Of a stretch of DNA of 54,844 nt, positions 1 to 54,844 are shown in pieces. The stretch is from positions 1 through 54,844 of the forward strand of contig JABXHI010000064.1 of assembly GCA_013393415.1 (NCBI GenBank). The letters are read 5' to 3'. The position numbers and the translations under genes were made by a program. The DNA is from Micrococcaceae bacterium (GTDB lineage: Bacteria; Actinomycetota; Actinomycetes; Actinomycetales; Micrococcaceae). The notes beneath the pieces are model-generated. The model searched no databases. It was not told the origin of the DNA and saw nothing but the letters and a program-made list of their open reading frames with translations. Within the stretch, counting starts at the first letter, position 1; every line of letters starts with the position of its first letter.

Positions 1-188
1 AGCGCACCAACTCCTGGCACAGCCGCGGGTTTGGTATCTTACAAGTCGTCCTGGATCGAACACAACCGCCCCAGCAAGCGTGGGCCAGCATGGCCAACGC
101 CATCATTGTCCTACGCCGACTCCTCCACGAAGCCAGACTCCGCTACCGGTGGGACACCCGCACCGTCAAGCCTTACGATTTCCGGTAA
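1..188 (+). pseudogene. C-terminal end of an IS transposase (cut by window edge)
   Basis: An open frame enters from the left edge (codons start at base 3) and stops with TAA at 186-188. The visible 61 residues include RTNSWHSRGFG, then a segment with MANAIIVLRRLL, and end with WDTRTVKPYDFR. The RTNSWH block followed by an A-N-A-I-I-hydrophobic helix is typical of the C-terminal DDE region of IS5-like transposases, where this block carries residues near the catalytic glutamate. Only the tail is in the window, so I cannot tell whether the element is intact. Neither the terminal inverted repeat nor a target duplication could be identified downstream. Confidence 0.6.
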
Positions 189-392
189 GCGCCGATAAGC
201 CCCTATCCGCGCAATCTCTAAACCGAGAACAAAAATATTCTGTGTCATTGGGCTTTCCTCCTATTGCGGTGAGCTATTCACCCAAGAGGCCGCATCGGCG
301 CCAATCTAACACACAGGATCATCCGTCAGAAGATTCCACTTCCGCACCCGTGCCACAGCATCGTGGACTCGCGTACTACAACATCGATGATG
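189..392. other. non-coding gap between IS tail and thermonuclease-like gene
   Basis: This roughly 200-base stretch should hold the right end of the IS element and the 3' flank of the thermonuclease-like gene. I see no convincing gene, terminator hairpin or terminal inverted repeat in it. Confidence 0.4.
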
Positions 393-1523
393 TTAGGACT
401 CGCCTTGTCCCGTCTGGCCCCTATTGCTGCTATTCGAACTGCCAAGTTCAGGCGGGTCCTGGTTATCCTGCGGCTGGGCGTCTGCCTCGACAGGCTCCTG
501 CGAAGCAGGTGACTGCTCTTGTTCGGGTTCTGCTGCAGCCTGTTGTTGGGTCGGCTGCTGTTGAGGCTGCTCGTCGTCCGACTGCTGTTGTGCAGGCTCA
601 TTTGTCGGCTGTTCGTCAGCGGATGGTTCCGGTTCCGGCTGGGCCTGACGTGAGCTGGACTGTGAGGCTTGATTCGTATCGCGCAGATCCGCGCGTTTGT
701 CCTGGGCATCCTCGATAAGTCCGCGAATTTCTTCCAGGTGGGTTTCGAGGGTGGAGATGTATTCTTCTTTGGCGTCACCCCAGGCCAATGCGGCCACGGA
801 GTCGTCGTTTGAAGTATCGGGAATGGCTGTGAGCACCGCGACGGCCTGCTGAGCGTCTGATCGGATCGAGTTCATTTCACCGATGTATTTGGTCAGCTCG
901 GTGACATCATTGGCTGGCGGCGAAGGTGGCAGATCATTGAGACCCGCAATCATCGGGTCAACATAGGACGGCAGAGTGCATTCGGCATCTTTGGAGAAGA
1001 TGCCACGCTCGTCCTGGCGTGCTTGTTCCTGCGCTGCGTTCAAGGCGTCCAGTGTCTGTTGGTCGTCGACCGAGGCTGGATCAACGACTGCATACCCGGC
1101 TTCGACCATTTCCAGCGCGAGATCTTCGCCGTTATGATAAATATCTGCCCAAAGTTCACCATTTGGCGCATTCGCGTAGGCTTCGATTTCGACATCCAGC
1201 GAGGTACCTTCACCAGCAAGACTGGCAAGATGCTCGCGAGCCTCGCCCGCCATGCAGGTATCAAGTGTGTCTGGCACATCTTCTTCCGTTGGCAACGGGG
1301 CGCGCACGCTTTGGAAACGAATCACGTCCAGCCCGGTCGTGCGATTGACCTCCATGGACTGGCCGGTCAAGACAGCGTTGACGACCACAGGATCATCACC
1401 GCGGGTCATAGCTTTGACCACCGAAGTCACGGTCAAGGCAAGCATAACGACTGCAACGACGACGAAGGTGATCATCACCGGTGTGGTCAGGCGGCTATTG
1501 CGCCGAGTGGACGATTTTGGCAT
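393..1523 (-). CDS. membrane-anchored thermonuclease-like (SNase/TNase) protein, probably inactive
   Basis: 376 aa. Residues 1-15 are basic, residues 16-38 form one transmembrane helix (signal anchor), residues about 45-185 resemble a staphylococcal-nuclease fold, and residues about 275-376 are a low-complexity tail rich in Q, P, E and S that would lie outside the membrane. The fold match rests on VIRFQSVRAP (family FRLLxxDTPE) and NGELWADIYHNGEDLALEMVEAGYA (family YGRxLAYVYxDGxxVNxxLVxxGxA). Compared with the S. aureus nuclease, Arg35 is kept (R69), but Asp40, Glu43 and Arg87 align with R74, L77 and E123. The metal-binding and catalytic set is therefore largely lost, and a binding or structural role in the envelope is more likely than nuclease activity. 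The ATG is used with only a weak Shine-Dalgarno (AAGAAAAG). Confidence 0.7.
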   Translation of the reverse strand: MPKSSTRRNSRLTTPVMITFVVVAVVMLALTVTSVVKAMTRGDDPVVVNAVLTGQSMEVNRTTGLDVIRFQSVRAPLPTEEDVPDTLDTCMAGEAREHLASLAGEGTSLDVEIEAYANAPNGELWADIYHNGEDLALEMVEAGYAVVDPASVDDQQTLDALNAAQEQARQDERGIFSKDAECTLPSYVDPMIAGLNDLPPSPPANDVTELTKYIGEMNSIRSDAQQAVAVLTAIPDTSNDDSVAALAWGDAKEEYISTLETHLEEIRGLIEDAQDKRADLRDTNQASQSSSRQAQPEPEPSADEQPTNEPAQQQSDDEQPQQQPTQQQAAAEPEQEQSPASQEPVEADAQPQDNQDPPELGSSNSSNRGQTGQGES

Positions 1524-1738
1524 AACTTTTCTTGCTACTTATCGGACATATGTGGATACCAGCAGACAGCTGACTCAAACAGATTCTACAGTGGACGTCA
1601 ATTCTGACCTATTTCACCACAGGTCTCCGTGAGCCAGCTGGAAATACTTCGGTCTGACGCACAGTGAGAGCTGACAAGGCGTTGTCATGTTTCTACACTG
1701 GAACCAGTCAACTTTCCGTTGGGAGAAAGCAGCTCGCC

Positions 1739-2854
1739 GTGACAAATCAACACAATATGGAACGCACGATCGCCGCAGAACAGCGTGCACTGAACGATCC
1801 CACGGACCGCAAGCCGGCCCAACGCCTCCCGGCTTCCGCCATGGGATACGCGCTAAAGCGCGCCATCCAAAAGTTCCTGATCGATAAGGGAACAGACCGT
1901 GCTGCCATCCTGACGTACTTCGCGGTGCTGTCACTAGCACCGACACTGTTGGCCGTGTTCTCGGTACTCACCCTCGTGTTAGCCTCCGCTGCCGATACGG
2001 TAGAGAACTTCGTTGAAGATTTCGTCTCTCAAGCTGTTCCGTCCGAGTATCAGGCGCTCGTCACCGACGTGCTCAACACCATGACAGATTCGGCATCGGG
2101 CGGCGTGATCGCGCTGATCATCGGTGCCGTTGTGGCCCTGTGGTCAGCATCGGCGTATGTCAAAGCGTTCTCGCGCAACATGAACAACATTTATGGCGTG
2201 GTTGAAGGCCGCTCAGCCGTCCGTTTTAACCTCACCATGTTGATCATCACGTTAGCCGTGGTGATCATCGTGGTGGCTGCACTGGTCTCCCTGGCGCTGA
2301 ACGACACCATCATCAATGCGGTGTTCGCCCCGGTTGCACAGGCCCTCGGCGCTGAATCTGCCCTGGAGACGATGACGGATACCTTCCTGCCTGTGTGGAC
2401 GTGGGTGAAATACCCAGTGGTACTTATCCTCGTGGTCACATTGGTTGGGGTCCTCTATCATTTCACCGGCAACGTAGAACGCCGCTTCCGGTTGTTTTCG
2501 ATCGGTGCAATCTTCGCGGTGATTGGGATTCTGGTGGCCGGCGTCGCCATGGTCATCTACCTGACCTACTTCGCTTCATACTCGTCCTACGGCATGATCG
2601 GGACCGTGATGGCGGTGCTGTTTGTGGTGTGGGTCTTCAACATCGTGATGTTCCTCGGCGCAGAAATCGATGTCGAAATACTCCGGGCACGCCAGCTCGT
2701 CGCCGGTATCCCGGCCGAGGGACAGCTGAAAATCCGTCCGCGTTCGGTGTCCACCGTTGAAAAACAGGTCGAGAAGTACAACTCGACCGTGGAGGACGGT
2801 ACGGTACTACGCCGTTCCCTGTCTGTGGTCGGCGACGATACAGAGGATGAGTAA
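1739..2854 (+). CDS. YihY/BrkB-family inner-membrane protein
   Basis: 371 aa from a GTG start at 1739, chosen because GGGAGAAAG lies at 1721-1729; upstream in-frame ATGs lack such a site. After about 45 polar residues comes the family hallmark near the first helix (DRAAILTYFAVLSLAPTLLA), followed by about six transmembrane segments and a conserved GMIGTVMAVLFVVWVFNIVMFLGAEID region near the C-terminus. The family (formerly annotated RNase BN, also 'virulence factor BrkB') has no firmly established biochemical role; these are integral membrane proteins. The cytoplasmic tail of about 60 residues is charged. The stop overlaps the start of the next gene (TAATG), which implies translational coupling with the decayed dehydrogenase. 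Confidence 0.88.
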   Translation: MTNQHNMERTIAAEQRALNDPTDRKPAQRLPASAMGYALKRAIQKFLIDKGTDRAAILTYFAVLSLAPTLLAVFSVLTLVLASAADTVENFVEDFVSQAVPSEYQALVTDVLNTMTDSASGGVIALIIGAVVALWSASAYVKAFSRNMNNIYGVVEGRSAVRFNLTMLIITLAVVIIVVAALVSLALNDTIINAVFAPVAQALGAESALETMTDTFLPVWTWVKYPVVLILVVTLVGVLYHFTGNVERRFRLFSIGAIFAVIGILVAGVAMVIYLTYFASYSSYGMIGTVMAVLFVVWVFNIVMFLGAEIDVEILRARQLVAGIPAEGQLKIRPRSVSTVEKQVEKYNSTVEDGTVLRRSLSVVGDDTEDE

Positions 2855-3826
2855 TGGCTCTACCGCACACAATGGCGGCCGTCTTGCTGATCGGACATGG
2901 CGGGTTGGATAAGCTTGAGTATCGAACCGATGTCTCCGTCCCACAACCTGCCGCTGATGAAGTCCTGATTCAGGTCGATGCTGCAGCCGTCAACAACACC
3001 GATATCAATACTCGATTGGGCTGGTATTCGAAAACCGTCGAGGAGGCTACCAATGTCGGTGGGGCTGAAGGTTTCAGCGAGATCTCCAACGATGACGCTG
3101 GCTGGTCTGGCACCCCGTTGAAATTTCCACGCATTCAAGGCGCCGACGTTGTGGGGCACATTGTTGCCGTCGGTAGTGCGGTGGATGCCTCCCGTATCGG
3201 CGAGCGGGTGATGGTCCGGAACATGTTGCGCCACTATGTGGATCGGCGCCACTATGAAAGCTGGACGTTGGGAAGCGAATGCGACGGCGGATTCGCGCAG
3301 TTTGTGGCCATCGCATCTGCCGAAACACACGCGGTCCTCTCCGATTGGTCAGATGCTGCACTCGCTGCGGTGCCGAAGTCATCGGCGTGAGCTCTCCCGC
3401 GAAGGCCCAAGCTGTGCGTGATGCAGGCGCCGCGCAGGTCATCGACCGCGCTGAACACCCCGTCGAAGTGCTCGGCGAGCGGTCCGTCGACGTCGTACTC
3501 GATATTGTTGGTGGCAACGGGTAGCCGATGTCCTGAAAACCTTGAAACTCGGTGGCCGCTATGCGGTGGCCGCGGCAATCGGTGGATCACTGGCCCAGAT
3601 CGATTTGCGCACGGTGTATCTCCAGGATCTGAGCTTGCTGGCATGCACGTTCCAGGAAGACGAGGTCTTTACCAATCTGATTGGGGATGTGGAACGCAAT
3701 GAGATCGCTCCGTTGGTCTCGCAGACGTATGAGCTCAAAGAGATTCGTGCGGCGCAACAGGATTTCATCGACAAAACCTATCCCGGCAAACTTGTGCTTG
3801 TGCCACCGGTAGTATTGGAACAGTAG
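2854..3826 (+). pseudogene. zinc-type alcohol dehydrogenase / quinone oxidoreductase family, broken
   Basis: The N-terminal GroES-like half is intact in frame 1 to about 3370 (MAAVLLIGHGGLDKLEY..., IQGADVVGHIVAVG, SECDGGFAQF). At about 3368-3376 the sequence jumps from ...DAALAAV directly to GAEVIGVSS in another frame. The segment normally between them, which carries the GxGxxG nucleotide-binding loop (about 40 residues), is missing. A further single-base shift near 3520 separates VDVVLDIVGG from VADVLKTLKLGGRYAVAAAIGG, which continues to the stop at 3826. The original product would have been an NAD(P)-dependent MDR-superfamily oxidoreductase. It is the first of three consecutive decayed enzymes, and it starts by TAATG overlap with the YihY gene. 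Confidence 0.8.
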
Positions 3827-3860
3827 CACATTGCCTATCCCATAACGGCGTAACGGACCG

Positions 3861-4549
3861 TAATGGCCTGCTATGCGTATCACACAGGCAGCCGAAAAGG
3901 TCTCAAAAGGATACTCCCGCTTGCTGTTGACAGCCGGTGGGCGTCCCGTAGAAGATGACATCGCGGCGGTCAAAGCAGTGTGGGAACACATTGGAGAACG
4001 TGCACGTCTGGCCGTGGATGGGAATCGGGGCTTGACGGGTCAGGGCGTACTGCGGCTCAGTAGGGAATGCCGAGATGTTCCCTTTGTTTTAGAGCAACCA
4101 TGCAGTACCTTGCAAGAAAATCTAGCGGTCCGCGAGCGCCTCCGTCATCCGTTATATCTGGAGAGTCCACCGAGAACCTGTCAACTGCCCTGGACGCGGT
4201 CGGCCAGGAGCTGTGCGACGGGTTCGGTATGAAAATCACACGCATTGGTGGGATTCGCCCCATGACACAAGTGCGGGATATGTGCCAGATACGGTCGCGA
4301 CCACATACCTGCGACGATTCATGGGGTGGCAACATTATCGCAGCAGCCTGCACCCATGTATCGGCCACTGTGCACCCCAAACTTAACGAGGGAACCTGGA
4401 TTGCCGCACCATATTTGGATGATGTTCATTATGACCCGGCCAACCCGGTCGATGTTGTAGACGGCTATATTCAACTCCCCGACGGGCCGGGGCTCGGGGT
4501 CGTTGTCGATGAGTCAGTGTTGGGTGAGCCCATTGCAGTCATCGAATAA
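3861..4549 (+). pseudogene. enolase-superfamily dehydratase (mandelate racemase / cis-3-hydroxyproline dehydratase-like), truncated and frameshifted
   Basis: Only the barrel half remains. Frame 1 from about 3873 reads AAEKVSKGYSRLLLTAGG...LAVDGNRGLTGQG...VPFVLEQPC up to about 4165. The match then moves to another frame reading LSTALDAVGQELCDGFGMKITRIGGIRPM, then CDDSWGGNIIAAACTHVSATVHP, and ends GPGLGVVVDESVLGEP. GMKITRIGGIxPM and CDDSWGGxIIAAACTH are characteristic of the muconate cycloisomerase / hydroxyproline dehydratase branch. Roughly 140 N-terminal residues are absent, and the KxK catalytic lysines appear as LLLTA. The gene is non-functional, and its neighbours are decayed too. Confidence 0.75.
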
Positions 4550-4559
4550 CTTTCGTAGT

Positions 4560-5315
4560 TCACACCGGCATCGGTAGCCGAGCGGTCCGGCCACCATCGA
4601 CAACCAGTACCTGACCGGTCACAAAACTTGCACGCTGACTGGCCAGATACACTGCGGCACCACCGATATCCGCGGGCGTGCCGACCCGGCCGACCGGGTG
4701 TAGGCGGTTCAAATCATCACGTGCCGAACCATCGGGCGAGAGCGAGTCAATGTACTGCTCGCTGAGTTCAGAGCTGATCCACCCCGGCGCAATGGCGTTA
4801 CACCGGACGCCAAGCTCACCGAGGTCCACTGCGAGCGCACGGGTCATTCCATGAATGCCGGCTTTCGAAGTGACATACAGGACGTGTTCTGGGTTCGCGG
4901 CCATACCTTCGATGGAGCCGATGTTAATGATGCTGCCGCCGTGCTGCTGTAGGTGCGGCAGTGCGGCTTGAATGAGAAAGACCGGGGCACGCATATTGAC
5001 GTTTGCCATTTGGTCCCATTCATCCGGGGTGATGTCGGCGACGCTACGTTCCCACATCACGCCGCTGTTATTGACCAAAATATCGAGTCAGCCGAAGTGT
5101 GTTAGCGTGCCTTCGATCACCGCGGGCAACTGTTTCAGGTCACCGAGATCTGCGCTGATGTGTGCCACGCGTGGGTGGTTGGCGAGCTTTTCGTCGAGGT
5201 TGCGACGTTGCACGACGACGACGTTGGCACCTTCGGCTAAGAATTGCTCGGTAATGCCTCGCCCGATCCCGCGGCCGCCACCGGTGATCAGAGCTGTTTT
5301 GTTTTCTAGCAGCAT
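4560..5315 (-). pseudogene. short-chain dehydrogenase (SDR) interrupted by one in-frame TGA
   Basis: The N-terminal part starts at ATG 5315 with an AAAGG ribosome site: MLLENKTALITGGGRGIGRG shows the TGxxxGIG cofactor loop. It runs to HFG, meets TGA at 5088-5090, and continues in the same frame as LDILVNNSGVMWERS..., INIGSIEGMAANPEHVLYVTSKAG (catalytic S, Y, K) and ...VDGGRTARLPMPV. The family consensus at the stop is FGRLDILVNN, so a CGA to TGA transition explains the break. Everything else is intact, which suggests a recent mutation. The intact protein would be about 251 aa, an NAD(P)-dependent reductase/dehydrogenase of unknown substrate. It is convergent with the enolase-superfamily remnant. 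Confidence 0.85.
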
Positions 5316-5423
5316 GCCTGCCCTTTCGCCGTGTCGGGTTACCTGAGCACGGGAGAATCGCGATGAGATGGTACAACAATGCCGTCTCAAAGAATTCTTC
5401 GAGGCGGCATCACTGATGGAAGT

Positions 5424-5945
5424 TTATTTTTTACCGCGGTCCAGGCCCAAGCGAGTCAGCGGCACCCCGTCGATAGCGCCATCAATGGTCTTCTCTGCTT
5501 CTTCGTGATCCACATCGAGGACGAGGGCGACTTCAGCGACCACCATGTCTTTGGCTTCTTGATACAGGTTGCGCTCAGCCATGGAGAGTTCTTTTTCTTG
5601 CTGGCGACGGTACAAGTCGCGGGCAACTTCGGCGACATTATCGAGGTCACCGGTTGCCAGTTTCTCGCGCAGTGCTTTCAAACGACGCGACCATTGTGTT
5701 TCGAGTTTGTCACCGGTCTTGGCGAGTAGCGACATGAGTTTGCGCAACCGTGTGTGGCTGGCCAAGTCACGGACACCGATTTCTGTCAGGCTGTCTTCGG
5801 GAACGGCGATCTGTAGGCGCTGATCTTCTACTTCAAGCACCACGTACTCGACATCTTCACCTTTGACCTTCCTGGTTTTGCGCTCAACGACCTCTGCAGG
5901 ACCGTGCTGAGGGTGAACTACGAATTTACCAAGGGTCAGACGCAT
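5424..5945 (-). CDS. carD: CarD-family RNA polymerase-binding transcriptional regulator
   Basis: 173 aa from ATG 5945. The N-terminal RNAP-interaction (CarD/TRCF Tudor-like) domain is seen in MRLTLGKFVVHPQHGPAEVV with the conserved G-x-x-VVHPxHG. It is followed by a helical DNA-minor-groove domain with the signature WSRRLKALREKLATGDLDNVAEVARDLYRRQ and SMAERNLYQEAKDMVVAEVALV. CarD proteins stabilise the open promoter complex, mainly at rRNA promoters, and are often essential in Actinobacteria. The sequence is divergent from the most familiar mycobacterial form, so a second paralogue elsewhere is possible. An upstream in-frame extension exists, but the family N-terminus matches MRLTLGKF. The AAAGG site is about 12 nt upstream, a long spacing. 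Confidence 0.9.
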   Translation of the reverse strand: MRLTLGKFVVHPQHGPAEVVERKTRKVKGEDVEYVVLEVEDQRLQIAVPEDSLTEIGVRDLASHTRLRKLMSLLAKTGDKLETQWSRRLKALREKLATGDLDNVAEVARDLYRRQQEKELSMAERNLYQEAKDMVVAEVALVLDVDHEEAEKTIDGAIDGVPLTRLGLDRGKK

Positions 5946-6039
5946 GTGCGGTGGGCACCTTTCGTTGGGCAGGAACGACGAGCTGCAAAGAGTCCAAAAC
6001 GAAAATGGGCACAGCTGTCGCAAACAGTCTAGCGATCTT

Positions 6040-6068
6040 ACTGTAACAGCGGCATGTCGAATCGGCAA
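6040..6068 (-). promoter_or_regulatory. sigma70-type promoter for carD
   Basis: On the minus strand TTGCCG (6063-6068) and TACAGT (6040-6045) are separated by exactly 17 nt and lie about 95 nt upstream of the carD start. The match is by eye only. Confidence 0.45.
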
Positions 6069-6090
6069 CGCGAGCCGGAACAAAATAGGC

Positions 6091-7590
6091 TTATTGGCCC
6101 AAATGTTCTTGTGCAGCTAAAAACTCATACACCGCGACGTCATCCACACCAGGAAATGACCCCGGCGGCATAGCAGCCAACATGTGCGCATTCGTGCGAG
6201 CAGCTGGCCACGCGTATCCGCCCCACTGCGCCTCTAACTCAGTAGATGGTGTGCGACAGCAGGTTGGGTCTGGGCAATTCGAACGGGAGCGTTCGGCAGT
6301 GCCCGCCCCACGAAACCAGCGTGCTTGGTCGAATGGGATGCCCACGGAGAGGGAAAACAGCGAGGAATGCGATGGTTCCACCACTGCCGTACACCAGAAC
6401 GTCCCCACCACGGTGTCGGTGTACTGGTTAAAGGGACGAAAACGGTCGCTGGTGCCAAAAACTTCACGCGAGGTCCAGTATCGACAAGCGGCTTGCCCTT
6501 CAATAGCGCCGATTGAATCGACCGGGAAGTTGACCCCGTCGTTCTCGTAGGCCTTGTGTAGGACACCGGATTCATGCACTTTTTGGAAGTGGCATTCGAT
6601 GTCGAGGTGATGGGTGGCCAAGTTAGTGAAGCGGTGGGCGGCAGATTCATAGGACACCGAATAGGCGTCTCGGATATCCTCAATCGCGATGTCGCGCTCA
6701 TGCTTGCGGCGGCGCAACTGCTTGACCAATGACTTTTCTGGCATGAGCAACGCAGCCGTCATGTAGTTGGTGGAAACTCGTTGCCGCAAGAAGTCCTTAT
6801 AATCTACGGGTTCACCATGTCCGAGCACATACGAAACCAATGCCTGTAGGGCAACGGAACGCGGATCGTGATCCGGATTGCGGGAGTCTGCCAAGAAAAT
6901 GATGCGGTTCTTCAGATCTGTGACAGAACGCGTGGAGTGCGGCAGGGAAGAAATAAAGCGCAGTTCAAAATTGAGGTGGTCGGCAATATCTGCGATGGCG
7001 TGATAGGACAGTGGGCCTTCATCATGCCCGACTGCGGTGAGCAGTTCAGATGCCTGAGTCTCTAGTTCAGCATAGTAGTTATTGCGTTCCCGCTGCTCCT
7101 TGCGCATCGCGACATTTGCCCGCCGCGCTTCTTCAGGCGTAGCTGCCTGTTCAGCGTACTGACGCCGCAGCTCTCGGGTCAGGCCATCGATGACTTCTAA
7201 TACCGGTGTGGATATACCCGATGAGACCCGAATGTTGGGCAGACCCATGGCCTGCCAGTGTGGCGTCCGTTGGGCTTTCTCGACGGAGATTTCCAATGCG
7301 GCACGCGCCGATGGAGCCTCAGGATGGAGTAGATCGGCCACCTCGACCCCAAGAAGTTCCGCGGTTCGTGACAACAATGAGACCCGGGGCTCGCGTTTTC
7401 CGTTTTCGATCATCGACAAATGCGATGCCGTAGCGCCGAGCTTGGACGCTAAACCGTCCAAGGTCATGGATGCTTCTGTTCGAAAGTGCCGGAGGCGATG
7501 GCCCAGAATCACCGGATCGATTCGGTCTGACACTGTCGCCTCTGGCGCCTCTGGATTGGTGTTTGCATCGTTTGGTGTGGCTGAGGTCAT
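6091..7590 (-). CDS. ramB: RamB-type regulator of acetate/glyoxylate metabolism
   Basis: 499 aa. Residues about 28-90 form an XRE-type helix-turn-helix (LRHFRTEASMTLDGLASKLGATASHLSMIENGKREP). Residues about 150-400 contain an IrrE/ImmA-related (DUF955) region, and the rest is a cysteine-containing C-terminal domain with CPDPTCCRTP, typical of short-chain-fatty-acid regulators (DUF2083). RamB in Corynebacterium represses or activates aceA, aceB, ack-pta and other acetate genes. Here it is divergent from aceA, the usual arrangement for a direct regulator. No Shine-Dalgarno precedes ATG 7590; a -35/-10 pair ends 6 nt before it, so the mRNA is probably leaderless. Confidence 0.85.
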   Translation of the reverse strand: MTSATPNDANTNPEAPEATVSDRIDPVILGHRLRHFRTEASMTLDGLASKLGATASHLSMIENGKREPRVSLLSRTAELLGVEVADLLHPEAPSARAALEISVEKAQRTPHWQAMGLPNIRVSSGISTPVLEVIDGLTRELRRQYAEQAATPEEARRANVAMRKEQRERNNYYAELETQASELLTAVGHDEGPLSYHAIADIADHLNFELRFISSLPHSTRSVTDLKNRIIFLADSRNPDHDPRSVALQALVSYVLGHGEPVDYKDFLRQRVSTNYMTAALLMPEKSLVKQLRRRKHERDIAIEDIRDAYSVSYESAAHRFTNLATHHLDIECHFQKVHESGVLHKAYENDGVNFPVDSIGAIEGQAACRYWTSREVFGTSDRFRPFNQYTDTVVGTFWCTAVVEPSHSSLFSLSVGIPFDQARWFRGAGTAERSRSNCPDPTCCRTPSTELEAQWGGYAWPAARTNAHMLAAMPPGSFPGVDDVAVYEFLAAQEHLGQ

Positions 7591-7596
7591 AGTGGC

Positions 7597-7626
7597 AGCA
7601 TAGTCAACAATCGGTGATATTCACAA
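7597..7626 (-). promoter_or_regulatory. ramB promoter, predicted leaderless
   Basis: Minus strand: TTGTGA (7621-7626), 18 nt spacer, TATGCT (7597-7602), then only 6 nt before ATG at 7590. The expected start of transcription falls on the A of the start codon. Confidence 0.5.
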
Positions 7627-8012
7627 CAGCGAGGATGGGTGCCCTGCGGTCGCCACCGCAAACACAACTACTCGAGCACCTGCGAACGAAAATTCTGAGA
7701 CGATTTTTCGACTCATTCTTGTCCGATATTCCCCGACAGTCGCCGAAACGAGCAATTACAAGGGAATCTGCTAGAAATTATCTTGTGAAGATTCCCCGAT
7801 ATTTAGACTCAGTGCCGCATCATCTTTGGAAAACCGTGCAGAACTCGAGAATGTATCAAAAAATTGTGCACTGAAAATTTTCACGATTCTTTTCCTTTGA
7901 TTCCCCTGTTGTGGGGTTGCGGAGCACGGCAGAGTAGTCCCTACACCGATTGCACAGCACACAGAACCTGGCAATCGCAGTACACGATTCGAACTGTGAA
8001 TTAGGGAGAAAC
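7627..8012. promoter_or_regulatory. ramB-aceA divergent control region with repeated ATTCCCC motifs
   Basis: This non-coding stretch is clearly AT-richer than its neighbours. It holds ATTCCCCGA at 7728-7736 and 7791-7799, a related ATTCCCC at 7900-7906 and an inverted AGGGAAT at 7761-7767. CTTTGGAAA at 7824-7832 differs by one base from the core CTTTGCAAA that I recall for corynebacterial RamB sites. I could not settle on one aceA promoter. The roles are inferred from position only. Confidence 0.4.
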
Positions 8013-9305
8013 ATGGAACAGGCAATTCAAGCAGCTGCAGATCAAATTCAGCAGGATTGGAACACCAACCCCCGCTGGGCAAACATCACCCGTGACTTCA
8101 CGGCAGAAGAAGTCGTCCGCCTGCGTGGTCGTGTCCAAGAAGAACACACGCTGGCCCGTCGCGGGGCAGAAAAACTCTGGAACCAGCTCACCTCCGAACA
8201 TCCTAACGGCCAATTCACCAATGCGCTGGGTGCGATGACCGGGGGCCAGGCTGTCCAGCAGGTCAAAGCCGGGCTGCGTGCGATCTATCTTTCCGGTTGG
8301 CAGGTTGCGGCTGATGCGAATCTCGCCGGTCATACCTACCCGGACCAGTCCCTGTACCCAGCAAACTCGGTGCCACAGGTTGTTCGTCGCATCAATAATG
8401 CGCTGATGCGTGCCGATCAGATCGAATGGGCCGAAGGCACTCAGAGCGTTGAAGATTACCTGGTCCCAATCGTTGCTGACGCTGAAGCAGGCTTCGGTGG
8501 ACCACTGAACGCTTATGAACTCATGAAGTCCATGATTGAGTCCGGCGCGGCCGGTGTGCACTGGGAAGATCAGGTTGCCTCCGAAAAGAAATGTGGTCAC
8601 CTGGGCGGCAAGGTGCTCATCCCGACCTCCCATCACGTGCGAACCCTCAACGCGGCACGCTTGGCGGCCGACGTTGCTGATACCCCGTCGCTCATTGTGG
8701 CCCGGACCGACGCCGAGGCCGCGACACTGCTGCAATCCGATATCGATGAGCGCGACCACCAGTTCCTCACCGGGGAGCGTTCGTCCGAAGGTTTCTACTA
8801 CATCCAAAACGGCCTGGAACCATCGATTGCTCGTGCCAAGGCCTACGCCCCATACTCGGATCTGCTGTGGATGGAGACCTCGACTCCAGATCTGGATGTT
8901 GCACGTCAATTCGCCGAAGCAGTCAAGGCTGAGTTCCCCGACCAGATGCTGGCCTACAACTGCTCGCCATCCTTCAACTGGAAAGCCAACTTGGATGATG
9001 ACACCATCGCCAAGTTCCAGCGCGAACTGGCATCCATGGGTTACACCTTCCAGTTCATCACGCTGGCCGGTTTCCACTCGCTGAACTACTCAATGTTTAA
9101 CCTGGCCAAAGGCTACGCCGAACGTCAGATGTCTGCATTCGTCGAACTGCAGCAGGCAGAGTTTGCTGCTGAAAAAGATGGTTTCACCGCGACCCGTCAC
9201 CAGCGTGAGGTAGGTACCGGCTACTTCGACCTCATTTCCACCACCGTCAACCCAGAATCGTCCACCACGGCGTTGGCTGATTCGACCGAATCCCAACAGT
9301 TCTAG
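8013..9305 (+). CDS. aceA: isocitrate lyase
   Basis: 430 aa from ATG 8013, preceded by TTAGGGAGAAAC; an upstream in-frame ATG at 7950 lacks a ribosome site. It cleaves isocitrate to succinate and glyoxylate, the first step of the cytoplasmic glyoxylate bypass. The active-site signature [14 protein letters not shown] is present (Cys about residue 194), together with [13 protein letters not shown] (metal/substrate loop), [10 protein letters not shown] and the late [11 protein letters not shown] segment. Length and motifs are those of the normal bacterial enzyme. It is followed after 34 nt by aceB and is divergent from ramB, which fits coordinated induction on acetate or fatty acids. Confidence 0.97.
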
Positions 9306-9339
9306 TCTGATTCGCTAGGCAAGCTAAGGAGCACCCGCC

Positions 9340-11001
9340 ATGGCATCACCAACTATCCAACACACAACACCACAAGGCATCTCGGTTGCCGTGTTCGGTG
9401 AACTCGATGCACGGCAGCGCGAAGTCCTCACCGACGAAGCCCTGGAATTTCTGGGCTACCTGCACACCAAACAAAACACCAAACGCCTCGAACTGCTTGC
9501 AGCGCGCAAGGACGCCCGGGCAAAAGTGGCAGCAGGTGAACAACTGGACTTTGAAAAATCGACCCGTACCATCCGTGAAGACGATTCATGGCGGGTTGCT
9601 CCCCTTGCCCCGGGGCTCAAAGACCGTCGCGTCGAGATCACCGGACCGGTGGACCGAAAAATGACGATCAACGCCCTGAACTCGGGAGCAAAATGCTGGC
9701 TGGCTGACTTTGAGGACGCCTCCTCCCCGTACTGGGACAATATGATCAGCGGTCAGGTCAACCTCTATGACGCGATCCGTCATGATATTGATTTCACTTC
9801 GGAACAGGGCAAGGCCTACCGACTCAAGAAACCAGCATTAGCCCAGATGCCAACGATCATCGTGCGACCCCGTGGACTGCACCTCGATGAGTCCCACATC
9901 GAAGTTGACGGTGAGCCGCTGGCCGGTTCCCTGATGGACTTCGGGCTGTACTTCTTCCACAACGCAGCAAAACTCGTCGAGCTGGGTCGCGGCCCGTACT
10001 ACTACCTGCCGAAACTCGAACATCATCTAGAAGCTCGCTGGTGGAACTGCGTATTCAACAAGGCGCAGGATTACTTGGGTATTCCCCAGGGCACCATTCG
10101 TGCCACCGTGTTGATCGAGACGATCACCGCGGCCTTCCAGATGGAGGAAATCCTCTACCAACTGCGTGACCACGCCGCCGGGTTGAACGCCGGGCGTTGG
10201 GATTACATCTTCTCCATCATTAAGACCTACCGCGACTCTGGTGCAGACTATGTGTTGCCGGACCGTGCTGATGTCTCGATGACGCAGCCGATGATGCGGG
10301 CCTACACCGATTTGCTGGTGCGCACCTGTCACAAACGTGGTGCATCAGCGATCGGCGGGATGGCAGCGTTTATTCCCGAGTCGTCAAACCCAGAACGCAC
10401 CAAAGAAGCGTTGCGGAAGGTTCGCGAGGATAAGACTCGTGAAGCCAAAGATGGCTTCGATGGTTCGTGGGTTGCCCACCCCGGTCTGGTACCAACCTGT
10501 ATGGGTGTCTTCGATGAACTGTTGCTCGATGCACCACACCAGATTCGTACCAATAAGCGTGAAGATGTCGTCCCGTCGGCGGATGCGCTCATCAATGTAC
10601 AGGCCACGACGGGTTCGATCACCGAGGCTGGCTTAGACACCAATATTGAAGTCGGTATCCGATACATGGATGCTTGGCTCAACGGTTCCGGCGCCGCTGC
10701 CATCAATGGACTGATGGAGGATGCTGCCACCGCAGAAATCTCCCGTTCACAGATCTGGCAGTGGATCCATACCGGAACGCAGGCCCAGCGTACAGATGGT
10801 TCGACCAAGACCATCACCACCGAGTGGGTCAGTCAGAAGATTGAAGAAGGCTTCGCTGGGCTGACACGCTACGACGGTGACCGCCTGGATCACGCAAAAG
10901 AACTGTTTGCCGAATCCGCACTGTCAGAAAAGTTCGAGGACTTCCTGACGCTGCCGGCGTATGAACGCTACCTCTCCGCTGACGCGAAAGTCAGCGCATA
11001 A
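9340..11001 (+). CDS. aceB: malate synthase A
   Basis: 553 aa, ATG 9340 with TAAGGAGCACCC just upstream. It condenses glyoxylate with acetyl-CoA to malate, the second glyoxylate-bypass step. Typical elements are ITGPVDRKMTINALNSGAKCWLADFEDASSPYW near the N-terminus, PTIIVRPRGLHLDE, GTIRATVLIETITAAFQMEEIL (catalytic and metal region), IGGMAAFIPE and the C-terminal IWQWIHTG. Size matches the A-type enzyme (about 530-550 aa) rather than the roughly 720 aa G type. It forms an operon with aceA and ends at a strong terminator. Confidence 0.97.
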   Translation: MASPTIQHTTPQGISVAVFGELDARQREVLTDEALEFLGYLHTKQNTKRLELLAARKDARAKVAAGEQLDFEKSTRTIREDDSWRVAPLAPGLKDRRVEITGPVDRKMTINALNSGAKCWLADFEDASSPYWDNMISGQVNLYDAIRHDIDFTSEQGKAYRLKKPALAQMPTIIVRPRGLHLDESHIEVDGEPLAGSLMDFGLYFFHNAAKLVELGRGPYYYLPKLEHHLEARWWNCVFNKAQDYLGIPQGTIRATVLIETITAAFQMEEILYQLRDHAAGLNAGRWDYIFSIIKTYRDSGADYVLPDRADVSMTQPMMRAYTDLLVRTCHKRGASAIGGMAAFIPESSNPERTKEALRKVREDKTREAKDGFDGSWVAHPGLVPTCMGVFDELLLDAPHQIRTNKREDVVPSADALINVQATTGSITEAGLDTNIEVGIRYMDAWLNGSGAAAINGLMEDAATAEISRSQIWQWIHTGTQAQRTDGSTKTITTEWVSQKIEEGFAGLTRYDGDRLDHAKELFAESALSEKFEDFLTLPAYERYLSADAKVSA

Positions 11002-11023
11002 CTTCCTCGTGTGCTCACAGTTC

Positions 11024-11066
11024 GTGGGGTCTATTCGCTTCGGCGGGTAGACCCCACACCCCTTTT
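11024..11066 (+). terminator. aceAB terminator
   Basis: GTGGGGTCTA (11024-11033) pairs perfectly with TAGACCCCAC (11048-11057) around a 14-nt loop and is followed by ACCCCTTTT. The T-run touches the stop codon of the convergent DUF1275 gene. Confidence 0.8.
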
Positions 11067-11766
11067 AACGTCGCTTCGCCGCCCGCCATGTCACAGCAAC
11101 CACCAGTCCGGTCATGGCAAGCACCGACAGCCAAATGGCAGCTAACCCGAATTCAAGATATGCCCAGCCGCCAACCAGTGCACCGATAGCAATCGCCAAC
11201 CAGAGGATGAGATACCTGAGAAACCGTGACAAATAGACCGAAGAGCGCAGAGCGATGGCGGACGCCAAGGATTGGCCCATTTTCACGAGAGTTCCGGTCA
11301 TATACGTCAGCCCAACGGTGACCTCGCCTCTGCGGGTAAACGTCCCGTTGATGGCCCCGGTTGCCGAGGCCACGATGAATGGGGCCACCATTTCGGTTGT
11401 CGGAATCATAGCGGTGGTCCCGCCGAGCAGCATCAGTATGTAGGCGGTCCAGACGGCTGAACCGTGTGGCGTAATCTGTTCGGAGAGCAACGATTCTGCG
11501 GGTGGATGGAAGCGTTGAGGGCCGAAGCGAACCGCGAAGGATGACAACATCACACCGATGAGAAACCCGACGATGAGCAGCGATGCGGCTAGCCATCCTG
11601 AGAAGTCGCCCTGGGCGAGGTCGGCTGCTGCTCGGGTGGAGTTCCCAGACATGAAGGACACGAAATATCCGCCGAGGTGGATGAAAAAGAGGCCGTCGAC
11701 GAATCCTGCGTTGGCGGTGAGTCCAGTGGCGACAAATTGCTGCCGTGTTGTGAGCGATGTTGCCAA
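11065..11766 (-). CDS. DUF1275 (YoaK-like) membrane protein
   Basis: 233 aa. The start is TTG 11766, supported by GGAAGGA 5 nt upstream and the lack of a better ATG. About six hydrophobic segments are seen; family marks are GFVDGLFFIHLGGYFVSFMSGNSTRAA near the N-terminus, ATGAINGTFTRRGEVTVGLTYMTGTLVKMG in the middle and AYLEFGLAAIW near the end. The family is widespread and probably transport-related, but the substrate is not established. The gene is convergent with aceB and lies downstream of the betaine operon, separated from it by a terminator. Confidence 0.85.
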   Translation of the reverse strand: MATSLTTRQQFVATGLTANAGFVDGLFFIHLGGYFVSFMSGNSTRAAADLAQGDFSGWLAASLLIVGFLIGVMLSSFAVRFGPQRFHPPAESLLSEQITPHGSAVWTAYILMLLGGTTAMIPTTEMVAPFIVASATGAINGTFTRRGEVTVGLTYMTGTLVKMGQSLASAIALRSSVYLSRFLRYLILWLAIAIGALVGGWAYLEFGLAAIWLSVLAMTGLVVAVTWRAAKRR

Positions 11767-11785
11767 AAGTGTCCTTCCGCTGTGT

Positions 11786-11831
11786 TAAAAGTAGCCGCTG
11801 GCTTCCATATGGGTGGTGGAAGCCAGCGGCT
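11786..11831 (-). terminator. terminator of the betaine transporter operon
   Basis: A perfect 15-bp stem (11793-11807 with 11817-11831, arm AGCCGCTGGCTTCCA), with a 9-nt loop, is followed on the minus strand by ACTTTTAA. It lies directly after the binding-protein gene. Confidence 0.8.
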
Positions 11832-11851
11832 GTTAGTAAGTTGAGGCAGGA

Positions 11852-12766
11852 CTAGCTTGTCAGGCCATCAACGTATTCTTGGTTCTCTGCAGCCCATTCT
11901 TCAACGATTGGACGGTAGTCGTCAGCATCCGGGTTCTCGTTGAACATAACGTTTTCCAACGAGTACAACGTTTCCGAATCCATTTCGAAGTTCTCGAGCC
12001 AGCCGACTACGTCAGCATTGGCTTCATCTTCGGCCCATTCGGTATTCGCATAGGTGTGAATGCTTTCGGCCCCACCGAGCGCACCTTCTGGATCTTCCAG
12101 GTCACGAACAGGGTAGGCGTCGTATGCCCAGTGTGGACGCCACAGAGTCACGACAATGTTTTCGCCCGCTTCAGTAGCGGTTTCGAGTTCCTGCAGCATT
12201 GCTGGGGTACTGGAGGTGGTGTACTCCATGTCTTCCAGGCCGTAGGTTGGAATGACCTCTTCCTCAGTGGTCTGTGTGAGGCCTGCGCCTGGATCGATAC
12301 CAACAATCTCGTTGTTGAACTCGTCCGCGTTTTCAGCCAACTCATCGAGTGACTCAATTGGGGCGTCCTCGTTTACTGCAAGGTGCAGCGAGGATTCGTC
12401 GTTCCAGACACCCAGATCTGTCATGTCCTCGCTGTACTCTTCGACGTAGTCACCGTGCGTCACTGGCAGCCAAGTGTCGAGCGTGAAGTTGTAGTCATTA
12501 GTGGAGACACCAGAGTAGACAGGAGCTGGGTCTGCGTACTCGAGGGTGACGCCGTAGCCTTCTTCCTCGAGAACATAGGCCCACAGTTCAGAAGCGGCAA
12601 TGCCTTCTTCCCACCCGTTGAAGACACCGATGGTGATCTCGCCACCACCTTCGCCTCCGGCGGCGTTGTCGCCCCCATTGTCTCCGCCGTTGTCGCCACA
12701 AGCAGTGAGCGCCAGAGCAGCTACGGAGAGTGCGGCTGCGGATTTGAATATACGTGATTTCATCAT
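11852..12766 (-). CDS. glycine betaine/proline-type ABC transporter substrate-binding lipoprotein
   Basis: 304 aa from ATG 12766 (AAAGGAAC 8 nt upstream; a TTG and another ATG are adjacent). The signal peptide ends in the lipobox LTAC, and after the lipidated Cys comes a linker of GDNGGDN repeats. The mature part is an OpuAC/ProX-type domain (ITIGVFNGWEEGIAASELWAYVLEEEGY, DTWLPVTHGDY, VVTLWRPHWAYD). The tryptophans in LDTW, TLWRPHW and the early W are of the kind that form the aromatic cage for quaternary-amine ligands. It is anchored outside the membrane and delivers a compatible solute to the permease encoded just upstream. The domain is strongly acidic, as is common in salt-tolerant organisms. 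Confidence 0.9.
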   Translation of the reverse strand: MMKSRIFKSAAALSVAALALTACGDNGGDNGGDNAAGGEGGGEITIGVFNGWEEGIAASELWAYVLEEEGYGVTLEYADPAPVYSGVSTNDYNFTLDTWLPVTHGDYVEEYSEDMTDLGVWNDESSLHLAVNEDAPIESLDELAENADEFNNEIVGIDPGAGLTQTTEEEVIPTYGLEDMEYTTSSTPAMLQELETATEAGENIVVTLWRPHWAYDAYPVRDLEDPEGALGGAESIHTYANTEWAEDEANADVVGWLENFEMDSETLYSLENVMFNENPDADDYRPIVEEWAAENQEYVDGLTS

Positions 12767-12824
12767 CAACGTGTTCCTTTCTATCTTCGAATATAGAGCT
12801 TAAGAGTGCGAGATTTGCGCGGTT

Positions 12825-13655
12825 CTATGACTTCGCTTGAATCGAGGTGAGCCGGTCGAGGTACATGGCCAGGATGACCACGGCGAGACCGGACTCGAAA
12901 CCAAGGCCAGCGTTAATACGGTTCAGCGAGGCAACGACTTCACCACCAAGGCCGCCTGCGCCGACCATACCGGCGATCACGACCATGGACAGCGAGAGCA
13001 TGATGACCTGGTTTACACCGGCCATAATGGTTGGCATTGCCAAGGGCAGTTGAATTTGGCGCAAGATCTTGCCCGGAGTCGAGCCGAATGCCTTACCAGC
13101 TTCGACAACCTCGGAGTCAACGCCACGAATACCGAGTTCGGTAAAGCGTACGCCGGGCGCCATCGCAAAGATGACGGTAGCAACCATGCCGGGGACAACA
13201 CCCACGCGGAAAATAACCAGTGCGGGAATGAGGTACACCATCGGCGGCATGGTCTGCATGAAGTCCATGACGGGACGCAGAATCTTGGACGCAACCTGAG
13301 ATTTCGCGGCCAAAATGCCCAGTGGAATCGCGATAATCACGGCGATCAGCGTCGCAATGACAACCAACGAGAGTGTCGACATGGCGTTTTCCCACTGGTT
13401 CACGCCAACAATCAGAATGAAGCCGATGACGGTACCCAGGGCGAGTTTCCAACTGCGCAGCCACCAGCCGAGACCAGCTAGCACGAGGGTGACCATCCAC
13501 CACTCTGGGGTACTGAGTGCCCAGAGCAGGAGTTCGTAGGCGTCTTCTAGGAGGTTGCGGATGACGGTAAAGAATCCGCCGAGGGTAGCAAGTACCCAAT
13601 CAAGGATGACTTCAACCCAGTCACCCAATGGGATACGTGGTAGTGGAAATTCCAT
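12825..13655 (-). CDS. glycine betaine/proline-type ABC transporter permease
   Basis: 276 aa, ATG 13655 placed directly after the TAA of the ATPase gene. An N-terminal region with amphipathic and transmembrane segments (VILDWVLATLGGFFTVIRNL) is followed by a BPD_transp_1 core: TLSLVVIATLIAVIIAIPLGILAAKS, MDFMQTMPPMVYLIPALVIF and the EAA loop VVEAGKAFGSTPGKILRQIQLPLAMPTIMAG, which docks on the ATPase. Size and motifs match ProW/OpuAB. It forms the membrane channel of the osmoprotectant importer with its two neighbours. Confidence 0.93.
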   Translation of the reverse strand: MEFPLPRIPLGDWVEVILDWVLATLGGFFTVIRNLLEDAYELLLWALSTPEWWMVTLVLAGLGWWLRSWKLALGTVIGFILIVGVNQWENAMSTLSLVVIATLIAVIIAIPLGILAAKSQVASKILRPVMDFMQTMPPMVYLIPALVIFRVGVVPGMVATVIFAMAPGVRFTELGIRGVDSEVVEAGKAFGSTPGKILRQIQLPLAMPTIMAGVNQVIMLSLSMVVIAGMVGAGGLGGEVVASLNRINAGLGFESGLAVVILAMYLDRLTSIQAKS

Positions 13656-14747
13656 TTAGCGTGCCTCCCCTGCGCCGCCGACGACTTCGGATTGTTGTGG
13701 TGTGAGGGCTTCGAGGAGGGTGGCGAGACGAATGTACCCTACGTGGTCACTCGAGCCTTCACCTTCCACGGCGATTGGTCCCTGCGCTTCCAAAACAATT
13801 GGAACGATCTGCTGCAGTGTCGCGTCGTGTTTGACCGTCAGTGTTTTGCGTTCGAACGCAATGCGATCTTCTTCAGTGAGTTCTTGTGCTTGCACCATGA
13901 TGGATTCTGCGGTGAGCACCCGAGCACGATCCACGTCGGAGGTAAATGATGCGACGTAGTCATCTGCTGGTTCGGACAAGATCTGTTCTGGTGTACCAAT
14001 CTGTGCAATCTCACCGTCTTTCATTACGGCGATACGGTCTCCGAGGAACATGGCTTCATTCAGATCGTGCGTAATGAACACAATGGTTCGGCCAAGTCGA
14101 GCCTGAATCTGTTTGAGCTCCTCCTGCATCTCACGACGAATCAGCGGGTCGAGCGCGGAAAACGCTTCGTCCATAAGCATGATGTCGGTACCTGCTGCCA
14201 AAGCGCGAGCGAGACCAACACGCTGCTGCATACCGCCAGAAAGCTCGGATGGGTACGAGTTCTCCCATCCTTTTAGGCCGACGGCTTCGAGCACCACTTG
14301 AGCTTCCTCGAAGCGCTTTTCTTTGGCAACGCCCTGGGTTTCTAGACTGTAGGCAGCATTTTCTGCCACAGTCCAATGTGGAAAGAGCGCGAAGTGCTGG
14401 AACACCATCGAAATGTGTTCGGAACGAAGAGCTCGAAGTTCTTTGGGGGAAAGCTTTGCTAGGTCCTGGCCTAAAATTTCGACGGTACCGGAGGTCGCGG
14501 GCTGGAGCTCGTTGAGAGTACGGATCAGCGTCGACTTACCCGAACCGGACAACCCCATGACAACGAAAATTTCACCGGGGTATACATTGAAGCTTGCGTT
14601 AATAACGGCAGCTGTTCCCTCTTTTGCAACATCCTGACGAGTCGCGCCGTTGCGCATCCGCTCTACGACAGCTTTGGGACGCCGACCAAAGATCTTATAA
14701 ACATTCTCAACCCGTACTACGGGTTGGCCTGTGCTTGGTTCGCTCAT
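13656..14747 (-). CDS. glycine betaine/proline-type ABC transporter ATP-binding protein
   Basis: 363 aa if started at ATG 14747 (MSEPS...); GTG 14768 would add 7 residues and lies 15 nt after a GAGGAGGAG box, so the start is open. Walker [11 protein letters not shown]-loop [11 protein letters not shown], signature LSGGMQQR, Walker [13 protein letters not shown] and switch HDL are all present. The N-terminal extension [25 protein letters not shown] is typical of ProV/OpuAA, and the C-terminal 90 residues form a degenerate CBS-type regulatory region. It energises import of betaine-type solutes and is the first gene of a three-gene operon. Confidence 0.93.
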
Positions 14748-15364
14748 GGTGCTTTGACCCACCGCCACCTAGTGGCGGGTGAGCTCCTCCTCACGTCCTT
14801 TTATGTGCGACTTGCTAACAAAAAACAAATACAGGTCGCGTCCTACTCACTGCCCTGAAATACAGGACCAGTATTTGTAGACACAACCCCTAGAGTTCCA
14901 ACGGTAACAAGATTGGCAGGACAATTACAGACTCTATCCAGACTGTTATCAGGTATTGACTGTTTAATTTGACAACAGCCAAAACGTTATTGCCAGTACA
15001 GGACAAAGGCTTGCAATAAAGTGAGCTACACCATAAAATACCAACCTTTTTGCGTTGCAGTGGTCTATTCACGTCAATTTTCCGGTATTTGGTCGGTCAC
15101 AACGGTCCACTCCCAGACTCACTGTAAAGGTAGAGGCGCGTTCTCAAAGAATACATGTCACCACTCGATCCCCTACGCTTCAGGCGAACGAATATCCAGG
15201 TATTTTACTCAATAAACGCTTCAATCTTGATGCGTCCACCGGAGGTAACACGGCTCCTCCTACTCGACGTTGCCGCAAAACATAGCCGAAATTTCCGCCC
15301 GTCAGAGTTAGGGATGGCTTTCCTTGGTGGAAATTATCGGCACGTCAGACCATCATTGTGTGAC
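14748..15364. promoter_or_regulatory. divergent control region between betaine operon and metal ATPase
   Basis: About 600 nt without a credible gene. It is AT-rich. TACAGG(T/A)C occurs at 14830-14837, 14861-14868 and 14997-15004. A dyad AAATAC-N7-GTATTT spans 14858-14876. A short palindrome CCGCCACCTAGTGGCGG lies in the leader of the ATPase gene near 14763-14779. A weak minus-strand promoter (TTGTTT, 17 nt, CATAAA) can be drawn upstream of the betaine operon. The likely function is osmotic or metal-responsive control, inferred from position only. Confidence 0.35.
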
Positions 15365-17272
15365 ATGAGCCAGAACACGCGCGAAGTCCGACATCCACTA
15401 CTGCATCCTGTTGTCCTGCTGGTTGTAATTGGCCTGATATTGGGTGTTGTCTTCTTCTTCGCCAATATGCCCACAGCGCTGGCCGTCACCGCTTACCTTG
15501 TGGTCGGTATGACCATTGTCTTAACGGGTATCGACATGTTGCGCGAACTCAAGGCCGGCCACTGGGGTTTAGACATCCTGGCGGTGGTCGCGATGGTGGC
15601 TACCCTGGCCGTTGAAGAATACCTGGCCGGGTTGATTATTGCCTTGATGCTCACCGGGGGCGAGGCACTTGAGGATATGGCAGCGGGTCGTGCCTCTCGA
15701 CAGCTCGATGCGCTCATTATGAGAAAACCTACGTTTGCTCACGTGCTGGATGTGGATGGCGTCACCGTTCACCGCGTGAGCATAGACGAGGTCCAAGTTG
15801 GCGATCAATTGGTAGTTCGTGGCTCGGAAGTCGTGCCGGTTGACGGACAGTTAAGTTCTGACTATGCGTCCCTGGACGAATCATCAGTCACCGGCGAGTC
15901 CTTACCCGTTACAAAACATTCGGGACAGGACATTATTTCTGGAACTATCAACGGCACCGGTACCTTTCACATGATTGCGACCTCCACCGCGGCGGACTCA
16001 CACTACTCAAAAATCGTGCAACTGGTGGAAGAAGCGGTCAGTTCACGCGCACCAATGGTGCGATTGGCAGATCGTTACGCTGTACCTTTTACGATCGTTT
16101 CGCTCATTGTCGCCGGGGTCGCCTGGTGGTATTCAGGAGATCCAGTCCGATTCGCCGAAGTCCTGGTTGTTGCGACCCCCTGTCCCCTACTCATCGGAGC
16201 CCCGGTTTCCTTCATGGGCGGGATGTCCTCGGCGGCTCGTGCCAATGTCATTATCAAAGACGGGGGCACACTGGAACGGCTGGCTAAGATCAAGTCTGCT
16301 GCTTTTGACAAGACCGGCACACTGACCCGCGGGGAACCCACCGTGGCTCGTGTTGAACCAGTAAAGGGCACCGCACACGAGACCCTCCAGATGGCGGCAT
16401 CGGCAGAACAGTACTCGGTGCACGTCTTCGCCGACCCCATCGTCAACTATGCGCGGTCAGAAAATGTCGAGCCCGTTGGCATCGCTGATGCAGAGGAAAT
16501 TGCCACCAATGGCGTTACTGCAACCACAGAAGTAGGGGAACAACTTCGTGTGGGAAAATCCGCATTTATTGCCGAAGTTGTCCCGGCGTTTACCGAAACG
16601 GAACTACGCGCCGGCGAAACTGCCGTATACGTGGCACGGGACCAAGAGCTGCTGGGCATCATCGTACTGTCGGACCCACTTCGTCAAACTTCTACCGCAA
16701 CCCTGAACTGGTTAGCCGACCACGGGGTTGAGGACATGGTTATGGTAACCGGGGACATGCGAGGCACCGCGCTGGCTGTCGCTAAGGAAGTGCAATTCTC
16801 CGCGGACCAAGTACACGCCTCCATGACACCTACAGACAAAGTTTATATCGTGCAAAAACTTCCAGCGCCAACTTTGATGGTGGGTGATGGCATCAATGAT
16901 GCGCCTATCCTGGCTACCGCAGATGTCGGTATCGCCATGGGCGCCCGTGGCGCTACGGCGGCTTCTGAATCAGCAGATGCCGTCATCACCTCGGAAAACT
17001 TCTCACGCTTAGCCGATGTCGTGCACATTTCTCGCCGAACCGTAGCCATCGCAATGCAATCGATGTGGTTCGGCATGGCAGTCTCTATCGGTTTAATGAC
17101 GATTGCAGCCTTTGGTTACCTACCGGCCACGATCGGTGCGCTCCTCCAGGAAGTCGTTGACATTGTCGCGATCGTGGTAGCACTGCGAGCGCTCCGCCTC
17201 TATCGCAATTTGCCTTCGGCTACTTTGAGGTCGGCCAGCACCGAAGTATCCAATATCAAAAGCGCGACCTAG
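15365..17272 (+). CDS. heavy-metal-translocating P-type ATPase (P1B-like, TPCPL motif)
   Basis: 635 aa from ATG 15365; an in-frame extension to 15155 exists but reads as non-coding. No ribosome site is seen. The core is complete: phosphatase loop TGES, ion site ATPCPLLIGAPVS, phosphorylation site DKTGTLTRGEP (Asp about 315), TGDMRGTA and the hinge GDGINDAP. It pumps metal ions out across the cytoplasmic membrane. Unusual points: there is no N-terminal HMA metal-binding domain and no Cys/His-rich tail, the metal motif is TPCPL instead of CPC/CPH/SPC, and the nucleotide-binding HP motif reads SVHVFAD. The metal cannot be deduced. The gene ends near a bidirectional terminator shared with tRNA-Ser. 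Confidence 0.88.
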   Translation: MSQNTREVRHPLLHPVVLLVVIGLILGVVFFFANMPTALAVTAYLVVGMTIVLTGIDMLRELKAGHWGLDILAVVAMVATLAVEEYLAGLIIALMLTGGEALEDMAAGRASRQLDALIMRKPTFAHVLDVDGVTVHRVSIDEVQVGDQLVVRGSEVVPVDGQLSSDYASLDESSVTGESLPVTKHSGQDIISGTINGTGTFHMIATSTAADSHYSKIVQLVEEAVSSRAPMVRLADRYAVPFTIVSLIVAGVAWWYSGDPVRFAEVLVVATPCPLLIGAPVSFMGGMSSAARANVIIKDGGTLERLAKIKSAAFDKTGTLTRGEPTVARVEPVKGTAHETLQMAASAEQYSVHVFADPIVNYARSENVEPVGIADAEEIATNGVTATTEVGEQLRVGKSAFIAEVVPAFTETELRAGETAVYVARDQELLGIIVLSDPLRQTSTATLNWLADHGVEDMVMVTGDMRGTALAVAKEVQFSADQVHASMTPTDKVYIVQKLPAPTLMVGDGINDAPILATADVGIAMGARGATAASESADAVITSENFSRLADVVHISRRTVAIAMQSMWFGMAVSIGLMTIAAFGYLPATIGALLQEVVDIVAIVVALRALRLYRNLPSATLRSASTEVSNIKSAT

Positions 17273-17326
17273 CAGTGGACTAGTTTCCGCCTGTTCTGGA
17301 CGCCAATCCTGGGTTAGGACCAACGC

Positions 17327-17362
17327 AAAAACCCCGCCAGATCAACGATCCAGCAGGGTTTT
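17327..17362. terminator. bidirectional terminator between metal ATPase and tRNA-Ser
   Basis: A 12-bp stem with G-U pairs (17332-17343 with 17347-17358) has a 3-nt loop. It is flanked by AAAAA on one side (T-run for the minus strand) and TTTT on the other. It can end both the plus-strand ATPase and the minus-strand tRNA transcripts. Confidence 0.7.
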
Positions 17363-17370
17363 ATGTCGCG

Positions 17371-17455
17371 CGGAGGATAGGGGATTTGAACCCCTGAGGG
17401 CTTTCACCCAACACGCGTTCCAGGCGTGCGCACTAGGCCGCTATGCGAATCCTCC
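17371..17455 (-). tRNA. tRNA-Ser (GGA)
   Basis: On the minus strand GGAGGAT pairs with ATCCTCC to form the acceptor stem, with discriminator G. The anticodon loop is CTGGAAC, with anticodon GGA at 17419-17421. A long variable arm (class II tRNA) and the T-arm GGGGTTCAAATCCCC are clear. No CCA is encoded. The GGA anticodon reads UCC and UCU serine codons. Confidence 0.95.
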
Positions 17456-17543
17456 AGGAGAACTTTGCAAAATGTTCATCTTGCAAAGACCAGATTTAGC
17501 ATAGCCCATCCACAAGCGAATACGCAAAATGACGCGTTCCTCG

Positions 17544-18269
17544 TTAGTCGCAGCCCTCAGCCCCACATGCATCCCCGTCAGCACCCAGAGTCTGGAGTGG
17601 GGCCGGATTGAGTTCATCCCAGACTTGTGTCAGTGCTCCACTGAAGGTCTCGACCGATTGTGCGCCGGGCAGCGCATACTTTTCCGCCAAAACATAGGTT
17701 GGGACCGCACTGACACCTAGTGAACGGGCTTGGTCGACATCGGCTTGGGCCTGGGCGTTGAATTCATCTGACGCCAGCACTTGGCGAACCCGATCTTCTT
17801 GGAGACCAACTGAGACGGCGACTTGGACAAGTTGGTCGTGGTCCGACAGGTCGAGTCCGTGTGCGAAATGCCCCGCGAGTAATTCGCGTTTCAACACCGA
17901 CGTGATCTTCTGGTCATGGTCTGTGACGTCGTGATCGTGCTCTTTTGCCAGGTGCAATAAACGGTGGGCGGTCCAAGAGTTCGCCACGACAACGTCGTCC
18001 ATGTTGAAGTCGAGACCAGCTTTTTTGCCGTGCGATGCCACGGTCTCGAGCATTTGGTGAACTTGGTTCGAAGGCATCCCTTTTGTTTCGGCGAGGTACT
18101 GCATTTCGCTGCGGTCATCGCGTTCGGGCAAGCTGGGATCCAATTGGAACGTCCGATAGTGCACTTCTACCGCGTCCTTGTGTGGGAATGCTTCGAGGGC
18201 TTGTTCAAAACGGGTGAGCCCGATGTAGCACCACGGGCAGGCAATGTCAGACCAGATATCAATTCTCAT
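17544..18269 (-). CDS. DsbA-family oxidoreductase (FrnE-like)
   Basis: 241 aa from ATG 18269 (MRIDIWSD...), the usual family N-terminus; a longer reading to 18332 is not supported. The thioredoxin-fold active site is CPWC in SDIACPWCYIGLTRF, followed by a helical insert with VHYRTFQLDPS. The cis-proline loop is VSAVPTYVLAEKYALPGAQ. The lack of a signal peptide means cytoplasmic location. FrnE-type proteins act in polyketide biosynthesis or as disulfide isomerases; the substrate here is unknown. The C-terminus carries two further cysteines (ACGAEGC), a possible metal or redox site. Confidence 0.88.
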   Translation of the reverse strand: MRIDIWSDIACPWCYIGLTRFEQALEAFPHKDAVEVHYRTFQLDPSLPERDDRSEMQYLAETKGMPSNQVHQMLETVASHGKKAGLDFNMDDVVVANSWTAHRLLHLAKEHDHDVTDHDQKITSVLKRELLAGHFAHGLDLSDHDQLVQVAVSVGLQEDRVRQVLASDEFNAQAQADVDQARSLGVSAVPTYVLAEKYALPGAQSVETFSGALTQVWDELNPAPLQTLGADGDACGAEGCD

Positions 18270-18368
18270 GCCTACACTGTGGCACGCGCTTTCGAACGTG
18301 GGCAACGCTGTTTCCCAACAGCGTGTTTTCATCGTTCAGATCACCAGCAGTGAACGATTCAACTCGAA

Positions 18369-18397
18369 TTCGCTCTTTGGCCACAAATTGGTATTAT
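18369..18397 (+). promoter_or_regulatory. promoter of the SRP RNA gene
   Basis: TTCGCT (18369-18374), 17 nt, TATTAT (18392-18397). The predicted start lies a few bases before the first arm of the SRP RNA. Confidence 0.6.
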
Positions 18398-18404
18398 GGA
18401 CTCC

Positions 18405-18492
18405 GGCCCCTCACGCGGTGCCATCTTACTTAACTCCCCCAGGGCAGGAATGCAGCAAGGGTCGGTATGCTCTGACAGGTGCGTGAGGGGTT
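18405..18492 (+). ncRNA. ffs: signal recognition particle 4.5S RNA (small bacterial type)
   Basis: Terminal arms CCCCTCACGC (18407-18416) and GCGTGAGGGG (18481-18490) are perfectly complementary. The apical domain contains the conserved Ffh-binding loops, seen in GGGCAGGAATGCAGCAAGGG and the closing GGTATGCTCTGACAGG. The RNA binds Ffh for co-translational membrane targeting. The total of roughly 85-90 nt is the short form without the Alu domain. Confidence 0.93.
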
Positions 18493-18498
18493 CTTAGG

Positions 18499-20013
18499 TT
18501 AAGCCTGTTGTTCTAACAACTGCTTGCGCACGGTGGTCGTGTACCGATCTTTTTCATCATTGAAACCATAGGCCAAGAGTTCTGGCCAGGCACGATGGAT
18601 CAAGTCCACTTGTAACTGGGCCCCGGGGCGAACATCCCGGCGGGGACTCAGAAGGATCTCATAGATTCGCCGCGCATTGACCGGCACGATCGAATCGAAC
18701 ACCATGTCCGTTTCGTTCGCAATTTCCGCATACCAACGTGACGACCGGTTTTCCCAATGATACGTATCGGTGTATTCGACATCGTCGTGCAGTAGATCGT
18801 ATTGAAATTGATCAACTTTGTTCCAAAAGAAAGGTGCAAAGGCTTCCACATCGGGTTTTCTTCGACGCACGACTTCACTCAACACCGGAGCCAGACGATC
18901 TTTTCTTCCGGGAATATCTAACTGTCCCCGGATCAAGCGGCCCATTTCGACGAAGTTGCCGCGCACGTGAATACTATTCACATTGGGAAAGATGTCTTTA
19001 TACATGCGCACCATTGGTTGCCCATGATTTCGCATCGCATTACGTTCCATCACCGCGATGTCGTCTGCTGTCAGATTCGGTGTTCTCGGCTTGACGAGCA
19101 CATGAAAATCCTTGGGTAAGTGATCGGCAAGCTGCATCAGCACATTGTGGTCGGTCACCATGGTGCGCTGCCAAAATGACGTCGGAGTCTTGCCCGTTTT
19201 CACGTTGGACGCCGTATAGGTAAAAGCCGTGACGTTGTCTAGATACGGGCGCATGTGTGCCAGCACTGTGCGTGAATCGAGTCCTCCAGATAGCGAGATG
19301 CCGAGACGATGCTGTGGCGCCATCGCAAACAGTTGTTGCAGCTGCTCGTCCCACAACTGGTGGATCGTCTCAACTTTTTCAGCCCAGTCCACGTTTTTAT
19401 ACGGGTTCGGGTTCATGAGCCCGAAGCGCGGTTGAGACCCGTCGTGCAAATGCAACCGATGATTCGGGAGCAGCGCTTTAATATCCGGGTTTCCGGTGAC
19501 ATCCCACAGACCGTCGGGTGAGGTGGCGGGCCGTTCACTATCAAACGGGCATGATGAGGTCGGTGTGGAGGTGAGCAGCTGCAGCATGTCAAAGTGGGAG
19601 GCGATGCGCTGTTGTGCCTGGTTGAAGTACACGGTGCGGTGACCTGCGGCATCGTTATAGGCAATAATGCGGCCCTTTGATTTCAACAGCACCGCATGCC
19701 GTCCACCAATGTCGTAGAGCGCCCGCTCAGTGCCTGTAAAGCCATCGCGCTGAAAGAGCTCCAGGAGATCATCAGCGATTGTGGCGGCACGCGGGTCGAT
19801 CGCCCCGGTAGACAAGGGCAACAGCTTTCCGATCGTGACGAGCCAATCATCTCCCTTGTAGGCAATCCCCACCTCGGTGATCTCATCGGCAAAGAGCACG
19901 TCTCCTGCAAGATCGTACCAGCGATAGTGTGCAAGCTCTTCGAAGATCGCCACCGGTTCAGAACTCAGGAAAAAGCCTCGGGCATACAGTCGTGTCCAGG
20001 TGGGCGTTACCAT
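18499..20013 (-). CDS. asparagine-synthetase-like protein lacking the glutaminase cysteine
   Basis: 504 aa from ATG 20013 (TAGGAGCAAC just upstream). Residues about 1-150 look like a degenerate Ntn-hydrolase (class II amidotransferase) fold, with GGRHAVLLKSKGRIIAYNDAAGHRTVYFN. The protein begins MVTP, so Cys2, the glutaminase nucleophile, is missing. Residues about 220-330 carry the PP-loop pyrophosphatase motif GISLSGGLDSRTVLAHM, which binds ATP. It could activate a carboxylate and use ammonia or another amine, as lasso-peptide cyclases and beta-lactam synthetases do; the true acceptor is unknown. It follows an unrecognised gene by 7 nt, so the two are co-expressed. No precursor-peptide or glycan genes lie next to it. 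Confidence 0.75.
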   Translation of the reverse strand: MVTPTWTRLYARGFFLSSEPVAIFEELAHYRWYDLAGDVLFADEITEVGIAYKGDDWLVTIGKLLPLSTGAIDPRAATIADDLLELFQRDGFTGTERALYDIGGRHAVLLKSKGRIIAYNDAAGHRTVYFNQAQQRIASHFDMLQLLTSTPTSSCPFDSERPATSPDGLWDVTGNPDIKALLPNHRLHLHDGSQPRFGLMNPNPYKNVDWAEKVETIHQLWDEQLQQLFAMAPQHRLGISLSGGLDSRTVLAHMRPYLDNVTAFTYTASNVKTGKTPTSFWQRTMVTDHNVLMQLADHLPKDFHVLVKPRTPNLTADDIAVMERNAMRNHGQPMVRMYKDIFPNVNSIHVRGNFVEMGRLIRGQLDIPGRKDRLAPVLSEVVRRRKPDVEAFAPFFWNKVDQFQYDLLHDDVEYTDTYHWENRSSRWYAEIANETDMVFDSIVPVNARRIYEILLSPRRDVRPGAQLQVDLIHRAWPELLAYGFNDEKDRYTTTVRKQLLEQQA

Positions 20014-20020
20014 GTTGCTC

Positions 20021-21097
20021 CTATGTAGCAGGTTGGCGGCGTGAAGTGAATCGTTTCAACCAGGCTTTCGCTTTGCCAGTGCCCCGCGGCGCAGCATAGG
20101 TCCCTTCGGGATGTATTGCGACGCGAAGTTCCGTGTGCGATGCCTTGGACCAGGATGTTCTCGGATTATCTTTCAGCGCCACCACGGAGATCCTCAGGCG
20201 TGCACTGTGTGGAACAGCGCGTATGGGGACTTGTACTTCAGCCGGCGAGGTCGCGATGTCGATCGAGGCCATCAATGTTTCACCACGGTGGATTTGGACT
20301 GCGAGCGCACCCTTGGCGTTGGGATTCTCATACGCACTACTGACGGTCACCATGATGTCATAGCGTGCCTCGTCGAGCACCTGAAGTATGGGGTCAAGCT
20401 CAATCCATGTGCGGTGATCCTGCAGCATATGCTCGGCGTGGAGCCTCAACGCTCCGTCGAAGGTGGTGGTGGCCAGTGTGTTGCCGTCCGCATCGGTGGT
20501 CACACGCTGCATGGGTGGGACCGCGGCCATAAAATCTTGAGGTGGTGCGATCCACGCGGGGTATTTGGAACGTTCATAGAGGTCTTTGGGATTGAGCCGA
20601 TCGCCGAAGAAGTTCAGGAACCTGGCATGGTCTCGGATGATGTCCCGCAGGATCAGTTCGTGGCTGGGCGCGGTTTGCACCGGGTACCGTTGTGTAAGCG
20701 CATCGAAGGGTGCTGCCAATGGCATCCACGTCTGCGCGACGTTTCGCCGCACCAGGATATTTTGAACACTTTCGTCCGTGCGTGCGGCCTCCACCGCCCA
20801 GATCAACGCACCGTCACTATCCAGCACCTGTGGCAGCTCGTAGGCAGCAAGCAGGTGGACGTCCGGGGCGTTGCGGACCGATGCGATGCCCGACTGCAAT
20901 GCGAGCTCATGACCAGCGGCTGGACTATGGGTCAAGAGGTAGATAGTCAGATGACTTCGGTGTTCCCACAGCAGTGCGAGTACAGCACGTCCAACAAGAT
21001 CGTTTTCTACGACGATGGCACACTGTTGGGGCGGTGGATTCGGCATCCTTGAGCGGAGTTCTTCGACCATGGCCGCAGCAACGTCTGGCCCACACAT
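20021..21097 (-). CDS. unrecognised protein, partner of the Asn-synthetase-like gene
   Basis: 358 aa. Start ATG 21097 chosen because of AAAGGAGTCGGGAAA directly before it. I do not recognise the family. Residues about 20-130 alternate hydrophobic strands and helices (CAIVVENDLVGRAVLALLW, LTIYLLTH, VHLLAAYELPQVL), suggesting a Rossmann-like fold. The middle is helical (HELILRDIIRDHARFLNFFGDRLNPKDLYERSKYPAW). Residues about 230-330 look beta-rich (DIMVTVSSAYENPNAKGALAVQIH, LRISVVALKDN), and the C-terminus is basic. No signal peptide or membrane helix is seen. The 7-nt spacing to the next gene implies a joint function, perhaps modification of a surface polymer or peptide, but that is only inference. 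Confidence 0.6.
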   Translation of the reverse strand: MCGPDVAAAMVEELRSRMPNPPPQQCAIVVENDLVGRAVLALLWEHRSHLTIYLLTHSPAAGHELALQSGIASVRNAPDVHLLAAYELPQVLDSDGALIWAVEAARTDESVQNILVRRNVAQTWMPLAAPFDALTQRYPVQTAPSHELILRDIIRDHARFLNFFGDRLNPKDLYERSKYPAWIAPPQDFMAAVPPMQRVTTDADGNTLATTTFDGALRLHAEHMLQDHRTWIELDPILQVLDEARYDIMVTVSSAYENPNAKGALAVQIHRGETLMASIDIATSPAEVQVPIRAVPHSARLRISVVALKDNPRTSWSKASHTELRVAIHPEGTYAAPRGTGKAKAWLKRFTSRRQPAT

Positions 21098-21174
21098 TTT
21101 CCCGACTCCTTTTGACCGTTGGATACGTTGGTAGTGTACGTCGACGGGTAGTTTGGGTTGCAATATGACTAGTT

Positions 21175-21801
21175 CTATATGATCTGGCAGGCGTCATCGA
21201 CGGATAACCGGCCGGCACGTGGACGAACGGCTTTGGCGTCGTCATCCTTTGGTTTCCAACCAGCGTTGATGATGACTGCGGTTTTCCACCCGGTGTCTGT
21301 GTGGAATTCCTCGTCGACGCGTGCGGCGTTAAAACCAGTCATCGGACCAACGTGTAAACCATGTGCCCGCAAGGCGACGATCAAATAACCAATCTGCAGG
21401 TGGGCCGAGACCTGTGCTATCTGCTCGCGTGCTACCGGATCCGGGTCGAGCTTGTCATGCGCACCCGCTTTGTGAGGAGCCAAATGCGATAGATGGTCAT
21501 GCCATCGCGGATCCCACGCCGCGATGATCGTCATGGGTGCAGCCAATGTCTTGGCACGATTTCCACCCTTCATGTGGGGATCAAGTCGCTGCTTCGCATC
21601 GGCGGAATATACCAGCGTCATGCGCATCGGTTGCGAATTCATTTGAGTGGGAGCCCACCGAATATCCTCATAAGCTTGGGCGATGATGACGGGATCAACT
21701 GGATCTTGCGAAAACGTATTGGTGGTGTGTGCGTCGGTAAAGACACGATCGAGCACCTCACGCGTTGCCACGGCTGCGTCGGTCGGATCTGTTTCCACCA
21801 T
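21175..21801 (-). CDS. nitroreductase-family protein (RutE/malonic semialdehyde reductase-like)
   Basis: 208 aa, ATG 21801 with GAAAGGAAAACTC upstream. An FMN-binding nitroreductase fold is indicated by REVLDRVFTDAHTTNTF, WAPTQMNSQPMRMTLV, the C-terminal half with HLQIGYLIVALRAHGLHVGPMTGFN and the late INAGWKP. Residue order and length match the RutE/HadB branch, which reduces malonic semialdehyde to 3-hydroxypropionate. No rut genes are nearby, so the physiological substrate is open. It is divergent from dnaX. Confidence 0.82.
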   Translation of the reverse strand: MVETDPTDAAVATREVLDRVFTDAHTTNTFSQDPVDPVIIAQAYEDIRWAPTQMNSQPMRMTLVYSADAKQRLDPHMKGGNRAKTLAAPMTIIAAWDPRWHDHLSHLAPHKAGAHDKLDPDPVAREQIAQVSAHLQIGYLIVALRAHGLHVGPMTGFNAARVDEEFHTDTGWKTAVIINAGWKPKDDDAKAVRPRAGRLSVDDACQII

Positions 21802-21905
21802 GAGTTTTCCTTTCGTCGAGCGGGACGATTAAAGTCTAGACTGGGAGTTCTGCCAGCAGATTGTACTGCTAACGATTGCCACGACAGCAAGCTAGGGTAT
21901 TGAGA

Positions 21906-24758
21906 GTGACCACCGCTTTATATCGCCGCTATCGGCCGGATACGTTTGAACAGGTTATTGGCCAAGAGCATGTGACTGTGCCGTTGGCCAACGCCATCGA
22001 CAAACACCGGATCAATCATGCCTACCTGTTTTCGGGTCCCCGCGGTTGTGGGAAAACCACGTCGGCCAGAATTCTGGCACGCTGCCTCAACTGTGCCCAG
22101 GGCCCCACAGCCCACCCGTGCGGACAATGCGATTCCTGCACCGATCTGGCAACCGGTGGACCGGGCTCGCTCGATGTCATTGAAATCGACGCGGCATCCC
22201 ACGGTGGTGTGGACGACGCACGCGATCTGCGTGAACGTGCGACCTTTGCACCAACCCGTGACCGGTACAAAGTCTTCATCATTGACGAAGCACACATGGT
22301 CACTTCGGCCGGTTTCAACGCGCTGCTAAAGATCGTTGAAGAGCCGCCAGAACACATCAAGTTTATTTTTGCCACGACCGAGCCCGATAAAGTGATCGGG
22401 ACTATCCGCTCGCGTACCCATCACTATCCGTTCCGTCTGGTGCCGCCAGAGCCGTTGATGCAGTACTTGGAGACGCTTGCTTCCCAGGAACAGATCCCGA
22501 TTGCCCCGGGCGTTTTGTCGCTGGTGATTCGTGCCGGTGGTGGTTCAGTCCGTGACACCCTGTCGGTCCTCGACCAGCTGCTGGCCGGTGCCACCGACGA
22601 CGGCGTTGGCTACGACCTTGCCGTGAACCTGTTGGGCTTTACCCCAGAGAACCTCCTCGATGATGTCGTCAATGCACTGGCGGCTGAAGATTCACCAACT
22701 GTGTTTCGGGTTGTTGATCAGGTCGTGCAATCTGGCCAGGATCCAGAACGCTTCGTCCAGGATCTGCTCGAACGTTTCCGTGATGTCGTGATCACCAAAG
22801 CTGCCCCGGAACAGGCCGCCGCGATCCTCCACGGTATGCCCGAGGACCAGCTGCGGCGACTCGAGGCCCAAGCAAACCAATTGGGATCGGCCGAAGTCTC
22901 GCGTGCAGCAGATATTACGGCTGCCGCACTGACGCAGATGAATGGGGCAACCTCGCCGCGGTTGCACTTAGAACTGTTGATGGCCCGCCTCATGTTGCCG
23001 GCCACCGACGAGACCGAACGCGGACTCGCGGCGCGTATGGATCGACTGGAGCGTCGCATCGAATACGGTGGCGTACCTGAAGCACCCGCTGCGGCGCCGA
23101 CTCAGCCCGCGCCTCCGCAGCACCACGCAGCGGCTCAAGAAACCGGACTGTCCGGTGCCGCAGCAGCACGTGCGGCGCTTGTGCGTGACGAACAACAAGA
23201 GACTCCGTCTGAGCCACCGCCACAGCTAACCCCCGAACCGGCGGCCAATACACCGTCTCCGGAACCGGCCCCAGAACCGACTCCTGCAGCTGAGCCGGAG
23301 CCGACCGCTGCACCGCAGGAACAGTCGCACCAGCAGCCAGAGCCGGCACAACCTGAACCACAGCAACAGGCTCCTTCGGCACGACCACAGCCAGCGGCGC
23401 AACAATCACAGCAGCAGACTCCCCCTGCACAGCCGCAACAACCAGCCGCGCAACAACCACCACAGGCTGCAGCACCAGAAGCCCCAGCACAACAGCAACC
23501 ATCCCAGGTCGAGATGGTGCGTCGTGCGTGGCCAGAAGTCCTGGAATATCTCAAAAACGAATCGCGTCTGATCTGGATGACGATCAACGGCAATGCACAG
23601 GTCGTCGGTTTTGACGGCCAGCTGTTGACCATCGGCTTCGACAACGATGGCGCTCGCAATACCGTACAGATGCGCGGTGGAGAGAAACTCCTCGCCGCGG
23701 GATTCAACCAGGTATTAGGCATCCAACCCACTCTGGATCTCATCTCGGGCACCTCAGACGGTGGTTCCCCAAAAGGACCTAGCCGCGACGAGCGGCCACA
23801 GCCTGAACAGAGACCATCTGCCCAGGCTGCCCCCGAACCAACGCCCACAGCACCACAGCAACCACCGGCCCAGCACCAACCACCTGCACAACATACGCAG
23901 CCGGCGCCGCAGTCGAGCCCGGTCCCACCACCGCAGAACGCTGGACAACAAGCCTCACCGCAAGCACCCCCGCAGACGGTCGCGCCGTCACAACCTGCTC
24001 AACAGCAGCCCGTGCAACAACCCTCGCCACAGCAACCCGCGCCACAATCGAATCCAATTCACCCGCAGCCGCCGGCCACCGGTGTGGCAGGCTGGGGGTC
24101 TGGTGAACCCGACCAAGCGTGGGGCCAACCTGCATCAGACTGGGGTGAACCAGCTTCCCAATGGGGTCCACCGGATGATGACTGGATGCCGGCCGAAGAT
24201 CCGTGGCAAAACGTTGGATCACAGCAGCCACAAGACCAACCGCCTCCACACCAGGCGCCGCAACAATCACCTGCGGCAGCCACCCCACCGGTCGAACAAG
24301 CGCCTGCGGAAGAACCACAGCTTTCGACGGGTCCAGATCCGGTTGCCGATGACGGCTATGCCGGGTTTATTCCCCGCAATGAACCCGCCGAAGAGCCCTT
24401 CGCCCCGGCGTTTGCCAAGTCTGAAGCCGAGCTGCGCGAAGAGTTCCAACGGCGTTTCAATGACGTCATCCCATCGAGCTCGGGTGGCAACAAACCACAG
24501 CAGGAAAACACCAAGCCTGCTGCGGGATCACGTTTTGCCGAAATGGTCGCACAATACGCTGGCCAACAACCCACACAAACGGACGGCGAACCCGCGGTAC
24601 AAGAAGAAAAAACACCCGACGATGACGACGATGATTACGCGTCGGATGATGACGAAATCATCGAGGACTCCGGTCTCGCCGGCCGAAGCGTCGTCGAAAA
24701 CGTGCTCAATGCTCGTCTGGTTGAAGAACGCAACGCAGACGGCTCCCCGAAACTTTAG
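21906..24758 (+). CDS. dnaX: DNA polymerase III subunit gamma/tau
   Basis: 950 aa from GTG 21906 (MTTALYRRYRPDTFEQVIGQ), the standard family N-terminus. The AAA+ clamp-loader ATPase has Walker A GPRGCGKT (about 44-51), a zinc-binding segment with CLNC and CGQCDSC, Walker B VFIIDEAHM and sensor 1 FATTEP. Domain III follows, with a conserved block AWPEVLEYLKNESRLIWM near residue 545. The C-terminal half is extremely rich in P, Q and A (about 390-540 and 620-830) and ends with an acidic run around DDYASDDDEIIEDSGLAG. It loads the beta clamp at the replication fork. The ribosome site is weak. A typical E. coli-type slippery frameshift signal is not seen, so one full-length tau form is expected. 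Confidence 0.96.
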   Translation: MTTALYRRYRPDTFEQVIGQEHVTVPLANAIDKHRINHAYLFSGPRGCGKTTSARILARCLNCAQGPTAHPCGQCDSCTDLATGGPGSLDVIEIDAASHGGVDDARDLRERATFAPTRDRYKVFIIDEAHMVTSAGFNALLKIVEEPPEHIKFIFATTEPDKVIGTIRSRTHHYPFRLVPPEPLMQYLETLASQEQIPIAPGVLSLVIRAGGGSVRDTLSVLDQLLAGATDDGVGYDLAVNLLGFTPENLLDDVVNALAAEDSPTVFRVVDQVVQSGQDPERFVQDLLERFRDVVITKAAPEQAAAILHGMPEDQLRRLEAQANQLGSAEVSRAADITAAALTQMNGATSPRLHLELLMARLMLPATDETERGLAARMDRLERRIEYGGVPEAPAAAPTQPAPPQHHAAAQETGLSGAAAARAALVRDEQQETPSEPPPQLTPEPAANTPSPEPAPEPTPAAEPEPTAAPQEQSHQQPEPAQPEPQQQAPSARPQPAAQQSQQQTPPAQPQQPAAQQPPQAAAPEAPAQQQPSQVEMVRRAWPEVLEYLKNESRLIWMTINGNAQVVGFDGQLLTIGFDNDGARNTVQMRGGEKLLAAGFNQVLGIQPTLDLISGTSDGGSPKGPSRDERPQPEQRPSAQAAPEPTPTAPQQPPAQHQPPAQHTQPAPQSSPVPPPQNAGQQASPQAPPQTVAPSQPAQQQPVQQPSPQQPAPQSNPIHPQPPATGVAGWGSGEPDQAWGQPASDWGEPASQWGPPDDDWMPAEDPWQNVGSQQPQDQPPPHQAPQQSPAAATPPVEQAPAEEPQLSTGPDPVADDGYAGFIPRNEPAEEPFAPAFAKSEAELREEFQRRFNDVIPSSSGGNKPQQENTKPAAGSRFAEMVAQYAGQQPTQTDGEPAVQEEKTPDDDDDDYASDDDEIIEDSGLAGRSVVENVLNARLVEERNADGSPKL

Positions 24759-24785
24759 AACCCTCGTCCAAAGAAAGGCCCCAAC

Positions 24786-25379
24786 GTGTACGACGGTGCG
24801 GTCCAGTCCCTCATCGATGAACTCGGAAGACTCCCGGGCATCGGCCCCAAGTCTGCCCAGCGCATCGCCTTCCACATTCTTGAAGCCCCAGAAGATGACA
24901 TGGTCGCCCTGGCCGAAGCCATCACCGAGGTCAAAACCAAAATTCGACTCTGTGAAATCTGCTTCAACGTCTCGGAACACAGCACGTGTGCAATCTGCCG
25001 TGATGAACACCGCGATGCAGGCCTGCTGTGTGTGGTTGAAGAGTCCCAGGACGTCATCGCCATTGAACGCACACGTACCTACAACGGCAGATACCACGTG
25101 CTCGGTGGAGCAATCAACCCCATCGGTGGCATCGGGCCCGAACAACTCCGCGTACGAGAACTGCTCACACGCCTCCAGGACGAAGAAGTCACCGAAGTCA
25201 TTCTCGCCACCAACCCCAACCTCGAAGGTGAAGCCACCGCAACCTACCTGACACGCATGCTCTCACCGGTCGGGCTCACGCTGTCACGCCTTGCCTCCGG
25301 GCTCCCCGTCGGTGGGGATCTTGAATACGCCGATGAAGTCACGCTCGGGCGGGCCTTTGAAGGCCGCCGCAAACTTTAG
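24786..25379 (+). CDS. recR: recombination mediator protein RecR
   Basis: 197 aa from GTG 24786 (AAAGAAAGG upstream). The N-terminal helix-hairpin-helix [20 protein letters not shown], a four-cysteine zinc finger (C56, C59, C68, C71 in [16 protein letters not shown]), a TOPRIM domain starting [13 protein letters not shown] and the C-terminal [13 protein letters not shown] are all standard. It loads RecA with RecF/RecO during gap repair. It lies 27 nt after dnaX; the ybaB/ebfC gene that often sits between dnaX and recR is absent here. Confidence 0.97.
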
Positions 25380-25442
25380 CGACCCGCCGCCATCTGGCCG
25401 ATACACTTAACGTCAGTCCCATTTTCTAACCAAAAGGTAGTT

Positions 25443-26729
25443 ATGAGCCTGATCATCCAAAAATACGGCGGTTCATCTGTCGCCGACGCCGAAGGAATAC
25501 AACGCGTCGCCCGCCGAGTGGTCGCCACACAACGTGCCGGCCATCAAGTTGTTGTCGTCGTTTCCGCGATGGGCGACACCACAGATGATCTGCTGGATCT
25601 GGCCGGTCAAGTGACCGACGATGCCCCAGCACGTGAAATGGATATTCTCCTGTCAGCTGGTGAGCGCATCTCCATGGCCCTGTTGGCCATGGCCGTAGAT
25701 TCCAACGGTTCCAAAGCACGCTCCTTCACCGGTTCCCAGGCCGGTATGCTCACCGACGTGTACCACGGCGAGGCCCGCATTACCCGGGTCTCCCCCACAC
25801 GCATCCAAGAGGCAATCGATGACGGCAACGTCGCCATTATCGCCGGTTTTCAGGGCATGTCCCCCGAATCCAAGGATATCACCACGATGGGGCGCGGCGG
25901 ATCCGATACAACCGCTGTTGCCCTCGCGGCCGCCCTCAACGCGGATGCTTGCGAAATCTACTCCGACGTGGACGGTATTTTTACCGCCGACCCCCGCGTC
26001 GTCCCAGCTGCCAGCAAGATCGATGAAATTTCTTCCGAAGAGATGCTGGAACTGGCAGCCTCCGGATCCAAGATCCTCCATTTGCGTTCCGTTGAATACG
26101 CCCGCCGTTTCGGTGTGAAACTCCACGTCCGCTCCTCGTTCACTGAGCAAGAAGGCACCTGGGTGATCCCAGATGAACAAGAGACCATCCAACTACCAGA
26201 AGGCCAGCCCATGGAACAGCCAATCGTCTCCGGTGTTGCACATGACACCTCCGAAGCAAAAGTCACCATCGTCGGTGTCCCAGACATCCCAGGAAAAGCC
26301 GCAGAAATTTTCCAGGTGGTCGCGTCGTCCAACACCAACATTGACATGATCGTCCAAAACCCATCCCGTGCCGGGGCTGGGGCAACAGACATCTCGTTTA
26401 CAGTGCCACTGGATCAGACCAAAGAGGCCATCGCCGCTTTGCGGGATGCCCAAGCAGGTATCGGGTTCGACGATGTCACACACCAGCGCAACATCGGCAA
26501 AATCTCGTTGATCGGTGCGGGCATGCGTTCCAACCCAGGTGTTTCGGCAACCTTCTTCGATGCCCTCCACCGGGCCGGAGCCAACATCGATCTGATTTCG
26601 ACCTCCGAGATTCGCATCTCCGTGGTCACCGCGGAAGACAAACTGGCTGCCGCGGTACAAGAAATTCACAACGCATTTGGACTGGATGCTGAGGAAGAAG
26701 CCACCGTCCACGGTGGTACCGGACGCTAA
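25443..26729 (+). CDS. ask: aspartate kinase (alpha subunit)
   Basis: 428 aa, ATG 25443 after AAGGTAGTT. It phosphorylates aspartate, the first committed step to lysine, threonine, methionine and diaminopimelate. The kinase motif KYGGSSVADAEGI at the N-terminus, GRGGSDTTAVALAAAL and EIYSDVDGIFTADPRVV are intact. The C-terminal half holds two ACT domains (KVTIVGVPDIPGKAAEIF and ISLIGAGMRSNPGVSATFF) for feedback control by amino acids. As in C. glutamicum lysC, a second internal start probably gives a separate regulatory subunit. The last 12 codons (ATVHGGTGR end) are duplicated 2.08 kb downstream at the end of the DUF262 gene. Confidence 0.97.
   Translation: MSLIIQKYGGSSVADAEGIQRVARRVVATQRAGHQVVVVVSAMGDTTDDLLDLAGQVTDDAPAREMDILLSAGERISMALLAMAVDSNGSKARSFTGSQAGMLTDVYHGEARITRVSPTRIQEAIDDGNVAIIAGFQGMSPESKDITTMGRGGSDTTAVALAAALNADACEIYSDVDGIFTADPRVVPAASKIDEISSEEMLELAASGSKILHLRSVEYARRFGVKLHVRSSFTEQEGTWVIPDEQETIQLPEGQPMEQPIVSGVAHDTSEAKVTIVGVPDIPGKAAEIFQVVASSNTNIDMIVQNPSRAGAGATDISFTVPLDQTKEAIAALRDAQAGIGFDDVTHQRNIGKISLIGAGMRSNPGVSATFFDALHRAGANIDLISTSEIRISVVTAEDKLAAAVQEIHNAFGLDAEEEATVHGGTGR
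26211..26729 (+). CDS. aspartate kinase beta (regulatory) subunit from an internal start
   Basis: ATG 26211 (MEQPIVSGVAHDTSEAKV) lies 7 nt after GAAGG, in frame with ask, and gives 172 aa containing only the two ACT domains. The position and sequence are the counterpart of the known internal start of the alpha2beta2 aspartate kinases in Corynebacterium and Bacillus. Inferred by similarity, not proven. Confidence 0.6.
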   Translation: MEQPIVSGVAHDTSEAKVTIVGVPDIPGKAAEIFQVVASSNTNIDMIVQNPSRAGAGATDISFTVPLDQTKEAIAALRDAQAGIGFDDVTHQRNIGKISLIGAGMRSNPGVSATFFDALHRAGANIDLISTSEIRISVVTAEDKLAAAVQEIHNAFGLDAEEEATVHGGTGR

Positions 26730-26766
26730 ACCCAGCACAAACAGCTGAGCGCCACCGCAGAGAACT
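26691..26766 (+). repeat. direct repeat copy 1 (ask 3' end)
   Basis: 76 bp covering the last 13 codons of ask, its stop, and the first arm of the terminator. It matches 28769-28844 at 71 of 76 positions with no gaps. The pair brackets the DUF262 gene. Confidence 0.9.
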
Positions 26767-26790
26767 AGTTCTCTGCGGTGGTTTTTTGTT
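26752..26790 (+). terminator. ask terminator
   Basis: A perfect 30-nt palindrome (26752-26781; arm CCACCGCAGAGAACT) is followed by TTTTTT, a strong rho-independent terminator isolating ask from the DUF262 gene. Confidence 0.9.
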
Positions 26791-26876
26791 TCCTGTCCAA
26801 TTGCGAAGAAACGCCTGTGACTCTTCGAGTTATTTGGAACCTACGTATCGATGTCCCTGCGTGAGACTTATAGAAA

Positions 26877-26905
26877 TTTCAAACTCGAGACGATGCAGCT
26901 AGTGT
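26877..26905 (+). promoter_or_regulatory. promoter of the DUF262 gene, predicted leaderless
   Basis: TTTCAA (26877-26882), 17 nt, TAGTGT (26900-26905), then 6 nt to ATG 26912. No Shine-Dalgarno is present, so transcription probably begins at the start codon. Confidence 0.4.
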
Positions 26906-26911
26906 GTTGGC

Positions 26912-28807
26912 ATGGGATTTCAAACACCACAGCACACTTTGGATAGATACTTAGACTGGACTGTTAATGGCACCATTCAACTTCCGGACTTCCAAAAAAG
27001 GGGCTATAAATGGGATGACGAGCGCATCCGCCAGCTGTTAGTGACTATTCTGCGCGGACACCCAATGGGCGTGGTAATGCTGCTGGACACTGACAATGAT
27101 GAGGTACGTTTCAAACCCCGGCCCGTAGAAGGCGTTGACATTCATCAATCTGTAGAGCCTTCCCATCTACTACTTGATGGTCAGCAGCGACTCACGTCTC
27201 TAACCCAGGCACTTACCGGCGACGGGGTTGTCGAAACGAAGGATTCGCGTGGCAAACTTATGGCACGCAAGTACTTTGTGAACATCGAACGTGCTCTAGC
27301 CGGTGAAGACTGTATCGACGAGTCAGTCATTTCTGTGGATGCAGACGGAAAGATTAAAACGAACTTTAATCGCGATATTGTATTGGACCTCTCCAGCGAG
27401 GAAGCGCAGCGCCACCACGGCTACTTTCCACTCAACCTCCTGCTCAAACCCTCAGAGAGTCAGTCCTGGATGATGCACTACATGATGTTGAATCAGGAAG
27501 ACGCCACTCGATTCCATGCCGAGGTTCTCACACCCGCCCAACGGTATTCTATTCCTGCCATCGAATTGGACGGCAATACTTCCAAAGCTGCGGTTGCAAC
27601 GGTGTTCGAGAAAGTAAATACCGGCGGTCTTGAACTCAACGTGTTCGAACTATTAACTGCCACTTTTGCAGGAGATGGTGACTACTATGCAGAACACGGA
27701 ACAGATTTCCGACTCAATGAGAACTGGCGAGAAACACAAGAGAGTTTTGCAGCTCATCCTGTACTTCAGGATCTAGAAAGCACTGATTTCCTCAAAGCAG
27801 CCACCCTCCTAGCTACACGCAAGCGTCATCTCGCGGACACAAGAACACGAGCGGCTGCCGTCTCCGCAAGAAGTGAGGATGTCTTACGACTCACGCTCAG
27901 TGACTACCTTGAATGGCTAGAGCCGCTGCGCAATGCATTCATATGGGCTGCAGGATTTATGGCTGATCGACACATTTTCGATACCAAATTCCTTCCGTAT
28001 CGTAGTCAGCTCATCCCTCTCGCGGCGATCAAAGTGGTGATGGCAGATGACGCCAACCTACGTGGACCGCACAGCCGCCTTATTCAATGGTTCTGGTGCG
28101 GGATTCTAGGCGAACTATACGGTGGTACGACGGACACCAGGTTCGTCCGAGATTTGATGATGGTCCCCGCTTGGGCACTAGGAACCGAGAACGCCAGTCT
28201 TCCTACAACAGTTCAAGATGCACAGTTTGTCGAATCACGCCTCCACTCGTTAAGGACACGTAATGCAGCCGCTTATAAAGGTATATATGCGTTGTTGCTG
28301 GCCAACGAAGCGCGCGACTGGATGGAAGACAAACGACTGGATCTATTTCAACACCGAGAGCTCGCGGTCGACATCCACCACATCTTTCCCAAAAAATGGT
28401 GTTTCGATCACAACATCGATGATGAGCACCGTGAATCGATTATCAATAAAAGTGCGATCAGCGCCAAGACGAATCGGACCATAGGCGGACGTGCACCATC
28501 ACACTACCTAGATCTCGTCGAGCGGAACGGCCAAATATCCTCGACAACGCTCGACAACGTATTGGAATCTCATCTGATTCCGGCTGGTGCCTTGCGGTCT
28601 AATGACTTCGCAGCATTCTTCGCAGAGAGGCGCGAGCGTGTATGCGTAATGGTCGAAGGAGCAATGGGCAAACAAGTGCAACGTGATATTTCGCGGGGCT
28701 ATGCGGTAGAAGATTCGGCACAGTTCGACTCTGTCGTCATTGCCGAAACAACCACAGAGAATGCTGTCGAGGACGAAGTCACCGTCCACGGTGGTACCGG
28801 CCGCTAA
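26912..28807 (+). CDS. DUF262 / GmrSD-like protein with C-terminal HNH-type region
   Basis: 631 aa. The N-terminal DUF262 (ParB/sulfiredoxin-like nucleotide-hydrolase) domain shows IQLPDFQKRGYKWDDERIRQLLVTIL and the hallmark LLLDGQQRLTSL (DGQQR at about 89-93), plus FEKVNTGGLELN. Around residue 486 lies DIHHIFPKKWC, followed by NKSAISAKTNRTIGG, resembling the DUF1524/HNH nuclease half of GmrSD-type (type IV) restriction enzymes, which cut modified phage DNA. It is thus a candidate anti-phage nuclease. The final residues VTVHGGTGR are the same as the end of aspartate kinase, and the gene is bracketed by a 76-bp direct repeat, so it was inserted here and its tail replaced. It looks AT-richer than the flanking genes, consistent with horizontal acquisition. 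Confidence 0.85.
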   Translation: MGFQTPQHTLDRYLDWTVNGTIQLPDFQKRGYKWDDERIRQLLVTILRGHPMGVVMLLDTDNDEVRFKPRPVEGVDIHQSVEPSHLLLDGQQRLTSLTQALTGDGVVETKDSRGKLMARKYFVNIERALAGEDCIDESVISVDADGKIKTNFNRDIVLDLSSEEAQRHHGYFPLNLLLKPSESQSWMMHYMMLNQEDATRFHAEVLTPAQRYSIPAIELDGNTSKAAVATVFEKVNTGGLELNVFELLTATFAGDGDYYAEHGTDFRLNENWRETQESFAAHPVLQDLESTDFLKAATLLATRKRHLADTRTRAAAVSARSEDVLRLTLSDYLEWLEPLRNAFIWAAGFMADRHIFDTKFLPYRSQLIPLAAIKVVMADDANLRGPHSRLIQWFWCGILGELYGGTTDTRFVRDLMMVPAWALGTENASLPTTVQDAQFVESRLHSLRTRNAAAYKGIYALLLANEARDWMEDKRLDLFQHRELAVDIHHIFPKKWCFDHNIDDEHRESIINKSAISAKTNRTIGGRAPSHYLDLVERNGQISSTTLDNVLESHLIPAGALRSNDFAAFFAERRERVCVMVEGAMGKQVQRDISRGYAVEDSAQFDSVVIAETTTENAVEDEVTVHGGTGR

Positions 28808-28844
28808 ACCCGGCACAAGCAGCTGAGCGCCACCGCAGAGAACT
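28769..28844 (+). repeat. direct repeat copy 2 (ask 3' end-like)
   Basis: Second copy of the 76-bp repeat, overlapping the last 13 codons of the DUF262 gene. The five differences from copy 1 include E to D and A to V codon changes, so it is an allele-like relative rather than a fresh duplicate. Confidence 0.9.
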
Positions 28845-28865
28845 GATGTTCTGCCGTGGCGCTCA
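28824..28865 (+). terminator. hairpin after the DUF262 gene
   Basis: TGAGCGCCAC (28824-28833) pairs with GTGGCGCTCA (28856-28865), and inner CAGA/GAAC with GTTCTG extends the stem with a bulge; CGTTTCG follows. The left arm is shared with the ask terminator, while the right arm is different but still complementary. Likely a terminator, though the T-run is short. Confidence 0.5.
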
Positions 28866-28969
28866 CGTTTCGCTACATATTTGCGCATATCTCTCGCGTG
28901 TACAACTTGACACATTAGGGTTGGAAAGCGACGGCATAGATGGCCGTTTTCGTGGCGGAAGGAGGCAGT

Positions 28970-30508
28970 GTGTTGGGATTCGACTTCGACGTAACGGGCA
29001 CAGAAACCGTACGCCAGACCGGCCAAGTCTTCTTAGAGAAACTCCGCTCCGACGACCAACAGCACTCCTCCCAGCAAGGCGCAACCCCGTTTGATTTAGC
29101 CAGCGATATTGCTGGCCTTGCCTTGAAATATCATCCCGGCCGTGAGGTCAGCTTTCTAGAACCGTGTATCGGTTCCGGCATATTCTTCTCCGCGCTACTT
29201 CACGATGCCGCCGAAAAAACCGATGAGCTCGCCATCCGTCGTGCCCACGGTGTGGAACAGGATGAACACCTCGCTGCTTTAGCCCACGATCTGTGGGCCC
29301 CGGCTGGACTCACAGTCTCTGATGTAGATTTCATGCGGTTGACAGCCGATCACCTACCAAAGGCCACACTGGTACTGTCCCGTCCACCGGCAACACAGCA
29401 TCACCGGCTCAGCTCAGACGAGAAGATTCTCTCGGCCGATGCCGCCGAAACCGCCTCGGGCATTCGGCCCACCGGTCTGGCAGATCTGTACAACCATTTT
29501 GTCTTGGCCACGCATAAGTTTCTGGCACCCGGTGCCGTCTCTGCCTGGCTGCTGCCGTCGGCATTTCTTCACCGCCACGCTGGGCACGCACTGCGTTGGT
29601 ATCTCACCAACCGGGTCCGCATCCAACGCATCCACTCGTTTGACCGCGGAATATTGGATGCCACAGAACACGAAGATGAAATACTCGACTGGTCAGTGCT
29701 CATCTTCACCAATGAACGGCCACAGTCTTCCAACACGTTCGAAATGTCTGACGGCGGGGAACTCTTCAACGCCACAGTCACAAAAGAAGTACCCTACTCA
29801 CGACTGAATCCAGCATCGTCCTGGCAGGATGTACTCCGCGATGATGGAAACCAACAGGTATCCTACCGAATGGACGATTTCTTTGAGATTCGCCATGGAT
29901 GGGATGTCCCCGGCAAAAAGTATCTGGTACTCAACGAAGACAAGGCCTGGGCCCTGGGCATCCAGCCCTACCATATGCACCCTATGCTGCCACCACCCAC
30001 TGACGTCACTGAAAAAGTTATCGAAGCCGACGACTGGGAATATCCCGTGGCGGAGAACCGTCGGGTAATCATCGCATCCCGCTACGACAGTTCGTACCTG
30101 GAAGACAAAGACCCGGCCTTACTGCAATATCTGAATACCGCCGATGCTGAAACCATCGCAGCAGCCAAACAATCCGAGAATAACCTGTGGTACAACTTGC
30201 ACGTTCGTGGTGCCACGCCCATACTCGTCCAGCCCGCAACGGAGCAAGACACCGGCCCGTACCGTTTTATTATCAACACTTCACAAGGCGTCGCGGGCCC
30301 CGGCTGGATCACCATGTCGCCAAAGCTTGCGTTTGCCAAACCACAGTTAATCCTCGATGGCATCGATTGGGACGCCGTCCAATTCGCGCTGGACAACATC
30401 CGCTTACCGGACGCAACGCAAAACCCACCGTTCACGCCCGAGGCGCTGGCATCCCTAGATGCCACCGTCATCGCCGAGTACTTGGGGCTCACCGACCAGC
30501 GTGCGTAG
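28970..30508 (+). CDS. class I SAM-dependent DNA methyltransferase-like protein with degraded catalytic motif
   Basis: 512 aa from GTG 28970, chosen for GGAAGGAGG at 28957-28965; TTG 28973 is equally possible, and ATG 28940 would add 10 residues. The N-terminal GATPFDLASDIAGLAL and SAM-binding motif I, FLEPCIGSGIFFSALL, are those of TaqI/Eco57I-like adenine methyltransferases. The catalytic motif IV, normally NPPY before VRHHHLS, reads SRPPATQHHRLS (29378 onward), so Asn and the aromatic residue are gone. Later HFVLATHKFLAPGAVSAWLLPSAFLHRHAG fits the family, and the C-terminal half resembles a target-recognition region. It may bind DNA without methylating it, or act on another target. It follows the DUF262 nuclease gene. 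Confidence 0.75.
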   Translation: MLGFDFDVTGTETVRQTGQVFLEKLRSDDQQHSSQQGATPFDLASDIAGLALKYHPGREVSFLEPCIGSGIFFSALLHDAAEKTDELAIRRAHGVEQDEHLAALAHDLWAPAGLTVSDVDFMRLTADHLPKATLVLSRPPATQHHRLSSDEKILSADAAETASGIRPTGLADLYNHFVLATHKFLAPGAVSAWLLPSAFLHRHAGHALRWYLTNRVRIQRIHSFDRGILDATEHEDEILDWSVLIFTNERPQSSNTFEMSDGGELFNATVTKEVPYSRLNPASSWQDVLRDDGNQQVSYRMDDFFEIRHGWDVPGKKYLVLNEDKAWALGIQPYHMHPMLPPPTDVTEKVIEADDWEYPVAENRRVIIASRYDSSYLEDKDPALLQYLNTADAETIAAAKQSENNLWYNLHVRGATPILVQPATEQDTGPYRFIINTSQGVAGPGWITMSPKLAFAKPQLILDGIDWDAVQFALDNIRLPDATQNPPFTPEALASLDATVIAEYLGLTDQRA

Positions 30509-30540
30509 GTCATGAACGCAAAGTTGATATACATGCCTAT

Positions 30541-31593
30541 ATGACCAATACACGGTGGGCTCGTGAAGATCACGTTTCAGACGAGGAATTGGCCGAGCTT
30601 CGGCACGAAATCGCCGCCACCATGGATGACCATGAGCAGACCCGACCAACGGACTGGCGCCAACGCCTATTATTACAAAAGTCCCGACCTCGAACCGATT
30701 CGGTTGTCAGACGACGTATGCGCAAACTGCGTACCAACGACGCCGCGGACTCAATGAAAACCCAGCCCTCGATTGAGGCAGAGACTTCGCCAGTGCGCCG
30801 TGCCACCTGCGACTCCTGCAATACCGCCCATCGGGGGTCGTTCACGCCAGCACGGTTCGATACGGTTGAACACTCATTGAGCGCCATACATGATTTGGCA
30901 TGCTATTTAGATAAGTCACCGCGCACCATTTGGCTCGCCCTCGAAGGAATCTTCACAGCTCGTCAGACCACCTCAGCACCAAACCTGTATCGCCACCGAG
31001 TCACCATTCTGGCCAGAGTCCTCCCCACGGCAGTGGCCTTGCTGCTGGTGGCCTTCAGCATGCTGCATTTCTTGATGACGAATCATCAGACAGACAGCGG
31101 GTACACGCCGCTGTTTAGCGAATTGGGTTTTCTTTTGTCCGTCATGCTGTTCAGCACGATCACTTTTTTCTGCCTCGCTGCCGTGATGCTGATGATCAAG
31201 TCGAGTCGTCAAGAACGCTTCCTTAACGGCTTCAGTCGGTTAGTAAATTGGTCAATACCAATTATTCTGTCGTTCTTTATGGCGTCACCAGAGTTTCTCT
31301 TGCTGTTACAAGATCTCGCCGGAGGCTCCAGCGCCAACGTCAGCGGAATCGAAACCATCCTGGCAACCCATCATGGCATCGTAGAAACCATCTATTGGAC
31401 CGTGTTAGTCTACGTGGCCCTATATACCGGCAACTTCTTTTTGTTCGTCGCTTTTTCGAAAGTCTTCCAAGAACAGCATGAATATGTCCACCGGCACGAG
31501 GTGTTGCGCGACATGATTCCCATACTGGTAGCCGATGCTACGCAGCCCCAACGACGAAAGTTATTCCGGGTGTATCCTCTAACGCGTGACTAG
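30541..31593 (+). CDS. unrecognised four-helix membrane protein
   Basis: 350 aa from ATG 30541; a longer open frame upstream is the shadow of the methyltransferase gene. Residues 1-145 are hydrophilic and charged and include a CDSC pair in ATCDSCNTAHRG. Four transmembrane segments follow (VTILARVLPTAVALLLVAF, LGFLLSVMLFSTITFFCLAAVMLMI, IPIILSFFMASPEFLLLL, VLVYVALYTGNFFLFVAF). The C-terminus is about 45 residues, rich in basic residues and histidine. I do not recognise the family. There is no Shine-Dalgarno; TATACA at 30528-30533 ends 7 nt before the ATG, so the mRNA may be leaderless. Possibly part of the same accessory patch as the DUF262 and methyltransferase-like genes. Confidence 0.65.
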   Translation: MTNTRWAREDHVSDEELAELRHEIAATMDDHEQTRPTDWRQRLLLQKSRPRTDSVVRRRMRKLRTNDAADSMKTQPSIEAETSPVRRATCDSCNTAHRGSFTPARFDTVEHSLSAIHDLACYLDKSPRTIWLALEGIFTARQTTSAPNLYRHRVTILARVLPTAVALLLVAFSMLHFLMTNHQTDSGYTPLFSELGFLLSVMLFSTITFFCLAAVMLMIKSSRQERFLNGFSRLVNWSIPIILSFFMASPEFLLLLQDLAGGSSANVSGIETILATHHGIVETIYWTVLVYVALYTGNFFLFVAFSKVFQEQHEYVHRHEVLRDMIPILVADATQPQRRKLFRVYPLTRD

Positions 31594-31644
31594 TATGTAA
31601 GCCAACAAAACCCCGAGGTTTGCCCCGTCCCGAAGGCCCAGCGC

Positions 31645-32946
31645 ATGTCGAAAAATCCAAGCCCCCAGATAAGTACAGACACGACGGACCACACGAGATT
31701 TATCCGTGAGCTGCCAGAAAACTGGTTGCGCAATGACACCATTCTTGCGGTGGTCGTGGGCTTTGTTTCTGTGCTCAGTCTGCAGGCTCTGCGGCTGACG
31801 ACGTTATTGGAGGACGTGGGGTCCAATCTGCTCATCGCACAGATCTTTTCACTGTTCATTTCAGCGTTACTAGTGTTCTACCGTCGCTATCCGATTTTTA
31901 TCCTGTCGCTGTTCACAGCTGTGGTGCTCATCGCATCGTTTACGGCTGCATGGGAGTTTTACTCTCTGTTGTTCGTCGGCTTCATGACGATTTACTCGGT
32001 GGGTGCTTGGGTCTCGAATCGGCGGCTGGCCTTCTGGGTGCGCTTCATCGTAGTAGTCGTCCAATTTGGCGTCCCGTTTGTAATGGTCTCCCTCGATGAT
32101 GATGCCACCCAGGCAAGCGAAGCGGCACTGCGTGATGTGAATCTCAGTGAGATTCTCTATTTCTTGGCCACCACGCTCATTTTGTCGCTCGGGTTCTATG
32201 TCTCGGCCTGTTATTTTGGTGGTCGGGCATGGCATCGGGCCAAACAGCGCTGGGAATTACAGAAGGCCCACGATGAGCTGGCAGTCGCTAATCGGAAAAT
32301 TGCTGATGCCGCGGTCCAGGCGGAACGAATGCACATCGCCCGCGAACTGCATGACATCATGGCCCACCACGTGACTGTTATGGGTGTGCATGCGTCCGCA
32401 GCACGACGGCTCCTTGAAGCGGGCCGAGATACCGCCTCCGTAGTTGACCAGTTGAATCATATCGAAGCCTCCTCAGCCCAGGCGGTCCAGGAATTGCAGA
32501 CTATGGTGTATACGCTGCGCGACCAAGACGGTTCTGCCGAACCCCTCCCGGATCTCAGCCAGTTGCTCGAACTGGTGCAACATGCCGATTCCACCGAGCA
32601 AACCGTCACATTTGAGGTGACCGGGGAACCGGCTGAAGTCTCGGCAGCCACCGAACTGACACTGTATCGCGTGGCACAAGAGGCACTGTCAAATGCGCGT
32701 AAGCATGCCGGCAACGACGTCGAAATTCAAGTGCAATTGCACTATGGCGATACCGATATGACGCTGTCTGTCATCGATAACGGTAAAGAATATGAGCCCA
32801 TGTCCACCGGGACGGGAACCGGTGTGCAGGGTATGAAAGAGCGCGTTCAGGCGGTGGACGGCACGTTAGAATATGGACCACGGACACCCTACGGCTGGAA
32901 GGTCATTGTTCGGGTGCCCTGTGCAATATCAACGGAAAGATCCTGA
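31645..32946 (+). CDS. sensor histidine kinase (NarL/DesK type, HisKA_3)
   Basis: 433 aa, ATG 31645 with GAAGG 8 nt upstream. Five or six transmembrane helices occupy residues about 30-195. A coiled coil and the dimerisation/phosphoacceptor helix follow (ARELHDIMAHHVTVMG, His about 236), then the HATPase domain with VAQEALSNARKHAG (N box) and the GTGTGVQGMKERV G-box. The input is membrane-embedded with no extracytoplasmic sensor domain. It phosphorylates the response regulator encoded next, whose ATG overlaps its TGA by one base. The signal is unknown. Confidence 0.93.
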   Translation: MSKNPSPQISTDTTDHTRFIRELPENWLRNDTILAVVVGFVSVLSLQALRLTTLLEDVGSNLLIAQIFSLFISALLVFYRRYPIFILSLFTAVVLIASFTAAWEFYSLLFVGFMTIYSVGAWVSNRRLAFWVRFIVVVVQFGVPFVMVSLDDDATQASEAALRDVNLSEILYFLATTLILSLGFYVSACYFGGRAWHRAKQRWELQKAHDELAVANRKIADAAVQAERMHIARELHDIMAHHVTVMGVHASAARRLLEAGRDTASVVDQLNHIEASSAQAVQELQTMVYTLRDQDGSAEPLPDLSQLLELVQHADSTEQTVTFEVTGEPAEVSAATELTLYRVAQEALSNARKHAGNDVEIQVQLHYGDTDMTLSVIDNGKEYEPMSTGTGTGVQGMKERVQAVDGTLEYGPRTPYGWKVIVRVPCAISTERS

Positions 32947-33629
32947 TGTCTGAATCATCCATTCGTGTCCTGCTCGTCGACGACCAACCGATGTTGCGTA
33001 CCGGGTTGGCTACGATCTTATCGACGGAGCCAGGCATCGAAGTCGTGGGGGAAGCTTCCGACGGCCGTGAAGCGATCGACAAGGTAGCGCAGTTAGATCC
33101 GGATGTCGTGTGCATGGATGTCCAAATGCCAGACATGGACGGTATCCAAGCGACCAAGGCTCTGGTTGACGCTAACGCTCGGGCAGGGATCCTCATTCTT
33201 ACGACGTTTGACCGGGATGAGTTTTTATTTGCCACACTGCGCGCCGGCGCTTCTGGATTCCTCTTGAAAACCGCCGGCCCCGAGCACCTGATTCATGCGA
33301 TCAAAGTGGTCGCCGATGGCGAATCACTGCTGGCTCCCGAAGTCACCGGGCGAGTATTGCATCACATGCTGGCCCAACCGGCCGAGCAGACGGTCACCGC
33401 AACCGAACCCGAGGCAACACCGGATGTCGGCCTGACCCGTCGAGAGGACGAGATTCTACAAATGATCGTTAAAGGCAAGTCCAATGCGGATATTGCAGAG
33501 GACTTATTTGTTGGGCCGGCAACAGTGAAGACCCACGTCTCAAATATTCTGATGAAGTTAGAAGTCAAAGATCGCATCCACGCGGTAATTTGGGCGTATG
33601 AGCACGGTTATGTCAACAATCGAGCTTGA
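32946..33629 (+). CDS. NarL/LuxR-family response regulator
   Basis: 227 aa. The receiver domain starts IRVLLVDDQPMLRTGL, the phosphorylation site is the Asp of VVCMDVQMPDMDG (about residue 58), and the switch residues are in ILTTFDRDE and FLLKTAGPEHL. The C-terminal LuxR-type helix-turn-helix is LTRREDEILQMIVKGKSNADIAEDLFVGPATVKTHVSNILMKL. It is translationally coupled to the kinase. Targets are unknown. A terminator follows before purS. Confidence 0.95.
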   Translation: MSESSIRVLLVDDQPMLRTGLATILSTEPGIEVVGEASDGREAIDKVAQLDPDVVCMDVQMPDMDGIQATKALVDANARAGILILTTFDRDEFLFATLRAGASGFLLKTAGPEHLIHAIKVVADGESLLAPEVTGRVLHHMLAQPAEQTVTATEPEATPDVGLTRREDEILQMIVKGKSNADIAEDLFVGPATVKTHVSNILMKLEVKDRIHAVIWAYEHGYVNNRA

Positions 33630-33647
33630 TTTTGGCCGCTCTTTGGT

Positions 33648-33683
33648 GGCTTCGACCCATTGGTTCGAAGCCCAGCGTTTTTC
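33648..33683 (+). terminator. terminator after the two-component system
   Basis: GGCTTCGA (33648-33655) pairs with TCGAAGCC (33666-33673), with extra CC/GG pairing in the loop, and CAGCGTTTTT follows. A -10-like TAAAAT at 33687-33692 just beyond may serve purS. Confidence 0.7.
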
Positions 33684-33730
33684 GATAAAATCAAGTGTGC
33701 CAATTGGTAGATCCCAGATCAGGAGCAATC

Positions 33731-33979
33731 ATGCCCAATATCGTCGTTGAAGTTATGCCGAAACCAGAAGTGCTTGACCCACAGGGCAAAGCCATCGAAG
33801 CCCGGCTCCCCGAATTAGGGTTCCGCGAGTTCTCACAGGTCCGGCAAGGAAAACGTTTTGAACTCACTGTCGAGGGTGACGTGACCGCAGATGTTCTGGA
33901 TCGTGCCAAAGCCCTGGCAGCAGAATTATTAGCAAATCCTTCAACCGAATATATTGCCAATGTCGAGGTGGCTAAATGA
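33731..33979 (+). CDS. purS: phosphoribosylformylglycinamidine synthase subunit PurS
   Basis: 82 aa from ATG 33731 (AGGAGCAATC directly before); the upstream in-frame ATG has no such site. The family core MPNIVVEVMPKPEVLDPQGKAIEARLPELG and VRQGKRFEL are clear. PurS dimers bridge PurQ and PurL in the bacterial FGAM synthase complex of purine synthesis. It overlaps purQ by 4 nt (ATGA). Confidence 0.95.
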   Translation: MPNIVVEVMPKPEVLDPQGKAIEARLPELGFREFSQVRQGKRFELTVEGDVTADVLDRAKALAAELLANPSTEYIANVEVAK

Positions 33980-34716
33980 GTACACCGAAAATCGGCGTCG
34001 TCATGTTCGACGCAGCAACGGATGCACCATCGGTGCTCCGAGCAGTTGAACTCGCCGGTGGCACACCGGTTCAGCTGCACCCGAAAACCACCGTGGCCCC
34101 TGATGTGGCAGACCTCAAGGTTGTGCTGTTGCCCGGTGGTTTTTCCTATGGTGACTATCTGCGCGCAGGGGCACTGGCAGCCACCCAGCCGATCATGCGG
34201 GTACTTGCCGACGCAGTCAAGGCCGAAGAGCTCACGCTCATCGGGCTGGGCAATGGCTTTCAGGTGCTGACCGAAGCCGATCTGTTGCCAGGCGCGGTCA
34301 TTGCGAATAATTCGCCCGGCTATTCGCACACTGAAATCGACTTCGTGATCGAAAATAATACAACGGCCATCAGCTCCTTCTACGACACCGGTGAACACAT
34401 TCGGCTAGTACAAAAGGGTGCATACAACCACTACGTCGTCACCGAAGAAGAATTGGAAGCACTCGAGTCAGGCGGCAACGTCATCGTCCGAGCCAACAAT
34501 TCGACTGCGGGTTCGGCGCACAACATTGCGGGGATCAGTTCCGATGACGGCTCCGTACTGGGGCTGCTGGCCAGCCCGGAATATGCAATTGAAGAAGGTT
34601 TTGGTACCGATCATCCCGACGGCCCGCGGTTGGGTGTCGATGGTCAGGGACTGTTTGTATCGGTTGTCCGCGCTGCCGGTGCTGTCAACAATGGTGAAGG
34701 AGTTGTCAGTGAATAA
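33976..34716 (+). CDS. purQ: PurQ-like glutaminase subunit lacking its catalytic Cys and His
   Basis: 246 aa, ATG 33976 overlapping the purS stop. The class I glutamine amidotransferase fold is recognisable (VVLLPGGFSYGDYLRAGALA; FQVLTEADLLPGA; NIAGISSDDGSVLGLL). In PurQ the nucleophile elbow reads GICNGFQ and the His-Glu pair reads MPHPEHA. Here they read GLGNGFQ (Gly92 instead of Cys, codon GGC at 34249-34251) and LASPEYA (Ser200 instead of His, AGC at 34573-34575), with the Glu kept. The early FPGTN loop is also altered (FDAATDA). The frame is intact and is coupled to purS and purL. Glutamine hydrolysis is therefore not expected; the protein may only scaffold PurL, which would use free ammonia, or another glutaminase may serve it. 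Confidence 0.88.
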   Translation: MSTPKIGVVMFDAATDAPSVLRAVELAGGTPVQLHPKTTVAPDVADLKVVLLPGGFSYGDYLRAGALAATQPIMRVLADAVKAEELTLIGLGNGFQVLTEADLLPGAVIANNSPGYSHTEIDFVIENNTTAISSFYDTGEHIRLVQKGAYNHYVVTEEELEALESGGNVIVRANNSTAGSAHNIAGISSDDGSVLGLLASPEYAIEEGFGTDHPDGPRLGVDGQGLFVSVVRAAGAVNNGEGVVSE

Positions 34717-37009
34717 CGCACAACTAGATACGGTCGACCATGCGGGTGCCACACCCGAGGTTGAACAGCAGTGGGCTGCACTGGGATTGAACGAGGAAGA
34801 ATACGGACGGATCCGCGACATTTTGGGTCGCCGTCCGACCGAGGCCGAGTTGGCTATGTACTCGTCGATGTGGTCCGAGCACACCTCATATAAATCTTCG
34901 AAAGTACACCTGAAACAGTTCGGACAAAAAACCACCGAGGAAATGCAGCAGAACATGCTGGTGGGTCTGGGTGAAAATGCCGGCGTGGTGGATCTGGGCG
35001 ACGGCTGGGCCGTGACGTTCAAGGTCGAGTCCCACAACTCCCCGTCGTACCTCGAACCATTCCAAGGTGCAGCCACCGGTATTGGTGGCGTGGTGCGTGA
35101 CATCATTTCGATGGGCGCACGCCCGGTCGCAGTGCTGGATGCACTGCGTGTGGGTCACGAAGATCATGAAGATACCGCCCGCATCATGAAGGGCGCGGTG
35201 GCGGGTGTTGGACACTACGGCAACATCTTGGGTGTCCCCAATATCGCTGGAGAAACCGACTTTGATGCGGTGTTCCAAGGCAACCCGCTGGTCAACGCCG
35301 GAGCCGTTGGCGTGCTGCGCCACGAAGATCTGCGACTGGCCCAAGCCTCGGGTACCGGCAACAAAATCGTCTTGTTTGGTGCTCGCACCGGCGGCGACGG
35401 CATTGGTGGTGCCGCCATGAGCTCGGCGGCATTTGATGACGAGGGCGCCGCAAACACCCCGGTGGTCCAAGCGGGTGACCCGCTGCAAGAAAACGTGATC
35501 ATCGAGGCCACCCTCGAATTATTCTCCAAATCACTGGTCGAAGGCATCCAAGATCTTGGTGCCGCCGGTGTCGCGTGTGCCACCAGTGAGCTCGCTGCCA
35601 GCGGGGACGGTGGCATGCACATCGAACTGACCAACGTGTTGCTGCGTGATGAAGGCCTAACGGCCGGAGACATTTTGATGTCGGAGTCCCAGGAACGCAT
35701 GATGGCCGTGGTCACTCCGGACAACTCCGAAGCATTCGAACAGATCATGGCCAAATACGGCGTCGAGTACTCGTGGCTGGGTGAAGTCAATGACTCGGGT
35801 CGACTCACGATTGACTGGAACGGCGAGCGCATCGTCGATGTTGATCCGGTCACCGTGGCCGATGACGGCCCCGTCTACGAACGGCCTTATGCTCGACCGG
35901 CATCCCAGGACGTACTGCAAGCCGATACCTTCCGCGCATCCTCGGCGGCAACTGACCTGCCGGCAACCGGTGACGAGCTGAAACAGGCCCTCATCGAGCT
36001 CATGGGGTCGGCCAATATGGCTGACCGCTCCTGGATCACCTCGCAGACCGATTCGTCGGTCGGGGGCAATACCCGTCAGGGCGCACCCAATGACTCCGGG
36101 GTCATCCGTATTGATGAAGAAACCGGAATGGGCATTGGCCTGGCAATCGACTGCAACTCGCGTTATGTGTACCTGGATCCATATCAGGGTTCCCAACTGG
36201 CAGTGGCCGAGTCCTACCGCAACGTGGCGACCTCCGGTGCGACACCGCTGGGCGTCTCCGATGGCCTGAATTTCGGGTCACCCGAGGATCCGGGCGTGAT
36301 GTGGCAGTTCGCCGAATCTACGCGTGGGATTGCCGACGCCTGCCAACAATTGGGCGTTCCGGTCACCGGCGGCAACGTGTCGTTATACAACCAGACGGTG
36401 GATACCGCAATTCACCCGACGCCGATGATCGTCACCCTGGGCCGCTACGACGATGTGACCACCGCGGTTCCATCCTGGTTGCATCCGGCCTTCGACGGTT
36501 CGGCCATCTACCTGCTGGGTGAAACCTTCGATGAGCTCGACGGTTCACAATTCGCGCACCTGCGCGGCCACTTGGGTGGCACACCGCCGAACGTCGATTT
36601 GGCCAAGGAGCAGCAACTCGCTGGTTTATTGTCGAATGCCTCGCGGACGCATATGCTTGATGCCGCACATGACCTCTCCAATGGGGGGCTTGCCGGCGCC
36701 CTGGCAGATATGGTGTTACAGAGCGGGGTCGGGGTGCGTATCAATCTGGACTATGTGACCGAACGCGACAACATCGATGCGTTCACCGCCTTGTTCTCCG
36801 AATCGCAAGCTCGGGCCCTCGTGGCCGTCCCGCTGTCCGAGGAGGTCCGCTTCCGCGGTATTGCTGAATCGCGCGGCTACCCGTCACTGCGCATCGGTGT
36901 GGTCGATGCCGGTTCGAATGCCCTAGAAATTCAGGACCTCTTTACCGCAACGCTTGACGAACTGCGTGAAGATTGGGCCACTGCCCTACCAAAACGCTTC
37001 GGTAACTAA
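34709..37009 (+). CDS. purL: phosphoribosylformylglycinamidine synthase subunit PurL
   Basis: 766 aa from GTG 34709, preceded by GAAGGAG and overlapping the purQ stop by 8 nt; a longer in-frame reading inside purQ is a shadow. It converts FGAR plus ATP and ammonia to FGAM. Conserved blocks are SEHTSYKSSKVHLK, AVTFKVESHNSPSYLEPFQGAATGIGGVVRDI (ATP/substrate loop), FGARTGGDGIGGAAMSS, GAAGVACATSELAASGDGG, and in the C-terminal half TGGNVSLYNQ and AHDLSNGGLAGALADM. This is the small PurL without a fused glutaminase domain, so it normally depends on PurQ for ammonia, which makes the altered PurQ notable. Confidence 0.97.
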   Translation: MNNAQLDTVDHAGATPEVEQQWAALGLNEEEYGRIRDILGRRPTEAELAMYSSMWSEHTSYKSSKVHLKQFGQKTTEEMQQNMLVGLGENAGVVDLGDGWAVTFKVESHNSPSYLEPFQGAATGIGGVVRDIISMGARPVAVLDALRVGHEDHEDTARIMKGAVAGVGHYGNILGVPNIAGETDFDAVFQGNPLVNAGAVGVLRHEDLRLAQASGTGNKIVLFGARTGGDGIGGAAMSSAAFDDEGAANTPVVQAGDPLQENVIIEATLELFSKSLVEGIQDLGAAGVACATSELAASGDGGMHIELTNVLLRDEGLTAGDILMSESQERMMAVVTPDNSEAFEQIMAKYGVEYSWLGEVNDSGRLTIDWNGERIVDVDPVTVADDGPVYERPYARPASQDVLQADTFRASSAATDLPATGDELKQALIELMGSANMADRSWITSQTDSSVGGNTRQGAPNDSGVIRIDEETGMGIGLAIDCNSRYVYLDPYQGSQLAVAESYRNVATSGATPLGVSDGLNFGSPEDPGVMWQFAESTRGIADACQQLGVPVTGGNVSLYNQTVDTAIHPTPMIVTLGRYDDVTTAVPSWLHPAFDGSAIYLLGETFDELDGSQFAHLRGHLGGTPPNVDLAKEQQLAGLLSNASRTHMLDAAHDLSNGGLAGALADMVLQSGVGVRINLDYVTERDNIDAFTALFSESQARALVAVPLSEEVRFRGIAESRGYPSLRIGVVDAGSNALEIQDLFTATLDELREDWATALPKRFGN

Positions 37010-37023
37010 CACTGGGGTCATCG

Positions 37024-37066
37024 CTGTCGGCTGGGATGGGCAATCTTCCCAGCCGACAGTGTTTAA
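37024..37066 (+). terminator. purSQL terminator
   Basis: A perfect 13-bp stem (37024-37036 with 37047-37059, arm CTGTCGGCTGGGA) has a 10-nt loop and is followed by a short TGTTTAA. Confidence 0.7.
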
Positions 37067-37221
37067 CACAGCTCCCGCGAACCGCTGGAAAGAACGGTTG
37101 GCCCTCATACTTCTGTAGGGTTTTGTAGAAAGATTAAATCCATCTGCGTGCTGAGGTTGGTTAACCTGTCACTCGGTAGGATAGGGATAGTGGCAATACC
37201 GTTGGTCGATTGAGGTAGTGA

Positions 37222-39855
37222 GTGACCGAATCTGCATCTGTAGGTAACACCGCAGAACACACCAGCCGCGACACGTCCCAGGTCGACGTCTCGGCTGCCC
37301 ACCGCCATACCCTCTTGACCGCCCGAGGCGCCGCCGATCCAGGCCGCATCGACGACGAGGTCTTGTTACACCGCGGACTCAATGACGCCGAAGTCAGTGC
37401 TCGCACCGACACCGGTCTGGTGAATATTCAGCCCGAGGATTCCTCGCGCTCCCTGGCCACCATCCTGCGCACCCACATCCTGACCTTATTCAACCTGGTC
37501 ATTTTCCTGTGTGCCGTAGGCATCATCATTTTGGGACGTTGGCTCGACTTGCTGTTCGCCATCGCTGGTGTTGCCAACGTGGTCATCGGCGTCGTCCAAG
37601 AGTACTCGGCCAAACGCAAACTCGACCGCATCGCGCTGCTCCACCAAGACGCCATCATGGTACGCCGCAACGGTGAACACACCGCGATCAATATCGCCGA
37701 CGCGGTGCTCGATGACGTCGTCTACCTGCGCTCCGGCGACCAGGTACCCGCCGACGGGCTGGTGTTAGCTTCTGAGAGTCTCGATATTGACGAGTCGCTC
37801 ATTACTGGTGAAGCCGATCCGGTCTATAAACCCACTGATGCCACCGTGCTGTCGGGGACCTCGGTGGTCAGCGGCAACGGGTATTTTCGCATCACCGGCG
37901 TCGGACACGACTCGCACGCCGCGCGGCTCACCAAGCGTGCCCGCAAATTCACCAAGGCTCACTCCGAACTTCGCACCGCCTTGGACAAGGTGGCCAGCTG
38001 GATCACCCTCGCTTTGATCCCGCTCATTGCCGTCGTAGCGTGGGGCCAAATCAAAGCCTTGGGCGGATGGCAACAGATGGTCGAAGCCGGCACCTTCAAC
38101 TCGGCGTTGGTCGCCACCATTGCCGGGATCACCACGATGATCCCCCAGGGCCTGGCACTGATGACGACCATCTCTTTTGCTTTGGCAGCCCTGACCCTGG
38201 GCAGCAAAAAAGTCCTCATTCAAGAGCAGCCAGCCGTCGAGATCCTCGCGCGAGTCGATACCGTGTGTCTGGATAAGACCGGCACCTTGACCGAAGGTGT
38301 CATGCAATTCGCCCATGCCAAGCAATTGGCAGACGCTGACCCTGGCTGGAGGCTCGTGCTCGGCCACATCGGTGCCGACCCGAACGCAAATAACACAGCT
38401 GCCGCGCTGCGCGAGCCGTTCCCCCAGCTTCCCGAACTGGCACAAACCGATGCGATTGCTTTTGCTTCGGAACGGCGCTGGTCCGCGTTTGCGTTTGGCA
38501 CCGTCGAGGATACCCAGGCCCCGGTTGGTGCGTGGGTTCTCGGTGCACCCGAATCGCTCATCGATGCCCTCAATGTTGATGAACCGACCAAAACCGAACT
38601 CCATACCCGAGCCGAGCAGCTCTCGTCGTCGGGAAAGCGCACTATGTTGTTAGCTCATTCGACGACACCGTCGAACACCGCCTCAGCGAAACATCCATGG
38701 TTCGGGGAAGAGACCGCGCTGCCCGCACAGCTGGCCCCCATCGCCGTCGTGACGTTTGAGGAGAAAGTCCGCGGCGATGCCCGTGAAACCTTGGAGTATT
38801 TCCAGCAGCAGGGCGTCGAATTGAAAGTCATCTCGGGCGACTCCCCACATACAGTCGCAGCTGTTGCCCGCCAAATGGGATGGGATCATCCAGGTTCCGG
38901 CTACGATGCACGCAACCTGCCAGACAACATCGATGACATGGCAACCGTCATGGATGAGCACTCCGTCTTTGGACGTGTCTCACCGGACCAAAAAGAACAG
39001 ATGGTCAAAGCGCTACAGCACCGTGATCACGTCGTGGCGATGACCGGCGACGGAGTCAACGATGCCCTAGCAGTCAAGACCGCCGACCTTGGCATCGCGA
39101 TGGGTGACGCATCAGCTGCAACCAAAGCCGTCTCCCGCATGGTGCTCCTGGATTCAAAATTTTCACGCCTCCCGAACGTTTTAGCAGAGGGCCGCAAGGT
39201 CATTGCGAACATGGAACGACTGGCCCACTTGTTCCTGGCCAAAACCACCTACGCGTTCTTGTTTGTTCTGGTCTTTTCCCTGATGGCCTGGCAATACCCA
39301 GCCCTCCCCCGTCAGATGTCTACCGCCGACTTCCTGTTCATCGGGCTCGCGTCATTTATTCTCGCGTTGATGCCAAACCCCCGCCGCTATGTGGCAGGGT
39401 TTTTATCACGAGCGCTGAAGTTCGCCATCCCGTCGGGCATCGTACTGGTAGCAGCCTTGTGGGGTATCAACTGGTATGCCCGCGTGTGGGCTGGTGACTT
39501 CAGCGGTGTGCTGCCATTCGAATCTGAGAACCCCTCAGCCCCGCTGGTAATGGAGCAGCTCCAGACGGCCACCTTCATCACCCTGACCCTGACGGGACTC
39601 TGGCTGCTCAATGTCATTTCGAGACCGTTGAACTGGCAAAAAGTCGGCATGCTCGTTGTCCTGCACATCGTCTTCGTGCTCGTGTTAGTTGTGCCGCTCT
39701 CGCAGTGGTATCACCATTTCGTGCTGCCTCCGACGCCAATTATTCTTGCGGCCGTGGGGATCGCAGCACTGGGCGCGGTTGGCATTGAAATCATTCATCG
39801 GATCCACGATGCCCGCATGGGCCTCGCCCCCGACGACCCGAGGCCGCAAGGATAA
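37222..39855 (+). CDS. cation-translocating P-type ATPase (CtpE-like)
   Basis: 877 aa from GTG 37222 with TGAGGTAGTGA upstream. About 75 polar N-terminal residues precede the membrane domain. The dephosphorylation loop is LITGEADPV, the membrane site between helices is TTMIPQGLALMTTISFALA, the phosphorylation site is DTVCLDKTGTLTEG (Asp about 351), and MTGDGVNDALAVKTADLGIAMG is the hinge. About five C-terminal helices follow. The family matches mycobacterial CtpE, reported as a calcium-uptake pump, more than metal P1B or MgtA pumps, but PQG instead of PEG in the ion site and the large cytoplasmic insert leave the ion open. The gene is monocistronic. Confidence 0.9.
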   Translation: MTESASVGNTAEHTSRDTSQVDVSAAHRHTLLTARGAADPGRIDDEVLLHRGLNDAEVSARTDTGLVNIQPEDSSRSLATILRTHILTLFNLVIFLCAVGIIILGRWLDLLFAIAGVANVVIGVVQEYSAKRKLDRIALLHQDAIMVRRNGEHTAINIADAVLDDVVYLRSGDQVPADGLVLASESLDIDESLITGEADPVYKPTDATVLSGTSVVSGNGYFRITGVGHDSHAARLTKRARKFTKAHSELRTALDKVASWITLALIPLIAVVAWGQIKALGGWQQMVEAGTFNSALVATIAGITTMIPQGLALMTTISFALAALTLGSKKVLIQEQPAVEILARVDTVCLDKTGTLTEGVMQFAHAKQLADADPGWRLVLGHIGADPNANNTAAALREPFPQLPELAQTDAIAFASERRWSAFAFGTVEDTQAPVGAWVLGAPESLIDALNVDEPTKTELHTRAEQLSSSGKRTMLLAHSTTPSNTASAKHPWFGEETALPAQLAPIAVVTFEEKVRGDARETLEYFQQQGVELKVISGDSPHTVAAVARQMGWDHPGSGYDARNLPDNIDDMATVMDEHSVFGRVSPDQKEQMVKALQHRDHVVAMTGDGVNDALAVKTADLGIAMGDASAATKAVSRMVLLDSKFSRLPNVLAEGRKVIANMERLAHLFLAKTTYAFLFVLVFSLMAWQYPALPRQMSTADFLFIGLASFILALMPNPRRYVAGFLSRALKFAIPSGIVLVAALWGINWYARVWAGDFSGVLPFESENPSAPLVMEQLQTATFITLTLTGLWLLNVISRPLNWQKVGMLVVLHIVFVLVLVVPLSQWYHHFVLPPTPIILAAVGIAALGAVGIEIIHRIHDARMGLAPDDPRPQG

Positions 39856-40050
39856 GACAACATCACGGAAGGAATGAAAACGATTGCACCAGTCGATTGC
39901 AATCAGTCCAGCAGCCACTATCGCACTGACTGATTTGGAGGGCGAATACCGTCAGGCGGTCGACAGTGGCGGAAATGTTTCACCATACCCCACTGATGAC
40001 AGGCTTTCCGTAGGAACCCCATCAAATTGACTGGAAAGCATAGTAGACAG

Positions 40051-40818
40051 ATGGTAAAAGCAAGCAAGATATCCCTGAGGGGCACTGTCCTAGCGTGCAT
40101 CATGTTGTTGACAAGCTGTAGCGCATCACAAGAAGAAGCTGTGCCAAAGGATGGTGTCGGAATGGTACGGGAAGACGCGGAACAGATGAGTCTAGAAGAA
40201 CAATACGAGGCCGCCGGACTACGATACGAGGAATTTAACGAGCGGTTCGGACAAGTTCAGACGAAGATATCTGACGACGGATGGTTTGACGGTGGTTCGC
40301 GTTCAGAGATTGTCCCTGGGGCGGGTGGTTCGCTGAACCGGGCCCCGACTGGCGCAACACAGGACAATAGTTATTACTTCCGAGTCCAACGTTATCTCTA
40401 TACCGACCAATCGCTCGATGCACTGCGCGATGATATCGCGGCCTCCTGGGAAGATCGAGGTTGGGAGATAGTGTCCCAGGGCGATGAAACCAGCGGCTCA
40501 GCCAGGATCACAGCAGTAACACCGGAAGGTTTTTGGTTCGCGGCTGCACCAGACCCCCAACAGGACAGACTCACCCTGACCGGCCACTCCCCGGTGTATT
40601 GGGGCACGTATCAACTACTCATCGAAGCAATTGCGGAGCGTCGTCGGGAACAGACACAGGCCGGTGAGACCTGGGATACTGAAGATCGTGATGAACAAAC
40701 CGGTCGAGCCCCTCGCCTTCCCGGAGAGTATCGCCCATTTCCCGCATGGGAGCTTTCGGATGGTTCGGAGCCGGAGGTCACATTACCGCCCGAACCTTGG
40801 GCAGAAGACCAGGAGTAA
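40051..40818 (+). CDS. hypothetical lipoprotein
   Basis: 255 aa from ATG 40051 (an in-frame TTG 24 nt earlier is less likely). The signal peptide KISLRGTVLACIMLLTSC ends in the lipobox LTSC, so it is anchored to the outer face of the membrane. The mature part has a helical acidic stretch (SLEEQYEAAGLRYEEFNERFGQVQ), an alpha-beta region (YFRVQRYLYTDQSLDALRDDIAASWEDRGWEI) and an acidic proline-rich tail. I do not recognise a functional family; similar secreted proteins of unknown role occur in Micrococcales. It ends at a strong GC-rich hairpin. Confidence 0.75.
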   Translation: MVKASKISLRGTVLACIMLLTSCSASQEEAVPKDGVGMVREDAEQMSLEEQYEAAGLRYEEFNERFGQVQTKISDDGWFDGGSRSEIVPGAGGSLNRAPTGATQDNSYYFRVQRYLYTDQSLDALRDDIAASWEDRGWEIVSQGDETSGSARITAVTPEGFWFAAAPDPQQDRLTLTGHSPVYWGTYQLLIEAIAERRREQTQAGETWDTEDRDEQTGRAPRLPGEYRPFPAWELSDGSEPEVTLPPEPWAEDQE

Positions 40819-40836
40819 GCGCTTCGAACATGAGCA

Positions 40837-40864
40837 AGGCCCGGGGTCAGATTTCCCCGGGCCT
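40837..40864 (+). terminator. GC-rich hairpin after the lipoprotein gene
   Basis: AGGCCCGGGG (40837-40846) pairs with CCCCGGGCCT (40855-40864) around an 8-nt loop. There is no T-run, so termination efficiency is uncertain. Confidence 0.5.
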
Positions 40865-41026
40865 CGGTACCGCAATCACAGAACCTCAGCGGTACATCAG
40901 GAATACAGAAATCCCTGCCTCTTATAACCACACAGGAACAACACATCTGCGTCTTCGGTAGGACCGCAAGTCGTCGCGACCTTCGATTAGCTACCAGATG
41001 GTTTCCATCGTAGACACCATTATGCA

Positions 41027-41042
41027 TGTGATGTGAATCACA
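41027..41042. promoter_or_regulatory. perfect CRP/GlxR-type palindrome TGTGA-N6-TCACA
   Basis: TGTGATGTGAATCACA matches the cAMP-receptor family consensus at both half-sites. It lies between two convergent genes, where no ordinary promoter is expected. Confidence 0.5.
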
Positions 41043-41089
41043 CGCAAGTGTTTTGCGAGACTATTTCTAAGTTCTCAGCTTCAGACTGG

Positions 41090-44000
41090 TCACCCAGCCA
41101 TTACTGTCGCTGAAGTGCTTGCCATCAACTGCGCAATAACCTGGTGGACCCAAACTGTTGCTTCTTCGGTGGATAAGGCTCTTCCCCCAGCATCGTGGCG
41201 TCCGATGTCACCTATCCGTCTGGCACTGAGCGACTGCAATGCGCCATCGAGGACATCAGCGCCACGAGAATAGAACTCATAGGAATTGTCTCCGAGGCCA
41301 AAGAGTGCATACCTCAACTTCGACAGATCCGTCCCTTCTGCGAGTAGCTGCTGGTGAAGTGATCGAATATTTGTGGGCAGTTCACCTTCGTCGTAACTCG
41401 ACGTGACGATCAGCATGGGCGTATCGGTCTGCAAATCTTTTGGCTGCAGTGTCGCCAGATCAACCGTCGAAGCATTAGCGTGTTCGGCTACGACTCTGAC
41501 CAGCTCCTCGGACACGAGCTCCGCATTGCCAGATTCTGTAGCATAGGCAACCGTCAGCTTTGGCAGATGCTCGTTATTAAGCGACCTCTTAGCCTCTTCT
41601 TGGTGAGATTGCGGCATGTCAGTTGCTGAAGCAGCCAGCAGTCGAATCTGCCGGGCGTCCGTTAGTTTCGTGCGTGGACGAGGCTGCTCGTTGTTGGTTT
41701 TTTCGTGCGCATCTATGAGCAACCAGCCGTCCCAGGTAGTTGACCGTGCCAGATGTTTCCGCACAGCAGGCATCCCTACGTACTGTTTACCCTGGCCCGC
41801 CTGCAGATCATCCGCAATGCGCTGCGCCAGTTCACGTGCATCGCTTCGCTGCGTTGGTATGGTCCCGACGGGGCCACGGCGCAACCACCCGGCAATATAC
41901 AAGCCCGGTTCGACACGACCTGTTGCGGCGGCTTGTTCTTCAACTTCGACTAGCTGCTGACCATCAATGGCGCCGAAACCGATAGCGGTGATAATCGATG
42001 ACGACTCCACGACACGCTCCGCTGAATCGGTGGCCACGTGGAGCCCCACGACCGAGTCTTCGAGTCTCGTAACCTGTTTCGGCGTGTGACCAAAGTACCA
42101 ATTGATATGTAGCCATGCATCCGAGTCCGCTTCGCGCGCGGCGAGTTGGGAAACCAGCGCCACACGTGCATCGTCGTGACTCGTGACCTGCTGCGGATCA
42201 AACCCGGTGACCGCGTGCTGAACACCCCGCAGCTCAGAGATTTCGCGCAGCATCACCGGGTCGAATTTCGCATCGGACAGCGCAGAACGGCCGATGACGT
42301 TGATGGTGGTTAGTTGACTCGTCAGAGCTGCGTGAACCTCATCGTGAATGTCCGACGTTGCCAGCTGCTCACGCGTTGAAGCCAGCAACCGCACGATATC
42401 CATGGCGACGTTGCCATTGCCCACGATGGTAGTGCTATCACCAAGTTGCGGCAGCGGCTGATCAAACTGATGCTCAGTCGCATCCGCGTTAAGGAGTTTG
42501 GCAATACGTCCCGCCCCGTAGATGCTGTGCTCATCGGCCCCCGGCACAGGAAGTTTATTATCGGCCCCGAGTCCGGTGGCCACGACAACGGCATCGTGGG
42601 TGTCACGTAACTGCTGCAGCGTGATGTCAGCACCTGACGTGTGCATGGAGGAGACTTTTGGCGCGTGGAAAGATGGGCGACCATCAATCGCGACATCCGT
42701 TGCGACTTCCCCTGTGTGAACTCGGGTAGACCCCACAAATTCCACACCCTGACGCTCAAAGAGTTGGCTAAATTGCACCTCAACGTCTTTAGTCCCTTGA
42801 TGATCTGCTGCAACGCCTGAACGCACGAGTCCAAACGGGATAGGCGACTGATCGAACACGCTGACCCGCGCATCTGGCAGAGTGCGCTTGATCGCTTGAG
42901 CTGTGTAGCAACCCGCTGGTCCTGAGCCGACGATCGCGACCTGGGGAGCACGGTGGGCCGGCGCGGGAGCATCAACGGCTGTACCCCATTGGACGGGCAG
43001 CAGGTCCATGCCGCGAAATACCCAGCCACCCGCCTCCGCGGGTTTGTCTTGAATTAACCCGAGATTCGGCAGTTCAGTGAAAAGCTTTGGCAAGGCAGCG
43101 CCGAATTGCGCGCGAGCAACCCACGCTCCCAAGCAGACGTGCACCCCTTTACCGAAGGCAAGGTGGGCGCCTTCATCAGTTCGGGTGATGTCGAACCGCG
43201 CTGGATCACTCCAATAGCCCTCGTCACGATTGGCGGAGAGCAGACAAATACCAAGTTTGGCACCGGCTGGCAGGAAAGTATCCTGCAGCACCACATCGCG
43301 CGTGGTTTGGCGTGAATACATGCCAATCGGAGCAACCCAACGGATTGCTTCATCAAAGACGGCATCCCACTGGGAGGGGTCGTGTTGCACTATCGCGAGC
43401 TGCTCTGGGTTTTGCATCAACGCCCACGAAGCAACACCAATGGCATCACGGGGTTCATTCAAGCCACCACCGATCGTCATTTTGAGGTTGGCGCGGATCG
43501 ACTCGACCGGCATCTGATAATCGGGCAGCCGCACGAGCGCTGAAAGCAATGAGTCGTCTGGACGACGACGGTGCCAATCAAGCATTTCGTCGAGTGCTTC
43601 ATCGACTTCGTTATAGGACGCCTCCCCCTTGGCCCAGACAACGGGATCGTCTCCGTAGTTTCCAGTGGCATCGATCATCGTCTGCGACCAACGCTGCAAA
43701 TCTTGTTGCGTCACGTTGTGTAATCCGGTGACTGCACGCAAATTTTCAGCCGCATACGGCGCTGCGAAATCCCACACGAGATCCGCGCCGGAGCCTTTCG
43801 CTTTGAGTTCTTCTAGGTAGCGCACTGCATTGCGCTCGAAAATTGGCATCCAGGTCTTTTTCACCACAGATGGTCGCAACACCGGTTGCCAGGCCTGCCG
43901 TTCAACGCGGTGCTCCGGGTCGTCTTTACGCAACATGGAATGTCCCATGGCACGGATCATCAGCGAACCTTGCTCGTTGGCAGAATAAGTTTCCTGATCC

Positions 44001-44179
44001 AGCTCAGTGTCGTGTACGGCATCATAGGACGTCACAAGATACCGTCCGACAGCAGGGACCCAATGGACGCCGCCTTCGTTGCGCAGCCGCTCAAAGATGG
44101 GAAACGGGTCGCGATACAGTTCAGAGATCGTCACCCAGTCGGCCACCGGAGCCTGTTGTACGTTGCCATGATGAGTCAT
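41090..44179 (-). CDS. cytochrome P450 fused to FprA-type reductase and flavodoxin
   Basis: 1029 aa with three parts. Residues 1-400 form a P450: I-helix GGGLNEPRD (237-245) without the usual Thr, EAIR (277-280, ExxR) and heme loop FGKGVHVCLG with ligand Cys349. Residues about 412-810 form an adrenodoxin-reductase/FprA-like flavoprotein: FAD motif VGSGPAGCYTAQ (417-428), PIPFGLVRSGVAADH, NADP motif GNGNVAMD (587-594) and a C-terminal GWLRRGPVGTIPTQ. Residues about 873-1025 form a CysJ/MioC-type flavodoxin: AYATESGNAE (FMN phosphate loop) and GLGDNSYEFY. Electrons can run NADPH to FAD to FMN to heme within one chain, so the protein should be self-sufficient. The substrate is unknown. AAAGGA precedes ATG 44179, 6 nt after the HtaA-domain gene, so they form an operon facing a LysR gene. 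Confidence 0.9.
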   Translation of the reverse strand: MTHHGNVQQAPVADWVTISELYRDPFPIFERLRNEGGVHWVPAVGRYLVTSYDAVHDTELDQETYSANEQGSLMIRAMGHSMLRKDDPEHRVERQAWQPVLRPSVVKKTWMPIFERNAVRYLEELKAKGSGADLVWDFAAPYAAENLRAVTGLHNVTQQDLQRWSQTMIDATGNYGDDPVVWAKGEASYNEVDEALDEMLDWHRRRPDDSLLSALVRLPDYQMPVESIRANLKMTIGGGLNEPRDAIGVASWALMQNPEQLAIVQHDPSQWDAVFDEAIRWVAPIGMYSRQTTRDVVLQDTFLPAGAKLGICLLSANRDEGYWSDPARFDITRTDEGAHLAFGKGVHVCLGAWVARAQFGAALPKLFTELPNLGLIQDKPAEAGGWVFRGMDLLPVQWGTAVDAPAPAHRAPQVAIVGSGPAGCYTAQAIKRTLPDARVSVFDQSPIPFGLVRSGVAADHQGTKDVEVQFSQLFERQGVEFVGSTRVHTGEVATDVAIDGRPSFHAPKVSSMHTSGADITLQQLRDTHDAVVVATGLGADNKLPVPGADEHSIYGAGRIAKLLNADATEHQFDQPLPQLGDSTTIVGNGNVAMDIVRLLASTREQLATSDIHDEVHAALTSQLTTINVIGRSALSDAKFDPVMLREISELRGVQHAVTGFDPQQVTSHDDARVALVSQLAAREADSDAWLHINWYFGHTPKQVTRLEDSVVGLHVATDSAERVVESSSIITAIGFGAIDGQQLVEVEEQAAATGRVEPGLYIAGWLRRGPVGTIPTQRSDARELAQRIADDLQAGQGKQYVGMPAVRKHLARSTTWDGWLLIDAHEKTNNEQPRPRTKLTDARQIRLLAASATDMPQSHQEEAKRSLNNEHLPKLTVAYATESGNAELVSEELVRVVAEHANASTVDLATLQPKDLQTDTPMLIVTSSYDEGELPTNIRSLHQQLLAEGTDLSKLRYALFGLGDNSYEFYSRGADVLDGALQSLSARRIGDIGRHDAGGRALSTEEATVWVHQVIAQLMASTSATVMAG

Positions 44180-44185
44180 GTGGTG

Positions 44186-44644
44186 TCAGTCCTTTCCTAT
44201 CCATACGATGCGCACTGGATCAAAAGCGGTGTTTGTGCGGTAATTTCCCATAAACACGTCCGCTCCTTCTTCCATTAACTGGGTCGAGCCGGCGCTATCA
44301 TTTCCGAGCTCGACGTGGACCATTGGCATCCGGGCGTTTTCTTCAAACGGATCGGTGATGGTCAATGCCGTCATATCGTCGACCTGCTGTAGCCAAGGCT
44401 GCTGAATCCTGACGGCCAGCATGCCGTGGTGTCCAGTGAATTGCAGACTTCCGATAAAACGAAGCGCATCAGCAGAGGTGCGTTGCGTATCCAGAGGAAA
44501 GAAGGTCTCCTCCGTTTCCAGAAGTTCGGCACCTTCAAGTGCATACATGTGCCCATCACTCATGCGATTAATGTAGTCGCGAAATGGTTCGTGCACGCCC
44601 CATGCGAGACCTGCGATCTGCGCCTTCTGCTCGAAAATTTTCAT
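44186..44644 (-). CDS. cytoplasmic HtaA-domain protein
   Basis: 152 aa from ATG 44644 (MKIFEQKAQIAGLAWGVHE); a longer open frame overlaps the LysR promoter and is unlikely. It matches the HtaA domain (heme-binding in corynebacterial HtaA/HtaB): opening GLAWGVHEPFRDYINRMSDG, middle LRFIGSLQFTGHHGMLAVRIQQPWLQ, ending NTAFDPVRIVWIG. Classic HtaA proteins are surface-exposed with signal peptides and membrane anchors; this one has neither and contains a single domain. Its position 6 nt before the P450 fusion suggests it delivers heme or handles a hydrophobic substrate for it. The latter is inference. Confidence 0.7.
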   Translation of the reverse strand: MKIFEQKAQIAGLAWGVHEPFRDYINRMSDGHMYALEGAELLETEETFFPLDTQRTSADALRFIGSLQFTGHHGMLAVRIQQPWLQQVDDMTALTITDPFEENARMPMVHVELGNDSAGSTQLMEEGADVFMGNYRTNTAFDPVRIVWIGKD

Positions 44645-44716
44645 GCTACTCACATCACTTACTGTGACGCATGCAATAAACAAGTGCAACTGAGGATAAT
44701 CGTGTTTTATGTGCAG

Positions 44717-44722
44717 TAAAAT
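44717..44722 (+). promoter_or_regulatory. -10 element of the LysR gene, predicted leaderless
   Basis: TAAAAT is followed by 6 nt and ATG 44729; no ribosome site is visible. The -35 is unclear. The region between the divergent LysR and HtaA genes is only 84 nt, so both promoters overlap the probable LysR operator. Confidence 0.4.
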
Positions 44723-44728
44723 TTCGGT

Positions 44729-45670
44729 ATGGTGAACACTTCCGGAACCCAACCCACCCTGCGGCAGCTTGAGTTATTTATCGCTGCGGCTGAGAATGGC
44801 TCGTTTGCCGCTGCAGCGGATGCAGTATTCGTCACCCCGAATGCGGTTTCATCAGCCGTCACGGCGTTGGAATCGATTTTTGACACCCAGCTATTTATCC
44901 GTCGTCGCGCGAAAGGGCTCACGACAACAGCCGCGGGGCAGGACTTAGTGATTCGTGCCAGTGAATTATTGGATCACGCAAAAGAACTGCCGCTCCACAT
45001 TGGCAATGTGGGCAGTGTGCCACGGGGGCAGGTCAAAGTTGGATGCTACTCCACGCTGGCAGCAACAGTCGTTCCGGAACTATGGGCCCAGACTGCTCAT
45101 CACCTACCGGCGGTGCAACTAGACATCGAAGAAGGTCCCGTTGAAATACTGGCTGAGAAGCTACTGAATGGCCACCTCGATATGATGATCTCGTATCGAG
45201 TCGGCCTCCCCACAGGCATCTTGAGCGAGGAATTATTTCAGACCTCACCGCACGTAGCATTGCCGGAGGAACACCCGATGGCTGCGCTACCCGCCGTCAA
45301 ACTTGAGTCCCTAGAGCAAGATCCCTTGATTCTGCTGGATTTACCTCCGGCCGGGGACAACACGCTTCGGTTGTTACACGAACGCGGCCTCCGTCCGTGG
45401 GTCATTCATCGATCCACAAGTTATGAGACCGTCCGTTCGATGGTTGCACGCGGCTTCGGCTACTCACTGTTTTTTCAGCAGACGATGACCGACATGTCAT
45501 ACGAAGGGCTACGACTCGTACACCGAGAGATTGAGCCACCCCTCAACGCCGAACCGGTCGTGTTGTCCCACCACATGGATGCGAAACCAACACGTCGAGC
45601 AAGTGCCGTTGCCAAGCTAATCACCAACATGACCGACACCTCGAAACACAAGCCAAATCGCGAGCACTAG
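44729..45670 (+). CDS. LysR-family regulator (probable regulator of the HtaA-P450 operon)
   Basis: 313 aa. The N-terminal winged helix is LRQLELFIAAAENGSFAAAADAVFVTPNAVSSAVTALESIFDTQLFIRR, followed by the linker helix and a periplasmic-binding-protein-like effector domain (GQVKVGCYSTLAATVVPEL, LDMMISYRVG). It is divergent from the HtaA-P450 operon, the standard position for a LysR activator of that operon. Its stop overlaps by 4 nt the stop of a second, convergent LysR gene. Confidence 0.9.
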   Translation: MVNTSGTQPTLRQLELFIAAAENGSFAAAADAVFVTPNAVSSAVTALESIFDTQLFIRRRAKGLTTTAAGQDLVIRASELLDHAKELPLHIGNVGSVPRGQVKVGCYSTLAATVVPELWAQTAHHLPAVQLDIEEGPVEILAEKLLNGHLDMMISYRVGLPTGILSEELFQTSPHVALPEEHPMAALPAVKLESLEQDPLILLDLPPAGDNTLRLLHERGLRPWVIHRSTSYETVRSMVARGFGYSLFFQQTMTDMSYEGLRLVHREIEPPLNAEPVVLSHHMDAKPTRRASAVAKLITNMTDTSKHKPNREH

Positions 45671-46590
45671 AGCGGTTGAAATATCTCTGAGGTATTCAAG
45701 AAGTCATCAACGAAATCAACCATCACTCGCACGCGTTCGGTTTCTGTTGCTGACATCGCCTGCACCACTCCGAGAGTCGACGGTCGAATGCTATCCGTGA
45801 GTCGTAAGGCGACAACCGACGTACCGTCATAGGTCGAGGTCGTCGCAGCGCGCTGGAACAACACCGTCACTCCGAGATCGTTCCCCACGAGGCAACGCGC
45901 GACTTCAAAACTCGAGGTGTTATGAATTATCGTCGGCGATATTCCTACCTGCTCATAGATATGCCGGGTGTTCTGCAACGTTGGCTGAATATTTAAGCCA
46001 ATAACAGGATCGTCAGCGACTTGCTTCAGGCTGACTTCACGTAGAGCTGCGACGCGATGTTCAGCCGGAACGAGCAAGTAAGGCCTGAACTCAAACAGCG
46101 GAGTAAAAAACAGATTTTCAGAAACCTGGAACCCATACTGAACCGCAAGGTCAAGTTGACCTGAGATCAACTGATCGTGCAGCATTTGGGCGCTCCCCTC
46201 AACAACACGCACATCTATCCCGGGATACTTTGCAGCGAAATCTTTCAGTATCGGTGGGCTAAAGAATGGCGCAAGAGTCGTAAATACTCCCACGCGCAAT
46301 ACCCCGGACACTTCACGACGTGAGTCTGACGCTTCATCCATGAGTTGGACAGCATCTGACAGGAGATGTTTCGACTTCTCGAGAATCCGGTGCCCGTCGC
46401 TGGTCAAGATGATGCCGCGGCCCTTTCGTCGGATCAGAAGACTCAGACCTAAACGCTTTTCAAACTCCTCCAACGCCAATGACAGCGCTGTCGGCGTCAC
46501 CCCCATCAAGTCAGCCGCAGACGAGAGGCTTCCAGACGATGCTGCCGCCTGAAAATATTGCAACTGCCGCAGGGTGAATGGAATCTCCAT
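45667..46590 (-). CDS. LysR-family regulator (probable regulator of the TRAP binding protein)
   Basis: 307 aa, ATG 46590. The helix-turn-helix is LRQLQYFQAAASSGSLSSAADLMGVTPTALSLALEEFEKRLGLSLLIRR. The effector domain begins VLRVGVFTTLAPFFSPPILKDFAAKYPGIDVRVVEG. It is similar in plan to the LysR gene with which it converges (for example GVxTTLAP / GCYSTLAATVVPE), so the two may be paralogues. It is divergent from the TRAP substrate-binding gene, its likely target. Confidence 0.9.
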   Translation of the reverse strand: MEIPFTLRQLQYFQAAASSGSLSSAADLMGVTPTALSLALEEFEKRLGLSLLIRRKGRGIILTSDGHRILEKSKHLLSDAVQLMDEASDSRREVSGVLRVGVFTTLAPFFSPPILKDFAAKYPGIDVRVVEGSAQMLHDQLISGQLDLAVQYGFQVSENLFFTPLFEFRPYLLVPAEHRVAALREVSLKQVADDPVIGLNIQPTLQNTRHIYEQVGISPTIIHNTSSFEVARCLVGNDLGVTVLFQRAATTSTYDGTSVVALRLTDSIRPSTLGVVQAMSATETERVRVMVDFVDDFLNTSEIFQPL

Positions 46591-46754
46591 GATGCTCCAA
46601 AGTTTTTCTTTGTTGTCATTTTAGGTAAGCATAGTTTTCTTTTGTGTGACGCGCGACCATTATGGATGTATCGCTCATCACATTTTGGTGGTTGAGAGTG
46701 TAGAAACTTTCTGGAACCCCGTTCCAACAACCAACCCAATCAGGACTCATCACT

Positions 46755-47897
46755 ATGACTACGACGAAACCCAGCAAGCGGCTCCGAGGCTCATTCAAAG
46801 GCATTGCAGTCGCCGCTGTTACCGCACTTTCCCTATCCGCGTGCGCCCAAACGGAAGCGCAAGACGGTGCCGAAGAATTCAACTTTGTGCTTGCGAACGG
46901 AGCCCAGGTTGGCACACCCCATGAGGCGGTACAGGATCGCTACCTGGAGATGATCGAAGAACGCACTGACGGTCGCGTCACATTCGACCGCACCGACTTC
47001 GAAGTACTCTGCTCGCTTGATGAAATTGCCGAGTGCGTTAGTGATGGGCGGGCCGATATCGGCACCACAATTACCGACTATACCCCGCATATGCTGCCAT
47101 CTATGTCTGTGACCTCGATCATCGGTATGAACACTGACATGCAAGCCGCGATTAGCGCCATGTACGACGTGCACAATGAATACGAACCAGCCAAACAGGA
47201 CCTCGAAGACAACAACCTGCATCTGGCGAGCGCCTGGCCGGTTGGCACACTATTCCTCGGCTCCCAAGAACCCGTAGACAACCTCGACGACGTTGACGGC
47301 CTCCAAGCTCGTGCAGCCGGACCGGTCACCCAGCAGGTTCTTCAAGATGCAGGAATGAATATTTCTGCCATCACAGCGGCCGAAACGTATGAAGCACTCC
47401 AGCGCGGAGTCATCGATTCAGTTGCTTCGGCCCTGGACTTTGCCGTGCAATACGCGGTCGCGGAACAGGCGCCGTACTGGACTGACCCCGGGCTCGGTCA
47501 ATATACCTCATACGGAATGTGGTGGAACAAAGATGCCTATGAGTCTCTTCCAGAGGATCTTCAAGCGACCGTTGATGAAGTCACCGATGAGCTCAACTAT
47601 GGCGAAGCAATGAACGCGTACAACGAGCGCATTGACGAAGTTTGCCAGAGCATGATCGACTCCCCGGATGTAGAGAATTTTGATCGCTGGGATGATGCCG
47701 AAGCCGAGCGTTGGAATAATGAGATCGGCGATCGCGCGGAAGAACTCTGGGTTGACGTTGTCAGTGAGTACAACTTTGAAAATCCCGACGAGTACCTTGC
47801 CGCCTACAAGGAGCACTACAACGCACATGAGTCCAATGACAACGTCGCCGACGGCGCTGCAGAATGTGTAGATCGCTGGCAGGAGCAAAACGGCTAA
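46755..47897 (+). CDS. TRAP-transporter (DctP-type) substrate-binding lipoprotein, orphan
   Basis: 380 aa, ATG 46755 with AGGACTCATCACT before it. The signal peptide ends in lipobox LSAC. The mature domain fits DctP/TAXI-like TRAP receptors: FNFVLANGAQVGTPHEAVQDRYLEMIEERTDGRVTFD, VDNLDDVDGLQARAAGPVTQQVL, and AETYEALQRGVIDSVASALDFAVQY, the typical hairpin before the ligand-binding Arg region. It binds small organic acids in the family. No DctQ or DctM membrane genes are adjacent, so the transporter partner must be elsewhere. A perfect hairpin follows. Confidence 0.85.
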   Translation: MTTTKPSKRLRGSFKGIAVAAVTALSLSACAQTEAQDGAEEFNFVLANGAQVGTPHEAVQDRYLEMIEERTDGRVTFDRTDFEVLCSLDEIAECVSDGRADIGTTITDYTPHMLPSMSVTSIIGMNTDMQAAISAMYDVHNEYEPAKQDLEDNNLHLASAWPVGTLFLGSQEPVDNLDDVDGLQARAAGPVTQQVLQDAGMNISAITAAETYEALQRGVIDSVASALDFAVQYAVAEQAPYWTDPGLGQYTSYGMWWNKDAYESLPEDLQATVDEVTDELNYGEAMNAYNERIDEVCQSMIDSPDVENFDRWDDAEAERWNNEIGDRAEELWVDVVSEYNFENPDEYLAAYKEHYNAHESNDNVADGAAECVDRWQEQNG

Positions 47898-47926
47898 CGA
47901 GCTTCAGAAGTCAAAATCCTTAGAAA

Positions 47927-47961
47927 TGGGGCGGTGTGTGACCAATTCACACACCGCCCCA
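47927..47961 (+). terminator. hairpin after the TRAP binding-protein gene
   Basis: A perfect 15-bp stem (47927-47941 with 47947-47961, arm TGGGGCGGTGTGTGA) has a 5-nt loop. No T-run follows. Confidence 0.6.
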
Positions 47962-48104
47962 TAGTGTTGGCCAGTACGTTTAGCCTTCCTCTCGCCTTTG
48001 TATTTACCGCGATTGGCGGAGCGACACGGCAGAACCAGCAGTGGTGATTTACGTTCAATGGTTCAAACCGTATCCTTAGAGAGGATCATGCTCGAGGAGG
48101 TATT

Positions 48105-49646
48105 GTGGCCCAATTGGTGTATTCGACCCGGTTAGCGCAGCTCTGTGCAGCTACCGGCGTGGAAACCGTGTTTATTCCAGAACAACTCTGGGATTCGCCA
48201 TTGACCGAGGCGTTTGACGATGCTGAAGGCAATATAGCTACCGCTGACGGTATCGCAGAGATTGCCTTTAATATCGTCGCAACTGGGACCGCCGACGGCG
48301 CCGTCATGGCTGCTGCGGGCTACCGCCATGCCGGTGGGCCACCGGCCGCCGTTGTTTTGGATGCCTCCTCCGACTTTCTCGGCAGCTTGAATAAGATCGG
48401 CCAGGCCGTACGCGATAAGCTCTCGATGGTGATCATCCTGGTCGAACCAGAGGATTCATTCAACGGAGTGCGAGCCAACTGGGCAGGACTCATCACCGGC
48501 GTTGGTGCTGTGGCAGTACCTGCTGGCGAAGCCGAGAATATTTCCCAGGCGATGGTCGATGTCATCGATGGGTTGAATAAACAACTGCCTGCCGTGTTGC
48601 AAGTGGATCCGGAGAATCTCAGTGCCGAGATCACCGATGAAGCCGAACCACAATTTGAAGCTCCTCGAACCGGTGCCGTCCCACAGACTTCTCAGGTCGT
48701 GCGCGCCGCAAAAACGCTCGCGCAAGCGCGTTGGCCGCTGATTATCGCTGGTCGTGGAGCACGACATGCGAAATCAGCAATCGTCTCGCTTGCTGATGCC
48801 ACTGGAGCCCTCTTGGCCACCACCACGGGGGCACACGGCCTGTTGGAAGACCAAGCATTCAACATCGGGACGTTGGGCAAAATCTCGACGCCAACCACCG
48901 CTGAGTTGGCACGCGGCGCCGACGTTATCGTCGTGTTTGGTGCAGCGCTTGATGACTGGACGACGCGAGACGGCAAACTCATCAACCCCAGTGCGGCCAT
49001 CATCCAGGTCGACACCTCACCCTGGGCGGTGGGACGCTTTAGTCCGGTCTCGCAGTCGATGATCGCTGATGCACAAGCAGTGGCCACCGCACTTGAAGTC
49101 GAAACAAGCAAGCTGATTGCGGAACCCAAAACCGGGTACCGCACCGAGCACACGCTCGAGCAACTAAAAACGAAATACTGGAACTCGCGCCCAATTCCAG
49201 AACATCAACTCCGCGAAGATACCGTCGATCCACGCGCGTTCCTGGAGCGACTCGAAGAAGTACTGCCCACCGAGCGCACCGTCGTCGTCGACCAATCAGC
49301 CCAGGCAGGATACGCCACCAGCTACCTGCGGGTGCGGGATCATAAGGGCTACATGTTCTTCCCTTCCGGTGCAGTCGAGGCCGGCATGGGCGCTTCCATC
49401 GCGAGGGATGATCGCACGATTGTGGTGGTCACGCACCAGTCTGGGCTTATGGATTCACTGTCTGACTTCCGTGCTGCCGTCGATTATTTGCAACGTGGCG
49501 CACTTGTGGTGTTCCAGCAGGAAGCACCCGTCGCAGAGCTAGCACGCTATTACGGCCTGCCGGTACATGAGATTACGAGTCTTGAGCAGCTGAACGAAGA
49601 AATGTTCGAATCCGGTGTTGTGGTACTGGCCGTCCAACAGCACTAG
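48105..49646 (+). CDS. degenerate thiamine-diphosphate-dependent enzyme (acetolactate synthase-like)
   Basis: 513 aa from GTG 48105 with CGAGGAGGTATT, an excellent ribosome site. The layout is PYR domain (1-170), central domain (about 190-330: PLIIAGRGARHAKSAI, GALLATTTGAHGLL, ADVIVVFGAALDDW) and PP domain (about 380-513). The central domain is well conserved, but cofactor residues are not. The PYR glutamate of the HEQGAAHAADGYAR block appears as TADGAVMAAAGYRH, and the Mg/diphosphate GDG...N motif appears as VVVTHQSGLMDSLSDFRAA. Classical ThDP catalysis is therefore doubtful. It precedes a luciferase-like monooxygenase by 12 nt, suggesting a joint but unknown role. Confidence 0.75.
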   Translation: MAQLVYSTRLAQLCAATGVETVFIPEQLWDSPLTEAFDDAEGNIATADGIAEIAFNIVATGTADGAVMAAAGYRHAGGPPAAVVLDASSDFLGSLNKIGQAVRDKLSMVIILVEPEDSFNGVRANWAGLITGVGAVAVPAGEAENISQAMVDVIDGLNKQLPAVLQVDPENLSAEITDEAEPQFEAPRTGAVPQTSQVVRAAKTLAQARWPLIIAGRGARHAKSAIVSLADATGALLATTTGAHGLLEDQAFNIGTLGKISTPTTAELARGADVIVVFGAALDDWTTRDGKLINPSAAIIQVDTSPWAVGRFSPVSQSMIADAQAVATALEVETSKLIAEPKTGYRTEHTLEQLKTKYWNSRPIPEHQLREDTVDPRAFLERLEEVLPTERTVVVDQSAQAGYATSYLRVRDHKGYMFFPSGAVEAGMGASIARDDRTIVVVTHQSGLMDSLSDFRAAVDYLQRGALVVFQQEAPVAELARYYGLPVHEITSLEQLNEEMFESGVVVLAVQQH

Positions 49647-49658
49647 GGTTTAGAGAAC

Positions 49659-50675
49659 ATGAGCTCAGTCCCACTGTCCATTCTCGACCGGGCCAATACT
49701 CGGGTCATCAACGGCCAAACCGTTGAGGCCCGAGCTATCTTTGCCGAGGTTACATCGCGGGCACAGCAGGCCGAGAAGTTGGGCTATCAACGTTTCTGGG
49801 TGGCCGAACATCACTCAGTACCCGGCATCGCCGGTTCATCGCCGACCCTATTGATACCTCACCTCGCGGCGGCAACGTCGCACATTCGGCTTGGCACCGG
49901 CGGCATTATGGTTCCCAGCCACCAGCCGTTTGTTATCGCCGAACACATTGGCACACTGACGGCACTGACCGATAACCGCTTTGATGCCGGACTTGGTGCA
50001 TCCGTTGGGTTCACAAAACCCGTGCGCGCTGCCCTGCAGCACGCAGCAGACGCAAAAGAGCATTTCGCCGACAACGTTGACGACATCATCGGATATCTCA
50101 ATGGCACCGGCGAAGTCACCGCCTACCCACAGGATCGTTCACAGACACCCCTGCATATCCTCACCGGAGGCGGATCCGCACAACTTGCCGCGACACGTGG
50201 TGCAGGGCTGGTGCTCGGTGGCCCAGCGGTCACCCGCGGCTTGAACACCACGAACGAAACGAATCAAGCCGTTGCAGAATACCGACAACGCTTTACGAGG
50301 TCACCTCTGCGTGAGCATCAGCCCCATGTCATCGCGTCGGTAAATATTGCCATCGCGGCATCACGACAAGCTGCCGAACAACTCGTATTATCCGAAGCAT
50401 GGGCGCTCACCCGGTCACGCAGCATCGGTGTATTCCAACCACTCGAAGACCCGGAGGCGATCCTGGCTGCCGAACCGTCGGAACAACAGCAACGGCGAAT
50501 CAACAAAGCCTTAGCCTCCAGCATTTATGGCACGCAAGATGAAGTGCTCGAACAAATCGAGCGGGTTCTGGCCTACACCCAGGCCGATGAGATCATGGTT
50601 ACCGGCAACATCTGGGATCCAGCCGCGCAGCAAGAGTCAGACCGCCTCCTCATGGATGCGTGGAACACTCGCTAA
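49659..50675 (+). CDS. luciferase-like flavin-dependent monooxygenase (MsnO8-type)
   Basis: 338 aa, ATG 49659. The bacterial-luciferase TIM barrel shows LGYQRFWVAEHHSVPGIAGSSPTLLIPHLAAATSHIRLGTGGIMVPSHQPFVIAEHIGTL, the usual FMN-barrel N-terminal half, then FDAGLGAS, LHILTGGGSAQLAATRGAGLVLGG. It uses reduced flavin and O2 on an unknown substrate, or works as an F420/FMN reductase as some relatives do. Tight spacing with the ThDP-like gene indicates an operon. Confidence 0.85.
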   Translation: MSSVPLSILDRANTRVINGQTVEARAIFAEVTSRAQQAEKLGYQRFWVAEHHSVPGIAGSSPTLLIPHLAAATSHIRLGTGGIMVPSHQPFVIAEHIGTLTALTDNRFDAGLGASVGFTKPVRAALQHAADAKEHFADNVDDIIGYLNGTGEVTAYPQDRSQTPLHILTGGGSAQLAATRGAGLVLGGPAVTRGLNTTNETNQAVAEYRQRFTRSPLREHQPHVIASVNIAIAASRQAAEQLVLSEAWALTRSRSIGVFQPLEDPEAILAAEPSEQQQRRINKALASSIYGTQDEVLEQIERVLAYTQADEIMVTGNIWDPAAQQESDRLLMDAWNTR

Positions 50676-50810
50676 TGTAGCTCACTCATGGTTTTAAAAC
50701 GGAGAGCTCCACATTTGATGAACCGGCTTGTATAGTTCAGGTCATACACGCGGAGTATGCTCCCCTTGTGTCAGGTTCGTGAATCTCAAATTTGATGAAG
50801 GATTCTACCG

Positions 50811-51536
50811 ATGAGCAGCGACCACTACTGGCCGAACATTGTTGATCGTTCCACCTGGAACGAAGCACGGGCCGTGTTGTTGCAGCAGGAAAAAGCGTTG
50901 ACCAGGTTGAAGGACTCGATCAGTGCTGCACGTCGCCGGATGCCAATGGTCGAGGTCCGCACCAACTATGAATTCGAGGGACGCGCCGGCACCGTCACGT
51001 TGCGGGACTTATTCGACGGACGAGACCAACTCATTGTGCAACATTTTATGTTCGCACCCGACTGGGAAGAAGGCTGCGACGGCTGCTCGATGATGGCCGA
51101 ACATATCGGCCCACTGAGCCATCTCCACGCCCGTCGGACCTCCCTGGTACTCACCTCTCGGGCACCGTTAGAAAGACTCATGCGTTTTCAAAGCCGCATG
51201 GGATGGAATCTGCCGTGGTATTCGACGGTCGGAGACACGTTCAATCACGATTTTGGCGCCACCGTAGACGGCGAGGAACGCCAAGCCATCAGCGTTTTTC
51301 TCCGCAAAAATGACCGTGTCTTCCACACATGGTCCACACAGGCTCGCGGCGAAGAACCTTTCATGATGGTGTTCGATCTTCTCGACCTCACCCCGTTCGG
51401 GCGGCAAGAGAGCTGGGAAGTCTCCCCCGTTGGGACGTCCCAAGAACCGACTTACTCGTGGATGCGTCTCGCTGACGCATACACTAAGGCTCAAAACACC
51501 GATCAGTGTCACCGATCCCCGAATAGCGGAGTTTAG
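50811..51536 (+). CDS. DUF899 thioredoxin-like protein
   Basis: 241 aa, ATG 50811 after AAGGATTCTACCG. DUF899 signatures: ARAVLLQQEKALTRLKDSISAARRRMPMVEV, TLRDLFDGRDQLIVQHFMFAPDWEEGCDGCSMMAEHIG, and GWNLPWYSTVGDTFNHDFGAT. The CDGCS cysteine pair sits where thioredoxin-like proteins carry their redox motif. The family function is unknown. The C-terminus overlaps the convergent marR gene by 4 nt. Confidence 0.85.
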   Translation: MSSDHYWPNIVDRSTWNEARAVLLQQEKALTRLKDSISAARRRMPMVEVRTNYEFEGRAGTVTLRDLFDGRDQLIVQHFMFAPDWEEGCDGCSMMAEHIGPLSHLHARRTSLVLTSRAPLERLMRFQSRMGWNLPWYSTVGDTFNHDFGATVDGEERQAISVFLRKNDRVFHTWSTQARGEEPFMMVFDLLDLTPFGRQESWEVSPVGTSQEPTYSWMRLADAYTKAQNTDQCHRSPNSGV

Positions 51537-52027
51537 CTTCCAGGACGGCCGGTGACCTTGCCATGTGGCGATACGGCTTCCGCAACTCGAGCAGAGGCTT
51601 CGCCTAGCGCATGAATCTGCTCATCAGTCAGCTGATCGAAAATCGCATGGCGCACTGCCTCCACGTGACCGGGCGCCATTTCCACGACTTTATCCCACCC
51701 TGCATCCGTTAATTGGCCCAGTGTATATCGACCATCGTTGGGATCGACCACTCGCTCAACCCAACCGGCCTTCATCATCCGTGAGATCACCCTGGATAGG
51801 TGCGACAACGTCATATTCGTGATACCGGCCAGCTCACTGAGTCGTATCGCGCGGTTCGGGGCTTCCGAGATTTGTGAGAGCGCATAGTACTCATACAAAC
51901 TTAGCCCATGGTCTTCACGCAACTGAGCTTCCAGTTTGACCGGCAGCCAAGTCATTAACGACCACACGGCCCTCCAGGTAAAGTCTTCTTCTTCGTCCAA
52001 CCAACGGGGTTCAGGTGTGTTGCTCAT
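51533..52027 (-). CDS. MarR-family transcriptional regulator
   Basis: 164 aa. The winged helix is NRAIRLSELAGITNMTLSHLSRVISRMMKAGWVERVVDPNDGRYTLGQLTDAG, with the typical DxRxxxLxLT-like wing. Dimerisation helices lie at both ends. It is divergent from the aldo/keto reductase, and a large imperfect inverted repeat covers that promoter. It is probably a repressor responding to a small phenolic or oxidised ligand, a family trait. Confidence 0.9.
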   Translation of the reverse strand: MSNTPEPRWLDEEEDFTWRAVWSLMTWLPVKLEAQLREDHGLSLYEYYALSQISEAPNRAIRLSELAGITNMTLSHLSRVISRMMKAGWVERVVDPNDGRYTLGQLTDAGWDKVVEMAPGHVEAVRHAIFDQLTDEQIHALGEASARVAEAVSPHGKVTGRPGS

Positions 52028-52033
52028 ATCGCT

Positions 52034-52079
52034 AGACTACATTACTTGACGCAGAAAGTCAGTTCAGTTAAGTTAGTCT
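52034..52079. promoter_or_regulatory. probable MarR operator over the aldo/keto reductase promoter
   Basis: AGACTA + ACTTGAC (52034-52039, 52044-52050) faces GTTAAGT + TAGTCT (52067-52079) as an imperfect inverted repeat. Inside it lies a plus-strand promoter: TTGACG (52046-52051), 17 nt, TAAGTT (52069-52074). Binding of the regulator here would block both divergent genes. Confidence 0.6.
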
Positions 52080-52130
52080 CCATCGCAAGTAAAATCTCTG
52101 CATGCCTCACCTACTGCTCAGGGAGTGCAC

Positions 52131-53072
52131 ATGGCCCGCATCCCAAACACACATCTCGACGTCTTTCCATTGAACCTCGGAGGCAACACCTTCGGCTGGA
52201 CGTCAGACCGTGACGCATCGTTTAAAGTACTGGATGAGTTCGTTGCTGCCGGCGGCAACTTCATCGATACCGCCGACCTGTACTCGGTGTGGGCCGAAGG
52301 GCATGAGGACGGCGAATCCGAAAAGGTTATTGGCGAATGGCTTGCCGCCCGCGGGAACCGCGATCAGGTCATCATCGCGACCAAAGTCGGGGGCTTACCG
52401 ACTCGTCCCGGGCTCAGCGAAGACAACGTCGAGGCCGCACTCGATGACTCCCTGAAACGTTTGCAGACCGACCACGTGGACATCTACTACGCCCACTACG
52501 ATGACGAAAACGTTACGATCATCGACCAGGTACGCCATGCCCACAGCTTGGTGGAGTCCGGCCGCGTCAAGCACCTCGCGCTATCCAACTTCTCACCTGA
52601 GCGCATGCGTGAATGGTTTGAAACCGCGAAGGCTGAAGGCCTCACGGTGCCGGTGGCTATCCAGCCGCAGTACAACTTGATCCACCGCAAGGACTACGAG
52701 CAGGGCTACCGCCCTATCGCTACAGAATTCAATGCCGCGGTCTTCCCGTTCTTTGCACTGGCGTCTGGTGTTTTGACCGGTAAATACCGTTCCAAAGCTG
52801 ACATCGAAGGCAAAGCACGCCAGGGCTTCGCCGAAGACCTGATCACCGATGAGGCGCTCAACGTCGTCAATGTGGTGATTGAAGTCGCTGAGGCGCACGC
52901 CGTGGAACCAGCGACCGTATCCCTCGCCTGGTTATAGGCCAAGGGTGTGACCGCGCCCGTGGCATCCGCATCCAACGTAGACCAGCTGCCAGCGCTGATC
53001 GCAGCAGCCGATCTGCAACTGACTAACGACGAAGTACAACAACTCGATACCGCGTCCAAGGCGTTTGCATAA
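52131..53072 (+). pseudogene. aldo/keto reductase with premature TAG
   Basis: ATG 52131 (CAGGGAGTGCAC before it). The AKR barrel is seen in LDVFPLNLGGNTFGWTSD, FIDTADLYSVWAEGHEDGESE (catalytic Asp/Tyr), KVGGLPTRPG (Lys), DHVDIYYAHYDD (His) and ALSNFSPERM. Translation stops with TAG at 52935-52937 after VSLAWL, but the same frame continues to TAA 53070-53072 with AKGVTAPVASASNVDQLPALIAAADLQL. The family reads VSLAWLLAKG, so TTG to TAG is the likely change. The stop removes about 45 C-terminal residues that contribute cofactor-binding residues, so activity is probably lost. It is otherwise undamaged, so the mutation looks recent. Confidence 0.85.
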
Positions 53073-53148
53073 ACGTCTTCGACACACCGCCCAACCGACC
53101 TCGAGCATCAGGTTTGTGGGGCAGTGCTGTCTTCGGAGAGCTACCGCG

Positions 53149-54537
53149 TTATACCGCTGCTTTTGCACCGAGCTTATAGCTGGCACCGACGTGGGTGTCG
53201 GGTAGGTAGTCGCCGCGACCAAAGAGTTTATGACGCAGCGTGCCTTCGGTGTATTGGGTTTTGTACCGTCCGCGGGCCTGCAGCTCTGGGACAACGTACT
53301 CGACGATGTCTTCGAATGTGCCCGGGGTGATGTGGTACTCCAGGTTGAAACCGTCGATGTCGGCTTCGTCTTGGATACGAATGAGCTCTTCGGCTACCGT
53401 GGCGCCGGAGCCAACCAGAATCGGACCGAAGCCACCAACACCGACCCACTCGGCCAGTTTCCGGACGGTCCATTCTTCGCCATCACCGGAAGCCTTGCGG
53501 AACGTTTCGGCAGCTGACTGGATGGCGTTGGATTCGATGTGACCAATCGGAGCATCCAAATCGTATTTCGAGAAGTCGGTGCCCATCCATCCCGACATGA
53601 GCGATAGCGCTCCTTCGACATCCGCATACTGTGCGAGGTCCCGGTACTTCTCCCAGGCAGCTTCATCCGTGGCAGCGGTGATGATGGTCTGCATGCCAAA
53701 GATTCGAATGTCGTAAGGATCGCGTCCAGCTTTGACGAGTTCTTCGCGAGTCTTTGCAACAGACTGAGCTTGCAGCTGCGTGGTTGGTGAGTTAATAAAG
53801 GTCGCTTCAGCATGTTTTGCCCCGAAGGCACGACCGCGCGTTGAGGCGCCCGCCTGGTAAATGACCGGGGTTCGCTGGGCCGATGGCTCGGTAACCGCTG
53901 CACCCGGTACTTTGAAGAATCCACCTTCGTGTTCAATATTGTGCACCTTGACCGGGTCGGTGAACACGTTGTTCTCACGGTCGACCTGCACAGCATCGTC
54001 TTCCCAAGAGCCTTCAAGCAGCTTGTAAATCACTTCGAGATACTCATCAGCGTGCTCGTACCGGCGATCGTGTTCCATCTGGTCGTCATTGCCCATGTTG
54101 CGGGCGGCCGATGGTAAGTACCCGGTCACGACGTTCCAGCCCACACGGCCGTCGGTGACGTGGTCCAGGGTGGCAAGGCGACGGGCAAACGGGAAGGGAT
54201 GTTCATACGACGTACCCGCGGTGATACCAAAACCCAGGTTCTTGGTGACCGCGGCCATCGCGGAGACCAGTAGGAATGGGTCATTGACCGGGACCTGAGC
54301 ACCGGACGTCAGTGCGGCGTTGGCGTTGTCGCCATAGACATCATATGGGCCCAGCACATCAGCAATGAAGAGCCCGTCGAACAGACCCTTTTCAAGAGTT
54401 TGTGCTAGCTGGGTCCAGTAGGAAAGCTTGTTGTAATCGCGGGAGTGATCCTGCGGATGACGCCACAGGCCTGGTGATTGGTGCCCGACACAGTTCATGT
54501 CGAAGGCGTTAAAGAGAATTTGGCGATTTGATGACAC
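53149..54537 (-). CDS. NtaA/DmoA-family FMN-dependent monooxygenase
   Basis: 462 aa from GTG 54537, which follows AAGGAGAACTCATC; a longer in-frame reading to 54651 would begin with an implausible basic segment. Family blocks: QILFNAFDMNCVGHQSPGLWRHP, GLFDGLFIADVLGPYDVYGDN, FGITAGTSYEHPFPFARRLATLDHVTDGRVGWNVVTGYLPSAARNMG, TPVIYQAGASTRGRAFGAKHAEATF, GFNLEYHITPGTFEDIVEYVVPELQARG. Members oxidise nitrilotriacetate, sulfides, sulfonates or related sulfur compounds using FMNH2 from a separate reductase. The true substrate is unknown. Confidence 0.92.
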   Translation of the reverse strand: MSSNRQILFNAFDMNCVGHQSPGLWRHPQDHSRDYNKLSYWTQLAQTLEKGLFDGLFIADVLGPYDVYGDNANAALTSGAQVPVNDPFLLVSAMAAVTKNLGFGITAGTSYEHPFPFARRLATLDHVTDGRVGWNVVTGYLPSAARNMGNDDQMEHDRRYEHADEYLEVIYKLLEGSWEDDAVQVDRENNVFTDPVKVHNIEHEGGFFKVPGAAVTEPSAQRTPVIYQAGASTRGRAFGAKHAEATFINSPTTQLQAQSVAKTREELVKAGRDPYDIRIFGMQTIITAATDEAAWEKYRDLAQYADVEGALSLMSGWMGTDFSKYDLDAPIGHIESNAIQSAAETFRKASGDGEEWTVRKLAEWVGVGGFGPILVGSGATVAEELIRIQDEADIDGFNLEYHITPGTFEDIVEYVVPELQARGRYKTQYTEGTLRHKLFGRGDYLPDTHVGASYKLGAKAAV

Positions 54538-54724
54538 GATGAGTTCTCCTTCCATCGGTTCTGGCGGTAGCACCTGCACTCTGTGTGGTTGCTGCGGCGT
54601 CAACGAGCCAGATCTCTTAGCCGCTCTGGATGGGTTACACACCTGATTCAAACACAGATGTGAGCAACATTGCCAGCTGCAATGTCACAACATTACGCTG
54701 ATAAGCGCTAATGCTGTCCTAGTA
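54538..54724. other. non-coding 5' region of the NtaA/DmoA-type gene
   Basis: About 190 nt holding the ribosome site and presumably the promoter of the monooxygenase. No gene or RNA recognised. Confidence 0.4.
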
Positions 54725-54844
54725 CTACAGTCGTGTTTGTAAAGTGTGGCCGCGTGCTGTGTAGTGATATTGCTGGGCCCGGTATTGGTGTTGACGTCGC
54801 CATAATGAGGCTCGCAGGACGTGGTCCGGGTCAGGCGTGTGGCT
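54725..54844 (-). CDS. possible C-terminal end of a mobile-element protein (cut by window edge)
   Basis: A minus-strand open frame enters from the right edge and stops with TAG at 54725-54727. The 39 visible residues include HVLRASLWRRQHQYRAQQYHY and end GHTLQTRL. The short Arg/His/Gln-rich tail resembles transposase C-termini, but the family cannot be named from so little sequence, and it may not be a gene. Confidence 0.3.
   Translation of the reverse strand, partial: SHTPDPDHVLRASLWRRQHQYRAQQYHYTARGHTLQTRL

Follow-up and report, generated by a model that had tools for sequence, protein, structure and literature searches.

A conserved P450-FprA-flavodoxin fusion and its linkage to an apparently cytosolic HtaA-domain protein in a Micrococcaceae bacterium

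CYP102 (P450 BM3) carries a P450, an FMN and an FAD module on one chain, the FMN module preceding the FAD module. Its reductase is a diflavin reductase of the P450-reductase family, as stated in PMC9687028. The same paper describes the P450cin system, in which an FAD reductase and a flavodoxin-like FMN protein serve as electron carriers; all three components of that system are separate proteins. CYP116B, OhpA and CYP116B234 are also self-sufficient, and PMC11889516 places them in hydroxyphenylacetate breakdown (2-hydroxyphenylacetate, homogentisate route). CYP116B has FMN and 2Fe-2S reductase domains and lacks an FprA or flavodoxin module. The protein studied here has partners of the same types as P450cin, joined to a different P450 in one chain. 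It shares FAD and FMN modules with CYP102 but, as the earlier note had proposed, is unlike both single-chain types: its FAD module is of the adrenodoxin reductase/FprA type, its flavodoxin is C-terminal, and no Fer2 or related domain was found among its Pfam matches up to E 0.1.

The fusion is encoded in the window, a 54,844-nucleotide stretch of a Micrococcaceae genome, as a single minus-strand frame of 1029 amino acids (41090..44179); related fusions were found in other genomes. Three Pfam matches, all over their own cut-offs, follow each other in the order read earlier from the sequence: p450 (64.2 bits), Pyr_redox_2 (45.3) and Flavodoxin_1 (79.8). The P450 domain (residues 1-400, 42980..44179) has 6g71, which we take to be CYP1232A24, as its top solved match (539 bits). 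The FAD/NAD(P) module (approximately residues 405-862, 41594..42967) matches 1cjc (120 bits) and 1lqt (107 bits), and the segment GRRG of adrenodoxin reductase/FprA reads GRSA in it. The flavodoxin domain (approximately residues 872-1029, 41093..41566) had been called CysJ-type; it is a flavodoxin, but the type did not hold, as cindoxin (4oxx) is its best solved match with 62.6 bits and CysJ comes next with 50.4 bits. A structure model of the whole fusion was of moderate confidence (pLDDT 77.7, pTM 0.56, low near the heme loop) and served no reading of domain docking.

Within the P450 domain, Cys349 (43133-43135, minus strand), previously assigned to the heme loop, and the I-helix pattern GGG-x-NEPRD (residues 237-245; GGGLNEPRD, 43445-43471, minus strand) are invariant in 25/25 aligned fusions. 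The lack of the usual I-helix Thr had been read as a hint of atypical oxygen chemistry. This reading can be dropped: the same segment recurs in the aligned fusions and in 6g71, the nearest solved P450. The nearest solved matches also include GcoA, which is in part listed as an aromatic O-demethylase. The domain is 59-62% identical to the P450s of 13 stand-alone loci described below; assignment to the CYP1232 family would call for 40% identity or more with its named members.

In a genome scan for relatives, the best 80 of 112 were kept, comprising 67 fused and 13 stand-alone P450 loci. All three domains lie within one open frame in 61 of these best 80, while four are interrupted and two are cut by contig ends; one copy with an in-frame stop within its flavodoxin part (L087) was left out of the 61. 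The fused P450s formed one clade beside the stand-alone P450s in a tree whose branching was read without support values. Given the single-frame copies and the single clade, the P450-FprA-flavodoxin chain, whose partners are of P450cin-like types, is a natural and conserved fusion rather than a one-off. The 61 uninterrupted copies also rule out an assembly or frame-shift artefact. A plasmid-borne element was rejected for now: plasmid matches at E up to 1e-100 amounted to two records, which matched the P450 part alone.

To place the fusion in a metabolic context, four clusters of pathway genes were counted (HpaD, HpaG-like, HpaH-like and MobA-like), each named from one representative. At least two of these homoprotocatechuate-type clusters occurred at 19/67 fused loci and at 0/13 stand-alone loci. 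Any of the four was present at 24/67 fused loci and none at the other 43, and 2/13 stand-alone loci had one. The HpaD, HpaE, HpaA and FeaR representatives scored over their cut-offs, HpaH just under (345.5 of 351.5 bits) and HpaF far under; the HpaG-like representative passed broad models (fumarylacetoacetate-hydrolase-family, PRK08245) and failed the HpaG ones, and the aldehyde dehydrogenase cluster contains HpaE together with other members of that enzyme class. In the source genome, HpaD and HpaE lie on a different contig from the fusion. Two members of the genus (G004, G008) have HpaD and HpaE and lack the fusion, and a third (G002, 88% complete) has the fusion with no HpaD or HpaE over cut-offs. 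A cluster of TPP-dependent enzymes (representative L084, TPP_enzyme_M) occurs at nine fused loci in five genera; the TPP-dependent enzyme in the window (48105..49646, plus strand) is a possible pathway neighbour. Together, the fusion and the HtaA protein encoded beside it may serve aromatic acid breakdown.

The substrate could also belong to another class, such as methoxylated alkaloid or lignin aromatics, with the Hpa neighbours marking general aromatic islands. The title of the 6g71 paper, as cited in PMC9687028, places this nearest solved relative in a papaverine pathway; GcoA is among the nearest solved matches, and only 24/67 fused loci have any pathway cluster. Against this, 6/7 gammaproteobacterial loci have the MobA-like gene as the nearest clustered gene ahead of the fusion, within a block that also holds hpa-type and FeaR-type genes; TRAP genes are present in 5/7. 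We regard another substrate class as somewhat unlikely, yet as a serious contender.

The gene preceding the fusion, htaA, encodes a single-domain protein of 152 amino acids from ATG 44644 (44186..44644, minus strand). With 44186 as the last position of its stop codon and 44179 as the first of the fusion ATG, the gap of 6 nt reported before is borne out; by direct sequence reading, a possible ribosome-binding site of the fusion, AGGAAAGG (44191..44198, minus strand), lies inside the htaA end. The 84-bp region between the htaA and lysR start codons (44645..44728) likely holds divergent promoters. The LysR-type regulator is indeed divergent (44729..45670, plus strand), and relatives of it stand beside fused and stand-alone P450s of the group.

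The HtaA assignment withstood both profile and fold searches. The protein scores 57.5 bits against PF04213 (cut-off 24), and a Foldseek search with its model (pLDDT 95.1) gave 16/16 solved matches (E up to 0.001) that are HtaA, HtaB or ChtA entries, at TMq 0.43-0.74 and rmsd 5-10 Å. By alignment with solved HtaA domains, whose heme-contact residue roles are given in PMC12494546, Tyr24 (44573..44575, minus strand) corresponds to the axial heme Tyr, His72 (44429..44431, minus strand) to the helper His and Tyr135 (44240..44242, minus strand) to the propionate-binding Tyr. The counterparts of all three are unchanged in 39/39 fusion-linked HtaA copies examined, although identity to the studied protein falls to 29-30%. 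A further propionate Ser is Ser/Thr in 30/39 of these copies and Pro in the studied protein. Published values for CR domains with hemin are a Soret band near 405 nm and a band at 624 nm.

No signal peptide was recognisable in the studied HtaA protein, in agreement with the first reading. A far upstream TTG (44752), if used as the start, would add a mildly hydrophobic stretch (1.57, 17-residue scale). Several relatives leave no room for a signal peptide; in L084 and L085 an in-frame stop lies 7 and 3 residues, respectively, ahead of the domain match. No hydrophobic tail was found in the fusion-linked copies, whose tails have at most 25 amino acids. The protein is thus apparently cytosolic, judging from its sequence. 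In a phylum-wide sample of 396 genomes (E up to 1e-12), HtaA matches occurred in eight genomes besides the source genome, always on frames of at least 390 amino acids and with surface-type features where read. The single-domain type therefore looks confined to nearer relatives.

The pairing of HtaA with the fusion is conserved. In the stretches around the best 80 relatives, HtaA lies near 41/67 fused loci and 0/13 stand-alone loci, in four gene orders: upstream of the fusion on the same strand (13 of 41), on the opposite strand with LysR between HtaA and P450 (19, including L101 and L105, in which LysR lies inside very long frames and the order was assigned from positions), between LysR and P450 (8) and downstream (1). 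It is absent from the examined stretch at 26/67 fused loci, including 11/11 Brevibacterium and 7/7 gammaproteobacterial ones; HtaA is therefore not required everywhere. Apparent in-frame fusions of HtaA with P450 in Tersicoccus and Arthrobacter were rejected: the long N-terminal extensions are not HtaA, which lies in another frame or strand.

Other single-domain HtaA genes also neighbour P450s. At 10/18 hand-picked loci from 16 genomes, a P450 lies within 6 kb, compared with 0.47 expected (distances hand-read, expectation from rounded genome sizes). Two loci (L191, L192) were left out of the 18, having been picked after P450/FprA had been seen there, and only L193 and L209 come from the genus group that fills much of the HtaA group L173-L190. 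Three pairs of the neighbouring P450s are 91% (L205/L207), 88% (L203/L204) and 72% (L199/L208) identical, which leaves about seven independent P450 groups beside single-domain HtaA. No P450 was found within approximately 8-9 kb at the other 8/18, nor within the 1.5-kb flanks scanned around L173-L190. L199 and L208 share the gene row FprA-Fld-P450-HtaA. L191, the same gene as L182, has the row HtaA-FprA-Fld; an export signal is possible for this HtaA because a hydrophobic stretch (1.76) lies upstream in frame. Other HtaA neighbourhoods hold alpha-amylase-type, protease and FAD-oxidase genes without a common theme. Our search of the open literature found no paper joining HtaA domain, P450 and operon.

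As the best explanation, to which we give an even chance, the fusion would be a self-feeding arylacetate hydroxylase or O-demethylase with a dedicated cytosolic heme-handling HtaA partner. NAD(P)H would reduce the FAD of the FprA-type module, and the C-terminal flavodoxin would relay the electrons singly from there to the heme of the N-terminal P450. The P450 would then oxidise an aromatic acid (an arylacetate being the likeliest), either by ring hydroxylation (e.g., at position 3) or by stripping a ring O-methyl group, and the resulting phenolic acid would enter the homoprotocatechuate meta-cleavage pathway. The divergent LysR would respond to the substrate. HtaA would hold ferric heme through Tyr24, aided by His72 and Tyr135, and would load or reload it onto the fusion P450; heme insertion, one of two roles the earlier note had offered for it, is plausible, and related HtaA proteins may load other P450s. 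More tentatively, and rather on the unlikely side, cytosolic HtaA proteins would form a dedicated P450 heme-delivery family, in which an inward-moved hemophore fold passes Tyr-held ferric heme to apo-P450, perhaps released by FprA-flavodoxin reduction.

The conserved heme-contact residues fit either direction of transfer, and HtaA might instead be a heme buffer or salvage factor, recovering heme from P450 that is damaged or uncoupled. According to PMC8027190, a heme absorbance peak appeared in the HtaA-like protein DtHtaA of Dietzia once it had been incubated in vitro with a P450 preparation; DtHtaA, however, works in the uptake of outside heme, on membrane vesicles, and in our judgement it would be unusual to find a dedicated salvage factor encoded next to P450 genes of several kinds. 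We consider salvage improbable. The other role suggested at the outset, binding of the substrate, or alternatively a part as protein partner of the reductase, would leave heme unbound. L191 speaks for this, with HtaA grouped with FprA and flavodoxin and the nearest detected P450 5.7 kb away. Substrate binding is nevertheless disfavoured because the heme-contact residues are invariant in the fusion-linked copies despite their divergence. Among 17 surface-type HtaA domains (one per frame), the axial Tyr is present in 17, the helper His in 13 and the propionate Tyr in 15. We consider a non-heme role distinctly improbable. Finally, HtaA as a passenger of catabolic islands, functionally unconnected to P450, is highly doubtful: shared islands can move jointly and each partner is missing at some loci of the other (the 26/67 and 8/18 above), but the linkage persists through four gene orders and is seen again beside P450s of about seven unrelated groups.

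The fusion extends the range of single-chain P450s by a design that combines an adrenodoxin-reductase-type reductase with a flavodoxin, and offers a useful biocatalyst scaffold with a likely pathway given. The link to cytosolic HtaA is the larger point. To our knowledge, heme acquisition by bacterial P450s is little understood; a conserved heme-binding-type protein beside several unrelated P450s makes P450 heme supply directly testable.

Compared with known systems, the fusion resembles CYP1232A24 (6g71) and stand-alone P450s from Arthrobacter and elsewhere in its P450 domain, including the identical I-helix of 6g71, and in having LysR relatives nearby. The stand-alone P450s differ in being unfused, in lacking HtaA in the examined stretch and in their partners: all 13 loci have an HcaD-type reductase cluster and six a detected 2Fe-2S ferredoxin cluster. 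For the CYP1232A24/F1 strain, according to a review, a cluster of two P450s, a flavodoxin and a flavodoxin reductase has been proposed. The studied HtaA protein has its fold and heme-contact residues in common with the Corynebacterium HtaA/ChtA hemophore domains. Whereas those are secreted or surface-bound, it is apparently cytosolic and adjoins a P450 gene.

The window encodes a 1029-aa protein in one frame (41090-44179, minus strand), in which a P450, an FAD module of the pyridine-nucleotide-disulphide type and a flavodoxin follow one another in this order, all three above the Pfam cut-offs. The single P450-FprA-flavodoxin chain proposed in the earlier note is thus real. Among solved structures, the P450 part is closest to 6g71 (539 bits), followed by 8u09 (153 bits) and GcoA entries (~144 bits), part of which bear the name aromatic O-demethylase. 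The FAD module matched adrenodoxin reductase (AdR) and FprA. The third domain is a flavodoxin as proposed, although its top match was cindoxin, with CysJ ranking second. Cys349 and the GGG-x-NEPRD segment of the P450 were invariant in 25 aligned fusions. As 6g71 has the same segment, the missing Thr is a trait of a wider P450 group, and the atypical chemistry once read into the Thr-less I-helix is not borne out. In the NADP segment of the FAD module (41594-42967), GRSA replaces GRRG with its two arginines in AdR/FprA, and R631 and S632 were invariant in the 25 aligned fusions. With this arginine pair replaced, the coenzyme may be either NADPH or NADH, and the preference may differ from that of AdR/FprA.

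The fusion is also conserved. A scan of species genomes yielded 112 relatives, and the architecture search over the best 80 of these recovered 61 uninterrupted single frames with all three domains, four that are interrupted, either by a stop codon or by a shift of frame (L087, L139, L142, L144), two cut at contig ends (L090, L135) and 13 stand-alone P450s. Fusion hosts include Yaniella, Enteractinococcus, Citricoccus, Tersicoccus, Agrococcus, Leucobacter, Microbacterium and Brevibacterium, as well as the gammaproteobacteria Kushneria, Halomonas, Larsenimonas and Terasakiispira (L119-L123, L125, L143). In a midpoint-rooted FastTree phylogeny of the P450s, with groupings read without branch support, the fused forms made up one clade, sister to the 13 stand-alone P450s, and the gammaproteobacterial fusions were nested inside this otherwise actinobacterial clade. 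A single origin of the fusion is thus probable, followed by likely gene transfer between phyla, to gammaproteobacteria. Among the same 80 loci, an HcaD-type reductase cluster accompanied 13 of 13 stand-alone P450s and a 2Fe-2S ferredoxin cluster was detected at six of them, while neither occurred at any of the 67 fused loci, which indicates that the electron carrier changed along with the fusion.

Within the window's genus, six of nine genomes contain the fusion. One genome without it, G008, has an 88-aa open piece (C3:18768-18986, within locus L044) that shares 48% identity with the fusion's flavodoxin end and has no such P450 adjoining; neighbouring frames are sized like those flanking the fusion elsewhere in the genus. 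This piece is likely a relic of gene loss. In two genus relatives (G005 and G006; loci L042 and L043), FprA and flavodoxin are also encoded by genes of their own close to an unrelated P450, a three-gene counterpart of the fusion's electron chain.

The HtaA gene (44186-44644, minus strand) ends 6 nt ahead of the fusion start. The called genes share 4 nt in three relatives (L039, L040, L068), suggesting translational coupling. The HtaA assignment withstood Pfam, a search with a profile of its relatives, in which 6jsa was the top solved match (52.6 bits), and a fold comparison: the structure model (mean pLDDT 95.1) matched 16 solved entries at E <=0.001, all HtaA, HtaB or ChtA, although they superposed only moderately (TMq 0.43-0.74). 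In several relatives a stop closes the frame a few residues ahead of the domain match, and the tails are short and lack a hydrophobic stretch; the protein is therefore most likely cytosolic. For heme-binding CR domains, a structural study (PMC12494546) assigns roles to an axial Tyr, to a helper residue that is either His or Tyr, and to a Tyr and a Ser that bind the propionates. Tyr24, His72 and Tyr135 of the window HtaA align with the first three, and axial Tyr, helper His and propionate Tyr were kept in 39 of 39 fusion-linked copies compared. The Ser position holds Ser or Thr in 30 of the 39 and Pro in the window. Among 17 surface-type HtaA proteins, with one domain retained per frame, these residues were found in 17 (axial Tyr), 13 (helper) and 15 (propionate Tyr).

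Co-occurrence of the fusion with PF04213 was likewise upheld: among the best 80 of 112 relatives, HtaA was present in the examined stretch at 41 of the 67 fused loci (the L090 copy being partial) and at none of the 13 stand-alone loci. It stood upstream on the same strand (13), on the other strand past LysR (19), between LysR and the P450 (8) or downstream (1). HtaA was missing from the examined stretch of all 11 Brevibacterium, all seven gammaproteobacterial and three of 12 Leucobacter fused loci, of the sole loci of Kocuria, Pseudoglutamicibacter, Zimmermannella and Micrococcales 31B, and of the contig-cut L135. Single-domain HtaA proteins also exist apart from the fusion. At 18 hand-picked loci, some not independent, a P450 lay within 6 kb in 10 (0.47 expected from P450 density) and within 1 kb in five (0.13 expected); the other eight had none in the examined stretch. 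The neighbouring P450s represent about seven groups with 22-36% between-group identity. Two loci (L199, L208) have the row FprA-flavodoxin-P450-HtaA and one (L191) HtaA-FprA-flavodoxin. Further single-domain HtaA loci of one genus group have other gene contexts. In Arthrobacter terricola (L092, 7649-12936), one row with two P450s comprises a second P450 (45% identical), a flavodoxin-like match, HtaA and then directly the fusion.

Gene clusters common to several genera, each named by a single representative, point to a pathway. Among the 67 fused loci (best 80 of 112 relatives), clusters of HpaD (15), HpaG-like/FAH (20), HpaH-like (16) and a 3-hydroxybenzoate hydroxylase relative (MobA-like; 2dkh, 641 bits; 13) recurred; at least one was present at 24 fused and two of 13 stand-alone loci, and at least two at 19 and 0, respectively. 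The MobA-like gene was the nearest clustered gene preceding the fusion in six of seven gammaproteobacterial loci, where hpa-type, aldehyde dehydrogenase and FeaR-type genes surround it, with TRAP genes in five of seven. The window itself has a TRAP-type solute-binding gene (DctP, 46755-47897) beside a second divergent LysR gene; the next long downstream frame is a TPP enzyme and not a TRAP permease. In the window's own genome, adjacent HpaD and HpaE genes, both above cut-offs, lie on a different contig from the fusion; MobA-like genes are present twice, at 59 and 50% identity. A tight tie is disfavoured by G004 and G008, where HpaD and HpaE occur although the fusion is absent, and by G002 (88% complete), which has the fusion while HpaD and HpaE were not found above the cut-offs. 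From these neighbourhoods, we infer that the P450 would hydroxylate or O-demethylate its substrate to yield 3-hydroxyphenylacetate or a different phenolic arylacetate, which would feed a homoprotocatechuate route.

We found no description of the P450-FprA-flavodoxin make-up in the open literature searched, nor a paper on an apparently cytosolic HtaA with a recurrent P450 neighbourhood. The latter is more surprising than the fusion itself, and of its putative roles the most attractive is heme delivery. The fusion widens the known designs of self-sufficient P450s. For a different one, CYP116B, a comparable role has been published, acting on 2-hydroxyphenylacetate via the homogentisate route (PMC11889516).
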